Source: Lentisphaeria bacterium
GTDB lineage: Bacteria > Verrucomicrobiota > Lentisphaeria > Victivallales > Victivallaceae
Direction of reading: 5' to 3'
NCBI GenBank assembly: GCA_017504435.1
Contig: JAFVRD010000017.1
Location: forward strand, 1-64,000
Length of the DNA: 64,000 bases
Shown here piece by piece: positions 1 to 64,000 of the stretch. A program made the position numbers and the translations under genes. Every line of letters starts with the position of its first letter. Position 1 is the first letter of the stretch. Below the pieces are notes generated by a model, which was not told the origin of the DNA, searched no databases, and worked only from the letters and a program-made list of their open reading frames with translations.

Positions 1-159
1 AATAATTCTGTTGCCATTTCCGGTGGAGAAAATTGCACCATTGATCTTAAATTCGGCAATGAAGGCGATCAATATGAAGATATGCTTGCTATCGGAGCTT
101 TCGATTCTGCCGCCAGTGCAAAGATCTTTGAGGATAAAAACTCTGGTATGCTGGCGTGA
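1..159 (+). CDS. C-terminal 52 codons of an unidentified protein (5' truncated)
   Basis: Frame 1 is open from the first base of the window to a TGA at 157-159 and is followed at once by an intrinsic terminator, so this is the 3' end of a real gene running in from the left. The visible tail is acidic and glycine/serine rich (for example IDLKFGNEGDQYEDM). No family motif can be recognised in so short a piece. The function is unknown. Confidence 0.7.
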   Translation, partial: NNSVAISGGENCTIDLKFGNEGDQYEDMLAIGAFDSAASAKIFEDKNSGMLA

Positions 160-180
160 AAGAGTATATAAAAACTGAAA

Positions 181-215
181 TGCTCAAATCGGAATTTTCC
201 GGTTTGAGCATTTTT
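181..215 (+). terminator. Intrinsic terminator of the leftmost gene
   Basis: Inverted repeat of about 14 bp (TGCTCAAA...TTTGAGCA with an inner CGGAA/TTCCG part) followed directly by TTTTT, 21 bases after the stop codon at 159. Confidence 0.85.
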
Positions 216-235
216 CCTTATACACCTTCAGGTAA

Positions 236-278
236 ATAAAAACAGTTCACTGACAGCTTTAGCCGTAGCCAGTGAACT
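236..278 (-). terminator. Terminator of the nitrilase-GDPD gene (minus strand)
   Basis: Arms AGTTCACTG (244-252) and CAGTGAACT (270-278) form a 9-bp stem. On the minus strand it is followed by GTTTTTATTT. It lies about 105 bases past the stop of the minus-strand gene ending at 384. Confidence 0.6.
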
Positions 279-383
279 TAATCGAATAAAAATTTCATTC
301 GGAGCCCGGATCTGGCTGCCAACAAAAATGCCTTCCAAGTACAGTGCATACCAGTTAAGCCGGTAGTTTCGATTTACAGCAGC

Positions 384-2003
384 TTATTTCAAGTAACTGA
401 TGTTATTTGTTTCAATATATTTTTTCGCCGCTTGGAAAACGAGGAAGAAATCATTGGTTAAAAGAGTATCAATACCTCTGGCGAATAATTCCGGTACATC
501 TTTCGGAGTGTCGCTGAAATACAAGTTGCAGATCAAACCGTGTTCCCGGGCTTTGTCGATCATTGCCTGATCGTAACAAGGGGCAAAAAACTGTACCATC
601 TGGCAATTGTGTTTGATAGCGTTGTCCACAATTTCCCATTTGCCGGCATCTCCACTCATACAGCGTGGGATTTGCGGGGCAAATTTTTCTGCCAATTCCT
701 GAATTTCCGGAGTTGCCATAAAATAGACGTGTTCAAGCATGTCGTATTTTTCCAAAAGGGTAAGGATTTTTTTGAAGAATCTTTCCGGATATGTTTCTCC
801 TACGGATTTGATATGCAAATTGATAATGACCTGACGGGCAAATTTAGCCAGAATTTCTTCAAGCGTACTGATTTGTGTTCCGGCAAATTTGGGGCCGAAT
901 TTGCTGCCGAAATCCATTTTTTTAAGTTCTTCAAGCGTATGTTCCTGAACTACTCCTGTGCCGTCAGATATCCGTTCCAGAAAATCATCATGGATCGTTA
1001 CCGGAATTTCATCTTTGGTGAAGCGCACGTCCATTTCGATTTCCTGTGCGCCCAATGCGACTGCAGCTCCGTATGCTGCGATCGTGTTTTCCGGAGCCGC
1101 TGTGCTGAATCCCCGGTGAGCGCAGACTCTGGGGTAGGGCAGATCTTTTTCGCCGGGAATGACCATGCTTCCTGCCGGTCGGTAGCACCAGGGGGTGCGT
1201 CCTTGAGAGAGAAAACGGTCATTGGGGATCATACTTCCTGAAAAACTGTTGGAACGCATATATTTATAATGGATATTCTCCACGTCGCAGCTCAATGTGC
1301 CGACTTTACTGCCGAATTCAGCGAGTATTCTGCCATCCGGAGAGACCACCATGGAGTTGCCGCCGACTTCGGCATTTTCTCCCATGGACACAGACGAGCG
1401 CAAGACAAATGCGTTGCAGGTGAATGCAAGATTCTGGTTGAGAAAACGCAGAACATCCTGCCGTTCCGCTCGTTGAAAAGATGAGACCAGCACCACATCC
1501 GGATGTTTGCTGGCAAGGTGAACTATGTATTCCTGAAAATAGGTGTCATAACAAATCAAAAATCCCAGCCTGATCCCATCAACTTCCAAAATTTCCGGAG
1601 TATTGAATTGCCATGTATAGGCAAAATCTGTACCGCCACGTTTTTCAGCCATCGGCAAATGCTGTTTGTAAAAGTCCCCGGCAATGTTGCCGGAACGGTC
1701 AAAGACTCTTGTTGTATTGCGAAATTCTCCGGGCGCAACTTCACAAAGATAATTGACCGCGACTACCGCATTGCACCGTATCGCAGCTGCTTTTGCTGCG
1801 GAAATAAGAGCATCGGTATGTTCTTTAACAAACGGTATCAATGAACCGACCGGGAAATTTCCCGGGGCATTGGAGTATTCCGGAGTCAGGATCAAATCAC
1901 AGCTGGTATCGCACTTGTTCAGTTCTGCAATGGCAATATCTATTGATGTTTCTGTATTTCGGTGATCATTTGCAAACGGGATCTGGATTGCACAAAGTTT
2001 CAT
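384..2003 (-). CDS. Carbon-nitrogen hydrolase fused to a glycerophosphodiester phosphodiesterase domain
   Basis: A 539-residue two-domain enzyme, probably cytoplasmic (no signal peptide). Residues 1 to about 275 are a nitrilase-superfamily amidohydrolase with the Glu-Lys-Cys triad visible: E42 in LTPEYSN, K113 in FYKQHLP and C151 in LICYDTY. Residues about 290-530 are a GDPD TIM barrel: H296-R297 in CAHRGFS, E305 in PENT, E323/D325 in IEMDVR, H338 in IHDDFLERISDGTG. Each half alone would be a normal full-length enzyme. The fusion suggests stepwise breakdown of an amide- and phosphodiester-containing compound, but the substrate is unknown. I start at the ATG at 2003 (MKLCAIQIP), because the upstream in-frame ATG would overlap the preceding gene by about 60 bases and adds residues unlike the family. 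It probably forms an operon with the gene at 2023-2655. Confidence 0.85.
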   Translation of the reverse strand: MKLCAIQIPFANDHRNTETSIDIAIAELNKCDTSCDLILTPEYSNAPGNFPVGSLIPFVKEHTDALISAAKAAAIRCNAVVAVNYLCEVAPGEFRNTTRVFDRSGNIAGDFYKQHLPMAEKRGGTDFAYTWQFNTPEILEVDGIRLGFLICYDTYFQEYIVHLASKHPDVVLVSSFQRAERQDVLRFLNQNLAFTCNAFVLRSSVSMGENAEVGGNSMVVSPDGRILAEFGSKVGTLSCDVENIHYKYMRSNSFSGSMIPNDRFLSQGRTPWCYRPAGSMVIPGEKDLPYPRVCAHRGFSTAAPENTIAAYGAAVALGAQEIEMDVRFTKDEIPVTIHDDFLERISDGTGVVQEHTLEELKKMDFGSKFGPKFAGTQISTLEEILAKFARQVIINLHIKSVGETYPERFFKKILTLLEKYDMLEHVYFMATPEIQELAEKFAPQIPRCMSGDAGKWEIVDNAIKHNCQMVQFFAPCYDQAMIDKAREHGLICNLYFSDTPKDVPELFARGIDTLLTNDFFLVFQAAKKYIETNNISYLK

Positions 2004-2022
2004 TTTATCATATTCTTGAAAA

Positions 2023-2655
2023 TCAGTTGTTAAAACGTTTGTTTCGGTTCCGGTTGTCCGGTATTTCAGAAATGGAAAAATCATAAAACCGGTTTCTTCC
2101 TTCGCATGCCGTTATTCCTGCGTAATATATTTGCGGCCAATTTTCCGGCAGCAGACATCCGAAGGAAACATCATCAACGCCCATGCATATAAAATTTCCC
2201 TGTCCGGCAAAACGTATTTCGGTTACCAGATGGTGTTTTTTGTGGGCTTGTAATTGCAATTCCTGATATGCTATCAATTTCCATGACGGTTTGCCGTTAT
2301 CAAACTTGTGGTGCCACAGATTGATGCCTTCATCAAAGACAACGATCTCCAAATGTTCCTCATGAACCGGAGTCAATTTTTTTGCCAGAGTGATTACCGG
2401 AGCCATACGCTCTTCAAACAGACAGGAGGTTTCGATTCTGGCATCTCCATTCACAGCGGTTTTGTGAAGCATGCTTATATAGGCTTCTCCCTCTCTGGAA
2501 CGGTCTGCCGGTGTCCAGTCGGGAGCAAGGCGGTTGGAGATATATTCCCGGTGTTGTTCCCATTGGCTGTGCACTGATTGCCACCGGGGGCTGATAACAG
2601 TGAGAAAATCATCTGTATTCCAGTTGCCTTCTGAAAAAGTACAATTATATTTCAT
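2023..2655 (-). CDS. Hypothetical protein, probably a beta-sandwich (concanavalin-like) domain
   Basis: A 210-residue soluble protein with no signal peptide. The ATG at 2655 has an AAGG Shine-Dalgarno seven bases upstream. The C-terminal third (GITACEGRNRFYDFSISEI) resembles the last strands of LamG/jelly-roll domains found around glycoside hydrolases, but I cannot assign a family. It ends 19 bases before the nitrilase-GDPD start, so the two are probably co-transcribed from the promoter at 2705-2732. Its role is not known; a sugar- or substrate-binding accessory to the downstream hydrolase is possible. Confidence 0.6.
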   Translation of the reverse strand: MKYNCTFSEGNWNTDDFLTVISPRWQSVHSQWEQHREYISNRLAPDWTPADRSREGEAYISMLHKTAVNGDARIETSCLFEERMAPVITLAKKLTPVHEEHLEIVVFDEGINLWHHKFDNGKPSWKLIAYQELQLQAHKKHHLVTEIRFAGQGNFICMGVDDVSFGCLLPENWPQIYYAGITACEGRNRFYDFSISEIPDNRNRNKRFNN

Positions 2656-2704
2656 TACGTTGCCTTATTATTTGATTTGTGGTATTATTGAATAACCGTA
2701 GTAG

Positions 2705-2732
2705 AATATATCATGAAATTATCATAAATCAA
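2705..2732 (-). promoter_or_regulatory. Promoter for the 2655-384 operon
   Basis: On the minus strand TTGATT (2732-2727), a 16-base spacer, and TATATT (2710-2705). It is about 50 bases upstream of the start at 2655 and back to back with a plus-strand promoter. Confidence 0.6.
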
Positions 2733-2762
2733 TTGGAAAATTACTTTATTTTATGTTATATT
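2733..2762 (+). promoter_or_regulatory. Promoter for the esterase gene at 2796
   Basis: TTGGAA (2733-2738), 18-base spacer, TATATT (2757-2762), 33 bases before the start codon. It follows the TATATT pattern seen repeatedly in this window. Confidence 0.6.
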
Positions 2763-2795
2763 GTGTCAAATATAAACATAATAGTAATTTGAAAA

Positions 2796-4760
2796 ATGGA
2801 AATGTTAAAAATGTCAGACCGTTTTATTTACAGCAGTATGCTTCAGGAGTATAATGTCGGACGTATCAGGCAATTGAATTTGGAACGTGACACCAGAATA
2901 TCCAGGCTGGCGACCAAAGCCGATGCCGAAAATTATTGTATGGAAGTACGCAGTAAAATATCATCATGTTTCCAGCTTCCGGAACGTATCGGCGTACCGG
3001 AGGTCAGGATCACCGGAAAATTTGATTTCCCGGAAAGCCGTGTCGAGAAAATTATTTACGAAAGCCGTCCCGGTTTTCCGGTGACCGCGTTGCTGTTTTT
3101 ACCGAAAGTGCTGCGTGAAGCTGCTCCTGCGGTATTGTTTCTCTGCGGGCACAGCCAGCTTGGTAAAAATGAACCGGCATATCAAATGTGCTGCCGTACT
3201 TTGGCCAAATCCGGCTTTGTGGTATTGTGTGTTGATCCGGCAGGGCAGGGAGAGCGTTATCAATTTACCGGGAATATCAATGCTGTCGATGTAGCCGGAG
3301 TGTGTACGAGAGAGCATAATATGCTTGGCAAACAAATGAGTCTGTGTGGAGATTTTTTCGGGACATGGCGCGCTCACGATGCGCTTTGCGGTTTGGATTA
3401 TCTGCTTTCACGTCCGGAAGTTGACATCAGCCGGGTCGGTGTTACCGGCAATTCCGGCGGTGGAACAATGACGACATTTGTGCAGGCATTGGAGCCGCGT
3501 TTTACGATGGCTGCGCCGAGTTGTTATGTTACCAGTTGGAAGCGCAATATTGAAAATGAACTTCCTGCTGATGTGGAACAGTTGCCGCCGGGAATATGGG
3601 AGTCCGGCTGCGAAATGGGTGATTTTGTTTTGGCATACGCGCCTCGTCCATTGATACTTATGGGACAGAAAAAAGATTTTTTTGATCCCCGCGGATTGCA
3701 GGAAACTTATGAACAGTGCCGCAGAGTTTACGCATTGCTGGGTGCTGAAGATAATTTACGCTGTTTTATCGGGCCTGATCCGCACGGGTATACGTTGGCA
3801 AACCGCAAAAGTATGTATAGCTTTTTCGGTGAGATCGCTGATATGCCGATTGCAGAATGTGAGGCTGAAAATATTGTGCTGCCGCCGGATGCGTTGAATT
3901 GTACTCCATCCGGGCAGGTGTCATTCATGCCGGAATATAAAGGTGTTCACGATTTTATCACGGAAAAAGTTGATGCGTTGGCGGTGTCCCGTAAAAAACT
4001 GGATTTTGCCGAATTGCGCCGGACTGTCGCGGTGCATTTGGGGATCAACAGCAATGTTCCGGTGCCGTACAGCCGTTTTTTGCGACCTGCATGTAATAAT
4101 GCCGGAACCGTCAGAGAACAGATCATGGTCAGAATCGGTTTGGAAACCGAACCGGGCATCCTGACCATTTTGAAAGTGCCGGTACAGCAGGATGCTTATT
4201 TTTTCCCGGAAACGGAAAAAATGACTCTTTATGTGCCGCATCAGGATTCTGCGGAGGAGTTGCAGAATATTCTTTGGGATGATACCATCATTGCCGGAGT
4301 CGATGTCCGTGGAATCGGTGAAACTATGCCATTGACCTGTGATCGTTATGAAAATGATTTCTTTGCTCATTACGGACGTGAATATCATTACAATGGTTGT
4401 TCATTGATGCTGGGAAGTTCGCTTTTGGCAGAGCGGATCCGGGATTTGCTCGGAGCAGTGGCGTTTGTAAAGTCCAAAGGTGTCCGGGATATCAGACTTG
4501 CCGGCCGCGGAATCGGAGCTGTAATTGCGGTGTTAACGGCATTGATTTCTGATGATATTTCCAGCTGTGAATTATTTGCTGCTCCTGAGTCATGGAGCAG
4601 CATGGCCAAATCAAGAATTACTCTCTGGCCGCAGAGTGTCATGCCCAAAGGAATTTTGAAAATAACTGACCTCAATGAAATTTATGATATTTTGTCAGGT
4701 AAAATGCCGTTTGAAATCCATAGCTATATGGACAATTATTTGAAAAAGTCTCTGCAATAA
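2796..4760 (+). CDS. Alpha/beta hydrolase, acetylxylan-esterase-like
   Basis: A 654-residue enzyme without a signal peptide. The core (about 85-345) has the alpha/beta-hydrolase triad: S220 in the nucleophile elbow GNSGGG, an acid around D294/D297 (KKDFFDPRG) and H330 in PDPHGY. The oxyanion region LFLCGHSQLGK (about 114-124) fits the AXE1/CE-type esterases that deacetylate polysaccharides. Residues 350-654 form a second, more divergent part ending in a degenerate hydrolase-like fold (GVDVRGIGE, LAGRGIGAV), as in large two-module carbohydrate esterases. The start could instead be the ATG at 2811 (MSDRF); neither has a strong Shine-Dalgarno. The exact substrate is not decidable. Confidence 0.75.
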   Translation: MEMLKMSDRFIYSSMLQEYNVGRIRQLNLERDTRISRLATKADAENYCMEVRSKISSCFQLPERIGVPEVRITGKFDFPESRVEKIIYESRPGFPVTALLFLPKVLREAAPAVLFLCGHSQLGKNEPAYQMCCRTLAKSGFVVLCVDPAGQGERYQFTGNINAVDVAGVCTREHNMLGKQMSLCGDFFGTWRAHDALCGLDYLLSRPEVDISRVGVTGNSGGGTMTTFVQALEPRFTMAAPSCYVTSWKRNIENELPADVEQLPPGIWESGCEMGDFVLAYAPRPLILMGQKKDFFDPRGLQETYEQCRRVYALLGAEDNLRCFIGPDPHGYTLANRKSMYSFFGEIADMPIAECEAENIVLPPDALNCTPSGQVSFMPEYKGVHDFITEKVDALAVSRKKLDFAELRRTVAVHLGINSNVPVPYSRFLRPACNNAGTVREQIMVRIGLETEPGILTILKVPVQQDAYFFPETEKMTLYVPHQDSAEELQNILWDDTIIAGVDVRGIGETMPLTCDRYENDFFAHYGREYHYNGCSLMLGSSLLAERIRDLLGAVAFVKSKGVRDIRLAGRGIGAVIAVLTALISDDISSCELFAAPESWSSMAKSRITLWPQSVMPKGILKITDLNEIYDILSGKMPFEIHSYMDNYLKKSLQ

Positions 4761-4768
4761 TAAAACAA

Positions 4769-4804
4769 ATGCCGTTTTGCAATTTTATGCAGAACGGCAT
4801 TTTT
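4769..4804. terminator. Bidirectional intrinsic terminator
   Basis: ATGCCGTT...AACGGCAT stem of about 13 bp with T-runs on both strands, placed between the convergent genes ending at 4760 (+) and 4814 (-). Confidence 0.85.
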
Positions 4805-4813
4805 GTCGGTTGA

Positions 4814-5764
4814 TTACAAGCCGAATGCATCAAGCAGTTTTTTACCTGATTTATGCAGCTGTTTTCCGGCATCTCCGGTGGTGTCGATCAATTTTTTTCC
4901 GGCATCACCAGTCGTATCAAGTAATTTTTTTCCGGCATCTCCGGTGGTGTCGATCAATTTTTTTCCGGCATCTCCGGTGGAGTTGATCAGCAGCTTTCCG
5001 GTATCAAGAACTAATTCTCCTGCATTGGCAACCCCGGAACACGCGTATTCCAATGATGATGCAAAAGAATCAAATGCTTGTATCAACGACTCATTTGAGG
5101 TTTCAAAACTTAAATTATTGCTGTTATAGACCAACGGAACAAAAGTCGGAATGCCGATCCGGTCATCATATACTATCGCATTGCTGTCGCGGATTGCAAT
5201 TGATTCAATAATAATACTTTTTGCCGGTTTTTCAGATGGTTCGGGTTCATTTTCAGCCGGGGGAAATTTCTGCTCAAGGTTTTCTGCAAGAGCAACAACA
5301 TTGAATTTACCTGAATCATTAAATTCAGCAACAGCTTTTAATCCATCTACTTCAATACTCTTTACCACGATTTCGTCTTGATTCAAAGAATTGATATCCA
5401 AGCTGATAAAAAATGAATCCAATTCCAATAAATATGGTTTTTCAAATTGCGCCGGATTGGTTATTTTGAGATTGACAATTATCAATTCTCCGTCGGTCAG
5501 AGAGGTTTCAAATTTATCCATTGTGATCTCAAGTCCGGTCGCCCAGCTGCCACCCTGAGTTATGACTGTTTTTATGATCCGGTCGCGGAATGATACCAGA
5601 ATAATTATCAAAATCAGCAGCACCGACAGCATGCATCCCAAGGTTATGGCCGCAGTTTTCAGCAATCTCCGCCAAAATTTGCGTTTTTTTGGGGGCTCAA
5701 CATTTGAGTCAGCGCAATTGCTATCCACCCCGGAGGCCGATTCATTCGGGCAAGTGTCATTCAT
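4814..5764 (-). CDS. Membrane-anchored AsmA-like protein with C-terminal 11-residue repeats
   Basis: A 316-residue protein. There is a cytoplasmic N-terminus rich in polar residues, one membrane helix at about 36-58, then an exported domain (about 60-240) whose phrasing (TMDKFETSLTDGELIIVNLKI, LELDSFFISLDI) resembles AsmA/DUF748-type periplasmic proteins. Residues 256-316 are four copies of an 11-residue unit (consensus GKKLIDTTGDA) plus a partial one, giving an amphipathic LEA/apolipoprotein-like helix. The start is the ATG at 5764, because AAGGAGG lies five bases upstream inside the end of topA; start and topA stop overlap by 8 bases, so translation is probably coupled. Function unknown; an outer-membrane or lipid-transport link would be inference. 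Confidence 0.75.
   Translation of the reverse strand: MNDTCPNESASGVDSNCADSNVEPPKKRKFWRRLLKTAAITLGCMLSVLLILIIILVSFRDRIIKTVITQGGSWATGLEITMDKFETSLTDGELIIVNLKITNPAQFEKPYLLELDSFFISLDINSLNQDEIVVKSIEVDGLKAVAEFNDSGKFNVVALAENLEQKFPPAENEPEPSEKPAKSIIIESIAIRDSNAIVYDDRIGIPTFVPLVYNSNNLSFETSNESLIQAFDSFASSLEYACSGVANAGELVLDTGKLLINSTGDAGKKLIDTTGDAGKKLLDTTGDAGKKLIDTTGDAGKQLHKSGKKLLDAFGL
4862..4994 (-). repeat. Tandem 33-bp coding repeats
   Basis: Four near-identical 33-bp units encoding GKKLIDTTGDA-type repeats. Differences between units are mostly synonymous or conservative (I/L, N/D), as expected for a selected coding repeat and not a CRISPR array. Confidence 0.85.
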
Positions 5765-8291
5765 TTGAACCTCCTTCATTTGAAGCTTCTTGAACAGTAG
5801 AATATTTTACCGCCAATTTTTCCAATGCAGATAATTGTTTGGGAGAGAGCGTTTTACCTTCAGCACACTGTTTGGCTATAGACTGATAAAACTTTTTGTC
5901 ATCAAAAGCAAAACGGCCTTTTTTTGCCGGAGCATCCCACTTGGTAACTTTTGCCAGTCTGGAGAGAAAATCCTGTACTTGTCCGGTAGTATGTTTTGCT
6001 TCGACATTATTTTCTTCCTGCGGTTCTATTTGCAATGCACTGAAAACGGTGTCCGCATCAATCAACTGGGTACGGTATTTTAGAGCCATACGTTTGAGTG
6101 CGGCAAGCTGTTTTTCGCTGAGGGATTTTCCAGCCAAAGCCTGTTTTTTCAGTGATTTGAAAAATTTTTCTTCATCAAATGTGCTCCGTCCGGTTTTGAC
6201 ATCCGGAAACACCACGTTATCAAATACGGCGAATATCGATGCATAACCTCCTGCAATTTCAGGAGCCGGAGGACGGCTTTGAAGTTCCTGTTGTTTTTGT
6301 TCCATCGCACTGAACGCATCGGAAACTTCCTGCTGCAATTCACCGGAAATATTTTCCAATCCGGTAATTTGAGAACGGTATTTCGCGGCAATACTCAACA
6401 GCGCATGATATTGTTTTTCGCTGATTTTACCCTTGTCTGCAAATTTTTCTTTGATAGAATTTACAAATTTTTCATCATCAAATATCCGACGGCCGATTTT
6501 TTGCTTTTCATCAAATTTGACATCATTCAAAATTTTCAACAGTTCTTCTGCTTTTTCCGGAGGCGGAGCACCGCTGTCCAATGCCGCTGCCAACCATGGA
6601 GCAAAACTGTTGTAAAATTCGGTCATCATGTCTACCCAGAATACAGAACCGGTTTCAACATCATCAAGTTTTTGTTCCATCTGGGCGGTAAAACCGATGT
6701 CGAAAAGTTCCGGCAGTTTGTCGGTTAAAAAGTCATTGACCGTAAATCCGAGTTCAGTCGGAACGAGTTTATTCTGCTCCTTGTTGACATAATTGCGTTC
6801 CTGAATAGTCCTGAGAATTGTCGCATAAGTGGATGGACGTCCGACACCGTTTTCCTCAAGCAATTTAATGAGAGTAGCTTCTGTAAAACGTGGCGGCGGT
6901 TCAGTGAATTTCTGTTCTTTAATAAACTTTTGCAGTACCGCTTTGCTGCCGGGGGTGAGAGCGCGGAGCAATTCCGGATTGACAGTTTCTTTTTCCTGAG
7001 ATTGGCTTTCTGAAGAGAGAATGAGAAATCCGGGGAACGTTGTAACTGTCGCTGCAGTCCGGAAAGTATAGGTTTTGCGGTCATAACCGCAAATATCAAC
7101 ATCTGCTGTGAGTAATTCCTGTTTTGCGCTTGCCATCTGGCTGGCGGTAAAACGTTTCCATATCAAAGTATATAACTTTAACTGGGCAGGGTCCAAACGC
7201 GATGCGAGCATTTCCGGAGTCCGCCTGATGTCTGTTGGACGGATCGCTTCATGTGCTTCCTGGGCAGCTGCTTTATTTTTGTAGAAATTGAATTTCGACG
7301 GCAGAAAATCCTCTCCGTAAGTTTCTCTGATATAATCCGCTGCTGCGATTTGAGCTTCTTTGGCGACAGTGACCGAGTCCGTACGCATATAGGTTATCAA
7401 ACCGGCGGAATTTCCGTTGCCGAGGTCGATTCCTTCATACAGTTGTTGAGCATAACGCATTGTACTGCTTGCTGAGAATCTGAGCAGCTGGTTTGCCGCC
7501 TGCTGAAGTGTACTGGTCGTAAACGGCGGGTAGGGATTGCGTTTACGGTCTTGTTTGGACACATCAGTGATTACCGGAGTATTTCCGTTGCGGACGGCAT
7601 ATTCAAGAGCATCTGCATCGTTGCGGCTGGTGATCTTAAAGTCCGCACCATTGATTTTGAATAAACGGCTTTTTAATGACCCGCCGGAAGCGGATTCAAA
7701 CAGAGCCGAAAAAGCCCAGTATTCTTCCGGAACGAATGCGAGGATATCCCGTTCTCTTTCTACGATCAGCCTCAATGCTGCGGATTGTACTCTGCCTGCA
7801 CTGCTGCCTTTGCCCAGTTTGCGCCACAACAGCGGACTGACCTGATAACCGACTATCCGGTCGAGCACCCGTCGGGCCTGTTGGGCATCAACGAGATGCT
7901 GATTTATATCTCCGGAGTTTGAAATGGCCTGTTCGATAGCCTGTTCAGTTATTTCATGGAACGCTATGCGCAGAAAAGGTGCGCTGATTTTATTATTGAA
8001 AAGAGCGTTTTTCAAATGCCATGCAATAGCTTCTCCTTCGCGGTCAGGGTCGGTTGCCAGATAGATGATATCCGCATTTTTTGCAGCTTCCCGCAATGAT
8101 TTCAATATCTGTTTACTGCGCGGTGTATCAACGTACTGCGGAGTGAATGAGTTGGCAATATCAATACCGAAATCGTGTTCCGGCAGGTCTCTCACATGTC
8201 CCATTGAAGCTATTACATTATAATCATTGCCCAACATCCGGCTGATAGTCCTGGCTTTGGTGGGAGATTCGACGATCAGAAGTTTTGACAT
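5757..8291 (-). CDS. topA: DNA topoisomerase I with a non-standard C-terminus
   Basis: About 844 residues; relaxes negative supercoils. The TOPRIM part is intact (VESPTKA near residue 10, TDPDREGE near 80) and the active-site tyrosine lies in LITYMRTDS (about residue 301). The usual C-terminal four-cysteine zinc ribbons are absent. In their place are three related modules of about 45 residues (about 597-643, 699-743, 790-833). Their shared pattern is GRxxFDDEKFxxSIxxQ-xxGKxLSxKQLxALxKLAxKY, separated by variable linkers. The start is taken as ATG 8291 (MSKLLIVE, the family norm); a TTG at 8297 lies closer to the AGGAAAG Shine-Dalgarno and is possible. The C-terminal stop overlaps the next gene. 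Confidence 0.95.
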   Translation of the reverse strand: MSKLLIVESPTKARTISRMLGNDYNVIASMGHVRDLPEHDFGIDIANSFTPQYVDTPRSKQILKSLREAAKNADIIYLATDPDREGEAIAWHLKNALFNNKISAPFLRIAFHEITEQAIEQAISNSGDINQHLVDAQQARRVLDRIVGYQVSPLLWRKLGKGSSAGRVQSAALRLIVERERDILAFVPEEYWAFSALFESASGGSLKSRLFKINGADFKITSRNDADALEYAVRNGNTPVITDVSKQDRKRNPYPPFTTSTLQQAANQLLRFSASSTMRYAQQLYEGIDLGNGNSAGLITYMRTDSVTVAKEAQIAAADYIRETYGEDFLPSKFNFYKNKAAAQEAHEAIRPTDIRRTPEMLASRLDPAQLKLYTLIWKRFTASQMASAKQELLTADVDICGYDRKTYTFRTAATVTTFPGFLILSSESQSQEKETVNPELLRALTPGSKAVLQKFIKEQKFTEPPPRFTEATLIKLLEENGVGRPSTYATILRTIQERNYVNKEQNKLVPTELGFTVNDFLTDKLPELFDIGFTAQMEQKLDDVETGSVFWVDMMTEFYNSFAPWLAAALDSGAPPPEKAEELLKILNDVKFDEKQKIGRRIFDDEKFVNSIKEKFADKGKISEKQYHALLSIAAKYRSQITGLENISGELQQEVSDAFSAMEQKQQELQSRPPAPEIAGGYASIFAVFDNVVFPDVKTGRSTFDEEKFFKSLKKQALAGKSLSEKQLAALKRMALKYRTQLIDADTVFSALQIEPQEENNVEAKHTTGQVQDFLSRLAKVTKWDAPAKKGRFAFDDKKFYQSIAKQCAEGKTLSPKQLSALEKLAVKYSTVQEASNEGGSNE

Positions 8292-8439
8292 AAACAATTC
8301 ACTTTCCTAAACAGAATACCATTATCAAATGCGCTATCGCGCGCGCATAACGTACACACATAATATTACATTAGCCCCGGTTTCCGGTGTTTGTCAAGTG
8401 CGATTAACAAATAATTGAGATGAAAATATTGTCAGGTTG

Positions 8440-8468
8440 TTGTTTTTGCAGATAAATGATGTTATATT
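8440..8468 (+). promoter_or_regulatory. Promoter of the lipoprotein gene at 8508
   Basis: TTGTTT (8440-8445), 17-base spacer, TATATT followed by AA (8463-8470). Confidence 0.6.
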
Positions 8469-8507
8469 AAATTTGAAATCAGACCCAACATGAGAGGATG
8501 AAGTGAA

Positions 8508-9272
8508 ATGAGCAGAACAGTAATTTTCTTTTGCACGGGAATCGTTGCATTATTGATCATGACCGGATGTGCATCTGTTAAAGACAGTTTGAGTACGCCG
8601 GATATTACTCTGGAAGAATTGGAGAAAAAAATGGATCAGGCGACCGATCCGTCGGGAATTTTTGCCCAAAGCCGTACTTATTCTCTGTTGCAGCAGGTGT
8701 CAACAAAACGTTTTCTGAGTGATCCGGATGAATATCTTGTGGAAGTGAAATTTGAAACCCCGGATAAATTTTCTCTGACCACTTATGAAGAAAACCGTCC
8801 GGTCAGCATGTGGTGTTCTGATGGCAAGCGCGGCTGGATAGCTGATTATAACAGCCGTAAAATCCAAATGCTGGACGGAAAAGCTCTGCGCCGGATGACG
8901 GTAATGGCTCAGATCAGCAATCCCCGGGAAAGTTATACCAAAATATTCCCCAAAGTTGAGCTGCATGCCTGTTCCAACGAATTGGGAAATTTTTACCGGA
9001 TCGATTGCTTTGGAGAAGAACAGAATTATCCGATTTCGATTTATGTTGATGCCGGAAGTTATCTGGTAAAGAGAATGAAATTTGATGCAGTTGTCGGCAG
9101 CAGTACCATATCTTACGATGCCAGGATCAAGAAATATGAATTGCGGGAAGGGGTCATGGTTCCGGTCTTAACTGAAATAATCCAGGATGGAGAGACTCAA
9201 ATCAGTAAGATAACCTCGTACCGTTTGAATGTTTCCATCCCGGAAACCGATTTCCTTCCGCCGGTTTTTTAA
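8508..9272 (+). CDS. Outer-membrane lipoprotein, LolA/LppX-like fold
   Basis: A 254-residue protein with a lipoprotein signal peptide; the lipobox LIMTGC places the lipidated cysteine at residue 21. The mature part (RFLSDPDEYLVEVKFETPDKFSLTTYEENRP, MWCSDGKRGWIADY) reads like the half-barrel of the LolA/LppX/DUF4292-type lipoprotein-binding family, which would place it at the outer membrane or in the periplasm. AGGATG precedes the ATG. The stop overlaps the convergent miaA stop by four bases (shared TTAA). The role in lipid or lipoprotein trafficking is inferred from fold resemblance only. Confidence 0.65.
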   Translation: MSRTVIFFCTGIVALLIMTGCASVKDSLSTPDITLEELEKKMDQATDPSGIFAQSRTYSLLQQVSTKRFLSDPDEYLVEVKFETPDKFSLTTYEENRPVSMWCSDGKRGWIADYNSRKIQMLDGKALRRMTVMAQISNPRESYTKIFPKVELHACSNELGNFYRIDCFGEEQNYPISIYVDAGSYLVKRMKFDAVVGSSTISYDARIKKYELREGVMVPVLTEIIQDGETQISKITSYRLNVSIPETDFLPPVF

Positions 9273-10138
9273 TATGACGGCGGATTGAGATGATCGCATA
9301 ATCTGAAACTGATTTCCGGAAGTGATTTTCCGGCAAGAAATTTCTGCGTGAGAACAAATGGATCGGGATCTTTTCCTTCGCTGAGCCAGTAAATCCGGTG
9401 TCCTTCCCGTTCCAGCTTGCGGAAAAAAATATCCTGCCGTTTGGCAAATTGCCTGATCCGGTTCAGCAAAGTTTCACGCATTTCCGGCAGCGAACACCGG
9501 TTTTGCAAATAAAGAGATATCTCCCGGTACTCCAAGCCGAAAAATTCCATGGTTTCATATGAAACCCCCTGTTTGTGCAGCAGCTTTACTTCTTCGATCA
9601 TACCGTTATTCAGCCGGGTATCCAAACGCTGTTCGATCCGTTTTCTGACGGTGGCGCGGGGATAATATACTCCCATTATAAGCGGAGAAAGAGAAAACGG
9701 GGGCGTGAATGAATCCGGGGCATCGGGATTTTGCCGGATCCGAGGTGTATCATAACTGCGCGGCGGCAACTCTCCTCCCGGCAGCCGGTAACTGTCCAGC
9801 AGTGCCGCAATGTATAAAGCGGTTCCTCCGCATACGATCGGCAGTTTGTTCCGGTCGGCAATATCTCCGATCGCCTGCCAGGCATCACGGCAAAAACGTC
9901 CGAGGTTATAAACCTCAGATGCGGGGTCGGCAATATCAATAAGATGATATGGTATCGAACCGTATTCGGCAAGATCTTTGCCGGAACCGATATCCATACC
10001 GTGGTAGACCTGCCGGGAATCCGCGCTTATAATTTCGCCATTGAAGTGTTGTGCCAAATCGACAGCCAAACGGGTTTTTCCTGTTGCTGTCGGGCCTGTA
10101 ATTACCAAAATTTGCACAGAATCGTGAAAATCCGGCAT
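9269..10138 (-). CDS. miaA: tRNA dimethylallyltransferase
   Basis: A 289-residue enzyme that adds a dimethylallyl group to A37 of tRNAs reading UNN codons, the first step toward ms2i6A. The P-loop GPTATGKT is at residues 15-22, followed by the family blocks ISADSRQVYHGMDIGSGK and, later, GLEYREISLYL and RQFAKRQDIFFRK. The ATG has AGGAG nine bases upstream. It diverges from lpxC and converges on the lipoprotein gene. There is no unusual feature beyond a somewhat shortened insertion region (about 120-150). Confidence 0.95.
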   Translation of the reverse strand: MPDFHDSVQILVITGPTATGKTRLAVDLAQHFNGEIISADSRQVYHGMDIGSGKDLAEYGSIPYHLIDIADPASEVYNLGRFCRDAWQAIGDIADRNKLPIVCGGTALYIAALLDSYRLPGGELPPRSYDTPRIRQNPDAPDSFTPPFSLSPLIMGVYYPRATVRKRIEQRLDTRLNNGMIEEVKLLHKQGVSYETMEFFGLEYREISLYLQNRCSLPEMRETLLNRIRQFAKRQDIFFRKLEREGHRIYWLSEGKDPDPFVLTQKFLAGKSLPEISFRLCDHLNPPSY

Positions 10139-10155
10139 TATTTTGCTCTCCTGAT

Positions 10156-10185
10156 TTGAATTGAACCTTGTGTCTGTATTATATT
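10156..10185 (+). promoter_or_regulatory. Promoter of the lpxC-fabZ operon
   Basis: TTGAAT (10156-10161), 18-base spacer, TATATT (10180-10185). Confidence 0.5.
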
Positions 10186-10232
10186 ATGAAACGTGAAAGT
10201 GTTTTTTTCAAATCAAAATGGAGTTTTTTTGG

Positions 10233-11075
10233 ATGGAAATGCAGCAAACTGTCGCTGGAAGTGCATCTTTTTCGGGAATAGCATTGCATACGGGAGCCAG
10301 AGCAACGGTAAAAGTGCATCCGGCTGCGGAGAATACCGGAATCATTTTCCGGAGGGTCGATCTGCCGGGCAAACCTGAAGTACGCGCTCTGGCATCCAAT
10401 GTAGTCGATGTGCAGCGTGGTACGACCATTGCTGAAGGAAAAGCAGATGTTCACACGGTTGAACACATCATGTCAGCACTTCATGCCTGCGGTATAGACA
10501 ATTGCATCGTTGATATGGATGGTATGGAACCGCCGATAGCAGATGGCAGTTCTCTGCCGTATTATGAAATGATTATGCGTGCCGGAATCAAGCAGCAATC
10601 TGTTCCGGCGGTTTATTTTACTCCGGATATTCCGGTATATGCCACCGGAGGCAAAACATCTTTGGTATTGTTGCCGGATGCAGAAAAGTTGTCGGTCAGT
10701 TGTGTGACCAGTTTTAAGAATTGTCCGGTCGATCCGCAATTTTATCAGTATGAATTGGAACGGGAAAGCTATGCCCGGGAGATCGCTCCCGGCAGAACAT
10801 TTGTTGATTACAGTGATCTGCGGATGCTGCTTTCTGTAGGTCTGTGCAAAGGCGGCAGTTTGGATGCTGCCGCTGTAATCCATGATGGAGCGATCATTTG
10901 CAAAGACAGGTTGCGGTTTGAAAATGAGATCGTCCGGCATAAAATCATGGATGCGATCGGTGATATTTTTCTTGCCGGCTGCCGGATCCGCGGTAAGTTG
11001 ATCGCGGTTTGTCCCGGACATCCTAAAAATGTGGAACTTGCCGGCAAATTGCTGGCAATGCGTAATGCAAAGTAA
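10233..11075 (+). CDS. lpxC: UDP-3-O-acyl-N-acetylglucosamine deacetylase
   Basis: A zinc-dependent deacetylase, the committed step of lipid A synthesis, acting in the cytoplasm. Zinc and catalytic residues are present: H78 in HTVEHIMSAL, H236 and D240 in RHKIMDAIGD, H263 in PGHPKN, plus the TSFKN and GRTFVDY loops. I chose ATG 10233 because GGAG (10220-10223) is nine bases upstream; an earlier ATG at 10218 has no ribosome-binding site. The length of 280 is slightly short of the usual ~300. It is followed after 36 bases by a FabZ-like gene; in Bacteroidota and Chlorobi the two are fused into one protein, here they are separate. Confidence 0.93.
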   Translation: MEMQQTVAGSASFSGIALHTGARATVKVHPAAENTGIIFRRVDLPGKPEVRALASNVVDVQRGTTIAEGKADVHTVEHIMSALHACGIDNCIVDMDGMEPPIADGSSLPYYEMIMRAGIKQQSVPAVYFTPDIPVYATGGKTSLVLLPDAEKLSVSCVTSFKNCPVDPQFYQYELERESYAREIAPGRTFVDYSDLRMLLSVGLCKGGSLDAAAVIHDGAIICKDRLRFENEIVRHKIMDAIGDIFLAGCRIRGKLIAVCPGHPKNVELAGKLLAMRNAK

Positions 11076-11111
11076 TTCAGCGGAGACAAAATAAACATAA
11101 GGAGTAAAAAT

Positions 11112-12002
11112 ATGTCTGAGAAACTTCAGTACAAAGAGATCGTGAAAAAAGTCGGCTGCAATGCTCCATGGAGATTACTTGATTTTGCCGAAAAAATTGA
11201 TGATACCCATTTAGCCGGATTCAAAAATGTCTCGGCGGATGAGGAGTATTTTGTCGGGCATTTCCCGGTACACCCCATTATGCCGGGAGTGTTGCAGCTG
11301 GAAGCAGTGCGTCAGCTTGCGTTGTGTTTCCTGCCGGGCGATATCCGGGTGAGACAGTTTGAAAAGGTCAAATTCCGCCGTCAGGTACTGCCGGGTGACC
11401 GGATGCTTGTGGAAATAGAGATCATTAACCGCGAAGGTGCATTGACTGTGTGCAAAGCCAAATGTTCGACTGTTTCCGGACTTTGCAGTGAAGCAACGGT
11501 GACTTTTACTACTGAACCGGGACGTCCCGCCGGATTGCAGGATATTCCGGCTTTGGACGGAGAATTTGCCCGCACTGCAGATATTGCCATGGATACGGAT
11601 AAGGTTCTCGGTTTGATGCCGCACCGATTCCCGTTTTTGCAGATAGATTATGTCGCCAGATTTGAAGGTACCAAAATCATTGCAGTCAAAAATGTCAGCT
11701 GTAATGAATCCTTCGTTAATGCCGGTTTGGATTTTGTTCCGGAATCCTTGATGTGCGAGATCGCAGCTCAATCCGGTTGTGCATGTGTGTTGTCCCGTCC
11801 GGAAAATGCCGGTAAACTCGGATTTTTCATGGCAATTGACAAAGCTGTGTTTCACCGGCAGGTCGTTCCCGGTGAACAGATGCTTATTGAAATCGATCTG
11901 CCGGAGAGCAAATCCCGTTTTGGCAAAGGTTCCGGTTTTATCCGGGTCGGCAGTGAAATCATTGCGGAAGTCGCGTTGATGTTCGCGCTGGTGGACGCAT
12001 AA
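11112..12002 (+). CDS. Tandem hot-dog protein, FabZ/FabA-like (3-hydroxyacyl-ACP dehydratase)
   Basis: A 296-residue protein made of two hot-dog domains. Domain 1 (about 1-140) keeps the catalytic histidine H50 in GHFPVHPIMPG and the acid E64 in LQLEAVRQ, but its usual PHRxPF start has become APWRLLDF. Domain 2 (about 160-296) keeps PHRFPFLQID (169-179) and an acidic E216 in LMCEIAAQSG but has lost the GHFP histidine (NAGLDFVP). The halves are complementary, so a pseudo-dimer with one active site per tunnel is plausible. It sits with lpxC, supplying hydroxyacyl chains for lipid A or membrane lipids. Strong AAGGAG seven bases before ATG. Confidence 0.8.
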   Translation: MSEKLQYKEIVKKVGCNAPWRLLDFAEKIDDTHLAGFKNVSADEEYFVGHFPVHPIMPGVLQLEAVRQLALCFLPGDIRVRQFEKVKFRRQVLPGDRMLVEIEIINREGALTVCKAKCSTVSGLCSEATVTFTTEPGRPAGLQDIPALDGEFARTADIAMDTDKVLGLMPHRFPFLQIDYVARFEGTKIIAVKNVSCNESFVNAGLDFVPESLMCEIAAQSGCACVLSRPENAGKLGFFMAIDKAVFHRQVVPGEQMLIEIDLPESKSRFGKGSGFIRVGSEIIAEVALMFALVDA

Positions 12003-12024
12003 TTCATATTCAGGAGAAAATATT

Positions 12025-13404
12025 ATGGCTCTCTGGGGAGGACGTTTCGGAGAAGAAACACAGCGTGATGTCAAACTTTATTCTGAATCCATAAGTTTTG
12101 ACAAGCGTCTTTACAAGCATGATATTGCCGGCAGCAAAGCGCATGTGGCAATGTTGGCAAAGCAGGGCATTATACCGGAGGCATCCGCTTCGGCTATACG
12201 CAATGAGCTGGATAACATCTGCAAGCGCATAGATGCCGGTGATTTTACATACGATATTTCGCTTGAAGATATCCATATGCACGTCGAAAGCGCACTTATC
12301 GGAGTCCTTGGCGCGGAAGGTGCCAGGGTGCATTCCGGACGGAGCCGCAATGACCAGGTTGCGTTGGATTTCCGGCTTTATTTGCGGGAAGCTGCAGATC
12401 GTCTGATTGAAGGAATTCGCAATTTTCAACGTGAATTAGTAACAAAAGCGGATGCTGAATCAGAAACGATCCTGCCGGGATTTACCCATTTGCAGCACGC
12501 TCAGGTGGTGTTGCTGGCTCATCATCTGCTTGCTTATGTGGAGATGTTTGACCGGGATGCGGAACGTTTGGCAGATTGCCGTAAACGGATCAATGTTATG
12601 CCGCTTGGATCCGGTGCGCTGGCAGGGTCAACTTTGCCGTTGGATAGAAATGCTGTCTGTAAAGAGCTGCAATTTGAACGTATTACCCGCAACAGTATGG
12701 ATGCGGTGGCGGACCGGGATTTTGCCATTGAGTTTGTCAGCGCGCTGGCAACGATGGCAATGCATTTTTCCAGACTTTCCGAGGACTTGATCCTGTGGAG
12801 CAGTCAGGAATTTGATTTTATTGAATTGAGTGACGCATTTTGTACCGGTTCCAGTTTGATGCCGCAGAAAAAGAATCCGGATGTGTGTGAATTGACCCGT
12901 GGTAAAACTGCCCGGGTTTACGGCGCTTTGACTGCTCTGCTTACATTGTGCAAAGGTTTGCCGATGACCTATAACCGGGATTTGCAGGAGGATAAAGTCG
13001 CTGTATTCGATGCTCTTGATACGGCAGAAATGATGCTCAAAGTTTATCCGCCGATGATTCGTGATATGCGGGTGAAGCGGGAAAAAATGGCAGCTGCGGC
13101 AGCTGATCCGGCACTTATGGCAACGGATCTTGCCGAAAAACTGGTGGAATTGGGAGTTCCTTTCCGGGATGCTCATCACCGGGTGGGCGCATTTGTCAAA
13201 TATTGCAAGGATCGTAATTGCGGTTTGGATGAAGTATCTCTGGAAGAAATGCGTCTGACTATTCCGGAAGCCACTGCCGGGTTTACTGCGATGTTTGATC
13301 CGTGTGAAAGTGTCGCCAAACGGCGTATTGCGGGCGGTACCGGATTTGAACCGGTGCGGGAACAGCTCGATTTCTGGAAAAAAAGATTTGCAGAAGGCTT
13401 GTAA
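12025..13404 (+). CDS. argH: Argininosuccinate lyase
   Basis: A 459-residue enzyme of the aspartase/fumarase superfamily, cleaving argininosuccinate to arginine and fumarate. The signature GSSLMPQKKNPD is present near residue 280, as are GGRF at the N-terminus, HSGRSRNDQ and TAYTHLQ-like GFTHLQHAQ. AGGAG lies ten bases before the ATG. It follows the lpxC operon with a 22-base gap and may be co-transcribed with it; the next gene has its own promoter overlapping the argH stop. No oddities. Confidence 0.95.
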   Translation: MALWGGRFGEETQRDVKLYSESISFDKRLYKHDIAGSKAHVAMLAKQGIIPEASASAIRNELDNICKRIDAGDFTYDISLEDIHMHVESALIGVLGAEGARVHSGRSRNDQVALDFRLYLREAADRLIEGIRNFQRELVTKADAESETILPGFTHLQHAQVVLLAHHLLAYVEMFDRDAERLADCRKRINVMPLGSGALAGSTLPLDRNAVCKELQFERITRNSMDAVADRDFAIEFVSALATMAMHFSRLSEDLILWSSQEFDFIELSDAFCTGSSLMPQKKNPDVCELTRGKTARVYGALTALLTLCKGLPMTYNRDLQEDKVAVFDALDTAEMMLKVYPPMIRDMRVKREKMAAAAADPALMATDLAEKLVELGVPFRDAHHRVGAFVKYCKDRNCGLDEVSLEEMRLTIPEATAGFTAMFDPCESVAKRRIAGGTGFEPVREQLDFWKKRFAEGL

Positions 13405-13427
13405 AACTTTGTTTGTGAGAGTATATT
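13399..13427 (+). promoter_or_regulatory. Promoter and leader of the rpsB-tsf operon
   Basis: TTGTAA (13399-13404, overlapping the argH stop codon), 17-base spacer, TATATT (13422-13427) followed by AA. The roughly 115-base leader up to rpsB contains a GTGTG-ATT-CACAC hairpin (about 13503-13517) and could host autoregulation by S2, but I recognise no known leader motif. Confidence 0.65.
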
Positions 13428-13550
13428 AACAAAATCGCAATTCCGTTGTCCCAAAATGGCCGGGCTGCGGAAAATAATCAAACCAGAAGGTGACTTGTAA
13501 AAAGTGTGATTCACACCGGAAAGCACCGCAAAGAGAAAGGAATTTGCAAA

Positions 13551-14429
13551 ATGGCCAAAGTTACGATCAACGATTTGTTGGAAGCGGGTTGTCATTTCGG
13601 ACATCAGACCCGTCGCTGGAACCCCCGAATGAAAAAGTATGTCTATGGCGCGAAAAACGGCATCAGCATTATTGACCTGACCAAAACCATGCGTCAGATC
13701 GCCGACGCCTGCAATTTCCTGCAGAAGGTCGTCAGCGATGGCGGTGATGTGCTCTTTGTCGGTACCAAGCGTCAGGTTCGCGACGTTATTCGTGAGCTGG
13801 CTGAAAAAACCGGTATGTTCTTTGTTTCCGAACGTTGGCTTGGTGGTACTCTGACCAACAATCAGACCATCCGTAAAAGCATCGAAAAAATGAAAGAGAT
13901 CGACGGTATTCTCGCTTCTGATGCGGTGAACAGCATGAAGAAAAAAGAAGTTTCTGCTTTGAGTCGCCGGGTCGAGAAACTGCACCGTGATCTTGATGGT
14001 ATTGCCACCATGAAAAAATTGCCGGCTGCTTTGATCGTTGTTGACGTCTGCAACGAACAGAATGCTGTCCGCGAAGCCAATAAGTTGAATATTCCGATCG
14101 TTGCTCTGGTCGATACCAATGGCGACCCGACGCAGGTTGATTATCCGGTTGCCACCAACGATGATGCTGTGAAATCTGTCCAGATCATCACCGACCTCTT
14201 TGGCGAAGCTATCAAAATTGCCAAAGAGATCCATTTGAAACGTGTCACCGAAGAACGTGATGCCGCAGAAGCAGCGAAAAAAATCGCCCAGGAAACTGCT
14301 GACGATCAGGAAAAAGAAGAAAAAGCCAAAGCTCCGCGTAAACGCGCTGCCAAAAGCGATGCCGCAGACAAACCTGCCCGCAAGCGCACCGCCAAAAAGG
14401 CTGAAGAAGCTGAAGCTGCCGATAAATAA
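13551..14429 (+). CDS. rpsB: 30S ribosomal protein S2
   Basis: A 292-residue S2 protein of the small subunit. The family blocks are clear: LLEAGCHFGHQTRRWNP, GTKRQVRDVI, WLGGTLTNN and, in the C-terminal core, VDTNGDP. The last ~40 residues are a low-complexity Ala/Lys/Arg/Glu extension, longer than in model bacteria. The ATG at 13551 follows AAAGGA. Codon use is visibly biased (GGT, CGT, CTG, AAC, ACC), as expected for a highly expressed gene. It is followed 27 bases later by tsf, the usual partner. Confidence 0.97.
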   Translation: MAKVTINDLLEAGCHFGHQTRRWNPRMKKYVYGAKNGISIIDLTKTMRQIADACNFLQKVVSDGGDVLFVGTKRQVRDVIRELAEKTGMFFVSERWLGGTLTNNQTIRKSIEKMKEIDGILASDAVNSMKKKEVSALSRRVEKLHRDLDGIATMKKLPAALIVVDVCNEQNAVREANKLNIPIVALVDTNGDPTQVDYPVATNDDAVKSVQIITDLFGEAIKIAKEIHLKRVTEERDAAEAAKKIAQETADDQEKEEKAKAPRKRAAKSDAADKPARKRTAKKAEEAEAADK

Positions 14430-14456
14430 TTAACAGAATTTTTTTGAGGTAAAGAA

Positions 14457-15272
14457 ATGGCTGCTATTACTGCTAAAATGGTTTCTGAGCTCCGGGAAAA
14501 AACCGGAGCCGGTATGATGGATTGCAAAAAAGCTCTGGTCGCTGCAGACGGCGATATGGATTTGGCGGTTGAGAATCTCCGTAAATCCGGTGTCGCCAAA
14601 GCCGAGAAAAAATCCGGACGTGCCACTGAACAGGGTAAGGTTTGGACTCGTATCGCCGATGGTCAGGCTGCTATCGTTGAAATGCTCTGCGAAACCGACT
14701 TTGCTGCCAAAACTCCGAAATTCGGTGCTTTGGTTGAATCTGTCCTTGACGGAGCCCTTAAAATCGCTGCCGATGGTGATGTCGCTGCCGCGTTGAATGA
14801 ACAGGAAAAAGATGTTATTACCAGTCATATTGCCACCATCGGTGAAAATATGTCCCTGCGCCGCGCTGTTAAATGGCAGAGCAGCAACGGTTCCTGTTTT
14901 GCATCCTATCATCACATGGATGGTCGAGTGAGCGTGCTGGTTGAGGTCGAAGGTGAAAATGATCCTGAATTCCTCAATGATTTGTGCTTGCACATTGCTG
15001 CTTTCAATCCGCGTTACATCTCCAGTGAGGATGTTCCGGCTGATGTTGTCGCTAAAGAAAAAGAGATCGCGGCTGCCGCTGATCCGAAATTGGCGAATAA
15101 ACCGGCTGAAATGCTTGACAAAATCCTTTCCGGAAAAATAAATCGCTTCTTCAGCGAAGTTTGTCTGGAAAATCAGGCTTGGGTCAAAGATGACAAAACA
15201 TCTCTGAAGAAACTCAAACCGGCGGTCAAAGTCAAACGCTTTGTCCGTTGGGCTATCGGTGAAGAACTTTGA
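14457..15272 (+). CDS. tsf: Elongation factor Ts
   Basis: A 271-residue guanine-nucleotide exchange factor for EF-Tu. The N-terminal UBA-like domain is visible (KMVSELREKTGAGMMDCKKAL), followed by the two core repeats with the TDF-type motif (CETDFAAK). GAGGT precedes the ATG. It is second in the rpsB operon and ends at an intrinsic terminator. No truncation or insertion noted. Confidence 0.97.
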   Translation: MAAITAKMVSELREKTGAGMMDCKKALVAADGDMDLAVENLRKSGVAKAEKKSGRATEQGKVWTRIADGQAAIVEMLCETDFAAKTPKFGALVESVLDGALKIAADGDVAAALNEQEKDVITSHIATIGENMSLRRAVKWQSSNGSCFASYHHMDGRVSVLVEVEGENDPEFLNDLCLHIAAFNPRYISSEDVPADVVAKEKEIAAAADPKLANKPAEMLDKILSGKINRFFSEVCLENQAWVKDDKTSLKKLKPAVKVKRFVRWAIGEEL

Positions 15273-15294
15273 GTTTTTCTCTGAACAAAACCAA

Positions 15295-15325
15295 AACCGG
15301 CGTTTTAATAACGTCGGTTTTTTTA
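15295..15325 (+). terminator. Terminator of rpsB-tsf
   Basis: AACCGGCGTT / AACGTCGGTT stem (one G-T pair, loop TTAAT) followed by seven T. Confidence 0.9.
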
Positions 15326-15402
15326 TGTTTTAAATCTTGAAAAAATGATGACATACAGTATATTTATATAATCACAAGCTATATTAAAGGATTGACAGCT
15401 TT

Positions 15403-15843
15403 ATGAAAAATAAAAGTTTTGTTTTTATATTCGTTGGGGTCGTGCTGGTGTTGCTGTGTGGTTGTGTGTCAGCAGTTCAGAATTCAAAAAATTCTGAATC
15501 CGGCAAAGTTCTGGAAATCGCAATGGGAGAGCGGCTTATTGTTGCGTTTCAGAAACAGGATGTCAAGGCATTTTATAAAGAAGTTCCTCCTGAGGTGCAA
15601 AGTGTATGGGGAACGAAAGAATTTGAGTTTGAATGTAAAAAATTGAAGGAGCGTTGGGGCGAAATAGATTCTTTCCGCTATTTGACCGAATTGGAAATGT
15701 CTCCGACACATCAGCACGTCTGGGCAGTCAGATTCAAACATCGTAATCTCAAAGGGGAGTTCGTGTATCGGGAAGTTTTATTTGTTGTTTTGACCGGCAC
15801 AATCGATGGTAATCCCAAAGTTTTTCTGTTTGGTTTCAAGTGA
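15403..15843 (+). CDS. Small lipoprotein
   Basis: A 146-residue protein with a lipoprotein signal peptide, lipobox LLCGC with C21. The mature domain (ERLIVAFQKQDVKAFYKEVPPEVQ, WGTKEFEFECKKLKERWGEIDSFRYL) looks like the small cystatin/NTF2-like lipoproteins of the DUF3887/DUF4019 kind: one helix plus a curved sheet. I cannot name it. A TATATTAA box lies at 15380-15387, close to the start. Monocistronic. Confidence 0.6.
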   Translation: MKNKSFVFIFVGVVLVLLCGCVSAVQNSKNSESGKVLEIAMGERLIVAFQKQDVKAFYKEVPPEVQSVWGTKEFEFECKKLKERWGEIDSFRYLTELEMSPTHQHVWAVRFKHRNLKGEFVYREVLFVVLTGTIDGNPKVFLFGFK

Positions 15844-15969
15844 ATCTCTGATGTGCTTGGATTTGTTTGAAAAAAAACTGTTTTTAAGTTGCAAAAGACA
15901 GAGAAATGTGCTACATTATATAAAAATAGTAAGGTAAACTTGTATATTTCAAAATATGGAGAGATTAGG

Positions 15970-17676
15970 ATGAATAAGAAAATGTTGTGGCGCGGTTGCG
16001 TTGCTGCTGCACTGATAACCGTTGCTGCCGGTTGCTATGGTTACAAGGAGCCGGCGGCAGCAACACTCGGAGAAACTTACACCGAGCGTCAACATGATGC
16101 CTCAGATGAAACGTTTAAGAATATGCAGATGCTTACTTTGCGTGAAGCACAAAGAATTGCAATTAAAAATAATCCGACTTACATCGCGGCATTTCATGCA
16201 GTTGAAGCAGCCCGGATGAGATATTTACAGGCTTGGGGTGCTTATTCACCGACTGTTACTGCTTCATACTCTCTGCAGAACGGGCGCTCCTGGAGAACTC
16301 GTGATAACAGTGTCAGTACTTATGATTATTCTTATACGCATGATGCGACGAAACATACCGATCAGTTTGTTACTCAAACCGGTATATCTGCCAATTTGCT
16401 GATTTTTGACGGATTTGCCCGTTTGTTCCGGTTGAAAGCTGCCAAAAGTGATTTTAACTATTATGCCCATATGGAGGACGATGCCTGCCGTACCATGATG
16501 CAGGCTGTCGCGTATGCCTATAATACTGTGTTGCTGGCGATTGAAAATCGCCGGATCGCAATGGAAGATCGGGATTTTCAGAAAAGTTCTTTGCAAAACA
16601 CCAAATATAAGTTTGAAGCCGGGGCTGCTCCTTTGAGCGATGTTCTCAACTTTGAAATTTATGTGAACAGTGCGGATGTGAGTTTGATAGATGCTGATTA
16701 TCAGTATGAAGTTGCGGTTTATGCGTTGGCACAGTTGATGGGATATCCGGAAGGTGTGTTGCCTTCACATGTTAAATTTCCGGAAGATTATAAAGCTCAG
16801 TTTGCGCAATTACCTGCCGTTGAAGTGTATTTGGATGCAGCTCTTGCCAATCGTCCGGATTTGAAAGCTTACCGTGAACGGCTCAATGTCGCAAAATATC
16901 AGGTTTATCAGGCTTGGGGCGCATATTCTCCGGTTGTGAATGGATTTGTGGATTTTGATTTCATGACCAATAGAGATAAAACTTATCAGCATGGTGATAT
17001 TGTCAAGCAGAATGATATGTCATTTTCCTATGGATTTGTTGCTGAATGGACAATTTTCAATGGTTTGATCCGTACCAATAAATTACGTGAAGCCAAGGCT
17101 AATCGTGCCGCTGCAGAATATCAGGTGGCAGCACAGTGGTTTGCGGTGGTAAGTGAAGTGCGTACCGCTTATGCCAATTATATTCAAAATGTCAAAAAAA
17201 CCAAATTGTATGCCCGTATCCGTTCGCTTTCTGCGAAACAGCGTGATTTGGTCGATGATGAATATCGCGCCGGTAATGCAGAGCTGACCCGTTTGAATGA
17301 GGCCCAGCGCGACTTGGTCGAAGCTGAAACTTATCTGGCCTCCAGTTATATCAATGTGCAAAATGCAATGGCTCAACTTGATGCTGTTGTTGGTGGTAAT
17401 ACTGCGGATTACTATCTTGCGCAGGATGCCGCTGCTAAATCTTATCCCGGATTGGGAGGTGTTGCCGGAATTCAGGAGAAAATTGATGCTGCCGGAAAAC
17501 AGCAGCAAAGTTCGCCGGTTCAGGCTCCCAGTATAAAACGTACTCTGCCGGATGTGCCTGCCGCAGGAAATAAGCCGGCAGCCAAACCGGCAACCAAAAT
17601 TGAATCCAAACCGGCAGCACAGAGTGTTGCTCCGGTGATTCCGGAAAAAGCGGATGCTGCTCCGCAAAAACGTTGA
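15970..17676 (+). CDS. Outer-membrane efflux channel, TolC family
   Basis: A 568-residue protein with a lipoprotein-type signal (TVAAGC, C22), then two outer-membrane efflux repeats (LREAQRIAIKNNPTYIAAFHAVEAARMRYLQAWGAYSPTV and a second copy near AYRERLNVAKYQVYQAWGAYSPVV), each with long coiled-coil stretches that build the periplasmic tunnel. The last ~100 residues are Pro/Ala/Lys rich, an extension not needed for the barrel. The start at 15970 is supported by GGAG eight bases upstream. No inner-membrane pump gene is adjacent, so its partners are elsewhere. Confidence 0.88.
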   Translation: MNKKMLWRGCVAAALITVAAGCYGYKEPAAATLGETYTERQHDASDETFKNMQMLTLREAQRIAIKNNPTYIAAFHAVEAARMRYLQAWGAYSPTVTASYSLQNGRSWRTRDNSVSTYDYSYTHDATKHTDQFVTQTGISANLLIFDGFARLFRLKAAKSDFNYYAHMEDDACRTMMQAVAYAYNTVLLAIENRRIAMEDRDFQKSSLQNTKYKFEAGAAPLSDVLNFEIYVNSADVSLIDADYQYEVAVYALAQLMGYPEGVLPSHVKFPEDYKAQFAQLPAVEVYLDAALANRPDLKAYRERLNVAKYQVYQAWGAYSPVVNGFVDFDFMTNRDKTYQHGDIVKQNDMSFSYGFVAEWTIFNGLIRTNKLREAKANRAAAEYQVAAQWFAVVSEVRTAYANYIQNVKKTKLYARIRSLSAKQRDLVDDEYRAGNAELTRLNEAQRDLVEAETYLASSYINVQNAMAQLDAVVGGNTADYYLAQDAAAKSYPGLGGVAGIQEKIDAAGKQQQSSPVQAPSIKRTLPDVPAAGNKPAAKPATKIESKPAAQSVAPVIPEKADAAPQKR

Positions 17677-17677
17677 A

Positions 17678-18268
17678 ATGCTTTTCAAAAATAACAAAAA
17701 ATCATATGTCGTTTACACTGCCGGTGCCGCTGTTTTGAAAGAAATCGCGAAACCGGTAGCGGTAGTGTCTGACGAAATCCGTAATATAGCTGCTGAAATG
17801 TTGGTTGCAATGCGGATTTTTAATGGTATCGGCTTGGCGGCTCCTCAATATGGGTATTCGTTGAGAATGGTTGTATTTGATGTGCCGTCAGAAAGCAATA
17901 CAGGTACTCCCGGTGAAATAGCGTTGCTTCCCCGGATGCCGATGACGGTGATAAATCCGGAAATAATAGCGTATTCTTCCTCTAAAACGGAGCGGGAAGA
18001 GGGATGTCTGTCGGTTCCGGAAATATATGCTCCGGTAATACGTCCGGAACGGGTGGTTTTCAGAGCGCAGACTCTTGCCGGAGAGTTTATTGAATACGAG
18101 TGCGGCGGTTTGCTTGGGCGCTGTATTCAGCATGAACTTGACCATTTGGATGGCAAATTATTTACGGACAGGTTGACAGCGGATGCCGCCCGGCAGATCC
18201 GCGGAGATCTTGAGCGTCTTAAACGTATCGGACAGAGTTCCAATTATCGCAGGATAAGTAAAAAATGA
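17678..18268 (+). CDS. def: Peptide deformylase
   Basis: A metalloenzyme removing the N-formyl group from nascent proteins. All three signatures are present: GIGLAAPQ (50-57), EEGCLS with C110, and QHELDHLDG with H152, E153 and H156. The ATG at 17678 follows the TolC stop by one base. The next gene overlaps its stop (ATGA), so tolC-like, def and the two following genes look like one transcription unit. The length of 196 is within the family range. Confidence 0.93.
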   Translation: MLFKNNKKSYVVYTAGAAVLKEIAKPVAVVSDEIRNIAAEMLVAMRIFNGIGLAAPQYGYSLRMVVFDVPSESNTGTPGEIALLPRMPMTVINPEIIAYSSSKTEREEGCLSVPEIYAPVIRPERVVFRAQTLAGEFIEYECGGLLGRCIQHELDHLDGKLFTDRLTADAARQIRGDLERLKRIGQSSNYRRISKK

Positions 18269-19182
18269 GTTTTTTTCAGGCACTTTGGGGTACTTGCTGC
18301 GGGACAGAAGTTTTTCGTAAATTGTGCAAAAATTTCTGGTTGAAAACGCTGTGGCATCTGATTTTGATGTGTTTCGTGTGCTCTGTATTTATTGGCATCG
18401 GCAATTATTATTCGATGAAATACCGTTGGCGTGCAGCTGAGGCCGGATTTGTTGAGGGATTTGGTGGCAAACTTCACCTGAACCGGATGGGGGTGCGTCC
18501 GGATATTTCTCCGGAGGTGAGCCGCCGGCAGGAATTCCCATATAATTGCTTGTTGATTTATATTTCTCCAAACGGGGCAGAAAAAAATTATCCGGATGAA
18601 ACTCTGCGTGATCGTAATGTGATTTTAATGTGGCATCATGCATTTTTTGCGTTTGCAATACGGGAAGGGCAGCAGTGGGTATATTTGAAATGGAACCCGG
18701 AAAAAGATATTGAAATGCCTATTGATTCATTGTCATTCAATGAGATGCGAAATCGTTTGTTGAAAGATGCTTACAGTAAAAATCCCGGTGAATGGAAGTG
18801 GAATGAGGAATCATTTACAACAGAATATTTGTTCAAACAATTCCGGTTGATGTTTGCTCAGGTTCAGGCGATTTGTCACTTCTTTTTTATATTCATAATT
18901 TTGCTGTGTTCGTTGGTTTTTTCAGTATTTTTCAGATTGGTAAGTGCTAAAAAAATTCCGGATTTGAGTTTCGGTATGATTTGGAACGTGGTTATATATG
19001 CTGCATTTCCGGTATTATTGGTGGTCAGTGCATTTCCGGCGTTACAGTTGCCTGGAACGCATTGGTTTTTGCAGATGTTTATGATCGGTTGGATGGTATA
19101 TCTTTTCTTCATATTGCGGACGCTGATATTTTATTCCGCAGATGAAGATATGAAAAAAGAGGAGGGAACGGATGATGAATGA
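18265..19182 (+). CDS. Multi-pass membrane protein of unknown function
   Basis: A 305-residue protein with one membrane helix near 27-50, an extracytoplasmic loop of about 140 residues, and three to four helices between about 205 and 290, with a charged C-terminus. The arrangement resembles the DUF1189-type membrane proteins, but I cannot confirm this from motifs. Start ATG overlaps the def stop (ATGA) and its end overlaps the next gene's start by 11 bases, so it belongs to this operon. Confidence 0.6.
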   Translation: MSFFQALWGTCCGTEVFRKLCKNFWLKTLWHLILMCFVCSVFIGIGNYYSMKYRWRAAEAGFVEGFGGKLHLNRMGVRPDISPEVSRRQEFPYNCLLIYISPNGAEKNYPDETLRDRNVILMWHHAFFAFAIREGQQWVYLKWNPEKDIEMPIDSLSFNEMRNRLLKDAYSKNPGEWKWNEESFTTEYLFKQFRLMFAQVQAICHFFFIFIILLCSLVFSVFFRLVSAKKIPDLSFGMIWNVVIYAAFPVLLVVSAFPALQLPGTHWFLQMFMIGWMVYLFFILRTLIFYSADEDMKKEEGTDDE

Positions 19183-19915
19183 TTCTGAACGTTTTTTTCG
19201 GGTTCCGGTCTGGTATCCTGATTTGGCACCTTATACTTGGGAAACAAAATTTGTAAAATTGCCGGCAGAGGCGGTGCAGATGTTTGCATCGGCGACACCG
19301 GAGAATTGCAAAGAATTGCTTTATAATGATGTCAGCAAAAGACTTATGGCTGATATGAGCGAGCTTTTGTCGGATATTCCCGGTAATGCTTTTGTTTTTG
19401 TTGATACCTGCGCTCCTACTGATACGGAACGCTATGCAAGCAAAGGCGGGGCGGTTTATTCTGCCCGCAGTGCCTTGAGCAATTTGTTGCAAAGCCGTAA
19501 AGTTGTCGAAGCAGCCCGGCGCGGAGAGGTGGAATATATCTGCATGCGTCCGTTCCGTAATATTACCAAGGCGCGTGAATTCAGATTGTTTATTCATGAC
19601 GGCAAGCTTTCTGCGATGAGTCAGTATCATTTGATCCGCCATTTCCGCCGTTTAGAAGGGGTGAAAGATAATTATTGGAAAAAGGCAGTGAAATTTGTTG
19701 ATAAGATCTCCTGGCGTCTTGCTGTCAAAACATTGGTAATGGACATATATATAACTTCAGACCGTGATATTTTTATCGTGGATATCAATCCGTGGGGAGG
19801 AGATACAGATCCGCTGATGTTGATGACTTGGGAAAGAGACTGGACTGAAACGGCAGGAATCAAGTTGATGGCTCCGCCTACGGCATTGACCGGAGATGTG
19901 AAAGTTTCTTTCTGA
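19172..19915 (+). CDS. CDC123/D123-like ATP-grasp protein
   Basis: A 247-residue soluble protein. The order of motifs matches the D123 (CDC123) ATP-grasp family: an N-terminal WYPDLAPYTWETKFVKLP, a central DTCAPTDTERYASKGGA with the basic SRKVVEA, then CMRPFRNITKAREFRLFIHDGKLSAMSQYHL and the C-terminal acidic metal site VDINPWGGDTDP. In eukaryotes CDC123 assembles eIF2; bacterial members are uncharacterised and sporadic. AGGAGG lies six bases before the ATG, inside the previous gene. The family assignment is from pattern only. Confidence 0.6.
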   Translation: MMNDSERFFRVPVWYPDLAPYTWETKFVKLPAEAVQMFASATPENCKELLYNDVSKRLMADMSELLSDIPGNAFVFVDTCAPTDTERYASKGGAVYSARSALSNLLQSRKVVEAARRGEVEYICMRPFRNITKAREFRLFIHDGKLSAMSQYHLIRHFRRLEGVKDNYWKKAVKFVDKISWRLAVKTLVMDIYITSDRDIFIVDINPWGGDTDPLMLMTWERDWTETAGIKLMAPPTALTGDVKVSF

Positions 19916-19920
19916 TGATA

Positions 19921-19950
19921 AAAAAACGCAATGAAAATTGCGTTTTTTTT
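19921..19950 (+). terminator. Terminator of the def operon
   Basis: ACGCAAT-GAAA-ATTGCGT tetraloop hairpin flanked by A6 and T8. Confidence 0.9.
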
Positions 19951-19962
19951 ATGTCAATTTTG

Positions 19963-19990
19963 TTGTAAAAACAAAATACTATGCTATATT
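19963..19990 (+). promoter_or_regulatory. Promoter of structured RNA A
   Basis: TTGTAA (19963-19968), 16-base spacer, TATATT (19985-19990); the expected start is near 19997. Confidence 0.7.
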
Positions 19991-19996
19991 AGTTAT

Positions 19997-20304
19997 AAAT
20001 CTTGGAGCAATATGCTTCAATGGCTGTTAAAAAAACCGTAATATTATTTCAGCAAACGTGACTGAAACCCGCCAAGTATAAATCAAGTTTGCATACCCGT
20101 AGGTGAAATGTACCGGTAGGATTGTGTCTGCACATCTTATCGGGCGCTTCTTAGCATGGGTATGAAAAGTTCTTGGCGGGACTGCAGTCACGGTGCTTGG
20201 GAGCGTTCGTCTTCCAAGCATACTGAGTTTCGCATAGAGAAATCAGTATGATTCAAAAAATATCCGCGGGATTCAGTTTTTTGTCTGAGTTCCGCGTTTT
20301 TTTT
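19997..20304 (+). ncRNA. Structured RNA A (paralogue of RNA B), ends in an intrinsic terminator
   Basis: No reading frame explains this 420-base gap. It folds as a long rod: CGTGACTG/CAGTCACG (20056-20063 with 20184-20191), CCCGCCAAG/CTTGGCGGG, CATACCC/GGGTATG, and a tip CCGGTAGGA...TCTTATCGG with TGTG/CACA. Then follow a TGCTTGG/CCAAGCA hairpin and a TACTGA/TCAGTA hairpin. A second copy at 55841-56215 (-) conserves several blocks (AACCGT, TTTCAGCAAA, ACCGGTAGGATT, CTTATCGGGCGCTTCTT, GTTCTTGG, AGCGTTCGT) while helix sequences differ with pairing kept. CGCTTC can also pair with GGAGCG in the loop of the next hairpin, a possible pseudoknot. The exact 5' end is inferred from the promoter. I recognise no 6S, tmRNA, SRP or RNase P hallmark. 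Confidence 0.75.
20265..20304 (+). terminator. Terminator at the end of RNA A
   Basis: 12-bp stem CGCGGGATTCAG / CTGAGTTCCGCG (two G-T pairs) followed by eight T. It ends 34 bases before the next gene, leaving no room for another promoter. Confidence 0.85.
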
Positions 20305-20338
20305 ATTTGGGGGTAAAAACAAAGAAAGGTGTGGGGAA

Positions 20339-21349
20339 ATGAGCGAGATAAAAATTTCTTGTCCCAAGTGCATGCAAAAAATGTTAGTCGATGCCGAATA
20401 TATCGGTATGGTCGCGCAGTGTCCGAACCCTAATTGTCAAAGCGAATTTCTGATAACAGCTCCACCGGCTCCAGAGCCGCCGATTCAAGTTCCCGGCATA
20501 AAATCTCCTTATCAAACAGTACCACAGCAAAAATCCAATCTCATATCCGGAAATTCATATTCCAGGCAAAAATCTTCGAAGGGCGGGATTCCGTTGAGTA
20601 AAATGCCTGTAAAAGAGAGAGAGAAATTTCAAAAAAAGATGCGCAAATTTTTCGCTTTTTCAGAATCAAACTCCGGCGGTGCGATCGGTGGTATAATAAG
20701 AATTATTACCAGTCTTTTTGGCGGAAGAAAAGACATTCAGGAGATGTTCCAGCAAATAGAGATTGAACAAAAATATTTTCAGGAAGAGGTGTCCGACTGG
20801 TTGGGGGTTGATCCCGATGAGTTATCTTTTGCAGATCCGATTGTATTTACCGGATATGATTTCGCGGATAAACGCGGTTCACGAAAACTTGATGATATTT
20901 TTTTGGAATGGGCTATTGATAAGGAAATCAAATATAACAATAAAAAAATATGGATATCCCCCATTGTTACAATAGTTCAGATCGCATTTTCTGAACATAT
21001 TTTACATTGCTCTCTTAAGTATATTTCATTAGTTTCAGATACCCGTAAATATGTTTCAGATGAATATTTTTATACGGATATTGTTAATGTCAAAGTTGAA
21101 TCTTATCTTCAACAATATGCAGGAAGAATCCCCGGTCTTCTTAAAATTTTATTGAGTTTACTGAGACGTGTGCCAATTATAAAACTTTTTGTGCCGAAAC
21201 AGAAATTCCTTTTGAAAGAATTTAATCAGGCCAGTATTGAAGTTTCCAGCGGCAATGGAGTGAGTTTTTCTGTACCTTCAGAACAAAAAGACAGCATTAA
21301 GGCAATGAAAAATTTGATTAAACAGCGTAAAATGGCAGTTCAGGGATAA
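20339..21349 (+). CDS. Zinc-ribbon protein, first gene of a YdjG-H-I-like operon
   Basis: A 336-residue protein. The N-terminal ribbon has CPKC (residues 8-11) and CPNPNC (27-32), followed by a Pro/Ser/Lys-rich linker to about 110, a short glycine-rich segment (GGAIGGIIRIITSLFGG) and a large domain of unknown fold ending near 336. I do not recognise the main domain. Five genes run in the same direction with short gaps (15, 15, 22 and 8 bases), and the SPFH gene that follows points to a membrane-stress module. There is no room for a promoter between it and the RNA A terminator, so it is probably expressed by read-through. Confidence 0.6.
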   Translation: MSEIKISCPKCMQKMLVDAEYIGMVAQCPNPNCQSEFLITAPPAPEPPIQVPGIKSPYQTVPQQKSNLISGNSYSRQKSSKGGIPLSKMPVKEREKFQKKMRKFFAFSESNSGGAIGGIIRIITSLFGGRKDIQEMFQQIEIEQKYFQEEVSDWLGVDPDELSFADPIVFTGYDFADKRGSRKLDDIFLEWAIDKEIKYNNKKIWISPIVTIVQIAFSEHILHCSLKYISLVSDTRKYVSDEYFYTDIVNVKVESYLQQYAGRIPGLLKILLSLLRRVPIIKLFVPKQKFLLKEFNQASIEVSSGNGVSFSVPSEQKDSIKAMKNLIKQRKMAVQG

Positions 21350-21363
21350 TTCAGGGTGACAGA

Positions 21364-22413
21364 ATGGGGTTGTTCAGTAGAAAAGAAACGTCTTTTATAG
21401 CATGGCATCCGCAATCAGATGAAGAACTGGTACAGTGTTATTCCGGCAGCGATGCAATAACATTCGGGCAGCAATTGGTCGTTCAGGAGGGGCAAGTGGC
21501 AATATTCCGCAAAGGGGGCGTCTCTTCCGGGGTGATTATGCCCGGTACCCACTCTTTGGTAACAGGTAACGTAGGTGGATTATTTTCAAAATTTTTTGGA
21601 GACAATACCCGCTACAGTGCAGAGGTGTGGTTTGTCAGCACGACAATAAAACGCGATTTGAAATGGGGGACTCCGCAACGGATAGATTTTGATTACAATG
21701 GGTTCCCGGTCAGAATCGGAGCATTTGGCTCTTGGGGGATCCGGGTGCGGGACCCGGAAAGTTTTGTCCGGCAGATAACCGGAGGTCAACGCGGTACTGA
21801 CAGTCAGAAAATATATGATTATTTTACCGGCAGGATATTGGAATGTTTCACTGCTGAACTCGGAAAACTTTTTATTGCCGCTGATTCCGCATTTTCTATA
21901 TCCCATATTGCCGCAAAATATGCTGAAATTTCTTCCCGTTTGAGAGATGATAGTAACCTGAACGGATTGAGTGCTGAATTGGCACGTTTCGGTATAGAAC
22001 TTGTCAATTTCGATATCAGTAATATCAATGTTGCTCAGGAAGATCAGCAGAAGTTGCAGGCGATGAGTGCCCAGGCATGGGAAATGAAACAGTTGAGTGC
22101 CAATGCCCCGGGAGCTGGCTATTTTGCAGCAAAACAAATGGAAATTTTGAAAGAGGCCGCTAAAAATCCCGGTTCTCCGGGGATGATGGCAGGTTTCGGA
22201 ACAGGTTTGGGATTGGGGGCAGGATTTCAGTTGGGCGGTCAGGAAGTCGGACGGTTTATGAGTGCTGACGGAGGTGATCGGGGTGGCACATCTGCTGGCA
22301 ATGTCGCAGATCCTGTCGCAAAACTGTCTCAATTGAAAAAACTTTTTGAGCAGGGGATTCTTACCGAAGAAGAGTATTATGCTAAACGTAAGATCATTGT
22401 TGATGAACTTTGA
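21364..22413 (+). CDS. SPFH-domain protein with C-terminal SHOCT, YdjI-like
   Basis: A 349-residue protein. The N-terminal ~240 residues have the SPFH/virion-core-like layout of Bacillus YdjI: IAWHPQSDEELV, VVQEGQVAIFRKGG, PGTHSL, and the membrane-domain-like helical part up to AWEMKQLSA. A glycine-rich linker (about 260-310) leads to a SHOCT motif at the very end (KLSQLKKLFEQGILTEEEYYAKRK). In Bacillus, YdjI works with PspA-like YdjF and zinc-ribbon YdjG at stressed membranes; the same role here is inference. No PspA homologue is visible in the window. Confidence 0.8.
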   Translation: MGLFSRKETSFIAWHPQSDEELVQCYSGSDAITFGQQLVVQEGQVAIFRKGGVSSGVIMPGTHSLVTGNVGGLFSKFFGDNTRYSAEVWFVSTTIKRDLKWGTPQRIDFDYNGFPVRIGAFGSWGIRVRDPESFVRQITGGQRGTDSQKIYDYFTGRILECFTAELGKLFIAADSAFSISHIAAKYAEISSRLRDDSNLNGLSAELARFGIELVNFDISNINVAQEDQQKLQAMSAQAWEMKQLSANAPGAGYFAAKQMEILKEAAKNPGSPGMMAGFGTGLGLGAGFQLGGQEVGRFMSADGGDRGGTSAGNVADPVAKLSQLKKLFEQGILTEEEYYAKRKIIVDEL

Positions 22414-22427
22414 TCAGGGAGAGTTTT

Positions 22428-23270
22428 ATGAAAATCAGATATTCTTTTGCCAAACGCTGTTTGTCTCCGGGAGCAATATCAATTTTTTTAATTGGCAGTG
22501 CAGTTGTCACCACGGTTGGAGTATTGTTGTTTTCCGGGATACAATATTTTTGGTGGTATTGGGGATGGTTGGAATTTTTACTGGCATTTGTCTGGTTTGA
22601 AGGAATCATTGTTCCGGCAGATTTTATCGTCAGGGAAGAAAAGTTTATTGGTGGGGGGTATATAACTTATTCCCGAATGGTATTGAAAACTTTTTTTGCC
22701 TCATTGACTCTTTGGGGGAGTTGTTACGTTTTGCTGGCGTTTCCGGCAGTAAGAACAATTGTTCTTTGTGTGCAGATCTGTCTAATCATACTGTGGATGT
22801 TATGCCTTGCCGGAAGAAAAATTTTTTTCATTTTGGCGGCATTGGCATTGACACCTTTATATTTCATAAATTGGTGGTTGGTTGCTGTCTGCATACAAAT
22901 AGTTATTCTTTTGCAATTTTGGATAGCGTCAACGATGGTTCTGTTCGGTCAGCAAATGCAAAATTGTGAAATTGAGCCGTTGCCGGTAAATGTTGCAGCT
23001 CCTGATGAAATTGCCGTAACTTTGAGGCTGTGGGCGAATCTGGCAGAAAAATCCGATTGCTCTTTGAAATTAAAACGTCTGGCTGAAAAGATAGAATACT
23101 CGTTATCCTCTCATGGCAAAATCGGAGTGTCTCCGGAATATCAGGCATTGATATGTAAAATAAACGAATTGGCCGGTAAATTCAATTCCAGAGATATTTC
23201 AGAGATTGAATCTGATGTGCAGATGATTGATTTTATGGTGGAACAGGTTAAAAAAGCATGCAGTCGCTGA
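22428..23270 (+). CDS. Membrane protein of the SPFH operon
   Basis: A 280-residue protein with about six membrane helices in the first ~165 residues and a cytoplasmic helical tail of about 110 residues. It starts at ATG 22428 because GGGAGAG is at the right distance, while an in-frame TTG at 22410 would overlap the SPFH stop. The region RQ-x-KFIGGGYITYSRM between helices 2 and 3 resembles YdjG/YdjH-type integral partners only in topology. Function unknown; it is likely the membrane anchor for the neighbouring soluble proteins. Confidence 0.6.
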   Translation: MKIRYSFAKRCLSPGAISIFLIGSAVVTTVGVLLFSGIQYFWWYWGWLEFLLAFVWFEGIIVPADFIVREEKFIGGGYITYSRMVLKTFFASLTLWGSCYVLLAFPAVRTIVLCVQICLIILWMLCLAGRKIFFILAALALTPLYFINWWLVAVCIQIVILLQFWIASTMVLFGQQMQNCEIEPLPVNVAAPDEIAVTLRLWANLAEKSDCSLKLKRLAEKIEYSLSSHGKIGVSPEYQALICKINELAGKFNSRDISEIESDVQMIDFMVEQVKKACSR

Positions 23271-23291
23271 TTGCAGGAAAGATTTATAAAT

Positions 23292-23915
23292 ATGCCGGCA
23301 GTTGATTTATCATGTGTCAGTTGCGGAGCCGGAATTTCGCCGGATATACATAAATGCGAATATTGCGGCAGAGTTATTGTTATAAAAAACTTCGCATCTC
23401 TTAAAAATGTCGCCAACAAAGATATAATACTTTGGTCAAGGCTGATTGAATCCGGGAATATAACCGCAACGGGCTCAACCGCTGAAGTCGGTAGAGCAAT
23501 CCCGGAGTATGCGAGTGCTTTTTCATTGGCATGCTGCTATTTACGTCTTGAATTGTATGATAAAGCACTTGTTTTTTTTGAAAAAGCGATGAATTACGGC
23601 AGTGATAATCCGGAAACTTATTTTTTGGCTGCCACTGCCATGTTAAAAGGTAAAAAACCATTTTTACATTCGATTACATTGATAAAAAAAGCATTGGAAT
23701 ATCTCAATGCCGCTGAAATGCTTGAGCCGAGAAGTGATTTTTCTCTGTTGGCTGCATATATAAAATATGATTTTTTCAGCAGAAAATGTCTGCGGATAGA
23801 ACCGGATTGGCAGTGTGAGTTGCAGAAAGCCGTTGATTTGGGTATTTCTTATGAATCTGCGGTCGATTTGTTTGCGTTGTTGAAATCAGATATTCCGGAT
23901 GTTTTTGTGGGGTGA
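23292..23915 (+). CDS. Zinc-ribbon protein with TPR-like repeats
   Basis: A 207-residue protein. The N-terminal ribbon is CVSCG (residues 8-12) and CEYCG (23-27). The remainder is helical, with TPR-like phrasing (YASAFSLACCYLRLELYDKALVFFEKAMNYG, ALEYLNAAEMLEPRSDF). ATG 23292 follows AGGAAAG; an in-frame TTG upstream is discounted. It sits inside the SPFH operon and is probably an adaptor. No enzymatic motif is seen. Confidence 0.65.
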   Translation: MPAVDLSCVSCGAGISPDIHKCEYCGRVIVIKNFASLKNVANKDIILWSRLIESGNITATGSTAEVGRAIPEYASAFSLACCYLRLELYDKALVFFEKAMNYGSDNPETYFLAATAMLKGKKPFLHSITLIKKALEYLNAAEMLEPRSDFSLLAAYIKYDFFSRKCLRIEPDWQCELQKAVDLGISYESAVDLFALLKSDIPDVFVG

Positions 23916-23922
23916 GTAAAAC

Positions 23923-25044
23923 ATGGACAGATTGAAAATAATATTTTTATTGATTGTCTTTTTGGGGTACATCGGTTATGGTATTGCCGGAACCGCCGGA
24001 AATGAGACCGCTGAAAATGTCGAAGAAGTGGTTATTTCCAACAGTGAAACTGATGCAAATGAGCCGGAAAACGTCGTTGAAATAGATGTGGATGATGCTA
24101 CTGCCAAACGTATCGTAGAAGCGGCACAAAAAGGCGAGGTTTTTGAAGAAGACGGGGTCATTGTCGTTCAAAGTAAAGAGGACGCCCCGGTGGTTCAAGT
24201 CGATAAAAATGGCAATGAAATCGAAGATTCTTTTGTTATCTTGCCGGAAAAAACAGCCGAAAAAGAACGGGTGTTCGGGAAGTCCATGCGGGCTGTCGTA
24301 TCAGATGATATTTCCGATTCAACGTTGAACAAGATTCTTCCGCGAATAGAGAAAGCCGCTGCGGAGGTCTTTTATTTCATTCTGCCATACGCCGCTAAAG
24401 CCGGGGCAGTTTTGGAGGATGTCAGTGACGAAATCGCTCGGAAGTTTTTGGGAATGAAGCCCAAAACAGCACAGGAACGTGCTGAGCTGCATAAACGTTA
24501 TGCCCCATATGTAGAAGCTGGTCAAAAAGCATCTAAGTTACGTCGCATGGTGGTTGAATTCACTGAACTCGTTGATGATGAAGTTGAAAGTGCAGTTGAC
24601 CGACGGAAACGGAATCTTGCCCGAAGAAAGTCCGAATGGCGGGATGATTTCGCAGAAATGTATAACGACAGTCGGGTCGCAGTCGTGAATATAAAGAACG
24701 TTGTTCATTACCGGCGTCCGGGGAATAGACATTTTCATCGCCATCGTCCCGGACCGCATAAAACTGATTGGCATGACCACAGAAAAGTTCCAGTGCGTAA
24801 ACCGGAGTTTTTGCACCATAGAAAACACCGGGTTCATTATTTGCCCCCACGGATGTCACATCATCACAGCAAAAAAATGAGCAAACCGATTGTGTTCCGG
24901 AATCACAAACGCAATACCGTATCTTCTGTGAAAAAAATTAAAAAAATTAATCGAACAAAGATAAAAATGCATAAAAAAAAGCACTTTCATCATGCCCCGA
25001 AAAAAATGCACAAAAAATCCGCACCTCCGCGCCGCAGACGCTGA
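23923..25044 (+). CDS. Exported protein with acidic N-half and His/Lys/Arg-rich C-terminus
   Basis: A 373-residue protein with a signal peptide or anchor (about 4-23), an acidic stretch (about 25-110: many Glu/Asp), a helical middle (about 130-240) and a C-terminal ~120 residues dominated by His, Lys and Arg with almost no acidic residues. The charge polarity and the histidine clusters (for example HFHRHRPGPHK and HHHSKK) suggest metal or nucleic-acid/phosphate binding, but this is inference. It is the last gene of the SPFH operon and its stop is five bases from the convergent metallopeptidase. Confidence 0.6.
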   Translation: MDRLKIIFLLIVFLGYIGYGIAGTAGNETAENVEEVVISNSETDANEPENVVEIDVDDATAKRIVEAAQKGEVFEEDGVIVVQSKEDAPVVQVDKNGNEIEDSFVILPEKTAEKERVFGKSMRAVVSDDISDSTLNKILPRIEKAAAEVFYFILPYAAKAGAVLEDVSDEIARKFLGMKPKTAQERAELHKRYAPYVEAGQKASKLRRMVVEFTELVDDEVESAVDRRKRNLARRKSEWRDDFAEMYNDSRVAVVNIKNVVHYRRPGNRHFHRHRPGPHKTDWHDHRKVPVRKPEFLHHRKHRVHYLPPRMSHHHSKKMSKPIVFRNHKRNTVSSVKKIKKINRTKIKMHKKKHFHHAPKKMHKKSAPPRRRR

Positions 25045-25049
25045 CGCGG

Positions 25050-25709
25050 TCACCAGTGCGGCAGTTGCCGGGCAAATTTTCGCAGTGCAGCACGGTGGTC
25101 GGCGTAATCAGGTATGATTTTTCCGACCTCCGCCCAAAATGCTTGGGAATGGTTCATCTCTTTGAGATGTGCAAGTTCGTGAACAACGACATAATCAACC
25201 AATTCTTCCGGACACTGAATCAGTTTCCAACTGAAAGAAATAGTTTTTTTACCTGAACATGATCCCCAGCGGGTGGTTGCGGAATTGATATTTATTTTTT
25301 CCGGATAAAGATGACATATTTCCTGAAAACGGGTGACTTTGTTGATAATGATGTGCCGCGATAATTCTTTGTATAAAGTTATCAATGCGGCTTTTTTATC
25401 TTCATTACTGCCGTCCGGAATCATGAACGCATGGTCAAACAGGCACAATCGTCTGGTCAGATGCAGCGGATATAATCTACCCAGCAGCCAGAATTGTGAA
25501 TTCTCTGTAAAAGCAGGCGCAGGGCGGCAGGTCCGGCGTAATTGCAATTTTTTTACAATGTCACCGGAATGCATGAACATCTGATGCAGAATTTGATCGG
25601 AAATTTTTTCCGGAGCAAGAATTTCCACCGTGCCATCATCAGCAATGCGCAACGCCACCTGTTTTCGGCGCGAAGACCGGATGATACGGTAATTTGAGGC
25701 ATCCGGCAT
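25050..25709 (-). CDS. YgjP/WP_-type metallopeptidase (DUF45)
   Basis: A 219-residue protein. The characteristic block NSATTRWGSCSGKKTISFSWKLI is followed by the zinc site VVHELAHLKEMNHSQAFWAEV (HExxH plus downstream His/Glu). The N-terminal YRIIRSSRRKQVALRI strand pattern is also typical of the family. Physiological substrates are unknown. It begins three bases after the trxB stop, so the two form an operon. Confidence 0.85.
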   Translation of the reverse strand: MPDASNYRIIRSSRRKQVALRIADDGTVEILAPEKISDQILHQMFMHSGDIVKKLQLRRTCRPAPAFTENSQFWLLGRLYPLHLTRRLCLFDHAFMIPDGSNEDKKAALITLYKELSRHIIINKVTRFQEICHLYPEKININSATTRWGSCSGKKTISFSWKLIQCPEELVDYVVVHELAHLKEMNHSQAFWAEVGKIIPDYADHRAALRKFARQLPHW

Positions 25710-25712
25710 GAT

Positions 25713-26636
25713 TTATTTTTCAGCCAGATATTTTTCTGCATCAATAGCGGCACGTGCACCGGTACCTGCTGCAGTGATTGCCTGCCGGTAAAGCGGGTCG
25801 GCACAATCTCCGGCGGCAAATACACCGGCTATATTGGTGTAAGTCGTATTGTCGCGGGTGATTATAAAGCCGCGTTCATCCACTTCGATGCCGGCTTTCT
25901 GGAAAACTTCGTTGCAGGGTATATGTCCGAGGGCGGCAAAAACAGCTTTGCAGGATATGATACTTTCTGTTCCGGCTATATTGTCGATGATCCTGATGCC
26001 TTCTACATTGGAATTTCCGATGATCTCGGTGATTTTTGCATTGAGATGGAAACGGATTTTTGCATTGGCTTTGGCACGGGCGACCATGATTCGAGACGCC
26101 CGGAACTGTTCCCGGCGGTGGATCAGATGGACTTCCGAGGCAAAACGGGTCAGAAACAATGCTTCTTCCATTGCCGAATCTCCTCCGCCGGCAACTGCCA
26201 CCGGAACATCTTTATAAAATGCTCCGTCGCAAGTTGCACATGCAGAAACTCCATTGCCGCGCAAGCGGTCTTCACCAGGGACTTCCAATGCGCGCGGAGT
26301 TGCTCCGGAGGTAATGATCAAAACCTGAGTTTCAACAGCAGTTCCGTCAGATAAAATCAGTTTATGAGGCCCGCCGGGAGTTAAAAACGCTTCTGAAATC
26401 GTCTCGTATTCAATACGGGCACCGAATTTCTCGGCTTGAGTTTGCATATTCATTACCAGATCAAAACCGGTGATCCCATCCGGAAATCCGGGAAAGTTTT
26501 CCACCTCACTGGTTTGAGTAAGCAATCCTCCCGGTGTGTTCCCTGCCAGCACCAGAGGGGATAATCCGGCACGGGCGGCGTAAATGGCAGCAGTACAACC
26601 TGCGGGACCGTTGCCGGCAATAACGATTTGTTCCAT
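25713..26636 (-). CDS. trxB: Thioredoxin reductase
   Basis: A 307-residue FAD/NADPH disulfide reductase. The FAD Rossmann motif GNGPAG (9-13 region) opens the protein, the redox CATC is at C133/C136, an NADPH motif AGGGDSAMEEA follows, and GVFAAGDCADP is near the C-terminus. I chose ATG 26636 because AAGGAG is seven bases upstream and the longer reading adds a non-homologous tail. It keeps the cell's thioredoxin pool reduced, fitting the other oxygen-defence genes nearby. Confidence 0.95.
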   Translation of the reverse strand: MEQIVIAGNGPAGCTAAIYAARAGLSPLVLAGNTPGGLLTQTSEVENFPGFPDGITGFDLVMNMQTQAEKFGARIEYETISEAFLTPGGPHKLILSDGTAVETQVLIITSGATPRALEVPGEDRLRGNGVSACATCDGAFYKDVPVAVAGGGDSAMEEALFLTRFASEVHLIHRREQFRASRIMVARAKANAKIRFHLNAKITEIIGNSNVEGIRIIDNIAGTESIISCKAVFAALGHIPCNEVFQKAGIEVDERGFIITRDNTTYTNIAGVFAAGDCADPLYRQAITAAGTGARAAIDAEKYLAEK

Positions 26637-26742
26637 GGTGTATCTCCTTACATCTTTTTTGTTAAGGTACACTGATTGCCGGCATTTTTCTACTGAAAAT
26701 ATGAAGTTTTTTTATTTTTTTTTTACTTTGGGATTTTTTTGG

Positions 26743-26771
26743 TTGACATTATTGTTGAAAAGGGTTATATT
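26743..26771 (+). promoter_or_regulatory. Promoter of the ROK-nagB operon
   Basis: Consensus TTGACA (26743-26748), 17-base spacer, TATATT (26766-26771). Confidence 0.8.
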
Positions 26772-26784
26772 GACACATTGTCAA
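26770..26784 (+). promoter_or_regulatory. Candidate operator at the ROK-nagB promoter
   Basis: Perfect inverted repeat TTGACA-CAT-TGTCAA overlapping the -10 box and the expected start site. The ROK protein encoded just downstream is the natural candidate to bind it (autorepression); that is inference. Confidence 0.5.
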
Positions 26785-26806
26785 TTTGATTTACAAACTG
26801 GTGAAA

Positions 26807-27904
26807 ATGCGTTTTACTCATGTTTCCGGCAAACGCCGTGTCTTTGCCAAATTGCGGGCAGTCAAGCAGATTTCCCGGGCTGAACTGGCCCGGGAGTGTG
26901 CGCTGACCCGACCTGCGGTATCTGCAATCGTTGATGAATTGATCGCGGATGGACTGGTGCGCGAATTGGGACCGGGGCGGTCAACCGGCGGGAAACCGCC
27001 GATCATGCTGGAATTTATTCCGGCTGCGCGTTATGCAATCGGAATAAATCTTGGCGGGGATGGATGTATAGAAGGCGTTTTGTGTGACCTTTCATGCAGG
27101 GTGCTTTTTGCCGAATCAATCGCTTATGAGAATGACTTTGAAAATATTTTGCAAGTCACCGGTAAAGTTATCAAGTTGTTGAAGCATCAGGTTCCGGAAA
27201 ATAATATCGCCGGAGTAGGTGTGGCTGTTTCAGGTATTGTAGATGAAAACGGTGCGGTTATGTATTCCACGTTGGATGTGGTCGGTAAACCGCTTCTGAG
27301 CAGATTGCATGAACTTGCCGGAATTCCGGTGCGTTTGGAACGCCGTCCCAATGCTGCCGCGTTGGCAGAAGCACTTTTCGGAGCCGGAAGCGGCTCTGAA
27401 CGTCTGGTGTATTTGACCAGCGGGGTAGGGGTTGGAGCCGGTTTTGTGGTTGCCGGTGAAATATTCAGCGGTTCACATGGATGTGCCGGAGAGGTGGGAG
27501 GATTGCATTTGCCGGACGGCAGAATTCTGGAAGAGGCTGCCCGTCCCCGGGAAGTCATGCGAGAATATATTGAAAAGTGTCGTGAAGAGGTGGATTTTGA
27601 CACCTTTTTGCAACGTTATATCGCCGGAGAAAAAAAAGCTGTGGAACTGGTCAATGCCAATGCTGAATTGCTGGCGTATGCAGCGAGTACTGCGGCGAAT
27701 CTTTTTGATCCTGATGCAGTCGTATTGGGGGGGGATGTTCTGGAATTTGGAGACAGTTATTTTGAGGCGTTCAAGAAGGCGTTTGCCGTCGGATCTGTCG
27801 CTTCAATACTGAATAAAGAACCCAAAATACTGCGTTCTACTTTCGGGCGGCGGGGAGTCGCCGTAGGTGGCGCACAGATAATTTTGGATTCATTGGTTGT
27901 TTGA
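26807..27904 (+). CDS. ROK-family transcriptional regulator (NagC/Mlc-like)
   Basis: A 365-residue protein. The N-terminal winged helix-turn-helix (about 17-60: SRAELARECALTRPAVSAIV) is followed by a ROK sugar-kinase-like domain with GINLGGD, GVAVSGIVDENG, the GSGVGVGAGFV stretch and FDPDAVVLGGD. The zinc motif of ROK proteins is degenerate (GCAGEVGGLHL is kept, the CxCGxxGC cluster is not evident). ATG 26807 is favoured over a TTG at 26786 because of the GGTGA spacing. It probably controls the downstream nagB in response to an amino-sugar phosphate. Confidence 0.85.
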   Translation: MRFTHVSGKRRVFAKLRAVKQISRAELARECALTRPAVSAIVDELIADGLVRELGPGRSTGGKPPIMLEFIPAARYAIGINLGGDGCIEGVLCDLSCRVLFAESIAYENDFENILQVTGKVIKLLKHQVPENNIAGVGVAVSGIVDENGAVMYSTLDVVGKPLLSRLHELAGIPVRLERRPNAAALAEALFGAGSGSERLVYLTSGVGVGAGFVVAGEIFSGSHGCAGEVGGLHLPDGRILEEAARPREVMREYIEKCREEVDFDTFLQRYIAGEKKAVELVNANAELLAYAASTAANLFDPDAVVLGGDVLEFGDSYFEAFKKAFAVGSVASILNKEPKILRSTFGRRGVAVGGAQIILDSLVV

Positions 27905-27934
27905 GTCCGTAATTTTCAGAAAGGAGAATGAAAA

Positions 27935-28684
27935 ATGGACGTAAGAATTTTGGAAGACAAGTTTGCTCTCGGCAAAGCCGCGGCAGCTCTCGGTGCGGCT
28001 AAAATCCGCGCTGCAATCGAGAAAAAAGGCTATGCAAACGTGATTTTGGCAACCGGTGCCAGTCAGTTTGAAATGCTGGCAGCCCTGTTGGAAGAAAAAA
28101 ACATTGACTGGAGCGTGGTCAAATTTTTCCATTTGGATGAATATGTCGGTCTGCCGATCACTCATCCCGCCAGTTTCCGTCTTTACCTTTGGCAGCGTTT
28201 TATCTGCAAACTGCCGGTGCCGCCGGCTGCATTTTTCCCGGTGAATGGTTCTGCTGATGATATTCAGGCAGTGCTTGCTGAACTTGAGAAAAATATCACC
28301 GCCAATCCGATTGATGTTGCTTTTGTCGGTATCGGTGAAAACGGTCACTTGGCATTCAACGATCCCCCGGCTGATTTTGATACGGAACGTTCTTATTTGG
28401 TCATCGACTTGGAAGAACGCTGCCGTAAACAGCAGCTCGGAGAAGGTTGGTTCCCGACTTTTGATGATGTTCCGAAACAGGCGATCAGCATGAGTGTTAA
28501 ACAGTGCATGAAAGCTGCCTGCATCATCAACAGTGTTCCGGATCTGCGTAAAGCTGAAGCGGTCAAAAATGCTTTGGAAGGTCCGATCACCAATATGTGC
28601 GCGGCAAGTATTTTGCAGCAGCATCCTGATTGCACAACGTTCCTTGATAAAGATTCTGCTTCTTTGCTCACCAAAAAATATTGA
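27935..28684 (+). CDS. nagB: Glucosamine-6-phosphate deaminase
   Basis: A 249-residue enzyme converting glucosamine-6-phosphate to fructose-6-phosphate and ammonia. Catalytic motifs are intact: HLDEY with D68 and the GIGENGH loop (132-138, H138) followed by AFNDPP. AAAGGAG precedes the ATG. It sits 30 bases after the ROK regulator and ends at a terminator, so this is a two-gene amino-sugar catabolic operon; nagA is not in the window. Confidence 0.93.
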   Translation: MDVRILEDKFALGKAAAALGAAKIRAAIEKKGYANVILATGASQFEMLAALLEEKNIDWSVVKFFHLDEYVGLPITHPASFRLYLWQRFICKLPVPPAAFFPVNGSADDIQAVLAELEKNITANPIDVAFVGIGENGHLAFNDPPADFDTERSYLVIDLEERCRKQQLGEGWFPTFDDVPKQAISMSVKQCMKAACIINSVPDLRKAEAVKNALEGPITNMCAASILQQHPDCTTFLDKDSASLLTKKY

Positions 28685-28716
28685 GCATGAGAGAATCCCT
28701 GTCGAAGGGATATTCA

Positions 28717-28750
28717 AAAAACCGGATGGAGTGATCTGTCCGGTTTTTTT
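28717..28750 (+). terminator. Terminator of ROK-nagB
   Basis: ACCGGA...TCCGGT stem with flanking A5/T7. Confidence 0.8.
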
Positions 28751-28752
28751 GC

Positions 28753-28781
28753 TTGAAAAGCATTCCGGATGAGATTATATT
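28753..28781 (+). promoter_or_regulatory. Promoter of the phosphatase gene at 28814
   Basis: TTGAAA (28753-28758), 17-base spacer, TATATT (28776-28781) followed by AA. Confidence 0.7.
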
Positions 28782-28813
28782 AAGCCGGAAAAAGGATAAC
28801 ATGGAGAGGTATC

Positions 28814-29464
28814 GTGAATACATTGTTTACTTTTGTCAGACACGGAGAAACCGATGCCAACCGGAACGGTATTTTGCAGGGACAGAAAGAGTATCCGCTT
28901 AATAGTGCCGGAATAGCTCAGGCAGAGGCTGTTGCAGAGTATCTGCAGGACAGGGAGTTTGATGTCATATATTCCAGTGATCTTTCACGGGCGGCGGTGA
29001 CCGCACAAAAAATCATGGATACCGGACATACAAATGTGCCATTGATTTTAACAGCTCAGCTGCGTGAACTGGATTGCGGTGATTTATCAGGGTGGAATTA
29101 TACTGATTTGCGCGAGAAGTATCCGGAGAAAATGGATTTTTTTTACCGTGAAAGCGGCAGCGGCGCATTCCCAGGTGGAGAATCAAAGATTGGATTTCAG
29201 GTCAGAATAGATGAGTTTTTGCAGGATGTGTTGAATAAACACCGGGGGAAAAAGATTCTGCTGATTTCTCATGGCGGAGTATTGATGCGGATATTCCGGA
29301 GTGTAGCAGGAATCGGCGGTGCGCATACTCTGTTGCCGTTAGCCGGCAATGCCTCCGTAAATGAATTTCAATACAGTGAAAAATTTCAGTCCTGGCAGCT
29401 GACCCAGTGGAACTTTCGGGAACATCTCAAAAATATTCCCCAGCATCAAACACTGGTTTTGTAA
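28814..29464 (+). CDS. Histidine phosphatase family protein
   Basis: A 216-residue phosphoglycerate-mutase-like phosphatase. The catalytic RHGET is at residues 9-13 (H10), the second histidine in LISHGG near residue 155, and the family ELDCGDLSGW block is present. It starts with GTG at 28814, supported by GGAGAGG. The substrate is open: cobalamin (CobC), sugar-phosphate and 2-phosphoglycolate enzymes share this fold. It is monocistronic from a TATATTAA promoter. Confidence 0.85.
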   Translation: MNTLFTFVRHGETDANRNGILQGQKEYPLNSAGIAQAEAVAEYLQDREFDVIYSSDLSRAAVTAQKIMDTGHTNVPLILTAQLRELDCGDLSGWNYTDLREKYPEKMDFFYRESGSGAFPGGESKIGFQVRIDEFLQDVLNKHRGKKILLISHGGVLMRIFRSVAGIGGAHTLLPLAGNASVNEFQYSEKFQSWQLTQWNFREHLKNIPQHQTLVL

Positions 29465-29539
29465 TTCAAATATCATCTTTTCTGCCGGTCAACCGGATAA
29501 CACTGCTTTCACAATGATTTGCTGCGTATGAAAAAACGG

Positions 29540-29860
29540 TTAAAATGGCAATTCGCTGTTGTCGTTTGCCGGTGCCGCTTCATGACCGCTCGGCGGTGCA
29601 TTGCGGGTATTCCCGGGATTGAAGTCATTCCATTTGCCAGCGTATCCGTCATCTTTGGAGAGAATTTCAATTTTGCGTTCTAACGCGGCAAGTTTGTTGC
29701 GGCAGCAGGTACTGAGCTGTCTGCCTCTTTCAAATCCGGACATCAACTCTTCCAGAGTCAAGCCGCCGTTTTCCATTTTTGCAACCAGAGTTTCCAATTC
29801 GCTCAACGCCTGTTCAAAAGGCATGGATTTTATTTCTTCGGGGATAATTATTTCAGACAT
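29540..29860 (-). CDS. xseB: Exodeoxyribonuclease VII small subunit
   Basis: A 106-residue protein. The conserved XseB helical hairpin is clear: PFEQALSELETLVAKMENGGLTLEELMSGFERGRQLSTCCRNKLAALERKI, followed by a longer than usual polar C-terminal tail (about 75-106). The large subunit XseA is not adjacent, so xseB is alone here. AGGGA precedes the ATG. Confidence 0.9.
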   Translation of the reverse strand: MSEIIIPEEIKSMPFEQALSELETLVAKMENGGLTLEELMSGFERGRQLSTCCRNKLAALERKIEILSKDDGYAGKWNDFNPGNTRNAPPSGHEAAPANDNSELPF

Positions 29861-30080
29861 GATGTTTCCCTGTTTTTTTATTTACAAAGCATATAACAAC
29901 TGATAAACAGTACGGTTCCGGACTTCATGACCGTTTTTTATTCGTCAGGCAACAATATAACTCTGAATTTTTAATATTTCAAGCAGGATATCCCCTTGAA
30001 TGTTGGTAAAAATCGTGTATATTTGAACAGTGACGCGAGGGGGACGTCAAAAAAATCAACCTCTGAAAAGGATTACTGAA

Positions 30081-30470
30081 ATGAAGAACATGGACATTTA
30101 TCGTTGCAAACATTGCAAATTGCAAGTTGAAGTAACTGCCGGTGCTGATATTACTGCTCCCGTGTGTTGTGGAGAGCCTATGGAATTGCAGGTTGCCAAT
30201 ACACAGGAAGCTGCGGCGGAAAAGCATATTCCGGTGCTGACAACATTGGATGATGGAATTCTGATCAAAGTCGGTTCGGTTGAACATCCGATGACCGAAG
30301 CACATTATATCGAATGGATCGAAGTTCTCAACGGCAGTTATGTAAACCGTTGCCACCTCAAGCCGGGAGATTTGCCTCAGGCATCATTCTACGTTCACAA
30401 GTCTCCGAAATTGATAGTGCGTGCCAGCTGCAATATTCATGGAATCTGGCAGATGCCGCAGATTGATTGA
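30081..30470 (+). CDS. Desulfoferrodoxin (superoxide reductase)
   Basis: A 129-residue two-iron enzyme reducing superoxide to peroxide without making oxygen. The N-terminal desulforedoxin centre has C9, C12, C29 and C30; the C-terminal catalytic iron has H49 (EKHIP), H69 and H75 (EHPMTEAH), C117 and H120 (SCNIHG). The ATG is at 30081 with AAAGGA. It heads a cluster with the flavodiiron protein and rubredoxin, a classic oxygen-defence set of strict anaerobes. Confidence 0.93.
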   Translation: MKNMDIYRCKHCKLQVEVTAGADITAPVCCGEPMELQVANTQEAAAEKHIPVLTTLDDGILIKVGSVEHPMTEAHYIEWIEVLNGSYVNRCHLKPGDLPQASFYVHKSPKLIVRASCNIHGIWQMPQID

Positions 30471-30499
30471 CCGTTTGAACGGGATGTGGGGTTTGGGAA

Positions 30500-31696
30500 A
30501 TGAAAAGTTTTTACAATGCAGAACGTGTTTCTGAAAATGTATGGTGGGTAGGTGCAGTTGATTGGCATGTCCGCAATTTTCATGGTTATTTGACCGGACG
30601 CGGAACAACTTATAATGCATTTTTGGTCATTGATGACAAAATTACGCTTATAGATACCGTTAAATCCGGTTTTGAAGCGGAGATGCTGGAACGTATTTCC
30701 ACGGTCGTTGATCCTCAGAAAATCGATTATATCGTTTCCAATCATGCCGAACCGGATCACTCCGGGGCTTTGAATGAGGTCATCGCGGCGGTGAAACCGG
30801 AAAAAGTCTTTGCTTCTGCGATGGGGGCAAAAACGTTGAAGGCGTATTACGGCGTGGATGTCGAGGTCGTTTTTGGTTCACTTGCTTTGGGGCAGGGGAG
30901 TTTGACATTTGTTGATACCAAAATGCTCCATTGGCCGGACAGCATGATGAGTTTCTATGACCGGGACGCGGTGCTTTTTGCACAGGATGCTTTCGGGATG
31001 CACCTTGCCGGCAGCAAGTTGTGGGCAGATGAGTACGATCAATCCATTTTGGATTACGAAATGGGCAAGTATTATGCCAATATCATCAATAATTACAGTG
31101 TCAAAGTTCTGGCATTGCTGGATACGTTGCCGTCGCTGAATCTGGATTTAAAAGTTATCGCGCCCGATCATGGACCGCTGTACCGCAAAGATTTTGGACG
31201 TTTGTTGCAGATGTACCGTGATTTGGCAGAGCAGAAACCGCAGCTGCGGGCAACGGTGGTATATGCGACGATGTGGCATGCTACGGAAATGCTGGCGCGG
31301 GCGTTGACAGATGGGATCCGCAGTGCCGGAGTCGAGGTTAATCTGATCGATCTTGCCGTCAGTGAACGCAGTGAAGTTATGACTTCGGTCGCGGTAAGCG
31401 GTATTGTCGCATTCGGTGCACCTACGATGAATAATCAGGTTTTTCCGGCAATGGCAGATGTGCTGACCTACGTAAAAGGTCTGAAAGTACAGAATAAACT
31501 TGGTTTTGCATTCGGTTCCTGTGGTTGGAGCGGAGAAGGCGCAAAATATATTGCCGCTGAGTTGGAGGCAATGAAAATCGAGCAGCCGTTTGCATTGATC
31601 CAATCCAAATACCGTCCGAACCGGGATGAGTTGCAAAAGGCATTTGATACCGGTGTCGCACTGGCAGAAATGCTTAAAGAAAAAGCAGTTTGTTAA
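30500..31696 (+). CDS. Flavodiiron protein (A-type flavoprotein, oxygen reductase)
   Basis: A 398-residue protein. The metallo-beta-lactamase-like N-terminal domain carries the diiron site HAEPDH (H82, E84, D86, H87) and later H/D ligands in APDHGP; the C-terminal flavodoxin domain begins near residue 255 (VVYATMWHATE) and contains AFGAPTMNNQVFP and GSCGWSGEGA. It reduces O2 to water (or NO) with electrons from rubredoxin, whose gene follows 29 bases later. Confidence 0.93.
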   Translation: MKSFYNAERVSENVWWVGAVDWHVRNFHGYLTGRGTTYNAFLVIDDKITLIDTVKSGFEAEMLERISTVVDPQKIDYIVSNHAEPDHSGALNEVIAAVKPEKVFASAMGAKTLKAYYGVDVEVVFGSLALGQGSLTFVDTKMLHWPDSMMSFYDRDAVLFAQDAFGMHLAGSKLWADEYDQSILDYEMGKYYANIINNYSVKVLALLDTLPSLNLDLKVIAPDHGPLYRKDFGRLLQMYRDLAEQKPQLRATVVYATMWHATEMLARALTDGIRSAGVEVNLIDLAVSERSEVMTSVAVSGIVAFGAPTMNNQVFPAMADVLTYVKGLKVQNKLGFAFGSCGWSGEGAKYIAAELEAMKIEQPFALIQSKYRPNRDELQKAFDTGVALAEMLKEKAVC

Positions 31697-31725
31697 TAAA
31701 CCACTAAAACGAAAGGATATCAGCT

Positions 31726-31866
31726 ATGAAAAAGTATGTGTGCGATGTTTGCGGTTATGTTTATGATCCCGCAGAAAACAACAATGTTGCATTTGAAGAT
31801 CTTCCGGATGACTGGACTTGCCCGGTCTGCGGAGTCGGTAAAGATTCTTTCAGCGTACAGGAATAA
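31726..31866 (+). CDS. Rubredoxin
   Basis: A 46-residue protein that is easily missed because of its size. The FeS4 site is CDVCGY (C6, C9) and CPVCGVGK (C32, C35), with the typical YDPAEN...FEDLPDDW between. GAAAGGA precedes the ATG. It is the electron donor for the flavodiiron protein and superoxide reductase encoded just upstream. Confidence 0.95.
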
Positions 31867-31908
31867 TTTTCTATCCTGAAAATTTGTTTGCGGCCCGTCG
31901 GTGTTTGC

Positions 31909-31937
31909 TTGAAAATACCGGCGGGCCGATGTATATT
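31909..31937 (+). promoter_or_regulatory. Promoter of hydG
   Basis: TTGAAA (31909-31914), 17-base spacer, TATATT (31932-31937) followed by AA. The -35 box lies in the loop of a long GC-rich inverted repeat (CGGCCCG at 31891-31897 with CGGGCCG at 31922-31928), probably the rubredoxin operon's 3' hairpin. Confidence 0.65.
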
Positions 31938-31943
31938 AAAGGT

Positions 31944-32006
31944 GCTTCCGAGGCGGAAGGTGATATTGCTCCTGACGCCGGGGATGATGGGTGCGCCCCG
32001 TTTTTA
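31944..32006 (+). promoter_or_regulatory. Structured hydG leader with internal terminator-like hairpin
   Basis: The 125-base leader contains CTTCCG-AGG-CGGAAG (31945-31959) and then CGGGG...CCCCG followed by TTTTT (31979-32005). The latter looks like an intrinsic terminator 65 bases before the hydG start, with no second promoter after it. Conditional attenuation of hydG is therefore likely. I recognise no named riboswitch class. Confidence 0.45.
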
Positions 32007-32070
32007 TCCGGAGACTGTCCATCTGGAAGTTGAAAAAATAAACTGGGTAAAAATGTAAAGGAGATACATT

Positions 32071-33486
32071 ATGTACAATATTATGTCACCCAAAGCAGAA
32101 GAATTCATCCATGACGGCGAAATACGCGAATCTCTGCAGTATGCCGCCGATAACAGCAGCAACCGTGATGTTATAAATGCAATTTTGACCAAGGCCCGGG
32201 AGATGAAGGGGTTGACCCACCGGGAGGCTTTGCTGCTGCTGGATTGCAACTTAAGCGATATCAATGAGCAGATATTTGCTCTTGCCAGAGAGATTAAGCA
32301 CCGCTTTTATGGCAATCGGATCGTTATGTTTGCTCCGCTGTATTTGTCCAACTATTGTGTCAACGGCTGTATTTATTGTCCTTATCACCGGCAGAATAAA
32401 ACCATTCCCCGTAAAAAACTCACCCAACAGGAAATCATTAATGAGGTGATCGCTCTGCAGGATATGGGACACAAAAGGTTGGCTTTGGAAACCGGCGAAG
32501 ATCCGGTCAACAATCCGATCGAATATGTTTTGGAGAGTATCAAAACAATTTATTCCATCAAACACAAAAATGGCGCGATCCGCCGGGTCAATGTCAATAT
32601 TGCCGCGACTACAGTGGAAAACTACCGGAAGTTGAAAGATGCCGGGATCGGGACTTATATACTCTTTCAGGAAACTTACCATAAAGAAAATTACGAATAT
32701 TTGCATCCTGCCGGTCCGAAACATGATTACGCATGGCATACAGAAGCAATGGATCGTGCAATGGACGGCGGAATTGATGATGTTGGCTGCGGAGTTTTAT
32801 TCGGATTGGAAAATTACCGTTACGATTTTACCGGTCTGCTGATGCATGCTGAACATCTGGAGGCATACAAAGGTGTCGGACCTCATACGATCAGTGTACC
32901 GCGTATCCGTCCGGCAGATGACATTGATGCCAAAGAATTCAGCAATGCCATCAGTGATGATATTTTTGAAAAGATCGTGGCGGTATTGCGCATTGCGGTT
33001 CCGTATACCGGGATCATTATTTCCACCCGTGAGTCCAAAGCTGCACGGGAACGGGTTTTGAAAGTAGGTGTTACCCAAATCAGCGGTGGTTCTCGTACCA
33101 GTGTCGGCGGCTATACCACTGAAGACCGTCATGATGAAACTGCCCAATTTGATGTCAGTGATTTGCGGACGTTGGACGAAGTTATCCGCTGGCTGTTGGA
33201 AATGGGACACATCCCCAGTTTCTGTACTGCATGTTACCGCGAAGGCCGTACCGGAGACCGTTTTATGTCTCTGGTAAAAAGCGGTCAGATCGCCAACTGC
33301 TGTCAGCCCAATGCCCTGATGACACTCAAAGAATATCTGGAAGATTATGCCGCGCCGGAAACCAAGGCTGTCGGTGAAAAAGTGATTGCTGACGAATTGT
33401 TGAATATTCCCAACGAAAAAGTGCGCTTTATTGCCAAAGATTATTTGGATAATATTCACAACGGCAAACGGGATTTCCGCTTCTGA
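32071..33486 (+). CDS. hydG: [FeFe]-hydrogenase maturation radical SAM enzyme HydG
   Basis: A 471-residue tyrosine lyase making the CO and cyanide ligands of the H-cluster. The radical SAM cluster is C96-x3-C100-x2-C103 (CVNGCIYCPY), and the C-terminal second cluster is recognised in FCTACYREGRTGDRFM...ANCCQPNAL. The closest alternative, ThiH, lacks this C-terminal pair. AAAGGAG precedes the ATG. HydE, HydF and the hydrogenase itself are not in the window, so the maturation genes are scattered. Confidence 0.93.
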   Translation: MYNIMSPKAEEFIHDGEIRESLQYAADNSSNRDVINAILTKAREMKGLTHREALLLLDCNLSDINEQIFALAREIKHRFYGNRIVMFAPLYLSNYCVNGCIYCPYHRQNKTIPRKKLTQQEIINEVIALQDMGHKRLALETGEDPVNNPIEYVLESIKTIYSIKHKNGAIRRVNVNIAATTVENYRKLKDAGIGTYILFQETYHKENYEYLHPAGPKHDYAWHTEAMDRAMDGGIDDVGCGVLFGLENYRYDFTGLLMHAEHLEAYKGVGPHTISVPRIRPADDIDAKEFSNAISDDIFEKIVAVLRIAVPYTGIIISTRESKAARERVLKVGVTQISGGSRTSVGGYTTEDRHDETAQFDVSDLRTLDEVIRWLLEMGHIPSFCTACYREGRTGDRFMSLVKSGQIANCCQPNALMTLKEYLEDYAAPETKAVGEKVIADELLNIPNEKVRFIAKDYLDNIHNGKRDFRF

Positions 33487-33503
33487 GTATAGCCGCAAAC
33501 AAG

Positions 33504-33533
33504 CGTTCCGGATTTTTTCCGGAACGTTTTTTT
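33504..33533 (+). terminator. Terminator of hydG
   Basis: CGTTCCGGA / TCCGGAACG hairpin followed by seven T. Confidence 0.9.
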
Positions 33534-33646
33534 GTTATTGTCCCATTTGTTATAAAAAATATTTTTCGTTCGTCTTCGCGGCACTACTATTTGCTGTAAT
33601 AATTTTTATCAAAGCTTCTCTATGCGGGGTATAGAGCAATGCCGTT

Positions 33647-35554
33647 TCAATCATTGCCGATTTGGTATATGCCGGCACTGTGGGGCGGCAATTCCACTTC
33701 CAAATCCGTTCCGGGGGCGATAATACCAACTGCATAATGCGAATAAATATCAGTCACGCTGCCGGAAACTCCTTTTGGCAGCATCCGGAATGTGATAGTA
33801 TATTTTTTGCTTTCATCGCCGTACCAGTTGCAAATACACAGCAAATGCCGTTTTTTTCCGGAATAGAAAAGTTCCGGTATATATCCGTCCGGCGTGCCGA
33901 TTATTTCCGGTACTCCATTGCGCAGCTGCAGCAGAAACCGGAGCAGTTCCTCCCGGTCGGCATCAAATGTCTTGAATCTTTCGGACACACAGTATATGCC
34001 TCCGCCGATGAATTGATTTACCGTTATTGAAAATGCTTCATCATCGGTGAAATTGGCGCAGCAGAGATGTTTTTTGGTGTTTTGCCAAATAATATCATTA
34101 CGGCGCAGCTGCAGTGCATCCGGATCAACTGACCAGAGCCGGTTGTAAAAATTGCGCCAGATATTCTGTTTCATACGCATGGTATAATTGGCAATTCTTC
34201 CGGCATCTCCGCCGTACCAGTGACCGCGTAGATCAGCTCCGGAACGGACAACTTCTGCCAATCCCGCAGAACCTTCAAAAAGTCCGCCGCAGGCATTGAT
34301 ATAATTATTGTCATTGAGGGCATTGCGTATCAACTGCAATCCTTTGCGGTATGCTTCTGCCCGGGTGGCAGGACGGGAAAAACAGGCATTTTTATGATTG
34401 AATACCGCCCGCAGAAAGTCCAGTTTGTGATATGTATATCCCCAGTCGGTCAATTTGCGGAACAGACCGGTGATATATTTTTCGGCATTGGTTGCAAACG
34501 GGTCCAGAATAAAACACATTCCGTATGATGTTTTGAACCGGCACGGTTCTCCATTGTCATCACGCAAAACGATATCCGGATAAAGTTTGACCGCTTCGGA
34601 ATCCGGCTGCATTACAAACGGAGCGGTCCATATCCCCGGACACATGCCGGCTGCACTGATTTTTTGAGCAATTTTTACCATGCCGTCAGGAAATTTTTCA
34701 GTATCTGCATCCCATGTGCCGAATCCATTGTGCCATCCGTTGTCCAGCTGAAACACCTGAAACGGCAGAGATTTTTCAGCAATGTATTCCAGATTATCCA
34801 GAATCTCCTGCTGATTTATATTGTTTCCGTAGTAGTACCATGTGCAATAAACATTGTTAAACGGCAAATGGCGGGTTCCGCATATTTCCGCGACACGATC
34901 AGCATGATTTTTCAGCAGTTGCTGCAGTGAAGAGCCTGTTTCAACAACAAAATCATTGCAGCAGAATGTTTCACCCGGGGCGATCGGTCTGGCATCCAAT
35001 TCAGCAATCGCAGAAAACGAGCTGATTTGCGGTTTATCATGATCAATAGTGATTCTGACACTTGAAAGATGATTGTTTTGACTGGAAAAACCGGTGAACA
35101 GCGGTTCCGGCGTGATGAATACCATTGCCGGATCAGCTTCAATCAAATCTGTATCCCCTAAGCAATCGCCATCTCCTGCACTTACTCCGAATCCGGCAGC
35201 CATTTCAGTACTGTCAAAGGCGGCATCCTGATAATTTTCATCTTTTATTGCCGGAAAAAATATTCCGGGAACATCACTTTTCTGTCTGGCAAGTTTGAAA
35301 ATTTTTATTTTTTCAAACGGAATTTTGAATTCCGGAACACTGCATTGCAGTACTGTGATATCAGGTAATCTTATTGCGTGCGGTGACGGATTGGTGATTT
35401 TTATCCGGCAAGTGAGCTTGGGGCCGCATTTGCTCAGCACACGGGATATGAGCAAATCATGGTATTTTGCTTGACCATCTGCATCAAATTCAAGTACTGT
35501 GTCGCAGACGGCAGTGGTAAATCCATCAAAAATTGAATCAAATGAAAATTCCAT
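33647..35554 (-). CDS. GH36-like alpha-galactosidase family protein
   Basis: A 635-residue enzyme without a signal peptide, so probably intracellular. There is an N-terminal beta-sandwich (about 1-225), then a TIM barrel with the GH36/GH-D signatures: PFQVFQLDNGWHNGFGTW, the nucleophile D379 in YHKLDF, the acid/base D441 in SGADLRG, and a C-terminal beta domain. The exact glycosidic specificity cannot be read from the sequence. I chose ATG 35554 (GGAG nine bases upstream). It is driven by a perfect consensus promoter with an operator-like palindrome, so it is likely sugar-inducible. Confidence 0.82.
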   Translation of the reverse strand: MEFSFDSIFDGFTTAVCDTVLEFDADGQAKYHDLLISRVLSKCGPKLTCRIKITNPSPHAIRLPDITVLQCSVPEFKIPFEKIKIFKLARQKSDVPGIFFPAIKDENYQDAAFDSTEMAAGFGVSAGDGDCLGDTDLIEADPAMVFITPEPLFTGFSSQNNHLSSVRITIDHDKPQISSFSAIAELDARPIAPGETFCCNDFVVETGSSLQQLLKNHADRVAEICGTRHLPFNNVYCTWYYYGNNINQQEILDNLEYIAEKSLPFQVFQLDNGWHNGFGTWDADTEKFPDGMVKIAQKISAAGMCPGIWTAPFVMQPDSEAVKLYPDIVLRDDNGEPCRFKTSYGMCFILDPFATNAEKYITGLFRKLTDWGYTYHKLDFLRAVFNHKNACFSRPATRAEAYRKGLQLIRNALNDNNYINACGGLFEGSAGLAEVVRSGADLRGHWYGGDAGRIANYTMRMKQNIWRNFYNRLWSVDPDALQLRRNDIIWQNTKKHLCCANFTDDEAFSITVNQFIGGGIYCVSERFKTFDADREELLRFLLQLRNGVPEIIGTPDGYIPELFYSGKKRHLLCICNWYGDESKKYTITFRMLPKGVSGSVTDIYSHYAVGIIAPGTDLEVELPPHSAGIYQIGND

Positions 35555-35660
35555 GAGCGTTTTCTCCGGTTGCTGTCTGTTCCGGGCAGCTGTTTTCATA
35601 AATTATTGTTATTCATTTGTTGTGAAAATCTTTGTTGAAAAATCATCACGTTTGCAACGA

Positions 35661-35678
35661 ACGTACATTATTGTACGT
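35661..35678 (-). promoter_or_regulatory. Candidate operator of the GH36-like gene
   Basis: Perfect inverted repeat ACGTACA-TTAT-TGTACGT, just downstream of the expected minus-strand transcription start. Confidence 0.5.
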
Positions 35679-35693
35679 CAAGGATATGGAATT

Positions 35694-35722
35694 ATTATAG
35701 CACACAATAAAAATTTTGTCAA
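35694..35722 (-). promoter_or_regulatory. Consensus promoter of the GH36-like gene
   Basis: On the minus strand TTGACA (35722-35717), 17-base spacer, TATAAT (35699-35694): the only exact TATAAT consensus promoter I found here. Confidence 0.8.
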
Positions 35723-35752
35723 GTTATATTGATAAAATAATCAATGACGGAC

Positions 35753-35780
35753 TTGCAAAAAATGTTTTTCTGTTTATATT
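35753..35780 (+). promoter_or_regulatory. Promoter of uvrB
   Basis: TTGCAA (35753-35758), 16-base spacer, TATATT (35775-35780) followed by AA. No LexA-type box was recognised. Confidence 0.6.
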
Positions 35781-35822
35781 AAAAACTGTTTCACTCTGAG
35801 AATATGGGAATGGAGTTTTTCA

Positions 35823-37853
35823 ATGGGTATATTTAAATTGCATGCACCATACGCTCCGGCGGGAGATCAGCCGGAGGCTATTCGGGAATTGCAGAAAAAT
35901 TTGCGTTCCGGAGCGCGTTATCAAACTTTGCGAGGAGTGACAGGCTCGGGAAAAACATTTGTGCTTGCCAACGCCATTGCTCAGGAAAACCGGCCGGTAT
36001 TGGTGCTTTCACATAATAAAACTCTGGCAGCTCAATTATACAGTGAATTCAAAAGTTTTTTCCCGGAAAACGCGGTTGAATATTTCATCAGTTATTACGA
36101 TTATTATCTGCCGGAATCATATATCCCCCAGACGGATACCTACATCGCCAAAGATGCTTCAATCAACGAAGATATTGAAAAACTCCGGCTTTCCGCGACC
36201 GCAAGTCTGGTGGAACGCCGGGATGTGATAATTGTTGCCAGTGTGTCGTGCATATACAGTTTGGGTGCTCCGGAAGAATTCAATGAAATGTGTGTCCGTA
36301 TTGATGCCGGTGATACGGTCAACCGGGATGAATTGCTGCGGCGGCTGGTGGAAATTCAGTATAACCGCAATGATACAGCACCCGGAAAAGGCGAATTCCG
36401 GGTGAGGGGAGATGTTATAGATGTTTTTGAACCGCAGCGGGATGATTTTATCCGGATAAGCTTCTGGGGCGACGGGATCGAGCGAATGGAACGGCGGGAC
36501 GCTTTGACTGGAAAATTGAAATCGGTTTTGCCGCAGGGGACACTTTTTCCGTGTAAACATTTTGTGATGCCTCCGGAGCGGATTGAGAGTGCCTCCGAAG
36601 CCATCCGGCTTGAAATGGAGGAGCGCGTAAGATTTTTTGAAGCTCAAAATCAGTTGGTGGAAGCTCAACGTATCGCCCAACGGGTGGAATATGATCTTGA
36701 AATGATGAAAGAACTCGGTTATTGTTCCGGAATCGAGAATTATACGATGCATCTTTCCCAACGTACTCCGGGAATGAGACCGTATTGTCTGTTCGATTTT
36801 TTCAAAGATGATTTTTTGACTATCATTGATGAATCCCACGTTACCTTACCGCAAGTCCAGGCCATGTATAAAGCTGACCGTCAAAGGAAACAAACCTTGA
36901 TCGATCATGGATTCCGGCTGCCGTCCGCGTTGGAAAACCGCCCTCTGATGTTTGAGGAATTCAACGGTTTGACCGGGCAGACCATTTATGTGTCTGCCAC
37001 ACCCGGAGATTGGGAACTGGAACGTTCTGAAATGCCGATTGATCTGGTGGTGCGTCCCACCGGATTGCTGGACCCTGAAATCGAGGTGCGTCCATTGGAT
37101 GGACAGTTGGATGATGTCATTGGAGAAATCCGCAAAGTCGCTGCCGGAGGTGAGCGGACTTTGGTTACGACTCTGACCAAAAAAAATGCCGAAAGATTGG
37201 CTGATTATTTGAGTGATATCGGTATTCGTACCAGTTATTTGCATTCTGAATTGGATGCGTTGGAAAGGGTGCGGATACTGAATAAGTTGCGTGACGGAGA
37301 TTTTGATTGTCTGATCGGGATCAATTTGCTCCGGGAAGGTATTGACTTACCGGAAGTTGCTTTGGTGGCGATCCTGGATGCTGATAAAGTCGGATTTTTG
37401 CGTTCAGAACGGGCATTGATCCAAACTGCCGGACGGGCAGCGCGCAACCGCAATGGCAGAGTGATTTTGTATGGTGATGCAGTTTCTCCCGGTATGCAGG
37501 GATTGATTGATGTAACTGCAAGCCATCGTAAAAAGCAAATCGCTTACAATGAGGCTCACGGTATCGTACCGCAAACTGTCATTAAAGAAAAACGGCAGAC
37601 TATCAGCGAGATCATCGGAAGTTCTCCCCGAAAAAAGAAAGGTAAAATGCCCGATTTTCAATGCAGTACCATTGATGATGGTGCAGATGGCATGATTGAT
37701 TTTGACAAATTGAAGCTCAATGCCGGAGAAGTTGCTGATCTGATTGCCGAATTGACCAGTGAAATGCTTGCCGCCGCAGAAGCTCTGGAGTTTGAACGTG
37801 CTGCTGATCTGCGTGATCAAATCCGGATGATTTCAGGCAAAAAACAGAGTTGA
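35823..37853 (+). CDS. uvrB: Excinuclease ABC subunit B
   Basis: A 676-residue helicase-like damage-loading subunit of nucleotide excision repair. The Walker A GVTGSGKT is at 38-45, the beta-hairpin region YDYYLPESYIP follows, and the helicase motifs IDESHVT and AGRAARN are present. The C-terminal UVR motif that binds UvrC is at about 635-672. The insert QRKQTLIDHGFRLPSALENRPL and the order of blocks are standard. GGAG precedes the ATG. It is convergent with the lactate permease gene, twelve bases away. Confidence 0.97.
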   Translation: MGIFKLHAPYAPAGDQPEAIRELQKNLRSGARYQTLRGVTGSGKTFVLANAIAQENRPVLVLSHNKTLAAQLYSEFKSFFPENAVEYFISYYDYYLPESYIPQTDTYIAKDASINEDIEKLRLSATASLVERRDVIIVASVSCIYSLGAPEEFNEMCVRIDAGDTVNRDELLRRLVEIQYNRNDTAPGKGEFRVRGDVIDVFEPQRDDFIRISFWGDGIERMERRDALTGKLKSVLPQGTLFPCKHFVMPPERIESASEAIRLEMEERVRFFEAQNQLVEAQRIAQRVEYDLEMMKELGYCSGIENYTMHLSQRTPGMRPYCLFDFFKDDFLTIIDESHVTLPQVQAMYKADRQRKQTLIDHGFRLPSALENRPLMFEEFNGLTGQTIYVSATPGDWELERSEMPIDLVVRPTGLLDPEIEVRPLDGQLDDVIGEIRKVAAGGERTLVTTLTKKNAERLADYLSDIGIRTSYLHSELDALERVRILNKLRDGDFDCLIGINLLREGIDLPEVALVAILDADKVGFLRSERALIQTAGRAARNRNGRVILYGDAVSPGMQGLIDVTASHRKKQIAYNEAHGIVPQTVIKEKRQTISEIIGSSPRKKKGKMPDFQCSTIDDGADGMIDFDKLKLNAGEVADLIAELTSEMLAAAEALEFERAADLRDQIRMISGKKQS

Positions 37854-37865
37854 ATCAATCCGTAT

Positions 37866-39479
37866 TCAATACAGTATCCACATCACGGTCAATGCCAATA
37901 GTGTCAACAGCAGTACCGGGACCACATTCAATAACAGCAATTTGACTTCCTGACCGGCGGCTTTTACAGTTGCACATGCAGCGATTATTCCGCTTATCCT
38001 GATCATACTGCCCAGCCCTCCACCGAGATTTTGCAGTGCCGTTGCGAGCATGGTGTCACTGTTTAATGCGTGAGCAGTATCAAATTGCAATGCCGTAAAC
38101 AATATATTGGAAACGGTGCATGAACCGGCAAAGAATGTTCCGAAAATACCAATGAATGGCGAACCTGCCAAAAAGCCTTTGCCGGTCAATGCGGCAACGC
38201 TGTTGGCTATACAATTGAGCATTCCGGGCAGACCATCTGCATTCCGGGAGGAAAATACCATGATCTGCACCATCGCAACTCCGGCGGAAAGGGCCAGAAT
38301 CGTCATTATAATCTGCTTAAACGTATCTGAATAGATCTGCAAATGTTTTTTGACCGGAATTTTCCAGAGTAATGCGCTTGCAGATGCTAATACGCAAAAA
38401 GGAAGAATTCCCGGATTGTTCAGTATTTTCCAGGAACTTCCGGTGTTTGCCACTCCGAAAATATCCGGACATTTGAGCGTTACTGAGTTCAATAATTCCT
38501 TAAAAGGCAGCAGTGGAAATCTGAGTATCAACAACCCTCCCGCCAATACGATGTAAGGCATCCATGCCTGCCATGATGGCATCAGCGGGGAATCATTTTG
38601 TTGAACCGTATTGATAACATGTTTTTCATTATCGTGAAAATCCCATACTTCCTTGGGAATCATGATCCGCCATTTTATGCAGAGCAGTATTGCCGGGAAA
38701 CAGATGATCGCTCCGATCATGGAAGGAAGTTCCGGACCGATATACAATGCCGTTAAACGCCAGGGCAGAATATATGCAGCGGCAGAAAAAAGTGCCAGCG
38801 GGGTGATTTGGATTATGGAACGGAGTTTTCCGGGGCGTTTGCTGAGTAAAATCATCAGGGAAATTGCCAGCAACGGGATAAACAATCCGGATAAACCGCT
38901 TATTGCAGTAAGTTTATCAAAAACAGCATGATTGAATTCACTCTCGCTCATTCCGGTGAGAGCTATGCGATCGGTCAATGTTCCCAGTGAACTGATGACA
39001 GGCAGTCCTGCTGCGGCAAACGGTACCGGCAGAGTATTGCATATCAATGTCACTGCCAGTGCCGTGACCGCAGGGAAGCCCAGTCCGACCAGCAATGGAG
39101 CAGCCAATGCCGGAGCAGCTCCGAATCCGGAAACACCTTCGATAAATCCGCCGAATATCCAGGCAATAACGATCACTTGTATTCTGCGGTCGGGGGAAAT
39201 TTCGGAAAAAGTATTGTTTATTGTACGGAGCGCGCCGGAACACTTTAAGACATTAAGCAGCAAAATTGCCCCGAAAACGATCAAAATTATATCGAGAGAT
39301 TTTATTAACCCCTGGATAGATGCCGCCATAATTACCACATATGGCATGTGCCAGAAAATAGCCGCAGTAACAGCGGTCAACAACCATGAAACCGGCATCG
39401 CTTTGCCGGGAGATATTTTGCATACACTCATTAAAACAAGTGCGACAACAATAGGTAAAACAGCAAGGAAAATAAGCAT
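37866..39479 (-). CDS. L-lactate permease family transporter
   Basis: A 537-residue protein with about 12-14 membrane helices. LctP-family landmarks are the N-terminal LPIVVALVLM...PVSWLLTA, the central GGFIEGVSGFGAAPALAAPLLVGLGF and, near the C-terminus, GTFFAGSCTVSNILF. It likely takes up lactate or glycolate by proton symport. Its start lies 16 bases downstream of a strong hairpin that ends the symporter gene before it, with no separate promoter visible, so it may depend on read-through. Confidence 0.88.
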   Translation of the reverse strand: MLIFLAVLPIVVALVLMSVCKISPGKAMPVSWLLTAVTAAIFWHMPYVVIMAASIQGLIKSLDIILIVFGAILLLNVLKCSGALRTINNTFSEISPDRRIQVIVIAWIFGGFIEGVSGFGAAPALAAPLLVGLGFPAVTALAVTLICNTLPVPFAAAGLPVISSLGTLTDRIALTGMSESEFNHAVFDKLTAISGLSGLFIPLLAISLMILLSKRPGKLRSIIQITPLALFSAAAYILPWRLTALYIGPELPSMIGAIICFPAILLCIKWRIMIPKEVWDFHDNEKHVINTVQQNDSPLMPSWQAWMPYIVLAGGLLILRFPLLPFKELLNSVTLKCPDIFGVANTGSSWKILNNPGILPFCVLASASALLWKIPVKKHLQIYSDTFKQIIMTILALSAGVAMVQIMVFSSRNADGLPGMLNCIANSVAALTGKGFLAGSPFIGIFGTFFAGSCTVSNILFTALQFDTAHALNSDTMLATALQNLGGGLGSMIRISGIIAACATVKAAGQEVKLLLLNVVPVLLLTLLALTVMWILY

Positions 39480-39494
39480 CTCTCAAAAACAATG

Positions 39495-39514
39495 CCCCCG
39501 GAATGTTCCGGGGG
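39495..39514 (-). terminator. Hairpin between symporter and lactate permease genes
   Basis: CCCCCGGAA / TTCCGGGGG perfect 9-bp arms. On the minus strand CATTGTTTTTG follows. It is a terminator or partial attenuator before the permease gene. Confidence 0.6.
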
Positions 39515-39541
39515 TATCTCTATATTTCATTTATAAACAGA

Positions 39542-41947
39542 TCACTCAGCTGATTTTTCGCTGTCAACAGCTTCCAGTTCAGCTTTGTCAGCCAGCGACA
39601 TATTGCCATCGACCATGCCATTGTCCAAATGGTTGACTTTGCGTTTTTCCAAATCTTTGAACAATTGGATCAGGTCTTTTATGCCGCCGACGCCGTACCA
39701 GAATGTGGTGATCAACGCTAAAAATCCCGGAATAACCAGTTGGACGATGAAGAAGTATTTGCTCCACCATTCCAGCGGCCACGGCGAAAATGCGTTCCAG
39801 ACCAGTACCAGCACAAAGATGATGAAGAATTGGTAAATAAAACAGTATACGAAAAATCCCCATGCGATGGCTTTGTCGCCTGTTGTATACTCCGGCGTGA
39901 TACCGATAAGTTTGCGGAAAACGTTTTTGAACGTAAGTTTTTCCGTATCCTTATTCTCTCCGTCCAGATTGTATTTGCCGCGATGCAACATGCGGTCCAG
40001 ATTGAACGGTTCTTTGCAGGTCGCATAGGAGACAATAATATAAAGTGCGAGGGTCAGCAAAGAGATGAAAAAGGATGACTCATAAGCATTGATCGGACAA
40101 CGCTGGGCATTCATTTCCCAATGGATCCAGGGCAGGGGAGCTGAAATGGTTTCCAGCACTTTTCCCACTTGTTCAGTCCAACCCCGGCGTTCCAGGAACG
40201 GATAGAATATATTTGCCCAGTTGCGGTCGATTGTGATAGCTCCCAGCGAGAGGAACATCCCGGTCAACAAACTGGTCCAGGCGGCGACAGTTGTACCGAT
40301 GCGGCTGTATAACCCGAAAATCATGACCGGACCACAGCCGCCCATCCACATGGAGGTGATAATGGTCACAAACAATGACACGTAACTTAATTGAGCCATG
40401 AAAATCGATGCAAAGAAGAAAATCACGCCCACAGCAATGGAGCTCAGCCGCAATGCCAGAACATGCTGTTTCATAGTCAGTGTTTTTTTGCACAGCGGAA
40501 CGATTACGTCCTGAGTAAAAGTCAGAGATGCACTGTAGATACGGGTATCATCCGTAGAGATCATTGCCATGAACAGCATCAGGAAAAAGAGTCCCATCAT
40601 ACCTACCGGAAGCATTTCTTTCATGGCAATCGCAAATTTCAATTGATGGAAATAAGTGCGGTACTGCTGGAATTTGGAGTTTCCTTCAGCTTCTCTTTCG
40701 GTGTCATCCGCATAAGTTTTTCCGGCTTCACCTTTCAAAAGTTCTTCTTTGATCGGCTGCAGGAAGCGGGTATCAAGGTTGTTGTCGTTGCTTAACGGAG
40801 TATCTTTGCCGATTTCATGTACGATCGGCTGTTGTTTGCTGACAACTTTATCCAAACGAGCTCTCATATCATCTGAAATATTGAGCATCGGTTCGGTGTT
40901 GATTTTTACAGCCAGCTCTTTACGGACGATATTGGCATCACCGGCAAAGTCTTTGTAGTTGAGCAACGTGATAAGCATAATTGAAAAAAGCACACCCATC
41001 ATAATGTTCAGAGCGTTGCGCCATGTACCGAGCAAACCGCCCATTTTGGATTCGTGAGGGGTTTTGGCGGCGGTGGAATACCCGGCACCGGTCCATGAAC
41101 AGCGGTGAATGATACTGTTGTAGATAGGAATGACCAGCAAGCTGAACAAATTGAAGTCTCTCAGGTCGTTGATATCAAAAGGATTGAGGAAACTTTGTCC
41201 CGGAACTCTGTCCTGCATTACCGGAACGATTTGATCCGTCCAGCTGAAATTGATCAGCACATAAACGACAAATACTGCCATCAGCGGATAGATCATCATA
41301 CCCTGCAGACTGTCGGTGATGATCAATGCCAGCGTACCGCCGAAACAAATGATCGAAATAGCAATAAACAGACACACTGCCATAATCAGCATAAATGTGG
41401 AGATCCGTATTCCGCAGACATCTACATATCTGGGCAGGTCAAGGAAAAATATGAAGAACCGGGCAGCGATTGCCGGCATGATCGAATTGGCGATCACTTC
41501 CGAGAGTGTACGCAGAGTTGCCGCAAAAATACGGAATTTACGGCTGTAGCGCATCTCCAGAAATTGTCCGAGACTCATCGCTTTAGTTTCCCGGAAACGG
41601 TAAAAGCAAAAACCGGTCAATCCCATGAATACCGATACCGGGATCAGCATGTTGCTCCAGAATGAGATAGCAAAACCGCTCTTATAGTTGATCTCCAATG
41701 TAGAAACAATACCGATTATACTCAAAGCATTGGCAATATCACCGACGTTGATCACATATCTGCCGCACAAACGTCCGGCAGAGAGAAAATCTGCCACACT
41801 GCGGATATAACGGCGGGAACGCAGTCCCATATAGTAGACGAATGCGACTGGAATAATGACAATAAGCCAGTCTATCCACGACATGGATACGTTTGCAAAT
41901 TTTGTTGATGCATCAGCAATCAACATTGATGAGTTCAAAAATCCCAT
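39542..41947 (-). CDS. Sodium/solute symporter family protein, copy 1
   Basis: An 801-residue membrane protein of the SSS/LeuT-fold family, with the usual N-terminal DWLIVIIPVAFVYYMGLRSRR and the SxGRxCGRYV-type region, then about 14 helices. It is 200-300 residues longer than typical members. One reason is a soluble insertion of about 110 residues (about 345-455: IGKDTPLSNDNNLDTRFL), and another is a long cytoplasmic tail (AELEAVDSEKSAE). It closely resembles the next gene; substrate unknown. AAGGAG seven bases before ATG. Confidence 0.85.
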   Translation of the reverse strand: MGFLNSSMLIADASTKFANVSMSWIDWLIVIIPVAFVYYMGLRSRRYIRSVADFLSAGRLCGRYVINVGDIANALSIIGIVSTLEINYKSGFAISFWSNMLIPVSVFMGLTGFCFYRFRETKAMSLGQFLEMRYSRKFRIFAATLRTLSEVIANSIMPAIAARFFIFFLDLPRYVDVCGIRISTFMLIMAVCLFIAISIICFGGTLALIITDSLQGMMIYPLMAVFVVYVLINFSWTDQIVPVMQDRVPGQSFLNPFDINDLRDFNLFSLLVIPIYNSIIHRCSWTGAGYSTAAKTPHESKMGGLLGTWRNALNIMMGVLFSIMLITLLNYKDFAGDANIVRKELAVKINTEPMLNISDDMRARLDKVVSKQQPIVHEIGKDTPLSNDNNLDTRFLQPIKEELLKGEAGKTYADDTEREAEGNSKFQQYRTYFHQLKFAIAMKEMLPVGMMGLFFLMLFMAMISTDDTRIYSASLTFTQDVIVPLCKKTLTMKQHVLALRLSSIAVGVIFFFASIFMAQLSYVSLFVTIITSMWMGGCGPVMIFGLYSRIGTTVAAWTSLLTGMFLSLGAITIDRNWANIFYPFLERRGWTEQVGKVLETISAPLPWIHWEMNAQRCPINAYESSFFISLLTLALYIIVSYATCKEPFNLDRMLHRGKYNLDGENKDTEKLTFKNVFRKLIGITPEYTTGDKAIAWGFFVYCFIYQFFIIFVLVLVWNAFSPWPLEWWSKYFFIVQLVIPGFLALITTFWYGVGGIKDLIQLFKDLEKRKVNHLDNGMVDGNMSLADKAELEAVDSEKSAE

Positions 41948-42049
41948 TTTTTGTCTCCTTGATTATTTTGCCCAAAAACTGATTTTTATGAATATGACTG
42001 TTGAAAAGTATCGTTGTTTCCTTATCCGGGGAAACAAACAATCGTCCCT

Positions 42050-42078
42050 AATATACTGCTGAAAACCGTTTTTGTCAA
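42050..42078 (-). promoter_or_regulatory. Promoter of symporter copy 1
   Basis: On the minus strand TTGACA (42078-42073), 17-base spacer, TATATT (42055-42050). The -35 box abuts the T-run of the preceding gene's terminator. Confidence 0.75.
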
Positions 42079-42108
42079 GAAAAAAGCCGTTTATTGACCA
42101 AACGGCTT
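42079..42108 (-). terminator. Terminator of symporter copy 2
   Basis: On the minus strand AGCCGTTT...AAACGGCT (42107-42100 with 42092-42085) followed by six T. Confidence 0.85.
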
Positions 42109-42122
42109 CGGGGAAAACAACC

Positions 42123-44477
42123 TTATTTTTCAGCGTCTTTTTCAGAATCCACAGCTTCCAGTTCTGCTTTGTCAGCCAGAGAAACATTTCCGACGACCTG
42201 ACCGTTGTCAAGGTGATTGACTTTGCGGGCAGAGAGGTCTTTGAACATTTTGCGCATATCTACGACAATTCCGATGCTGAACCAGAATGTGCAGATAAAT
42301 GCCATGATTCCGGGAACCAGCAGCTGTACCACGAAGAAGTAGTGTCCCCACCATTCCAACGGCCACGGAGTAATGTTGTTCCAAATGATGATCAGCAGGA
42401 ATGTGCAGAAAAAGTGATATATGAAACTGTAGAAAAAGAAGCTCCAGGCAATGACTTTGTCGCCAGTAGTGAATTCAGGAGTGATGCCGATGATCTTTTT
42501 GAACACAGTTTTGAAAGTCCATTTTTCGCGGGTTTTCTTATCTCCGTCCAGATTATATTTGCCGCGGTGAAGCATGCGGTCAAGATTGAACGGCTCTTTG
42601 CAGGTCAATTTTGATACCACGATATACAGTATAATTGTGATCAGCATGGTCATGAAATACAATTCATAACTGTTGATCGGGCATTTGACCGGGTTCATTT
42701 CCCAGACGATGTAAGGATTGAAAGGTTTGGAGATTGCGGTCAGAGTATTGCCGACGGCATCTACCCAGTTGTGTTCTTTCAGGAAAGGATAAACAATATT
42801 TGCCCAGTTGCGGGTGATAAACAGGTTGCTGATTGCCAGAAACATTCCGGAAAGCAGACTTGTCCATGCTCCGGCAGTCGTTCCGAAACGGCTGTACAAA
42901 CCGAAAATCATGACCGGACCGCAGCCGCCCATCCACAGAGAGCAAACGATCGTGACAAACAAGTTGATATAATCCAACTGAGCCATAAAGAGTGAACCGA
43001 AGAAAAAGATCACTCCAACGCCGATGGAAACTCCCCGGATCAGCCAGATGTGCTGCTGCGGAGTGAGCTGTTTTTTGAAAAACGGCAGAAATACATCCTG
43101 AGCAACTGTCAGAGAAGCACTGTAAATACGGGTGTCGTCAGTTGAGATCATTGCCATGATCATCAGCAGAATAAACAACCCAGTCAGTCCCACCGGCAGA
43201 AAATCGTGCAGGGCAAATGAGATCATCTGCTGATGATACAAGGTTCTGTATTCCTGGAACATTGCATGAGCTTGGGCTTCATGTTTTCCTTTATCCGCTT
43301 CAGCGATCGGGGTGCCGTCGCCTTCCAGCAGGGTTTTGTGAACAACGCTGAGGAAACGGGTGTCAAGATTGTCTTTTTCACTGAGAGGCGCATCTTTGCC
43401 GATTTGATGTTTTTGTTCCGGATATTCAGCAAGGCGTGAATTGACTTTATCACGCAGAGCCGGTGAATCAATAACATCAGAACTGACTTTCTGACTCAGA
43501 TGTACCCGGACGTTTTTGGCAAGTCCGGAGAAATCCTGATGATTGAGGATTGTCAGGATGACTGCGGCAATCAGTACATAAAACATCATTCCCAGCAAGC
43601 CGCGGAATGTTCCCAGCAAACCTGCCATTTTCTGCTCATGGGGTGAACGCGCCGCAGAACTGGTGCCGGCACCGATCCAGCTGGCACGGTGCAATACGGT
43701 CGCCCATAAGGTGACGATCAGGAAAAATAAATTGAAATCCCGGAGGTTTTCAATATCAAACGGATCAAGAAAACTTTCATCAGCAGCACGATCCATCATT
43801 ACCGGGACGATTTCGTTGTTCCAATCAAATTTTACCAGAATGAACACCACAAAAACGGCAAGGATCGGGTACAGGAACATTCCCTGGATCGCATCCGTGA
43901 TGACCAGTGCCAATGTGCCGCCCATGCAAATGAGCGAAACAGCCAGAAAAATACAAATCAGCATTACGACCATAAATGTTGATATCTGCATGCCGAATAA
44001 GTTGATCGTTTTCGGCAAATCTAAAAAGTAGATGAAGAAACGTCCGGCGACTGCTGGCATGATCGCATTGGCGATGATTTCAGACAAAGAACGCAGCGCA
44101 GCTGCAAAAATACGGAACTTTCTGCTGTAACGCATTTCCAGGAATTGACCGAAACTCATGGCTTTGGTCTCCCGGAAGCGGTAGGTGCAATATCCGGTCA
44201 AACCAATGAAAACCGTCAGCGGAATAGTCAACTGTTTCCAGAATTCAAGCGCAAATCCGGTACGGTAATGCACCTCGATATATGCCAGCAAACCGATAAT
44301 ACTCAAGCCGTTGGCAATATCTCCCACGCTTATGACATAACGTCCGCATACCCGTCCGGCAGAAAGATAATCTGCCACGCTCCGTGCATAACGGCGTGAC
44401 CGGAATCCCATAATGTAGACAAATGTCACCGGAATTATCACGATCAACCAGTCAATCCAATTCATTCCCAATATCAT
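42123..44477 (-). CDS. Sodium/solute symporter family protein, copy 2
   Basis: A 784-residue paralogue of the preceding gene (same order of helices, same soluble insert with QIGKDAPLSEKDNLDTRFL, same AELEAVDSEKDAE tail). The pair clearly arose by tandem duplication. Conserved between the copies are KAMSFGQFLEMRYSRKFRIFAA, CICMGGTLALVITDAIQGM and the STDDTRIYSASLT stretch before helix 8. I take ATG 44477; a GTG at 44489 and an ATG at 44465 are also possible. The substrate is unknown. Confidence 0.82.
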   Translation of the reverse strand: MILGMNWIDWLIVIIPVTFVYIMGFRSRRYARSVADYLSAGRVCGRYVISVGDIANGLSIIGLLAYIEVHYRTGFALEFWKQLTIPLTVFIGLTGYCTYRFRETKAMSFGQFLEMRYSRKFRIFAAALRSLSEIIANAIMPAVAGRFFIYFLDLPKTINLFGMQISTFMVVMLICIFLAVSLICMGGTLALVITDAIQGMFLYPILAVFVVFILVKFDWNNEIVPVMMDRAADESFLDPFDIENLRDFNLFFLIVTLWATVLHRASWIGAGTSSAARSPHEQKMAGLLGTFRGLLGMMFYVLIAAVILTILNHQDFSGLAKNVRVHLSQKVSSDVIDSPALRDKVNSRLAEYPEQKHQIGKDAPLSEKDNLDTRFLSVVHKTLLEGDGTPIAEADKGKHEAQAHAMFQEYRTLYHQQMISFALHDFLPVGLTGLFILLMIMAMISTDDTRIYSASLTVAQDVFLPFFKKQLTPQQHIWLIRGVSIGVGVIFFFGSLFMAQLDYINLFVTIVCSLWMGGCGPVMIFGLYSRFGTTAGAWTSLLSGMFLAISNLFITRNWANIVYPFLKEHNWVDAVGNTLTAISKPFNPYIVWEMNPVKCPINSYELYFMTMLITIILYIVVSKLTCKEPFNLDRMLHRGKYNLDGDKKTREKWTFKTVFKKIIGITPEFTTGDKVIAWSFFFYSFIYHFFCTFLLIIIWNNITPWPLEWWGHYFFVVQLLVPGIMAFICTFWFSIGIVVDMRKMFKDLSARKVNHLDNGQVVGNVSLADKAELEAVDSEKDAEK

Positions 44478-44657
44478 TTTGATACCCACAACCTCTTATT
44501 TTTTCCGGATGATTATTGTACTCTGCCCCGTGCAAAAATACAACAAGCCCCATACCACTTTATATTATATAACGGATGTTGATTAAAAAATATTTTCTTC
44601 TTGATTGAAAAAAATAAATTTTATTTCAAATTATCCGTTTTACCGTAAATTCATCTG

Positions 44658-45716
44658 TTACCAAAATCTGTTCGGAATATCCAATGCTGCTGAAATCCGG
44701 TCGCGTACCGGATGTTCAGGATGGCGCGGCGATAAACGGTTTTTGACAAAACCGATAGCGACATTTTCATCAGGCATATAAAATCCCTCCGCTCCGGCAG
44801 CACCGCCGTGACCGCAGAACATCCGGCGGTCATCCGGCGGACCGGGCAGAATAATACCCAAGCCGAATACAGACCATTCATGTTCCCGGATCGGATCATT
44901 CGCATCGCGGAAAACTTTTCCGGCAGCATAATCAAACGTTTTTTCTGAGACCAGCTTTCCGCGCAGAACGCTGTAAAACTTTGCCAATCCTTCTGCATTA
45001 CCGATCCCGTTAAATGAAGGGACACAACAGTTACGGATCGCAGGATCATTCATTTTGACCGCTTCCCAAGCCGGTCTGACCGGCATGAGGGTGTCATCCA
45101 TCGGAACTACTCTGGCTGAATTGCGGTGATCAATCCCAAAAAAAATTGAATTTTCCACCCCGGCGGGAACGAGAATATGTTCTTTAAGCAATTGCGGCAA
45201 AGATATTCCGGATGCCAGTTCCAGCGTTCTGCCGACCAGCCAGCCGAAAGTCAGGGGGTGATAGTGACATTTGGCTCCGGGAAGGTTGCGCGTCGGCATG
45301 GCGGCGATTCTGGCACACATAGCATCCCAGTCCGTCAAATCCGGCTGTCCCGATGGCAGCAGATAAAGTCCTGCCCGGTGTGAGAGCAGATGTTCGACAG
45401 TTATTCCGGATTTGTCCGGGGTGCGGAACTCTTTCCAGAATTCTGCCACCGGAGTATCGTAGGAGAAATGCCCGCGTTCAGCAAGTTTCCACGCTAATGC
45501 CGAGAGAAACGTTTTTCCTGCAGAGAATAACGGAAAAAGTGAATCAATGCCCACTCTTTCCACTCTTGCCGGAGTTGTATATCCGGCGGCAATGTTGATC
45601 ACCGGTTTCCCGTTGTGATAAATACACAACTGGCATCCGCATTCATTACCGGAGGCGATTTCATCATCCAGGATCGTCCGTAATGTTTTACGGAGTTCCT
45701 GCCAATCGGTATTCAT
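44658..45716 (-). CDS. Serine hydrolase, class C beta-lactamase-like (EstB type)
   Basis: A 352-residue protein without a signal peptide. The SxxK motif is S65-AGK (LFSAGKTF), the second motif is Y152-HP instead of the lactamase YxN, and the third is HGGAAG in place of KTG. This combination fits esterases/peptidases of the EstB/S12 group more than antibiotic resistance. It overlaps the rsmA stop by four bases (ATGA), giving an fmdB-like, rsmA, hydrolase operon. The substrate is unknown. Confidence 0.8.
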   Translation of the reverse strand: MNTDWQELRKTLRTILDDEIASGNECGCQLCIYHNGKPVINIAAGYTTPARVERVGIDSLFPLFSAGKTFLSALAWKLAERGHFSYDTPVAEFWKEFRTPDKSGITVEHLLSHRAGLYLLPSGQPDLTDWDAMCARIAAMPTRNLPGAKCHYHPLTFGWLVGRTLELASGISLPQLLKEHILVPAGVENSIFFGIDHRNSARVVPMDDTLMPVRPAWEAVKMNDPAIRNCCVPSFNGIGNAEGLAKFYSVLRGKLVSEKTFDYAAGKVFRDANDPIREHEWSVFGLGIILPGPPDDRRMFCGHGGAAGAEGFYMPDENVAIGFVKNRLSPRHPEHPVRDRISAALDIPNRFW

Positions 45717-46558
45717 TCTCTTTCACCAAGATAAGGCATCACCGCCCTGGTCAGGGTTACAAAATCCGCAACAGTAAGTTTGTCCGGACGGACTTCCAGC
45801 GGAAATCCTGCATCAGCCATCGCGGCTGCCGCCTGTTCTTTGCCGATGATCGTGCCGAGGACTTTTCCCATTTGCTTTCTGCGCTGATTGAACAGCATTT
45901 TTACCAGCCAGGAAACTATATCGGCAGTGTCCATATCGCATAAAGGATTTTTACGCAAACGGAACGAGACCAATGCTGAATCTACTTCCGGAGGCGGGCA
46001 GAACACCTGCGGCGGAACGATTTTTTCCACGGTCACTTCGTAAAACAGCTGAGTCCGCACAGATAATGCTCCATAGGCTTTGGTACCCGGGGTGGCGGCA
46101 AGGCGTTCTCCCATCTCTTTTTGCAGCATAAAAAACATACTCTGCGGCGGATTCAGACATTCCAGCATCCGGGCTATAAAAACTGAACTTATTGCATAGG
46201 GTAAATTGGCGATTGCCCGGAATTTGACTCCTTCCGGAAAGATGTCCCGGTAGATGACTTTGCAGGCGTCAGCTTCGATAAGTTTGAAATTCGGATATTG
46301 AGCAAATTTGTTTCTCAAATATCCGGCAATGCGGTGGTCGAATTCGATCGCGGTCAGCTCTACGCCGGTATTGATCAAACGTTCAGTCAACGCTCCGAAT
46401 CCCGGGCCGACCTCAAGCACTTTTTCTCCTGCGGCTGCCCCGGATTTTCTGACGATCCAATCCAAAAGATTGCTGTCCAGCAAAAAATTCTGTCCCAAAC
46501 CGCGCCCCGGGCGCATGCCGAGAGATTCCAGTGTGGTTATGAGTTCCTGTTTGTTCAT
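45713..46558 (-). CDS. rsmA: 16S rRNA dimethyladenosine transferase
   Basis: A 281-residue SAM-dependent enzyme dimethylating the two adjacent adenines near the 3' end of 16S rRNA. GLGQNFLLD opens the core, VLEVGPGFGALT is the SAM-binding motif, NLPYAISS the catalytic NLPY, and FCPPPEVDSALVSF the conserved C-terminal block. ATG 46558 is used, because the in-frame upstream TTG would overlap the preceding gene. It sits five bases after the FmdB-like gene. Confidence 0.95.
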   Translation of the reverse strand: MNKQELITTLESLGMRPGRGLGQNFLLDSNLLDWIVRKSGAAAGEKVLEVGPGFGALTERLINTGVELTAIEFDHRIAGYLRNKFAQYPNFKLIEADACKVIYRDIFPEGVKFRAIANLPYAISSVFIARMLECLNPPQSMFFMLQKEMGERLAATPGTKAYGALSVRTQLFYEVTVEKIVPPQVFCPPPEVDSALVSFRLRKNPLCDMDTADIVSWLVKMLFNQRRKQMGKVLGTIIGKEQAAAAMADAGFPLEVRPDKLTVADFVTLTRAVMPYLGERE

Positions 46559-46563
46559 GATTT

Positions 46564-46788
46564 TCAATGTTTCCCAGAGCAATTACCGTGACAGCAGCAG
46601 CCTCCCGCTGCCGGACAGGATGATTTCATGGCACAACTGTTGCCGGAGGAGATGGCTCCGATCCGGCTGGGCAGACGGTCTATGTCCGGTGAACCGCAAT
46701 GCGGACACTCTGCTTCGGAATCAAACCGTGCAAGCAGAAGTTCAAATTCTGCATCACACTCCCGACAGTGATAACTGAATAACGGCAT
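46564..46788 (-). CDS. FmdB-type zinc-ribbon protein
   Basis: A 74-residue protein. The FmdB signature MPLFSYHCRECDAEFELL is followed by CPHCGS, giving four zinc cysteines (9, 12, 30, 33 or nearby), and a Ser/Cys/Gly-rich tail with six further cysteines (SCPAAGGCCCHGNCSGKH) that is typical of longer members. Function unknown; often found beside translation or metal-related genes. First gene of the rsmA operon. Confidence 0.85.
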   Translation of the reverse strand: MPLFSYHCRECDAEFELLLARFDSEAECPHCGSPDIDRLPSRIGAISSGNSCAMKSSCPAAGGCCCHGNCSGKH

Positions 46789-46879
46789 AAAAGCACCTTT
46801 TTTTATATTGAATTTTTATTTGACCGCGTATATATTTATATCAATGTACATAATATAGCATGCAAACAGGATATTTGAA

Positions 46880-48040
46880 ATGGCTGACCGAAAAAATTTT
46901 TATGACCGTCTCAGTGCCAGGTTTGAGTCTCTGGATGCCTCCAGCCGTCAGGCGGGATTTTCTCTGCTGCTCAGGGAACGCGGCTTTTTTGAAACGGTAT
47001 TCAATGCAGTGGATGATGGTATCCTGGTTATAGACAGCGACCTGCGTTTGCGGTATTTCAACCGTGCCGCCAAAGAACTGCTTGCTTTGCCGGAAGATAC
47101 TTCCAATCTCCGGTTGTCCAAACTTCTGCCGGATGTGGACTGGGCACGGATCATTATGTCCGGGGAGGGCGGTTATCAGCAGGTTTCACGACAGGAATTG
47201 CAGATACTTTATCCGGAAGAGCGTTATTTGCAGTTTTATCTGACGCCGCTGGGCAGTGCGGCAGATGCTGCAACAGTTATTCTGCATGATGTGACCGAGA
47301 GCCGCCGTCGTGCCACCAGCGATCTGGAAAGAGAAACTGTTAAAGCGGTTTCGCATTTGGCGGCAGGTGTGGCTCATGAAATCGGCAACCCCCTGAACAG
47401 TCTGTCTATGAATCTGGAAATGTTGGAAAGAGCTTGTGACGATCCGGAAAATGAAGCTCTTTCTCCGGAGGAAGCCGCCCAGATGATTCGCCGCTGCCGC
47501 AGTGAAGTTGAGCGTTTGGACAGTATTATACACTCTTTTCTGACTGCCATCCGTCCCGGAAAAGCCAATTTTGCGCCGGTGGATTTGAAAGAATCTGTAA
47601 TCGATGTTCTGACTTTTATGCGTCCGGAGATCGAAGCGCGTCATGTGAGTGTCAAATGCAGTTGGGGAGATGCCGTGCCACCGGTCAATGGAGATGCCGA
47701 GCAACTTAAACAAGCCTTTTACAATATCATCCGCAATGCGGTGCAGGCGATGAGTAATGGTGGAGAACTGGATATATACGGGTATTCAACTGCTGATTTC
47801 CGGATTTTGGAATTTGCCGACTCCGGACGGGGCATGTCTGCGGAAGCTTTGCGGGAAATGTTTGTGCCTTTCAAAACATCCAAGTCATCCGGCAACGGTA
47901 TCGGTACTATGATAATTGAACGGGTTTGCCGGGAACACGGTGCTGAATTCGGCGTGGTTTCTACTGAGGGCAGGGGAACGGTATTTCAGCTGCGTTTCCC
48001 CAACGGTTCTCGCCGGATAAAATTGCTGACCGGAAATTGA
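46880..48040 (+). CDS. PAS-domain sensor histidine kinase (NtrB-like), soluble
   Basis: A 386-residue cytoplasmic kinase without membrane helices. The PAS domain is at about 35-145, the dimerisation/phosphoacceptor helix has H166 in AAGVAHEIGNPLNS, and the ATP-binding lid shows N (FYNIIRNAVQAM), G1 (FADSGRGMS), and G2 (GNGIGTMII). No response regulator gene is adjacent, so it is an orphan. The NtrB/AtoS-type H-box suggests a sigma-54 activator partner, by inference. Confidence 0.88.
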   Translation: MADRKNFYDRLSARFESLDASSRQAGFSLLLRERGFFETVFNAVDDGILVIDSDLRLRYFNRAAKELLALPEDTSNLRLSKLLPDVDWARIIMSGEGGYQQVSRQELQILYPEERYLQFYLTPLGSAADAATVILHDVTESRRRATSDLERETVKAVSHLAAGVAHEIGNPLNSLSMNLEMLERACDDPENEALSPEEAAQMIRRCRSEVERLDSIIHSFLTAIRPGKANFAPVDLKESVIDVLTFMRPEIEARHVSVKCSWGDAVPPVNGDAEQLKQAFYNIIRNAVQAMSNGGELDIYGYSTADFRILEFADSGRGMSAEALREMFVPFKTSKSSGNGIGTMIIERVCREHGAEFGVVSTEGRGTVFQLRFPNGSRRIKLLTGN

Positions 48041-48069
48041 TTGTAATTTTGCACTTTGTGTGTTATATT
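48041..48069 (+). promoter_or_regulatory. Promoter of the sugar kinase gene
   Basis: TTGTAA (48041-48046, right after the kinase stop), 17-base spacer, TATATT (48064-48069). Confidence 0.75.
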
Positions 48070-48127
48070 ATCAAAGTGTAATGGGGTATACCCTGAATAA
48101 CAACTAAAAAATTAAGGAAAGTACAAA

Positions 48128-49207
48128 ATGGCTTTGGAACTCAAAAAAGATGCCATGTATTCTCTTCTGGTGCCGACCAGTATGGGAATTCGTCTCACTC
48201 CGGTCAACGGTCAGCCGTTTCACTGCAGTGATATGTTTCAGATGCAGGTTACCAGTGCGGAGACCAATGTCGCCAGTATTGCTTCTTACCTCGGTTTGAA
48301 AGTCAAAGTCCTGACTGCCTTTGTTAAAGACAGCCCGGTCGCCCGGATGATCAAAGACAATCTCGCCGGCCGTCACATGGATTATGAAGGCCCCGAATTT
48401 GAGCAGGGCGGTCCCTGGGGATTCCGTCACCAGTTCAACCTTGCCGACAGCGGTTACGGCAGCCGTGGTCCCCGCGTGCAGAATGACCGTGCCGGTGAAG
48501 TCGGCCGTATGCTCAATGTCAAAGATTTTGACCTTGATCGTATTTTTGGCAAAGAAGGGGTTCAGATCGTTCACCTTTCCGGTTTGATCGCTGCACTTTC
48601 TCCGGATACCAGCCGTTTCTGTCTGGAACTTGCCCGTGCTGCTAAAAAATACGGCACCAAAATTTCTTTTGACCTCAATTACCGTGCTTCTTTCTGGGTC
48701 GGTCGTGAAGAAGAACTCAGTGCTATTTTTGCTGAAATCGCTTCTCTGTCCGACATCCTTATCGGTAACGAGGAAGACTTCCAGCTCTGTTTGAAAATCA
48801 AAGGACCTGAAGCCGGCGGTAAAGGTATTGCCGAAAAAATCGAAAACTTCAAAGAAATGGTCGAGCGTGTAAAAGCTGCGTATCCCAATGCAGTTGCCTT
48901 TGCCACGACTTTGCGTCAGGTCGTCAATACCAACACTCACTTGTGGGGTGCGATCACCAATGTCGACGGAGTCTGGCAGGTTGTTGAACCCCGTGAAATC
49001 CATGTTCTTGACCGTATCGGCGGCGGCGACGGATTTGTCGGCGGTTTCCTTTACAGCATTCTCCGCGGCTGGGAACCGGAAAAATGGACTCAGTTCGGCT
49101 GGGCCACCGGCGCACTTGCGACCACCCATCTGACCGATTATGCTCAGCCCGCTGATGAAGATCAGGTCTGGAGTATTTGGAAAGGCAATGCCCGTGTCAA
49201 ACGGTAA
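48128..49207 (+). CDS. PfkB-family sugar kinase, 2-keto-3-deoxygluconokinase-like
   Basis: A 359-residue kinase of the ribokinase fold. The C-terminal PfkB signature DRIGGGDGFVGGF supplies the catalytic aspartate (usually GAGD, here GGGD), and KISFDLNYRASFW and LIGNEEDF match the KDG-kinase branch. The phosphorylated sugar is not certain. Codon use is strongly biased to GGC/GGT, CGT, AAC, CTC, ACC, as in rpsB-tsf, so it is likely among the most highly expressed genes here. Single gene between its own promoter and terminator. Confidence 0.82.
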   Translation: MALELKKDAMYSLLVPTSMGIRLTPVNGQPFHCSDMFQMQVTSAETNVASIASYLGLKVKVLTAFVKDSPVARMIKDNLAGRHMDYEGPEFEQGGPWGFRHQFNLADSGYGSRGPRVQNDRAGEVGRMLNVKDFDLDRIFGKEGVQIVHLSGLIAALSPDTSRFCLELARAAKKYGTKISFDLNYRASFWVGREEELSAIFAEIASLSDILIGNEEDFQLCLKIKGPEAGGKGIAEKIENFKEMVERVKAAYPNAVAFATTLRQVVNTNTHLWGAITNVDGVWQVVEPREIHVLDRIGGGDGFVGGFLYSILRGWEPEKWTQFGWATGALATTHLTDYAQPADEDQVWSIWKGNARVKR

Positions 49208-49234
49208 TTGAAGCTGAATTCCAGTTCAAAACGT

Positions 49235-49272
49235 GTCTCTCCGGTGATTTTTTACCGGAGAGACTTTTTTTT
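49235..49272 (+). terminator. Terminator of the sugar kinase gene
   Basis: GTCTCTCCGGT / ACCGGAGAGAC 11-bp stem followed by eight T. Confidence 0.95.
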
Positions 49273-49273
49273 G

Positions 49274-49302
49274 TTGAAAAAACGGTTATGATGTTGTATA
49301 TT
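49274..49302 (+). promoter_or_regulatory. Promoter of proA
   Basis: TTGAAA (49274-49279), 17-base spacer, TATATT (49297-49302). Confidence 0.75.
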
Positions 49303-49342
49303 TCAAAAAGAATTGTTTTTTTGAAACATTATGGAGTTTTTT

Positions 49343-50605
49343 ATGACCGAACAGGAAATGTCGTTGATATTGGAAAAGCTCGGACGTCAGGCACGCCGTG
49401 CTTCTGCCGCACTTGCTGTTTTACCGGCTGATGCTAAAAAGATATGTCTGGAAAAAATGGCAGATGCGTTGATCGCAGCCAAAAGTGAAATCATTTCAGC
49501 CAATGCCAAAGATTTGGAGGCAGCACACCGTTCCGGCATGGATGCGGCTAAAATCGACCGGTTGACTTTGAATGATGCGCGCATAAACAGTATGGCAGAT
49601 GGATTGCGACAGGTTGCCGCACAGAATGATCCGGTAGGAAAAGTCCTGTCAACAGTCACCCGTCCCAATGGATTGCAGATATCCAAAGTTTCGGTGCCGT
49701 TCGGCGTGATCGGGATTATTTTTGAGTCCCGTCCCAATGTTACTGCTGATGCTGCCGGTATTTGTATAAAAGCCGGTAATGCGGTGATTTTGCGAGGCGG
49801 CAGCGAGGCTTTTGAATCCAATATGGCGATTGCCGGAGTTCTCAACCGGACAGCGGCGCAGTGCGGTCTGCCGGAGGGCGTGGTGCAGTTGATCCCGTGG
49901 ACTGACCGTATGGCGGTAAAACTGATGCTGAAAATGGATCGTTATATAGATCTGGTCATTCCCCGCGGCGGTGAAGGGTTGATCCGGACAGTTGTCGCAG
50001 AAGCGACCATGCCGGTTTTGAAACATTACAAAGGGGTTTGTCATTTGTATGCGGCATCCGGGTGCAATTTTGCTGATGCAGTGAATATTATTGTCAATGC
50101 GAAATGTTCCCGGCCGGCAGTATGCAATGCATTGGAGACTTTGCTTATTGACCGCAGCATTGCCGCTGAATTTGTTCCGCAAGTGTCTCGGGCGTTGCTG
50201 GCAAAAGGTGTCGAATTGCGCGGTGATGCGGAATTCTGCAAACTTTGCAATGAAGCAAAAAAAGCTGAAGAATCCGATTATTATGCAGAGTATTTGAGTT
50301 TGATTCTGGCAGTAAAAATTGTTGACGGTGTCGAAGAAGCTGTTGAACATATCAATACTTTCGGTTCACGGCACAGTGACGGCATTTTAAGCGGTATTCA
50401 GGAAGATACAGATTATTTTACTGCCAATGTCGACAGTTCAACGGTATATGTCAATGCCTCGACCCGTTTTACTGACGGCGGTGAATTCGGCATGGGGGCT
50501 GAAATCGGGATCAGTACCGATAAACTTCATGCCCGTGGTCCGATGGGCGCGGATGAATTGACCACCTATAAATACATTGTGCGCGGCAGTGGGCAAATCC
50601 GGTAA
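49343..50605 (+). CDS. proA: Gamma-glutamyl phosphate reductase
   Basis: A 420-residue NADPH-dependent enzyme producing glutamate-5-semialdehyde for proline synthesis. The catalytic cysteine is C255 in NAKCSRPAVCN. PFGVIGIIFESRPNVTADAAG and IPRGGEGLI are family landmarks. ATG 49343 has GGAG seven bases upstream; an ATG at 49331 is disfavoured. proB is not adjacent. Transcribed alone from a TATATT promoter; the next gene has its own. Confidence 0.95.
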   Translation: MTEQEMSLILEKLGRQARRASAALAVLPADAKKICLEKMADALIAAKSEIISANAKDLEAAHRSGMDAAKIDRLTLNDARINSMADGLRQVAAQNDPVGKVLSTVTRPNGLQISKVSVPFGVIGIIFESRPNVTADAAGICIKAGNAVILRGGSEAFESNMAIAGVLNRTAAQCGLPEGVVQLIPWTDRMAVKLMLKMDRYIDLVIPRGGEGLIRTVVAEATMPVLKHYKGVCHLYAASGCNFADAVNIIVNAKCSRPAVCNALETLLIDRSIAAEFVPQVSRALLAKGVELRGDAEFCKLCNEAKKAEESDYYAEYLSLILAVKIVDGVEEAVEHINTFGSRHSDGILSGIQEDTDYFTANVDSSTVYVNASTRFTDGGEFGMGAEIGISTDKLHARGPMGADELTTYKYIVRGSGQIR

Positions 50606-50621
50606 AATAACTGTCGTAAAT

Positions 50622-50650
50622 TTGATTTTCGGTAAAATATGTGCTATATT
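50622..50650 (+). promoter_or_regulatory. Promoter of the V-ATPase I-K pair
   Basis: TTGATT (50622-50627), 17-base spacer, TATATT (50645-50650). Confidence 0.7.
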
Positions 50651-50698
50651 TTACTGTAAATCCAAAGAGTTGGAATTTGTTGAAAGAGCAGATATAAT

Positions 50699-52504
50699 AT
50701 GATCGTCCAGATGAAAAAGGTAACGTTGTTGACGTTACGGCAGGAGCAGGAGCATGCATTGAATGATTTGCGTGATCTCGGCGTGATGCAGATTACTCTT
50801 GATGAGACTTTTTCCAATGATTCGAATGTTCTTAAGGAAGAACTTTTCCGTTTGACCCGGTGTGTTTCTGCCCTGCGGCAGTTTGCTGCGGATGAGAAAA
50901 TATCCGTAAAAGACCATCCCGGCAATATAGACTCCGGTCATCGTGCTGCAGAGCGTTTTGAAGCATTAGCTGAAAAAAAATCGGTTCTGCTTGCCGAACA
51001 AAGTGATTTGGCGCATCGTTTGGAGGAGTTGGCTGTCTGGGGAGATTTTGACAGCAGTTTGATTGAAAAATTGCGTCAGGACGGAGTGAATGTTTTGCTT
51101 TGTCTGGGGACTCCGGATGATTTTATCCGGGCTTCAGCTGCTGAAAATGACGGATGTTTCGAAATTTGCCGCCACAAAGGACAGGTCGCTTTTGCCGTGG
51201 TTTTCACAACTGCACTTGATGCTTCTGAATATCCGGTAATGCGGATGGCACCAGATGAAGATCCCCGCCGGATAGCAGCAAAATTGCAAGACATCGACAG
51301 CGAACTTGATTCGATTCGCAAGGAGATGATCTCGTTGCTCGATTCATGCGGTGCGATTGATGCGGCAATAGATGAAATTTCCGGCCGGTTTGAATTCAGC
51401 CGGGTGCGTGATTCTCTGGCAGAACATGGTGAAATTGCCGTGCTTGGCGGATATGTCCCAACTCCGGAAATTGAAAAACTGTCTGCACAAGCTGCTGAAA
51501 AAGGCTGGGGATTGCTGATTCTTGATCCTGATGAAGATGATGATGTGCCGGTACTGATAAAAAATAACAGATTTACCCGGATGATCAAACCGCTGTTTGA
51601 TTTCCTCGGCATCGTCCCCGGTTACCGGGAAATCGATATTTCCGGCGGGGTGCTTATATTTTTTACGATTTTTTACGCGATCATCATCGGAGATGCCGGA
51701 TACGGAATTCTTTTCGGAGCAGTTGCTGTTGCCGGGTTGGCGGCATCCCGCAAAGTTCCGGCATTGAAGCCGCCGATGCGTTTGCTGCTGGTACTCAGTG
51801 CGGCGGCAACGGTTTGGGGTGCTCTTTGCGGAAGCTGGTTCGGACTTTCTCAAATCGGTTCATGGCAGATCCCCGCGTTGGAGTGTTTCCGGGACTTTGC
51901 CAGCAGCAGTGCCAAACAGGCAAATATACAGTTTTTCTGCTTTATTCTGGCGGTGATACAGTTGTCCGTCGGCAGAATGTGGCGGGTTTTTGCTGAACGT
52001 AACTGGCGTGCGGCCGGTCAGCACATCGGCTGGATGCTGATTATCTGGGGGAATTTCTTCCTGACGTTGCGTTTGATCGTTTATCCCGGTGAATTTCCGA
52101 AGTTTATGTACGTTTTGTACGGGATCGGGCTGTTGTTGGTCATGTTGTACGGGGTGAATTGGAAACAGGCAGCGGATATTTTTCAATTTCCCTTTGACAT
52201 AATCGGCAGTTTTACCGATGTTCTCAGTTATATCCGCTTGTTTGCGGTCGGTCTTGCCGGAGCGTGTATTGCCGGAAGTTTTAACGGGATGGCGTTTGAT
52301 TTGTGTAAAGTGTCAGCGTGGCTGATACCTGCCGGTGTGATAGTTGTACTGATCGGTCATGCACTGAATATCGCATTGGCACTGTTGAGTGTGCTGGTTC
52401 ATGCAGTACGGCTTAATACGTTGGAATTTTCCAATCATACCGGATTGTCATGGAGTGGTCAGAATTTTAATCCATTTAAATCACATAAAAAGGAGGATAA
52501 TTGA
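50699..52504 (+). CDS. atpI: V-type ATP synthase subunit I
   Basis: A 601-residue membrane stator subunit of a V/A-type rotary ATPase. The N-terminal ~310 residues are a soluble coiled-coil arm, then about seven membrane helices. The essential arginine of the ion path is in YIRLFAVGLAGA near residue 525. FTIFYAIIIGDAGYG marks the first membrane block. It is followed directly by subunit K. The catalytic and stalk subunits (E, A, B, D) normally found upstream are absent from the window. Confidence 0.92.
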   Translation: MIVQMKKVTLLTLRQEQEHALNDLRDLGVMQITLDETFSNDSNVLKEELFRLTRCVSALRQFAADEKISVKDHPGNIDSGHRAAERFEALAEKKSVLLAEQSDLAHRLEELAVWGDFDSSLIEKLRQDGVNVLLCLGTPDDFIRASAAENDGCFEICRHKGQVAFAVVFTTALDASEYPVMRMAPDEDPRRIAAKLQDIDSELDSIRKEMISLLDSCGAIDAAIDEISGRFEFSRVRDSLAEHGEIAVLGGYVPTPEIEKLSAQAAEKGWGLLILDPDEDDDVPVLIKNNRFTRMIKPLFDFLGIVPGYREIDISGGVLIFFTIFYAIIIGDAGYGILFGAVAVAGLAASRKVPALKPPMRLLLVLSAAATVWGALCGSWFGLSQIGSWQIPALECFRDFASSSAKQANIQFFCFILAVIQLSVGRMWRVFAERNWRAAGQHIGWMLIIWGNFFLTLRLIVYPGEFPKFMYVLYGIGLLLVMLYGVNWKQAADIFQFPFDIIGSFTDVLSYIRLFAVGLAGACIAGSFNGMAFDLCKVSAWLIPAGVIVVLIGHALNIALALLSVLVHAVRLNTLEFSNHTGLSWSGQNFNPFKSHKKEDN

Positions 52505-52506
52505 TT

Positions 52507-52962
52507 ATGGAATTGACTTCAATGCAGGCGTTGGCTATCGGTGTCGGTTATGTTGCAGTCGGATTGGCTGCGGTCGGTTCAGCGATTGGAGCCGGTTCTG
52601 CCGGTGCGGCAGCGATCGGAGCGTGGAAAAAATGTTATCAGCAGGGTAAAGCTGCACCGTTTATGTTGATTGCAATGGTCGGTGCGCCGTTGAGTCAGAC
52701 GATTTATGCAATGTTGATGATGGTGCTTTCCAAACAGGCGATCGTAGAAAAACCCCAGTATGCACTTGCTTATGTCTGCATGGGATTGCTTGGTGGAGTG
52801 GCGCAGATGGCATCCGCGATTTTTCAAGGCAAATGCGGAGCTAACGGTTGCGTGTCTTTTGTTGAAACCGGCAAAGGATTTGCTAATTATCTGATTGTTT
52901 TGGGTGTGGTTGAAACTTGTGCGATTTTTGCACTGGTTTTCTCCTTTATGGCGATGCCGTAA
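52507..52962 (+). CDS. atpK: V-type ATP synthase subunit K
   Basis: A 151-residue proteolipid of the membrane rotor, with four helices in two hairpins. The ion-binding carboxylate is kept only in the second hairpin (VVETCAIFALV), while the first has SQTIYAM with glutamine, as in Na+-type K rings. The Gly-rich VGLAAVGSAIGAGSAGAAAIGA helix is typical. ATG 52507 is preferred (AGGAGG ten bases away); a TTG at 52501 is possible. A Na+-coupled enzyme is plausible but not provable here. Confidence 0.9.
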   Translation: MELTSMQALAIGVGYVAVGLAAVGSAIGAGSAGAAAIGAWKKCYQQGKAAPFMLIAMVGAPLSQTIYAMLMMVLSKQAIVEKPQYALAYVCMGLLGGVAQMASAIFQGKCGANGCVSFVETGKGFANYLIVLGVVETCAIFALVFSFMAMP

Positions 52963-52976
52963 AAACAACTGACTTG

Positions 52977-53007
52977 ATACCGCCGGAAATCCGGCGGTAT
53001 TTTTTTG
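52977..53007 (+). terminator. Terminator after V-ATPase K
   Basis: ATACCGCCGGA / TCCGGCGGTAT 11-bp stem followed by seven T; it ends seven bases before the lipoate ligase start. Confidence 0.92.
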
Positions 53008-53013
53008 TTGAAT

Positions 53014-53988
53014 ATGAAATTATTGATAAATCCCGTCACTGATGCGGCATATAATTTGGCATTGGAAGAAGTAATTGCTTCAGAATACACTGAAGCGATA
53101 ATGTTGTGGCGCAACGCCAATGCCATAATTGTCGGCAGGAATCAAAATACCGGAGCCGAAATAAATTCGGAATTTGTCCGTCAAAAACAAATTCAGGTCA
53201 TTCGCCGGATGACCGGGGGAGGGGCGGTTTATCATGATTTGGGCAACATCAATTATACGATCGTGGCTCCGGGCAGACAATTGGAACAGGAAGCATTTTC
53301 CCGCAATGCCGATATTGTCGTGCAAGTATTGCAAAGAATGGGAGTTGCTGCCGAATTTCAGGGCAGGAACGATATTCTGGTCGATGGCAGAAAAATTTCC
53401 GGCAGTGCCAAATGCGTGCTGAATGACCGGACGTTGTTTCACGGGACACTGCTTTTTGACACTGATTTGTCGGTGTTGTCTTCGGCGTTGACGCCCGATG
53501 AAAGCAAGATCCGTGCCAAAGGAATAAAATCGGTACGCTCACGGGTGGCAAATCTGCGGGAATTTCTGCCGGAAATGGATGTGGAGCAGTTTCTGGAGAA
53601 ATTGCAAAGCAAACTGCAAAAAGTTTCCGGCGCAATGCGAAGTGGAATACCAACTGAACTGCAAAATAGAGCATCTGCACTGGCGGATCAGAAATACCGC
53701 ACCTGGGATTGGAATTACGGTACCGTGGGGCAATATTCCTATGAGTGGAAAGACCGTTTTGCCTGCGGCGGGGTGGAAGTGCGCTTCAATGTGGTGGAAA
53801 ACCGCATTGCCAACATGCTGATACTGGGCGATTTTTTCGGCAGTGCCGATGTTGCGGAACTGGCGGCAAAATTCAACGGCTTGCCGCCGGAACTTAATGC
53901 CATAAAAAAGGTCGCAGCGTCCTGCGACCTTGCGAAATATATCAACGGTATCACCGCCGATGAATTTATTTCTCTTTTCCGGCTGTAA
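53014..53988 (+). CDS. lplA: Lipoate-protein ligase A
   Basis: A 324-residue enzyme attaching lipoate to carrier proteins. The BPL/LplA catalytic domain shows RRMTGGGAVYHDLGNINYT (65-82) and the lipoyl-adenylate lysine K133 in ISGSAK; the C-terminal accessory domain follows (about 250-324). The start at 53014 sits only seven bases after the T-run of a terminator and lacks a Shine-Dalgarno, so either initiation is unusual or read-through is needed. Its 3' coding end carries the terminator of the convergent radical SAM gene. Confidence 0.9.
   Translation: MKLLINPVTDAAYNLALEEVIASEYTEAIMLWRNANAIIVGRNQNTGAEINSEFVRQKQIQVIRRMTGGGAVYHDLGNINYTIVAPGRQLEQEAFSRNADIVVQVLQRMGVAAEFQGRNDILVDGRKISGSAKCVLNDRTLFHGTLLFDTDLSVLSSALTPDESKIRAKGIKSVRSRVANLREFLPEMDVEQFLEKLQSKLQKVSGAMRSGIPTELQNRASALADQKYRTWDWNYGTVGQYSYEWKDRFACGGVEVRFNVVENRIANMLILGDFFGSADVAELAAKFNGLPPELNAIKKVAASCDLAKYINGITADEFISLFRL
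53904..53931 (-). terminator. Terminator of the RiPP operon, embedded in lplA coding sequence
   Basis: AAGGTCGCAG / CTGCGACCTT perfect 10-bp stem with loop CGTC on the plus strand; read on the minus strand it is followed by TTTTTTA. It lies inside the last codons of lplA. Confidence 0.7.
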
Positions 53989-54008
53989 AAAATAATATGA
54001 ATGAATTA

Positions 54009-55247
54009 TCAATAGTTTTCAATTTCATCAGCCAATTCATTTTGTACCGTTAACGCACCCTTGGCAATCATCAACAATTCAGATTGAGATTTTTTGCGTG
54101 TGAAAATATATTTTTCCGGAGTCAGTACCATTTTTCCCAACAGCAAAGCAGCCGCGACCGCTTCAATCTTTCTGAATTTGCATAAATCTTTCGGACGTTC
54201 CCATATATTGCCGTTAGCCATGTAATTGTGCGCACAGCAATTTGGACAAAATCCTTCAAGTACACAATTTTTGCATTGCGGATCTCTGAATGCGGCATCA
54301 TCATGAAAATCAATTTTTTGTATAACACATGTGCCGTCTTTGACATCTGTTGACGGCATAAATGCCTGACACGGATAAGTGTTACCGTCAGGAGCATAAC
54401 AAATCATGTTGCTTCCTGAACCGCACCATTTTTTGGGGATACTGTTTTCCGGACGCATTGCACGCAATCCGATTTGACCTATTCCTCTGGATACTAAATT
54501 TATCGGCTCAATTTCAGGATTTTCCAAATAAAAATCGACAACGAGCTTTAATTGTTCACGATAAACCGAATACAATTTCTCATCCCATGTCATTCCGTAG
54601 GCAATATTGGCAGAAAAATCAAAGCCTTGAGAGTGAATATATTTTATCCCGTCTGCTAAATAATGAATGCTCAAAGGAGATATGGTCATTTTGCAATGCT
54701 GGTCAGGAAAACATTCCCTAAAAAACTTCAAATCAATCGAATCAAATGAGTTTGACCGGTTCATGTTGTGCATTTGTGGTGTGCCATCCAGACTCAATCC
54801 AATTTTGAATCGGTGTCTGTTTTTCCATAGCCAGGTTTGGGATTCGCCATGAATCAATGTACCGTTGGTTGTGGCAAAGCATATATAGGGTTTATTCCAT
54901 TTTTGTGACCACATCCACTCGCAAATTTCTATAATACGATCAAAAAATAATCCTACTTCACCACCATGAAAATCAAATTCCACAGACTGATATTCTGTCA
55001 TTTGATCTGCTTTTGCAAATTCATTGCTGATAATTTTTTTTAATTCATCAAAAGGGAGGCAATGCAGATCTTTTTGTTTTTCATAACAATATATACAATT
55101 CAAATTACAATTTTCCGTAATGGTAATTTGAACGATCCTGCGTTTGGAAGTGTCATCTTTCATCCATAAATATCCTTCTGTTGGAGGTCGTTTTACCAGA
55201 TGTTCATTCAGCCGCTTCTCTGCAGTAACAGGATTCAGCACAGGCAT
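54009..55247 (-). CDS. Radical SAM/SPASM peptide maturase
   Basis: A 412-residue enzyme. The radical SAM cluster is C47-x3-C51-x2-C54 (ENCNLNCIYCYE). The C-terminus carries SPASM-type auxiliary-cluster cysteines: CGSGSNMICYAPDGNTYPC and CKNCVLEGFCPNCC...C. This architecture is that of anaerobic sulfatase maturases and of RiPP-modifying enzymes; two precursor-like peptides directly upstream argue for the latter. It would cross-link the cysteine-rich core to carbon atoms (thioether formation), by analogy. The start may be 55271 instead. The start region is covered by a hairpin that probably limits translation. Confidence 0.85.
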   Translation of the reverse strand: MPVLNPVTAEKRLNEHLVKRPPTEGYLWMKDDTSKRRIVQITITENCNLNCIYCYEKQKDLHCLPFDELKKIISNEFAKADQMTEYQSVEFDFHGGEVGLFFDRIIEICEWMWSQKWNKPYICFATTNGTLIHGESQTWLWKNRHRFKIGLSLDGTPQMHNMNRSNSFDSIDLKFFRECFPDQHCKMTISPLSIHYLADGIKYIHSQGFDFSANIAYGMTWDEKLYSVYREQLKLVVDFYLENPEIEPINLVSRGIGQIGLRAMRPENSIPKKWCGSGSNMICYAPDGNTYPCQAFMPSTDVKDGTCVIQKIDFHDDAAFRDPQCKNCVLEGFCPNCCAHNYMANGNIWERPKDLCKFRKIEAVAAALLLGKMVLTPEKYIFTRKKSQSELLMIAKGALTVQNELADEIENY

Positions 55248-55253
55248 TTTTAC

Positions 55254-55275
55254 CCGTATACAATTTTGCATACGG
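55254..55275 (-). repeat. Inverted repeat before the radical SAM gene
   Basis: CCGTATgCAA / TTGtATACGG arms (one mismatch each), loop AA, ending seven bases before ATG 55247. It is a degenerate second copy of the hairpin at 55495-55523. Confidence 0.75.
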
Positions 55276-55360
55276 ATGATCACAAAAGTATTATCTCGCC
55301 AACACCGCAAATACAGCCAACTGCACAGTTGCCATGACACGAACCTTCACATGTACCTTT

Positions 55361-55471
55361 TCATCCCCAATGTGACTTGAGAACGCTGGGCATCACGGCT
55401 AATGATACTTGTGGGGGCAATCCGGCGACGAATGATTCGAGTTGAAGTTTGATTTCTTCTGAAAATTTCAT
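55361..55471 (-). CDS. Precursor peptide 2 (leader only as read; possible 63-residue frame if UGA is read through)
   Basis: The 36-codon frame MKFSEEIKLQLESF...LKSHWG ends in TGA at 55361-55363. Its leader matches precursor peptide 1 almost residue for residue, and the DNA is also very similar, so it is a recent duplicate. Beyond the TGA the same frame stays open to 55280, reading KGTCEGSCHGNCAVGCICG... with cysteines in the same four-residue register. The TGA occupies the place of cysteine 37 in peptide 1. Either a nonsense mutation truncated the core, or UGA is decoded (for example as selenocysteine). Confidence 0.65.
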   Translation of the reverse strand: MKFSEEIKLQLESFVAGLPPQVSLAVMPSVLKSHWG

Positions 55472-55494
55472 TTTTGAGATTTTTTTAGAGTGTT

Positions 55495-55523
55495 CACCCG
55501 TATGCAAAGTTTGCATACGGGTG
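55495..55523 (-). repeat. Perfect inverted repeat between the two precursor peptides
   Basis: CACCCGTATGCAAA / TTTGCATACGGGTG, 14-bp arms around a single G. There is no T-run, so it is more likely an RNA-stability or partial-attenuation hairpin than a full terminator. Confidence 0.85.
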
Positions 55524-55532
55524 ATAAAAGTA

Positions 55533-55736
55533 TTATCCCCAGTTGTCGTTAGTGCATGCACTTTGGCAAGTGTAGTCACAGTCGTCTTTACACGCGCCAT
55601 TACACGAACCTTCACATGCTCCTTGACATCCCCAATGTGATTCAAAAACGCTGGGCATTCCGGCTAATGATACTTGCTGAGTCAATCCGGCGACGAATGA
55701 TTCGAGTTGGAGTTTGATTTCTTCAGTGAATTTCAT
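55533..55736 (-). CDS. Cysteine-rich RiPP precursor peptide 1
   Basis: A 67-residue peptide with a strong AAGGAG eight bases before the ATG. Residues 1-36 are a leader (MKFTEEIKLQLESFVAG...). The core has cysteines at 37, 41, 45, 49, 53, 57 and 61, seven in an exact C-x3 periodicity, ending in TNDNWG. The spacers are small or acidic (QGA, EGS, NGA, KDD, DYT, QSA). The regular spacing and the radical SAM/SPASM gene downstream mark it as a ribosomally made, post-translationally modified peptide, possibly with thioether links. I do not recognise a named family. Confidence 0.8.
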   Translation of the reverse strand: MKFTEEIKLQLESFVAGLTQQVSLAGMPSVFESHWGCQGACEGSCNGACKDDCDYTCQSACTNDNWG

Positions 55737-55840
55737 TTTTTTGTCTCCTTTATCATGTACAGTTAGTTTTTTTGTTGATCTGTATCCTTGTTTAACCTCC
55801 TTTCTGAAAAGAACACAGTTGTTGCCAATAAAGATTACAA

Positions 55841-55879
55841 ATAAAAAACCGCGATAATCCATTGCCGGATTTCGCGGTT
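55841..55879 (-). terminator. Terminator at the end of RNA B
   Basis: On the minus strand AACCGCGA (55879-55872) and TCGCGGTT (55854-55847) followed by T4ATTT. Confidence 0.75.
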
Positions 55880-56215
55880 GTAAAAACAGAAAGAGAGTAA
55901 ACAATAGGATGATAAAACTGTGAGTCCCCGTCGTTCCATCAGTAAATTTGATTCATTTTACAATGTTTATTGCAAAATCCAACAATCCCTGACTTGCATT
56001 CGGATAAAAAACGAACGCTTCAAAGTATCGCGATGGAGGTCCGACCAAGAACCTGCTCTGAAAACACAAAGAAGCGCCCGATAAGACCTGTTGACACAGT
56101 AATCCTACCGGTATATCGCAACTGATTTCAGAGCAAATGCAAAATTCTACTTGGTCGGTTTCCATCGCCTTTGCTGAAATATAACGGTTTTCAATCAACC
56201 GCTGTCATGGACAGC
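55841..56215 (-). ncRNA. Structured RNA B (paralogue of RNA A), upstream of the RiPP operon
   Basis: Same order of helices as RNA A with different sequences: 5' hairpin GCTGTC/GACAGC, GCGATGG/CCATCGC, CCGACCAAG/CTTGGTCGG, GCTCTGAAA/TTTCAGAGC, tip CCGGTAGGA/TCTTATCGG with CTGT/ACAG. Blocks shared with RNA A include AACCGT, TTTCAGCAAA, ACCGGTAGGATT, CTTATCGGGCGCTTCTT and AGCGTTCGT. CGCTTC is fully complementary to GAAGCG downstream, a candidate pseudoknot. The 5' end comes from the promoter at 56222-56250. After the terminator no canonical promoter is visible before precursor peptide 1. Confidence 0.75.
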
Positions 56216-56221
56216 ACAAAT

Positions 56222-56250
56222 AATATATCCTGTCCCAGGATATATTGCAA
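56222..56250 (-). promoter_or_regulatory. Promoter of RNA B with a palindromic spacer
   Basis: On the minus strand TTGCAA (56250-56245), 17-base spacer, TATATT (56227-56222). AATATATCCTG / CAGGATATATT (56222-56232 with 56236-56246) is a perfect inverted repeat spanning spacer and -10, a likely operator. Confidence 0.7.
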
Positions 56251-56277
56251 ATGCCGAGGATAAAAAATCCGGAAAAC

Positions 56278-56306
56278 TTGAATTTGACCGTTTGAAGATT
56301 TATATT
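56278..56306 (+). promoter_or_regulatory. Promoter of the phosphoesterase gene
   Basis: TTGAAT (56278-56283), 17-base spacer, TATATT (56301-56306) followed by AA. Confidence 0.65.
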
Positions 56307-56345
56307 AAGCGGAAACATTTTACGGAATTGATTTGTGGATCATAT

Positions 56346-57149
56346 ATGAAAATAGTACATTTTTCCGACCCCCACGGCGGCGGTCCCGCCGAAGATTGGA
56401 TGGCATATTTTGATAAACGCTGGGTGGGGGTGTTCAATTATACTTTCCGGCGGAAATTCCGGCATGATCTCTCCAAACTGGCAACAGCAGTGGAGTATAT
56501 TCTGGATACCCGCCCGGATGTGGCGGTCTGTACCGGAGATTTGACCAGTGCCGGACAACCCGGTGAATTTGCCAAAGTTTTGAAAATTCTGGAGCCGTTG
56601 AAAAATTCCGATATTCCGCTGATCTACACTCCCGGCAATCACGACTGCTATGTCCGCCGCCCCAAATGCGTGGAGGCAATGCACGCCGCTGTTGCGGAAT
56701 TGGCGCAGGGGAAATATGTTTATGGTGATATGCCGTGCAAATTGAATATTGCCGGAGTCGATTTTCTGGTGGTAAATACCAGCGCACCCTCAAATCTGCT
56801 CTGCTCATGGGGATTCCTGCGGAAACAGGAAGAAAAATTCATTCTGGAAAATTGCTCCGGAGAACATATTGCTCCGCGAATACTTATTTCGCATTATCCT
56901 ATGACCGAAGAACACCCGCTGCTTCGTATCCGGCATCGGCTTTTCGGACAGAAAAAGGTGTTGCAGGCAATGAAAAACGGTGATTTGGACTTGGTGTTAT
57001 GCGGTCACGTTCATAAACCGTATCTGAAAATCACTTCTGACGGACGCGGTGAATGTTGCGCCGGCAGTGTCAGCAGCAACGGCTCCATGGTGGAAATTTC
57101 CTGTAACACGGAAAAACGCACATTTGAGTTCCACACCATCACGTTATAA
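56346..57149 (+). CDS. Metallophosphoesterase
   Basis: A 267-residue calcineurin-like phosphoesterase. Metal ligands: D8 and H10 in FSDPHGG, D in CTGDLTS (about 67), NHD in PGNHDCY (about 97), H in ISHYPM (about 190) and GHVH (about 221). This complete set implies an active enzyme, but the substrate (nucleotide, phosphodiester or phosphoprotein) cannot be told. ATG 56346 is chosen as the family-like start. Transcribed alone. Confidence 0.88.
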   Translation: MKIVHFSDPHGGGPAEDWMAYFDKRWVGVFNYTFRRKFRHDLSKLATAVEYILDTRPDVAVCTGDLTSAGQPGEFAKVLKILEPLKNSDIPLIYTPGNHDCYVRRPKCVEAMHAAVAELAQGKYVYGDMPCKLNIAGVDFLVVNTSAPSNLLCSWGFLRKQEEKFILENCSGEHIAPRILISHYPMTEEHPLLRIRHRLFGQKKVLQAMKNGDLDLVLCGHVHKPYLKITSDGRGECCAGSVSSNGSMVEISCNTEKRTFEFHTITL

Positions 57150-57155
57150 AAAAAT

Positions 57156-57177
57156 CCCGCCGGGCGGCGGTTTTTTT
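57156..57177 (+). terminator. Terminator of the phosphoesterase gene
   Basis: CCGCC / GGCGG short GC stem followed by seven T. Confidence 0.75.
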
Positions 57178-57462
57178 GTCATAATCTTTTATTTCTTTGG
57201 CTGTGTACTAAACATCTGCAGCGGAACGATACAGCCTTCAACTTCAATCTGTCACGCAAATGCGTGACTTCGTTTCCGGCAGAAGGTGTCGGCTTTCACT
57301 GCCATGACTGCCTGCGGCAAATATTTCGCCGCTTACGGTGGCGCCCCACCAAATAAAGAGCCGCCTTGTCCCGGCGCAGCCTTGGCGGAGCCGGATGAAC
57401 CGCGTCCGGGTAGCACCCGGTGGCGTATTTTATCTTTTTATCAGTACTCTTTTAGTACAGAG
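57178..57462. other. GC-rich, hairpin-dense spacer without a credible gene
   Basis: About 285 bases, clearly richer in G+C than the flanks between about 57250 and 57425. It holds a row of perfect small hairpins: GTCACGCA-AA-TGCGTGAC (57251-57268), GCGGC/GCCGC (57314-57332), GGTGG/CCACC (57337-57350) and CCGGGT/ACCCGG (57406-57420). Open frames through it are short and start with GTG. It could be an interspersed repeat, a relic of a mobile element, or an RNA. Confidence 0.5.
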
Positions 57463-58032
57463 CTATTTCTTTTTGACAGAGAATCCGAATTTCCCCAGCG
57501 GTTCTCCCAGTGAAAAATAATTTCCATGAGCGTAGGCAAGCAAATCAGCTTTTGCCACATCAAAGTGATTTTGATCATCCACTAACGCTGATTCAACTTG
57601 AACCGCAACCACTTCACCGACATACAGCAAATGTGAACCCAGATTCAACGTGTGCTTGAGTTGACATTCCAATGCCAGCGGACATTCGGATACCACCGGA
57701 GCGGATACTTTGCTGCCGGGCAGGGCGGTGAAACCGCATTTGGCGAATTTGTCCACATCCCGGCCGGAAACGACTCCGCAATAATCGACTTTTTCTGCCA
57801 TTGCCGCCGTTGGCATATTTACTGTAAACATTCCGGTGGCTTCAATCAAGCCTCTTGAATAACGTTCCGGACGCACCCCAATGCCGATGGTAGGCGGATT
57901 GCTGGACAATGTACCTGCCCATGCAACCGTGATAAGATTATATTTGAAATCTTTTCCATCGCCGCATCCGACCAGCACGACCGGTACCGGTGCAAGTTGA
58001 GTACCTCCCTGCCAAATAATTTTTTTACCCAT
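57463..58032 (-). CDS. Flavin reductase-like FMN-binding protein (flavoredoxin type)
   Basis: A 189-residue split-barrel flavoprotein. Family phrasing: LAPVPVVLVGCGD, NLITVAWAGTLSSNPPTIGIGVRPERYSRGLI, FTVNMPTAAMAEKVDYCG and the C-terminal HLLYVGEVVAVQV. In anaerobes such proteins pass electrons between NAD(P)H systems and ferredoxin-like partners; the actual role is not known. Start ATG 58032 has GAGGA. The next gene upstream ends 18 bases away, so it may share a transcript with it. Confidence 0.85.
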   Translation of the reverse strand: MGKKIIWQGGTQLAPVPVVLVGCGDGKDFKYNLITVAWAGTLSSNPPTIGIGVRPERYSRGLIEATGMFTVNMPTAAMAEKVDYCGVVSGRDVDKFAKCGFTALPGSKVSAPVVSECPLALECQLKHTLNLGSHLLYVGEVVAVQVESALVDDQNHFDVAKADLLAYAHGNYFSLGEPLGKFGFSVKKK

Positions 58033-58050
58033 GGTAAAAATTCCTCATTA

Positions 58051-59178
58051 TTATTGATTGAACATAATATTCATCATCATCATCGGCATGCCGGACTGCA
58101 GCTGCGGAATCGAGAAATCCGATACGATCGTTCCGGCAGTTCCGTGAGCAAATTTACGGTCAATTCCAATAAATGCAAATGGGCTGAGATTGACTGTTTT
58201 GCGCAGTTCCGGCTGATAAATACTCAGCAATAAATGCGCGATATCAATGTCACTTTGCTGAATATTCATCAAAATGTAACCAGTGCCTTCTTCTGGCAGA
58301 TATTTGAGCATGGAAGCCAGTTTTGCATTTGCTTTGAGAGCTTTGCCGTTACCGGATTGGTAATTGCCGGATACAAAACATACCTTTCCGGTTTCATACA
58401 TAATATTTACAGTCAGATTGGCAGCGATTGGAATTTCGGTTTTATTACTTCCGGGAGCTGCCGGAAGGAATTGCTGTAAAAGATTGGCAACTGCTCCGGT
58501 GCGATCCGGTAATTCCGCTTTGAAACGGAGACGGTCAGGGGTTCCGGCGATCACCAGCGACATCTCTCCCTGCAGAGAATTAAGTACGGCATCAATATCG
58601 ATATTCTGCTGTTTCAAATCCTGAATATTCTGCCAAACCGGGTTCCGGTCATTCATCTGTTTTTTGATTTGCTGCCAAATTGCGGCGAAATCGGTTTGCA
58701 ATGCAAATGCAATTTTGGTATCTGCCGGCAGAGCATGCAGCTTGAGAGGACGGTTTTCGGCACTTTTGTTGACCAGAATAGAGGTCGTTTCCGGTGAAAT
58801 CACCAGCGATGATTTGTAAACAAAAATATTTTTGTCGACCTGATTTGAACTGGCGGCAACGGCTTGAAATGAGCGTATGTCCAGCAGTTTCAGTAAATTG
58901 GCAGAAATGCCTTTGGTAATTTCGATCTGTTCAGGAGTGAGTTTTTCGTTTTTTGCGATCATATTTTCCACTATTTTGGGAAAGAGCATTTCCATGAGCG
59001 CAGTAGTTCCGGAGAGGTTTTGGTATGCAAGCATTTCTCCGCCGAAATCAACTTCCTCCGTAGCCTGTTCGAAAATTTTATCCTGTTTACCTTCCCGGTT
59101 TGCATACACAAATAAAAATATTGCGGCACACAAAACCACGACAGCAAGCGTTATTTGCAGAAAAAGATTTTTTTTCAT
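58051..59178 (-). CDS. Membrane-anchored exported protein of unknown function
   Basis: A 375-residue protein with an N-terminal signal anchor (about 5-26). The rest is a mostly alpha/beta domain reminiscent of the DUF3352-type exported proteins (SNQVDKNIFVYKSSLVISPE, LQGEMSLVIAGTPDRLRFKAELPDRTGAVANLLQQFL), ending in a methionine-rich tail (SGMPMMMMNIMFNQ). AGGGAG precedes the ATG. It follows the DEAD-box gene's terminator, so it has its own promoter or depends on read-through. Confidence 0.6.
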   Translation of the reverse strand: MKKNLFLQITLAVVVLCAAIFLFVYANREGKQDKIFEQATEEVDFGGEMLAYQNLSGTTALMEMLFPKIVENMIAKNEKLTPEQIEITKGISANLLKLLDIRSFQAVAASSNQVDKNIFVYKSSLVISPETTSILVNKSAENRPLKLHALPADTKIAFALQTDFAAIWQQIKKQMNDRNPVWQNIQDLKQQNIDIDAVLNSLQGEMSLVIAGTPDRLRFKAELPDRTGAVANLLQQFLPAAPGSNKTEIPIAANLTVNIMYETGKVCFVSGNYQSGNGKALKANAKLASMLKYLPEEGTGYILMNIQQSDIDIAHLLLSIYQPELRKTVNLSPFAFIGIDRKFAHGTAGTIVSDFSIPQLQSGMPMMMMNIMFNQ

Positions 59179-59201
59179 ACGGTTTTCTCCCTGATTAAAT
59201 T

Positions 59202-59245
59202 AAAAAGGCACCTGTTGATAATCTAATTCAACAAGTGCTTTTTTT
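59202..59245. terminator. Bidirectional terminator after the DEAD-box gene
   Basis: GCACCTGTTGA / TCAACAAGTGC 11-bp stem with T-runs on both strands. Confidence 0.88.
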
Positions 59246-59267
59246 CAAGTCAGTATAACCGTTTTTT

Positions 59268-61058
59268 TCAAATCTCATCACTTTCGGCGATCCATTTCAT
59301 GAATTCTTCCCGCAGCGGTTTGCGCTGCGGACGGTCTTTTTTTCCGGCGGCACGTTTTTCGCGTTTTTTTGCTGCAGTTTTTTCCGTACTGATGTAGTCA
59401 CTGCGTTCACCGCGTTTTTTCCGGGGGGATTTTTCCTGGAAACCCTGTTCATCCCGTTCCAATTTCTTTTTGCGTCGTTCTTCGCGTGGTTCATCGTACT
59501 TGAAACGCCAGTTGCGGTCATTGCGGAACGCTTTTAATATTTTTTCAGCATCTTCCGGGAGCGCATTGATAAAAGTTTTATCTGCACGGCAGATGATTTT
59601 CCCAAGTTGATTTCCGCGGACACCGGTACGTTCACAAATTTCTGCCAGTAAATCCGGAACAGTGATACCATCGGCGCGTCCGGCAAAAAGCAATAATTTT
59701 TTCATGCCGCTGTTATCAGGTTTTTCTTTTGCAGCAAAATCGGTATAACTTCCCGGCATCAGTTCGTTTTTGAAATGCATTTTCAGCATTGCTGCCAACG
59801 CCTCTGCCGGATGCCCTCCCAAAGTGCAGAGTTCTTCGGCGAAATTCAGATAATCGTTGGCATCGCCGGTTTCAATCAACAGCGCGATCATCTCGGCAAA
59901 TTTTTCTTTTTTGGCATTGATAATATCGTTGATCTCCGGCAGTTTTTTCTGAATGATGGGAGTGCCGATATCATTTTCGATATATTTTATTTTGCGCCGT
60001 TCTCCGGGCGTTACAAATGTGATTGCCACTCCGTGCCGTCCGGCGCGTCCGGTTCTGCCGATACGATGGATGTAAGTTTCCGCATTGGCTGGCAGTGAAA
60101 AATTTATCACATGAGTCAAATCGTTGACATCTATCCCGCGCGCTGCGACATCAGTGGCGATCAAAAGCGGGAAACGGCGTTTTTTGAAACCGTTGATGAC
60201 CCGCAGCCGCTGGGTTTGAGAAATTTCACCGTGCAGAGCCTCCACCCGGTATCCTTTGGCGTTGAGTTTTTCAGCTACGTCATTGACATCGGCCCGGGTA
60301 CGGCAGAAAATCATCGCGTACATCTCGCTGTCGGCATCTATCAGCCGGGCGAGGGCATCGATTTTATGTTCCCGTTTAACTTCATGAAAATACTGTTCTG
60401 TCAACTCAATATTGGTAGCGCTTTCGCCGCCGGCTTTGGCAATGTCATAACCCGGCCGCATAAATTCGCCGGCGATTTCCATGATTTCATCCGGCATGGT
60501 TGCTGAAAACATCAGCATTCTTTTATCCGCATTGGTCAAACTGAGGATCTCACGGATGTCATCAATAAATCCCATGTCCAGCATTTCATCGGCTTCATCA
60601 AGAACGGCGAATTGCAATGCATCAAGTTTCAATTTGCCGCGGCGGTGCAGATCCATGATCCGTCCGGGAGTACCTACGGCGATATCCACTCCGTGTTTGA
60701 GTTCTGCCAGCTGAATTGTTATATTTTGACCTCCGAAAAGCGGCACAATACGCAAATCCCGGTTGACCGCCAGAGATTTGAGTTCATCGGATATTTGTAT
60801 TGACAATTCCCGGGTGGGGGCAAGAATCAGTGCCTGCGGCACATCTCCCCGGCTGAGTGTCTGGATTATCGGCAGTCCGAATGCCGCGGTTTTGCCGGTA
60901 CCGGTCAACGCCTGACCGATCAGATCTTTTTCCCCGGAAAGTAATATCGGGATCGTTAATTTCTGTATGTCGCTGGGGGTTTCAAAACCTTTGGCAAGCA
61001 GGGCGGGGATCAGTTCGTCGCAGACTCCGAGAGTCTGAAATTCAGGTAATGTATTCAT
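59268..61058 (-). CDS. DEAD-box RNA helicase with DbpA-type RNA-binding domain
   Basis: A 596-residue helicase. Motifs in order: Q motif (TPSDIQKLTIPILL), motif I TGTGKT (52-57), PTRELSIQ, TPGRI, LDEADEML (DEAD near 154), SATMP, and in domain 2 FCRTRADV and RIGRTGRAG. Residues about 455-525 form a DbpA/DeaD-type RNA-binding fold (KKLLLFAGRADGITVPDLLAEIC), followed by a strongly basic tail with many Lys/Arg. It probably aids ribosome assembly or cold adaptation; which of DeaD/DbpA it replaces is not clear. Confidence 0.93.
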   Translation of the reverse strand: MNTLPEFQTLGVCDELIPALLAKGFETPSDIQKLTIPILLSGEKDLIGQALTGTGKTAAFGLPIIQTLSRGDVPQALILAPTRELSIQISDELKSLAVNRDLRIVPLFGGQNITIQLAELKHGVDIAVGTPGRIMDLHRRGKLKLDALQFAVLDEADEMLDMGFIDDIREILSLTNADKRMLMFSATMPDEIMEIAGEFMRPGYDIAKAGGESATNIELTEQYFHEVKREHKIDALARLIDADSEMYAMIFCRTRADVNDVAEKLNAKGYRVEALHGEISQTQRLRVINGFKKRRFPLLIATDVAARGIDVNDLTHVINFSLPANAETYIHRIGRTGRAGRHGVAITFVTPGERRKIKYIENDIGTPIIQKKLPEINDIINAKKEKFAEMIALLIETGDANDYLNFAEELCTLGGHPAEALAAMLKMHFKNELMPGSYTDFAAKEKPDNSGMKKLLLFAGRADGITVPDLLAEICERTGVRGNQLGKIICRADKTFINALPEDAEKILKAFRNDRNWRFKYDEPREERRKKKLERDEQGFQEKSPRKKRGERSDYISTEKTAAKKREKRAAGKKDRPQRKPLREEFMKWIAESDEI

Positions 61059-61184
61059 AAAACAGTTTTCATAAAAATAGTCAAAAAATAAAAATACAGA
61101 AAGATAATATACATCTGAAACCGGGGATATTCAATGAGCCGCAAGTGAATTTTTTTAAATGCGAAAAAAATATCGTATATGCTA

Positions 61185-61212
61185 TTGATTTTTTTTCAGG
61201 ATGTTCTATATT
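61185..61212 (+). promoter_or_regulatory. Promoter of the antiporter gene
   Basis: TTGATT (61185-61190), 16-base spacer, TATATT (61207-61212) followed by AA. Confidence 0.65.
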
Positions 61213-61244
61213 AAGCTCAAACCATTCCAAAAAGGAGTTTTCAG

Positions 61245-62612
61245 ATGAATGATTCGGCTTTTTTGATTTTGTTTCTGTCTTTCACGGGATTAATGGGGCT
61301 TGTTCCGTTTTTACTCCGGAAATTTCATATACCTCAGGTGATTTCTCTGCTTATTGTCGGTATGCTTATCGGTCCGGCGGGGGCAGGTGTGGATCTGGTC
61401 AAGATCATTTCCGGGTGGTTGAGTTTCCTCGGGACCCCCGGTATGGAGGCGGAAACGGTCAGACATACGTCAGAAAGTTTCAATACGGTCATCAATTCTC
61501 TGGGGTCGCTCGGTTTGATGCTGCTCATGGCACTGGCAGGTATGGAGGCGGATTTCAAACTGATAAAATCTGTGCGAAAACCGGTGATAATGCTCAGTAT
61601 AATGACATTTTTGATTCCGGCAATTGCCGGATATTGGGTATATTGGTATTTCAAACCGACAGATCTGGCAGGCAAGCTGCTGTACGCGTCGCTGTTTGCC
61701 TCACACTCGGTAGGTATAGTCTTTCCGGTGATGCGTGAGCTTAAACTCAGCAAAACAAGATTTGGTGCGGCAGTATTGATTTCTACGGTGGTCACGGACA
61801 TCGCCAGTATCATTCTGCTGGCGGTCAGTGTGCAGTTGCACCGGCAAAGCACGCAGGTGTCTCACATGGTGGTAAAAGGGACATTATCTATTTTTGATCA
61901 TGTCAGCAGTGACTTTTTTGGCAACAGTTTTGTGCCGGTATTTCTTGGTATCGTACTGCTCTATCTGATTGTATCGGTACTGCTTGTATCATTGAGCGGA
62001 AAATTTCTGCTCAAATATTTCCAGCCCGGCGAAGATGTGCTGATCACGTTTGTGCTTCTGGTAATTCTCTGCACTGTGATCGTTGGAGAACTTTTCGGAA
62101 TCAACCTGGTCGTTGGGGCATTTATTGCCGGTTTGGGGTTGTCGCAAGTGGTGCGGCAGCGGGACATGATACTTTTCCGGCGAATGGAAAGTATTGGATA
62201 CGGCTTTTTGATACCGTTTTTATTTGTTTCCATCGGTATGGAGACCGACTTTTCGGCTTTTGGAGCGACCGGGAGCTGGTTGATCGTGATACTTACGGTA
62301 CTGGGGTTGATGCTCAGCAAAGTGTCTTCCGGTTATCTTGCCATGCGGATTTGCGGGTTTAATTCGCCGCAGGGTGTGGCTGCCGGTCTGATGACTGTTC
62401 CACAGTTGTCTGCCACTTTGGCGGCGGCGGCGATCGGTAAGGAAATCGGAATATTGGACAAAGAATTTTTCAATGCCATTATCATTTTGTCCATTGTGAC
62501 CACATTGCCGATACCGTCATTGGTGCGCATGGTGCTGGCATGCAACAAAAGCAGTTTTGAGGAAACTGAATTCCGGGTGCCGGGAGTGGTAAAAGAAGAC
62601 GATCTGCTTTGA
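61245..62612 (+). CDS. Cation:proton antiporter (CPA2/Kef-NhaS type)
   Basis: A 455-residue protein with about 12-13 membrane helices. Family marks: FHIPQVISLLIVGMLIGPAG near the start, LGLMLLMALAGMEADFKLI, LLYASLFASHSVGIVFPVM, and the conserved helix with acidic residues ISTVVTDIASIILLA (TD). No RCK/TrkA-N nucleotide-binding domain follows, so it is not a full KefB/C. It exchanges Na+ or K+ for H+, fitting with the sodium symporters and V-ATPase nearby. AAGGAG before the ATG. Confidence 0.88.
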   Translation: MNDSAFLILFLSFTGLMGLVPFLLRKFHIPQVISLLIVGMLIGPAGAGVDLVKIISGWLSFLGTPGMEAETVRHTSESFNTVINSLGSLGLMLLMALAGMEADFKLIKSVRKPVIMLSIMTFLIPAIAGYWVYWYFKPTDLAGKLLYASLFASHSVGIVFPVMRELKLSKTRFGAAVLISTVVTDIASIILLAVSVQLHRQSTQVSHMVVKGTLSIFDHVSSDFFGNSFVPVFLGIVLLYLIVSVLLVSLSGKFLLKYFQPGEDVLITFVLLVILCTVIVGELFGINLVVGAFIAGLGLSQVVRQRDMILFRRMESIGYGFLIPFLFVSIGMETDFSAFGATGSWLIVILTVLGLMLSKVSSGYLAMRICGFNSPQGVAAGLMTVPQLSATLAAAAIGKEIGILDKEFFNAIIILSIVTTLPIPSLVRMVLACNKSSFEETEFRVPGVVKEDDLL

Positions 62613-62629
62613 CAGAATACGATTCGTTG

Positions 62630-62668
62630 ACGGAGTGTCCGTTTTTTTTAATGGACATTCCGTTTTTT
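62630..62668 (+). terminator. Terminator of the antiporter gene
   Basis: ACGGAGTGTCC / GGACATTCCGT stem (one G-T pair) followed by seven T. Confidence 0.88.
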
Positions 62669-62721
62669 TATTGGCAAATTTTTTTTATAATATAAAATTT
62701 ATGATTTTATAGAAAAATACA

Positions 62722-62750
62722 TTGACAAAATCCGGCACATGCAGTATTGT
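62722..62750 (+). promoter_or_regulatory. Promoter of the secreted esterase gene
   Basis: TTGACA (62722-62727), 17-base spacer, TATTGT (62745-62750); a TATACT five bases further is an alternative -10. Confidence 0.55.
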
Positions 62751-62800
62751 ATACTTGCGGGTGATAAATTACTCATTAATAATTTAAGGAGATATCAGTT

Positions 62801-64000
62801 GTGAAAAAAAGTGACTTCATATTAGCGGCTGCTTTGCTTGCCGGAACTGTCTGGGCAGCTCCAAAAACGGAGCCTCTGGTTCGTGCCGAGCGTGAGAGTG
62901 CGGTTTACAAGGTCGGAGAAAACATTAAATTTATAGTGAGCGGACCTATTGAAAATGTTACTTACACGGTAAATGACGGCAAAAGTGATACTCCGGCAGC
63001 TCCATTGACATCCCGTGAGATTACAGTCAAAGCAGAAGCTCCGGGGTTTGTGTTGGTGACTCTTTATTTGGGCAAAGATCGCAGAGGAAGGGACATCTGC
63101 AGTTTTGGCGGCGCCGCTGTTGAACCGGAAAAGATCGTTGCCGGAACCGGACGTCCGGATGATTTTGAACAATTTTGGCAAAATCAGATCGCTCAAATGC
63201 GTAAATCGGAAAGAAAAGTTGAAACTGTAAAAATTGATGCCAAATATCTTCCCGAAGGTTTTACCGGTTATGATGTAAAAATCACTCAGGGGGATGTGAT
63301 CGCGACCGGATATCTTGTTATGCCGGTTGATGCCGGAAAAAAATCATTGCCGGTCGTTTTGAATTTCAATGGAGCCAGCAAAGTCAGTGCCGAATTGCCG
63401 GTTGCGATCCGTTATTCCAAACCTTTCAAAGCAATCAGTTTCAATTTGAATTTTCACGGATTGAAAAATGTGAATCTGACCAAAAAACGTGAATATGCGC
63501 AGGAAAAAGAGATGCGGTCACAGGTAAAAAATTATCAATATGTTTCCGGAGAGGACCGTTTCGCGTATGCAATGCGTAAGATTTTTTTGCGGGTGGTTCT
63601 CGCGGCTGATTATTTACAGACCTTACCTGAATACAACGGTAAACTTTATGCAATCGGCGGCAGTTTGGGCGGCTGTCAGGCAATCGTTTGTGCAGCATTG
63701 GTTCCGGAGGTCGATTTCTGTGTTTCAAATGCGACCGCGATGTGTGATCATTTCGGCAAAGATGCCGGTCACTTGCCCGGTTGGCCCAATCTTTTTGCCC
63801 ACAATCCCAAAGCTGCAGCAGCGGCAGCATATTTTGATGTGGTGAATTTTGCTCCGATGGTAAAATGTCCCACCCGGATGGCAGTCGGCTTTGTTGATGT
63901 TACCTGTCCCCCGGCGACAACTTATGCGGCGTATAATGCGTTGAAAGTTTCTGATAAAAAGATGGCGCATACCGTAACCGGCGGGCATGGTGACAGGTAT
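62801..64000 (+). CDS. Secreted acetylxylan esterase-like protein (3' truncated by the window)
   Basis: 400 codons from a GTG start (AAGGAG nine bases upstream) to the window edge, with no stop reached. A signal peptide (about 1-20, cleavage after VWA) is followed by an N-terminal Ig-like strand domain (about 25-110) and an AXE1/CE7-type hydrolase with S288 in GGSLGG, D366 in GFVDVTCPP and H396 in TGGHGD. It resembles, more distantly, the esterase at 2796. It likely removes acetyl groups from plant or host glycans outside the cytoplasm. Only a few residues of the C-terminus are missing. Confidence 0.85.
   Translation, partial: MKKSDFILAAALLAGTVWAAPKTEPLVRAERESAVYKVGENIKFIVSGPIENVTYTVNDGKSDTPAAPLTSREITVKAEAPGFVLVTLYLGKDRRGRDICSFGGAAVEPEKIVAGTGRPDDFEQFWQNQIAQMRKSERKVETVKIDAKYLPEGFTGYDVKITQGDVIATGYLVMPVDAGKKSLPVVLNFNGASKVSAELPVAIRYSKPFKAISFNLNFHGLKNVNLTKKREYAQEKEMRSQVKNYQYVSGEDRFAYAMRKIFLRVVLAADYLQTLPEYNGKLYAIGGSLGGCQAIVCAALVPEVDFCVSNATAMCDHFGKDAGHLPGWPNLFAHNPKAAAAAAYFDVVNFAPMVKCPTRMAVGFVDVTCPPATTYAAYNALKVSDKKMAHTVTGGHGDRY

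Follow-up and report, generated by a model that had tools for sequence, protein, structure and literature searches.

A large family of knotted, probable leader RNAs of Verrucomicrobiota and Lentisphaerota with a predicted intrinsic terminator inside the fold

Two loci with one RNA architecture

The window, by which we mean the whole 64,000-nucleotide stretch of DNA that was analysed, carries two loci that share one RNA architecture: RNA A, with its core at 20033-20209 (+), and RNA B, with its core at 56012-56190 (-). The R1 and R2 covariance models described below match the RNA A core with 164.9 bits (E 3.8e-37) and the RNA B core is matched with 158.5 bits (E 1.3e-35), although the E-values of these models, as of the R3 model, are rough. 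The fold energies of the two loci lie well under those of shuffled controls (z -6.95 and -5.94). The R1 model also finds a third, internally shortened copy in the source genome (G000:C37:170139-170246). The features of the two loci are as follows.

RNA A
19985..19990, +, -10-like box TATATT (from sequence)
20002..20020, +, 5' hairpin TTGGAGCAATATGCTTCAA, close to the probable start of the transcript (from sequence)
20043..20050, +, strand a, pairs with e (20105-20112); helix 1, covariation
20051..20056, +, strand k (AGCAAA), pairs with k' (TTTGC, 20088-20092)
20057..20064, +, strand b of P2, pairs with b' (20185-20192); double changes in all 8 pairs
20068..20076, +, strand c of P3, pairs with c' (20172-20180); covariation
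20092..20098, +, strand d of P4, pairs with d' (20158-20164); double changes in all pairs
20113..20143, +, hairpin P5, f (20113-20126) with f' (20131-20143); covariation
20140..20152, +, f'g, 5' arm of the predicted embedded terminator stem; g-h covariation
20193..20209, +, strand h, 3' arm of the same stem; covariation and sequence
20195..20219, +, P6, alternative hairpin of h and downstream h'; shuffle z across the main group
20223..20233, +, putative antiterminator segment CTGAGTTTCGC within a hairpin at 20220-20249; z -5.2, 0/100 shuffles
20265..20304, +, predicted second intrinsic terminator, stem and T8; -19.0 kcal/mol
20339..21349, +, ORF with a CxxC (zinc-ribbon-like) N-terminus, followed by an SPFH/band-7 gene
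RNA B
56222..56227, -, -10-like box TATATT (from sequence)
56069..56081, -, f'g, 5' arm of the predicted embedded terminator stem
56006..56028, -, strand h (56012-56028) and T6 tract (56006-56011)
55972..55982, -, putative antiterminator segment TTGGATTTTGC; z -2.7
55843..55879, -, predicted second intrinsic terminator AACCGCGAAATCCGGCAATGGATTATCGCGGTTTTTT; -18.1 kcal/mol
55534..55736, -, gene for a short Cys-rich, RiPP-precursor-like peptide, adjoining a radical-SAM gene (54009-55340, -)

The ORF downstream of RNA A has no Pfam match. The region 55451-55736 (-) beside the radical-SAM gene encodes two Cys-rich, RiPP-precursor-like peptides (MKFTEEIKLQLESF... and MKFSEEIKLQLESF...), the second of which is broken by an in-frame stop after ...KSHWG.

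The sequence-only reading from which we started had described a pair of paralogous structured RNAs with five common blocks and four helices that change sequence while keeping their pairing. On re-reading the sequence, all five blocks are present at both loci and the four helix exchanges are exact (they include the RNA A pairings given above as P2, P3 and P4, with their equivalents in RNA B). Both paralogues are real, although they are members of a phylum-wide family and not only a pair. Of the longer spans first proposed, the two cores are supported by covariation, and the remainder consists of leader and second terminator. One of the blocks, AGCGTTCGT, had been taken for a separate element; it pairs over a long range with GGGCGCTTC, forming the 3' arm (h) of that helix. 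The probable role as a 5' leader, the predicted embedded intrinsic terminator, the crossed helices and the alternative pairings are points that the earlier reading did not contain.

Covariation of crossing helices

The RNA measures about 180 nt and comprises about eleven helices, whose strands run from 5' to 3' in the order a-k-b-c-k'-d-e-f-f'-g-i-d'-j-c'-j'-b'-i'-h-U-tract. Strands b, c and d lie within a 5' hairpin domain (a-e, k-k'), and a 3' domain (f'g-h, i-i', j-j') carries d', c' and b' in its loops and has the U-tract at its end. Strands b, c and d pair with b', c' and d' as P2-P4, and f pairs with f' as P5.

We tested a hand-drawn structure of 61 pairs. Across 41 copies, 93% of the cells were paired and 35 of the 61 pairs showed double changes; when the partners were slid by one column, the paired cells fell to 41%. 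With 101 copies, in an alignment fitted to the nested helices only, 94.5% of the cells were paired, 50 of the 61 pairs had changes on both sides, and the covariation score was 0.525 against 0.213 in shuffles, none of the 500 shuffles reaching any of the measures. Helix g-h crosses the rod and was not fitted in that alignment, and all 8 of its pairs have double changes in the 101 copies. For P2-P4 in 55 distant copies, 95.4% of the cells were paired, with double changes in 24 of 25 pairs and a score of 0.837 against 0.227. Covariation thus covers all helices, those crossing the main rod included, and is overwhelming.

The central positions of helix k-k' are paired in about 90% of copies, and this helix has two bases in common with P4: in alignment A4, positions 66-67 form pairs with k as well as with d'. 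A closing helix P1 formed by AACCG and CGGUU was rejected because subgroups ii and iii are without AACCG. Variable hairpins like TTGGAGCAATATGCTTCAA of RNA A occur at the same place in other loci.

Size and distribution of the family

A blastn search of 60 relatives with RNA A as the query returned about 47 further copies, one to six per genome, most of them about 70-78% similar. Together with the covariation in 41 and 101 copies, which beats all 500 shuffles, this shows that the likeness of the two loci is not due to chance. With the R1 covariance model, 52 of the 78 genomes in the bacterial family and 83 of the 137 in the order proved to carry copies; with the R2 model, 89 of the 198 in the class did. 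Weak R2 matches (41-55 bits) turned out to be real remote relatives, and the third model, R3, made from them, found copies in 111 of 388 sampled genomes of the GTDB phylum. Because the terminator stem tested in the R3 matches had no part in that model, these matches are independently validated. A depth search of ten genomes with R3 gave 2-12 copies in each.

A pattern scan of GTDB followed by the model left 39 of 72 loci, among which the cultured Victivallis vadensis DSM 14823 is represented; this strain has a copy on NZ_QEKH01000025.1 near 317-492 and four further loci. All of those whose record names a group come from Lentisphaeria, while two are titled only 'uncultured bacterium'; pattern matches outside Lentisphaeria were set aside as chance. 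A phage origin was likewise rejected, as the one pattern match in viral contigs was not confirmed by the model.

Copy number varies with lineage. Genus g48 (L150, L154, L155, L157, L159, L183 and L184) has up to eight copies per genome, many of which precede paralogous short zinc-ribbon proteins (MEFKIECPWCNQHYSVDDSF...). The single-contig genome G036 (L325, L326, L329-L331) has tandem RNA pairs about 640 bp apart in repeats of >1 kb that are 93-99% identical.

No Rfam 15 family matches the window at or above its gathering threshold, and 30 distant loci gave only rRNA and tRNA matches, none in the cores; relaxing the limit to E 10 brought only short or chance matches. A search mainly of the open literature found no published description of the family, though one large microbiome survey reports thousands of unnamed RNA candidates (PMC8040213). 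Decisive covariation, many homologues across order, class and phylum, and the lack of an above-threshold Rfam match in the window or in the distant cores bear out the earlier proposal of a functional structured RNA to which no known name belongs. What we describe is a large family of knotted RNAs of about 180 nt, most likely leaders, across Verrucomicrobiota/Lentisphaerota, without an Rfam entry.

Genomic position and downstream genes

Between -100 and -30 relative to the core, 75 of 128 loci have an exact TATATT or TATAAT (TATAWT), compared with 3.1% of control windows. In 100 of 113 Victivallales loci the RNA shares its strand with the nearest downstream ORF, whereas upstream genes are divided 68 to 53. 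Among the distant copies, a same-strand ORF with a Shine-Dalgarno-like site follows in 44 of 51 cases, at a median of 72 nt (controls, 13 of 50). Because of the promoter box and the same-strand bias of the downstream ORF, the RNA is most likely a cis-acting leader.

The downstream proteins include AIDA-type adhesins (6), Sel1 and TPR repeat proteins, zinc ribbons, glycosyltransferases and lipoproteins, as well as WYL regulators, JukA-like and caspase-like proteins and radical SAM/RiPP genes. In the survey of Pfam matches and neighbours, they had no common pathway that would name a signal. Since the downstream genes are not confined to one pathway, a general signal is likelier than the metabolite of one route. 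A general role in defence systems was rejected because few neighbours match defence models (JukA 2, WYL 2, caspase 1). The best reading is that the leaders serve surface, secreted, zinc-ribbon and defence-like genes. In the remote relatives L260-L262, L266 and L315, the downstream gene repeatedly codes for a small protein whose start (MEERILELEKRIEELERTIDIIGEAGN...) resembles a coiled coil.

A predicted terminator within the fold

Throughout the family, strand h folds back from the 3' end onto the internal strand f'g and pairs with it. A U-tract follows immediately after h in 112 of 128 loci, compared with 9% of control windows, and the extension of the stem into f' consists almost wholly of standard pairs. 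In the distant set the U-tract is present in 49 of 55 copies, and in 48 of these 49 the f'g-h stem was matched by at most 7 of 100 shuffles (at most 5 by the test's own tally; mean z -3.75). The distant stems differ in sequence, for instance GGUGCUCCC/GGGGGCACC, GGGCGUCC/GGACGCCC and GAGCGUAUUC/GAAUACGCU. Judged from sequence, f'g-h and the U-tract form an intrinsic terminator, predicted as a G+C-rich stem with a U-tract at once after it, and this stem encloses the 3' strands of P2-P4. RNA A is an exception: the U-tract of its first terminator is lost or degenerate (TCTTCC) and the second terminator is kept.

This terminator has rivals, because f' is used twice, completing the terminator stem and forming half of P5, and because h also pairs with the downstream strand h' as P6 (mean z -2.5 in 74 main-group loci, and -3.4 and -2.4, in three subgroups). 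Besides f' and positions 66-67, the rival helices occupy different bases and therefore could coexist in a single knotted fold. If only nested folding is allowed, the rod has a mean advantage of 15 kcal/mol over the terminator fold, so termination would need to win kinetically; a terminator-only fold that replaces the rod is disfavoured by these nested energies. P6 would be unable to prevent the stop at the U-tract, because h' is made only after it.

In the Lentisphaeria main group, a predicted second terminator, typically GCCGCGAAATCCAG..GGATTATCGCGGC and T's, lies 3' of the core. A segment CTGGATTTCGC, about 27 nt past the core, is complementary to the 5' arm of this terminator, and the pairing is found in most loci that have the terminator. 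At six loci (L056, L025, L035, L136, L053 and L129) the antiterminator segment is separated from the second terminator by long (AGCA)n arrays, often at a contig end; such arrays can change in length and might make expression phase-variable. A subgroup of about 194 nt (L107-L121) has its own conserved downstream block, GTCCTTTGAATTTCTTTGCTG, which is perhaps a group-specific expression platform.

Comparison with known systems and alternative explanations

EAR RNA is a structured cis RNA that is sometimes found before polysaccharide genes; it is without a terminator of its own and acts over kilobases. The present RNA resembles it in being a structured cis RNA and differs in having its own predicted terminator, and no Rfam match links it to the sequence and structure of the EAR or put families. 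In CopA-CopT and pT181-type systems, hairpin loops kiss and then zip to longer duplexes, which in pT181 is coupled to termination. The partners in such antisense attenuation are separate RNAs, whereas both domains here belong to one transcript. For T-boxes, which are marked by a conserved sequence and a specifier loop, no Rfam match was found at E up to 10. The HMP-PP (thiS motif) riboswitch is a terminator-embedded aptamer (PMC6478431), and the present family likewise appears to have a sensing structure and an intrinsic terminator on one stretch of a 5' leader. Unlike the very small HMP-PP aptamers, however, the core here has about 180 nt, crossed domains and no Rfam match, and no thiamin genes occur among the listed Pfam families of the neighbours. 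Acido-Lenti-1 RNA (RF01687) is listed for Acidobacteria and Lentisphaerae, and as not cis-regulatory (PMC2864571); a bacterial group is in common, but RF01687 was not among the matches of the cores at E up to 10.

The RNA could instead be the product of its own small RNA gene and act in trans; in that case the U-tract would simply end the RNA and the crossed helices would form one stable fold. Its own promoter box, its own terminator at the end of the core, the several copies per genome and the mostly disjoint helices, which are able to coexist, would all suit such a gene. We nevertheless consider it unlikely, because the strong same-strand bias concerns the downstream gene only and not the upstream gene, the ORFs of the distant set start mostly 13-160 nt past the U-tract, and second terminators with matching antiterminator segments would not be expected.

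Considerably less probable is a processive antitermination element of the EAR or put kind, a folded RNA that binds RNA polymerase and carries it past later terminators. Although some downstream genes encode glycosyltransferases or long adhesins and many leaders contain another terminator further on, the element has its own terminator, many copies stand ahead of short genes, the local antiterminator pairing matches the second terminators, and there is no Rfam match, EAR included.

That the RNA is part of a mobile element carrying it beside varied genes is the least probable, for although copy number and place vary, one complete genome (G036) has copies inside repeats of >1 kb and several loci lie at contig ends, most copies are about 70-78% alike and have different neighbours, no transposase is regularly adjacent among the listed neighbours, and (AGCA)n arrays account for the contig ends at several loci.

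Proposed mechanism and significance

We therefore favour, with good though not full confidence, a cis-acting 5' leader in the form of a knotted RNA that contains an intrinsic terminator and attenuates transcription, probably in the manner of a riboswitch. Like a riboswitch, it has a conserved structured domain in a 5' leader and a predicted terminator that could exclude another pairing, f' being either in P5 or with h, and h either with f'g or with h'. In the proposed mechanism, f'g would capture h, and the resulting f'g-h stem with its U-tract would stop RNA polymerase. In the other state, with f' held in P5 and the two domains zipped via P2-P4, the stop hairpin would be weakened and the downstream gene transcribed; after read-through, h would be taken by h' in P6. 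In the Lentisphaeria main group, the second terminator with its own antiterminator segment would come next in the leader. A signal, which may be a small molecule, an ion, a protein or RNA, would bias the choice of state.

We put forward more tentatively, as a possibility at somewhat less than even chances, that the family is a new riboswitch class spanning the phylum, whose two intramolecular hairpin domains kiss and zip to open or close the terminator, and that it senses a global signal controlling several unrelated genes per genome, with surface, secreted, defence-like and zinc-ribbon products.

A family of about 180 nt that is new to Rfam thus occurs in many genomes of a phylum whose bacteria come from the gut, the rumen and the environment. 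Should it be a switch, a general signal is likely, because each genome places the RNA before several genes that are unrelated to one another. A cis-kissing architecture would couple a large RNA fold to termination in a new way, and since Victivallis vadensis DSM 14823 carries the family, the system is testable.
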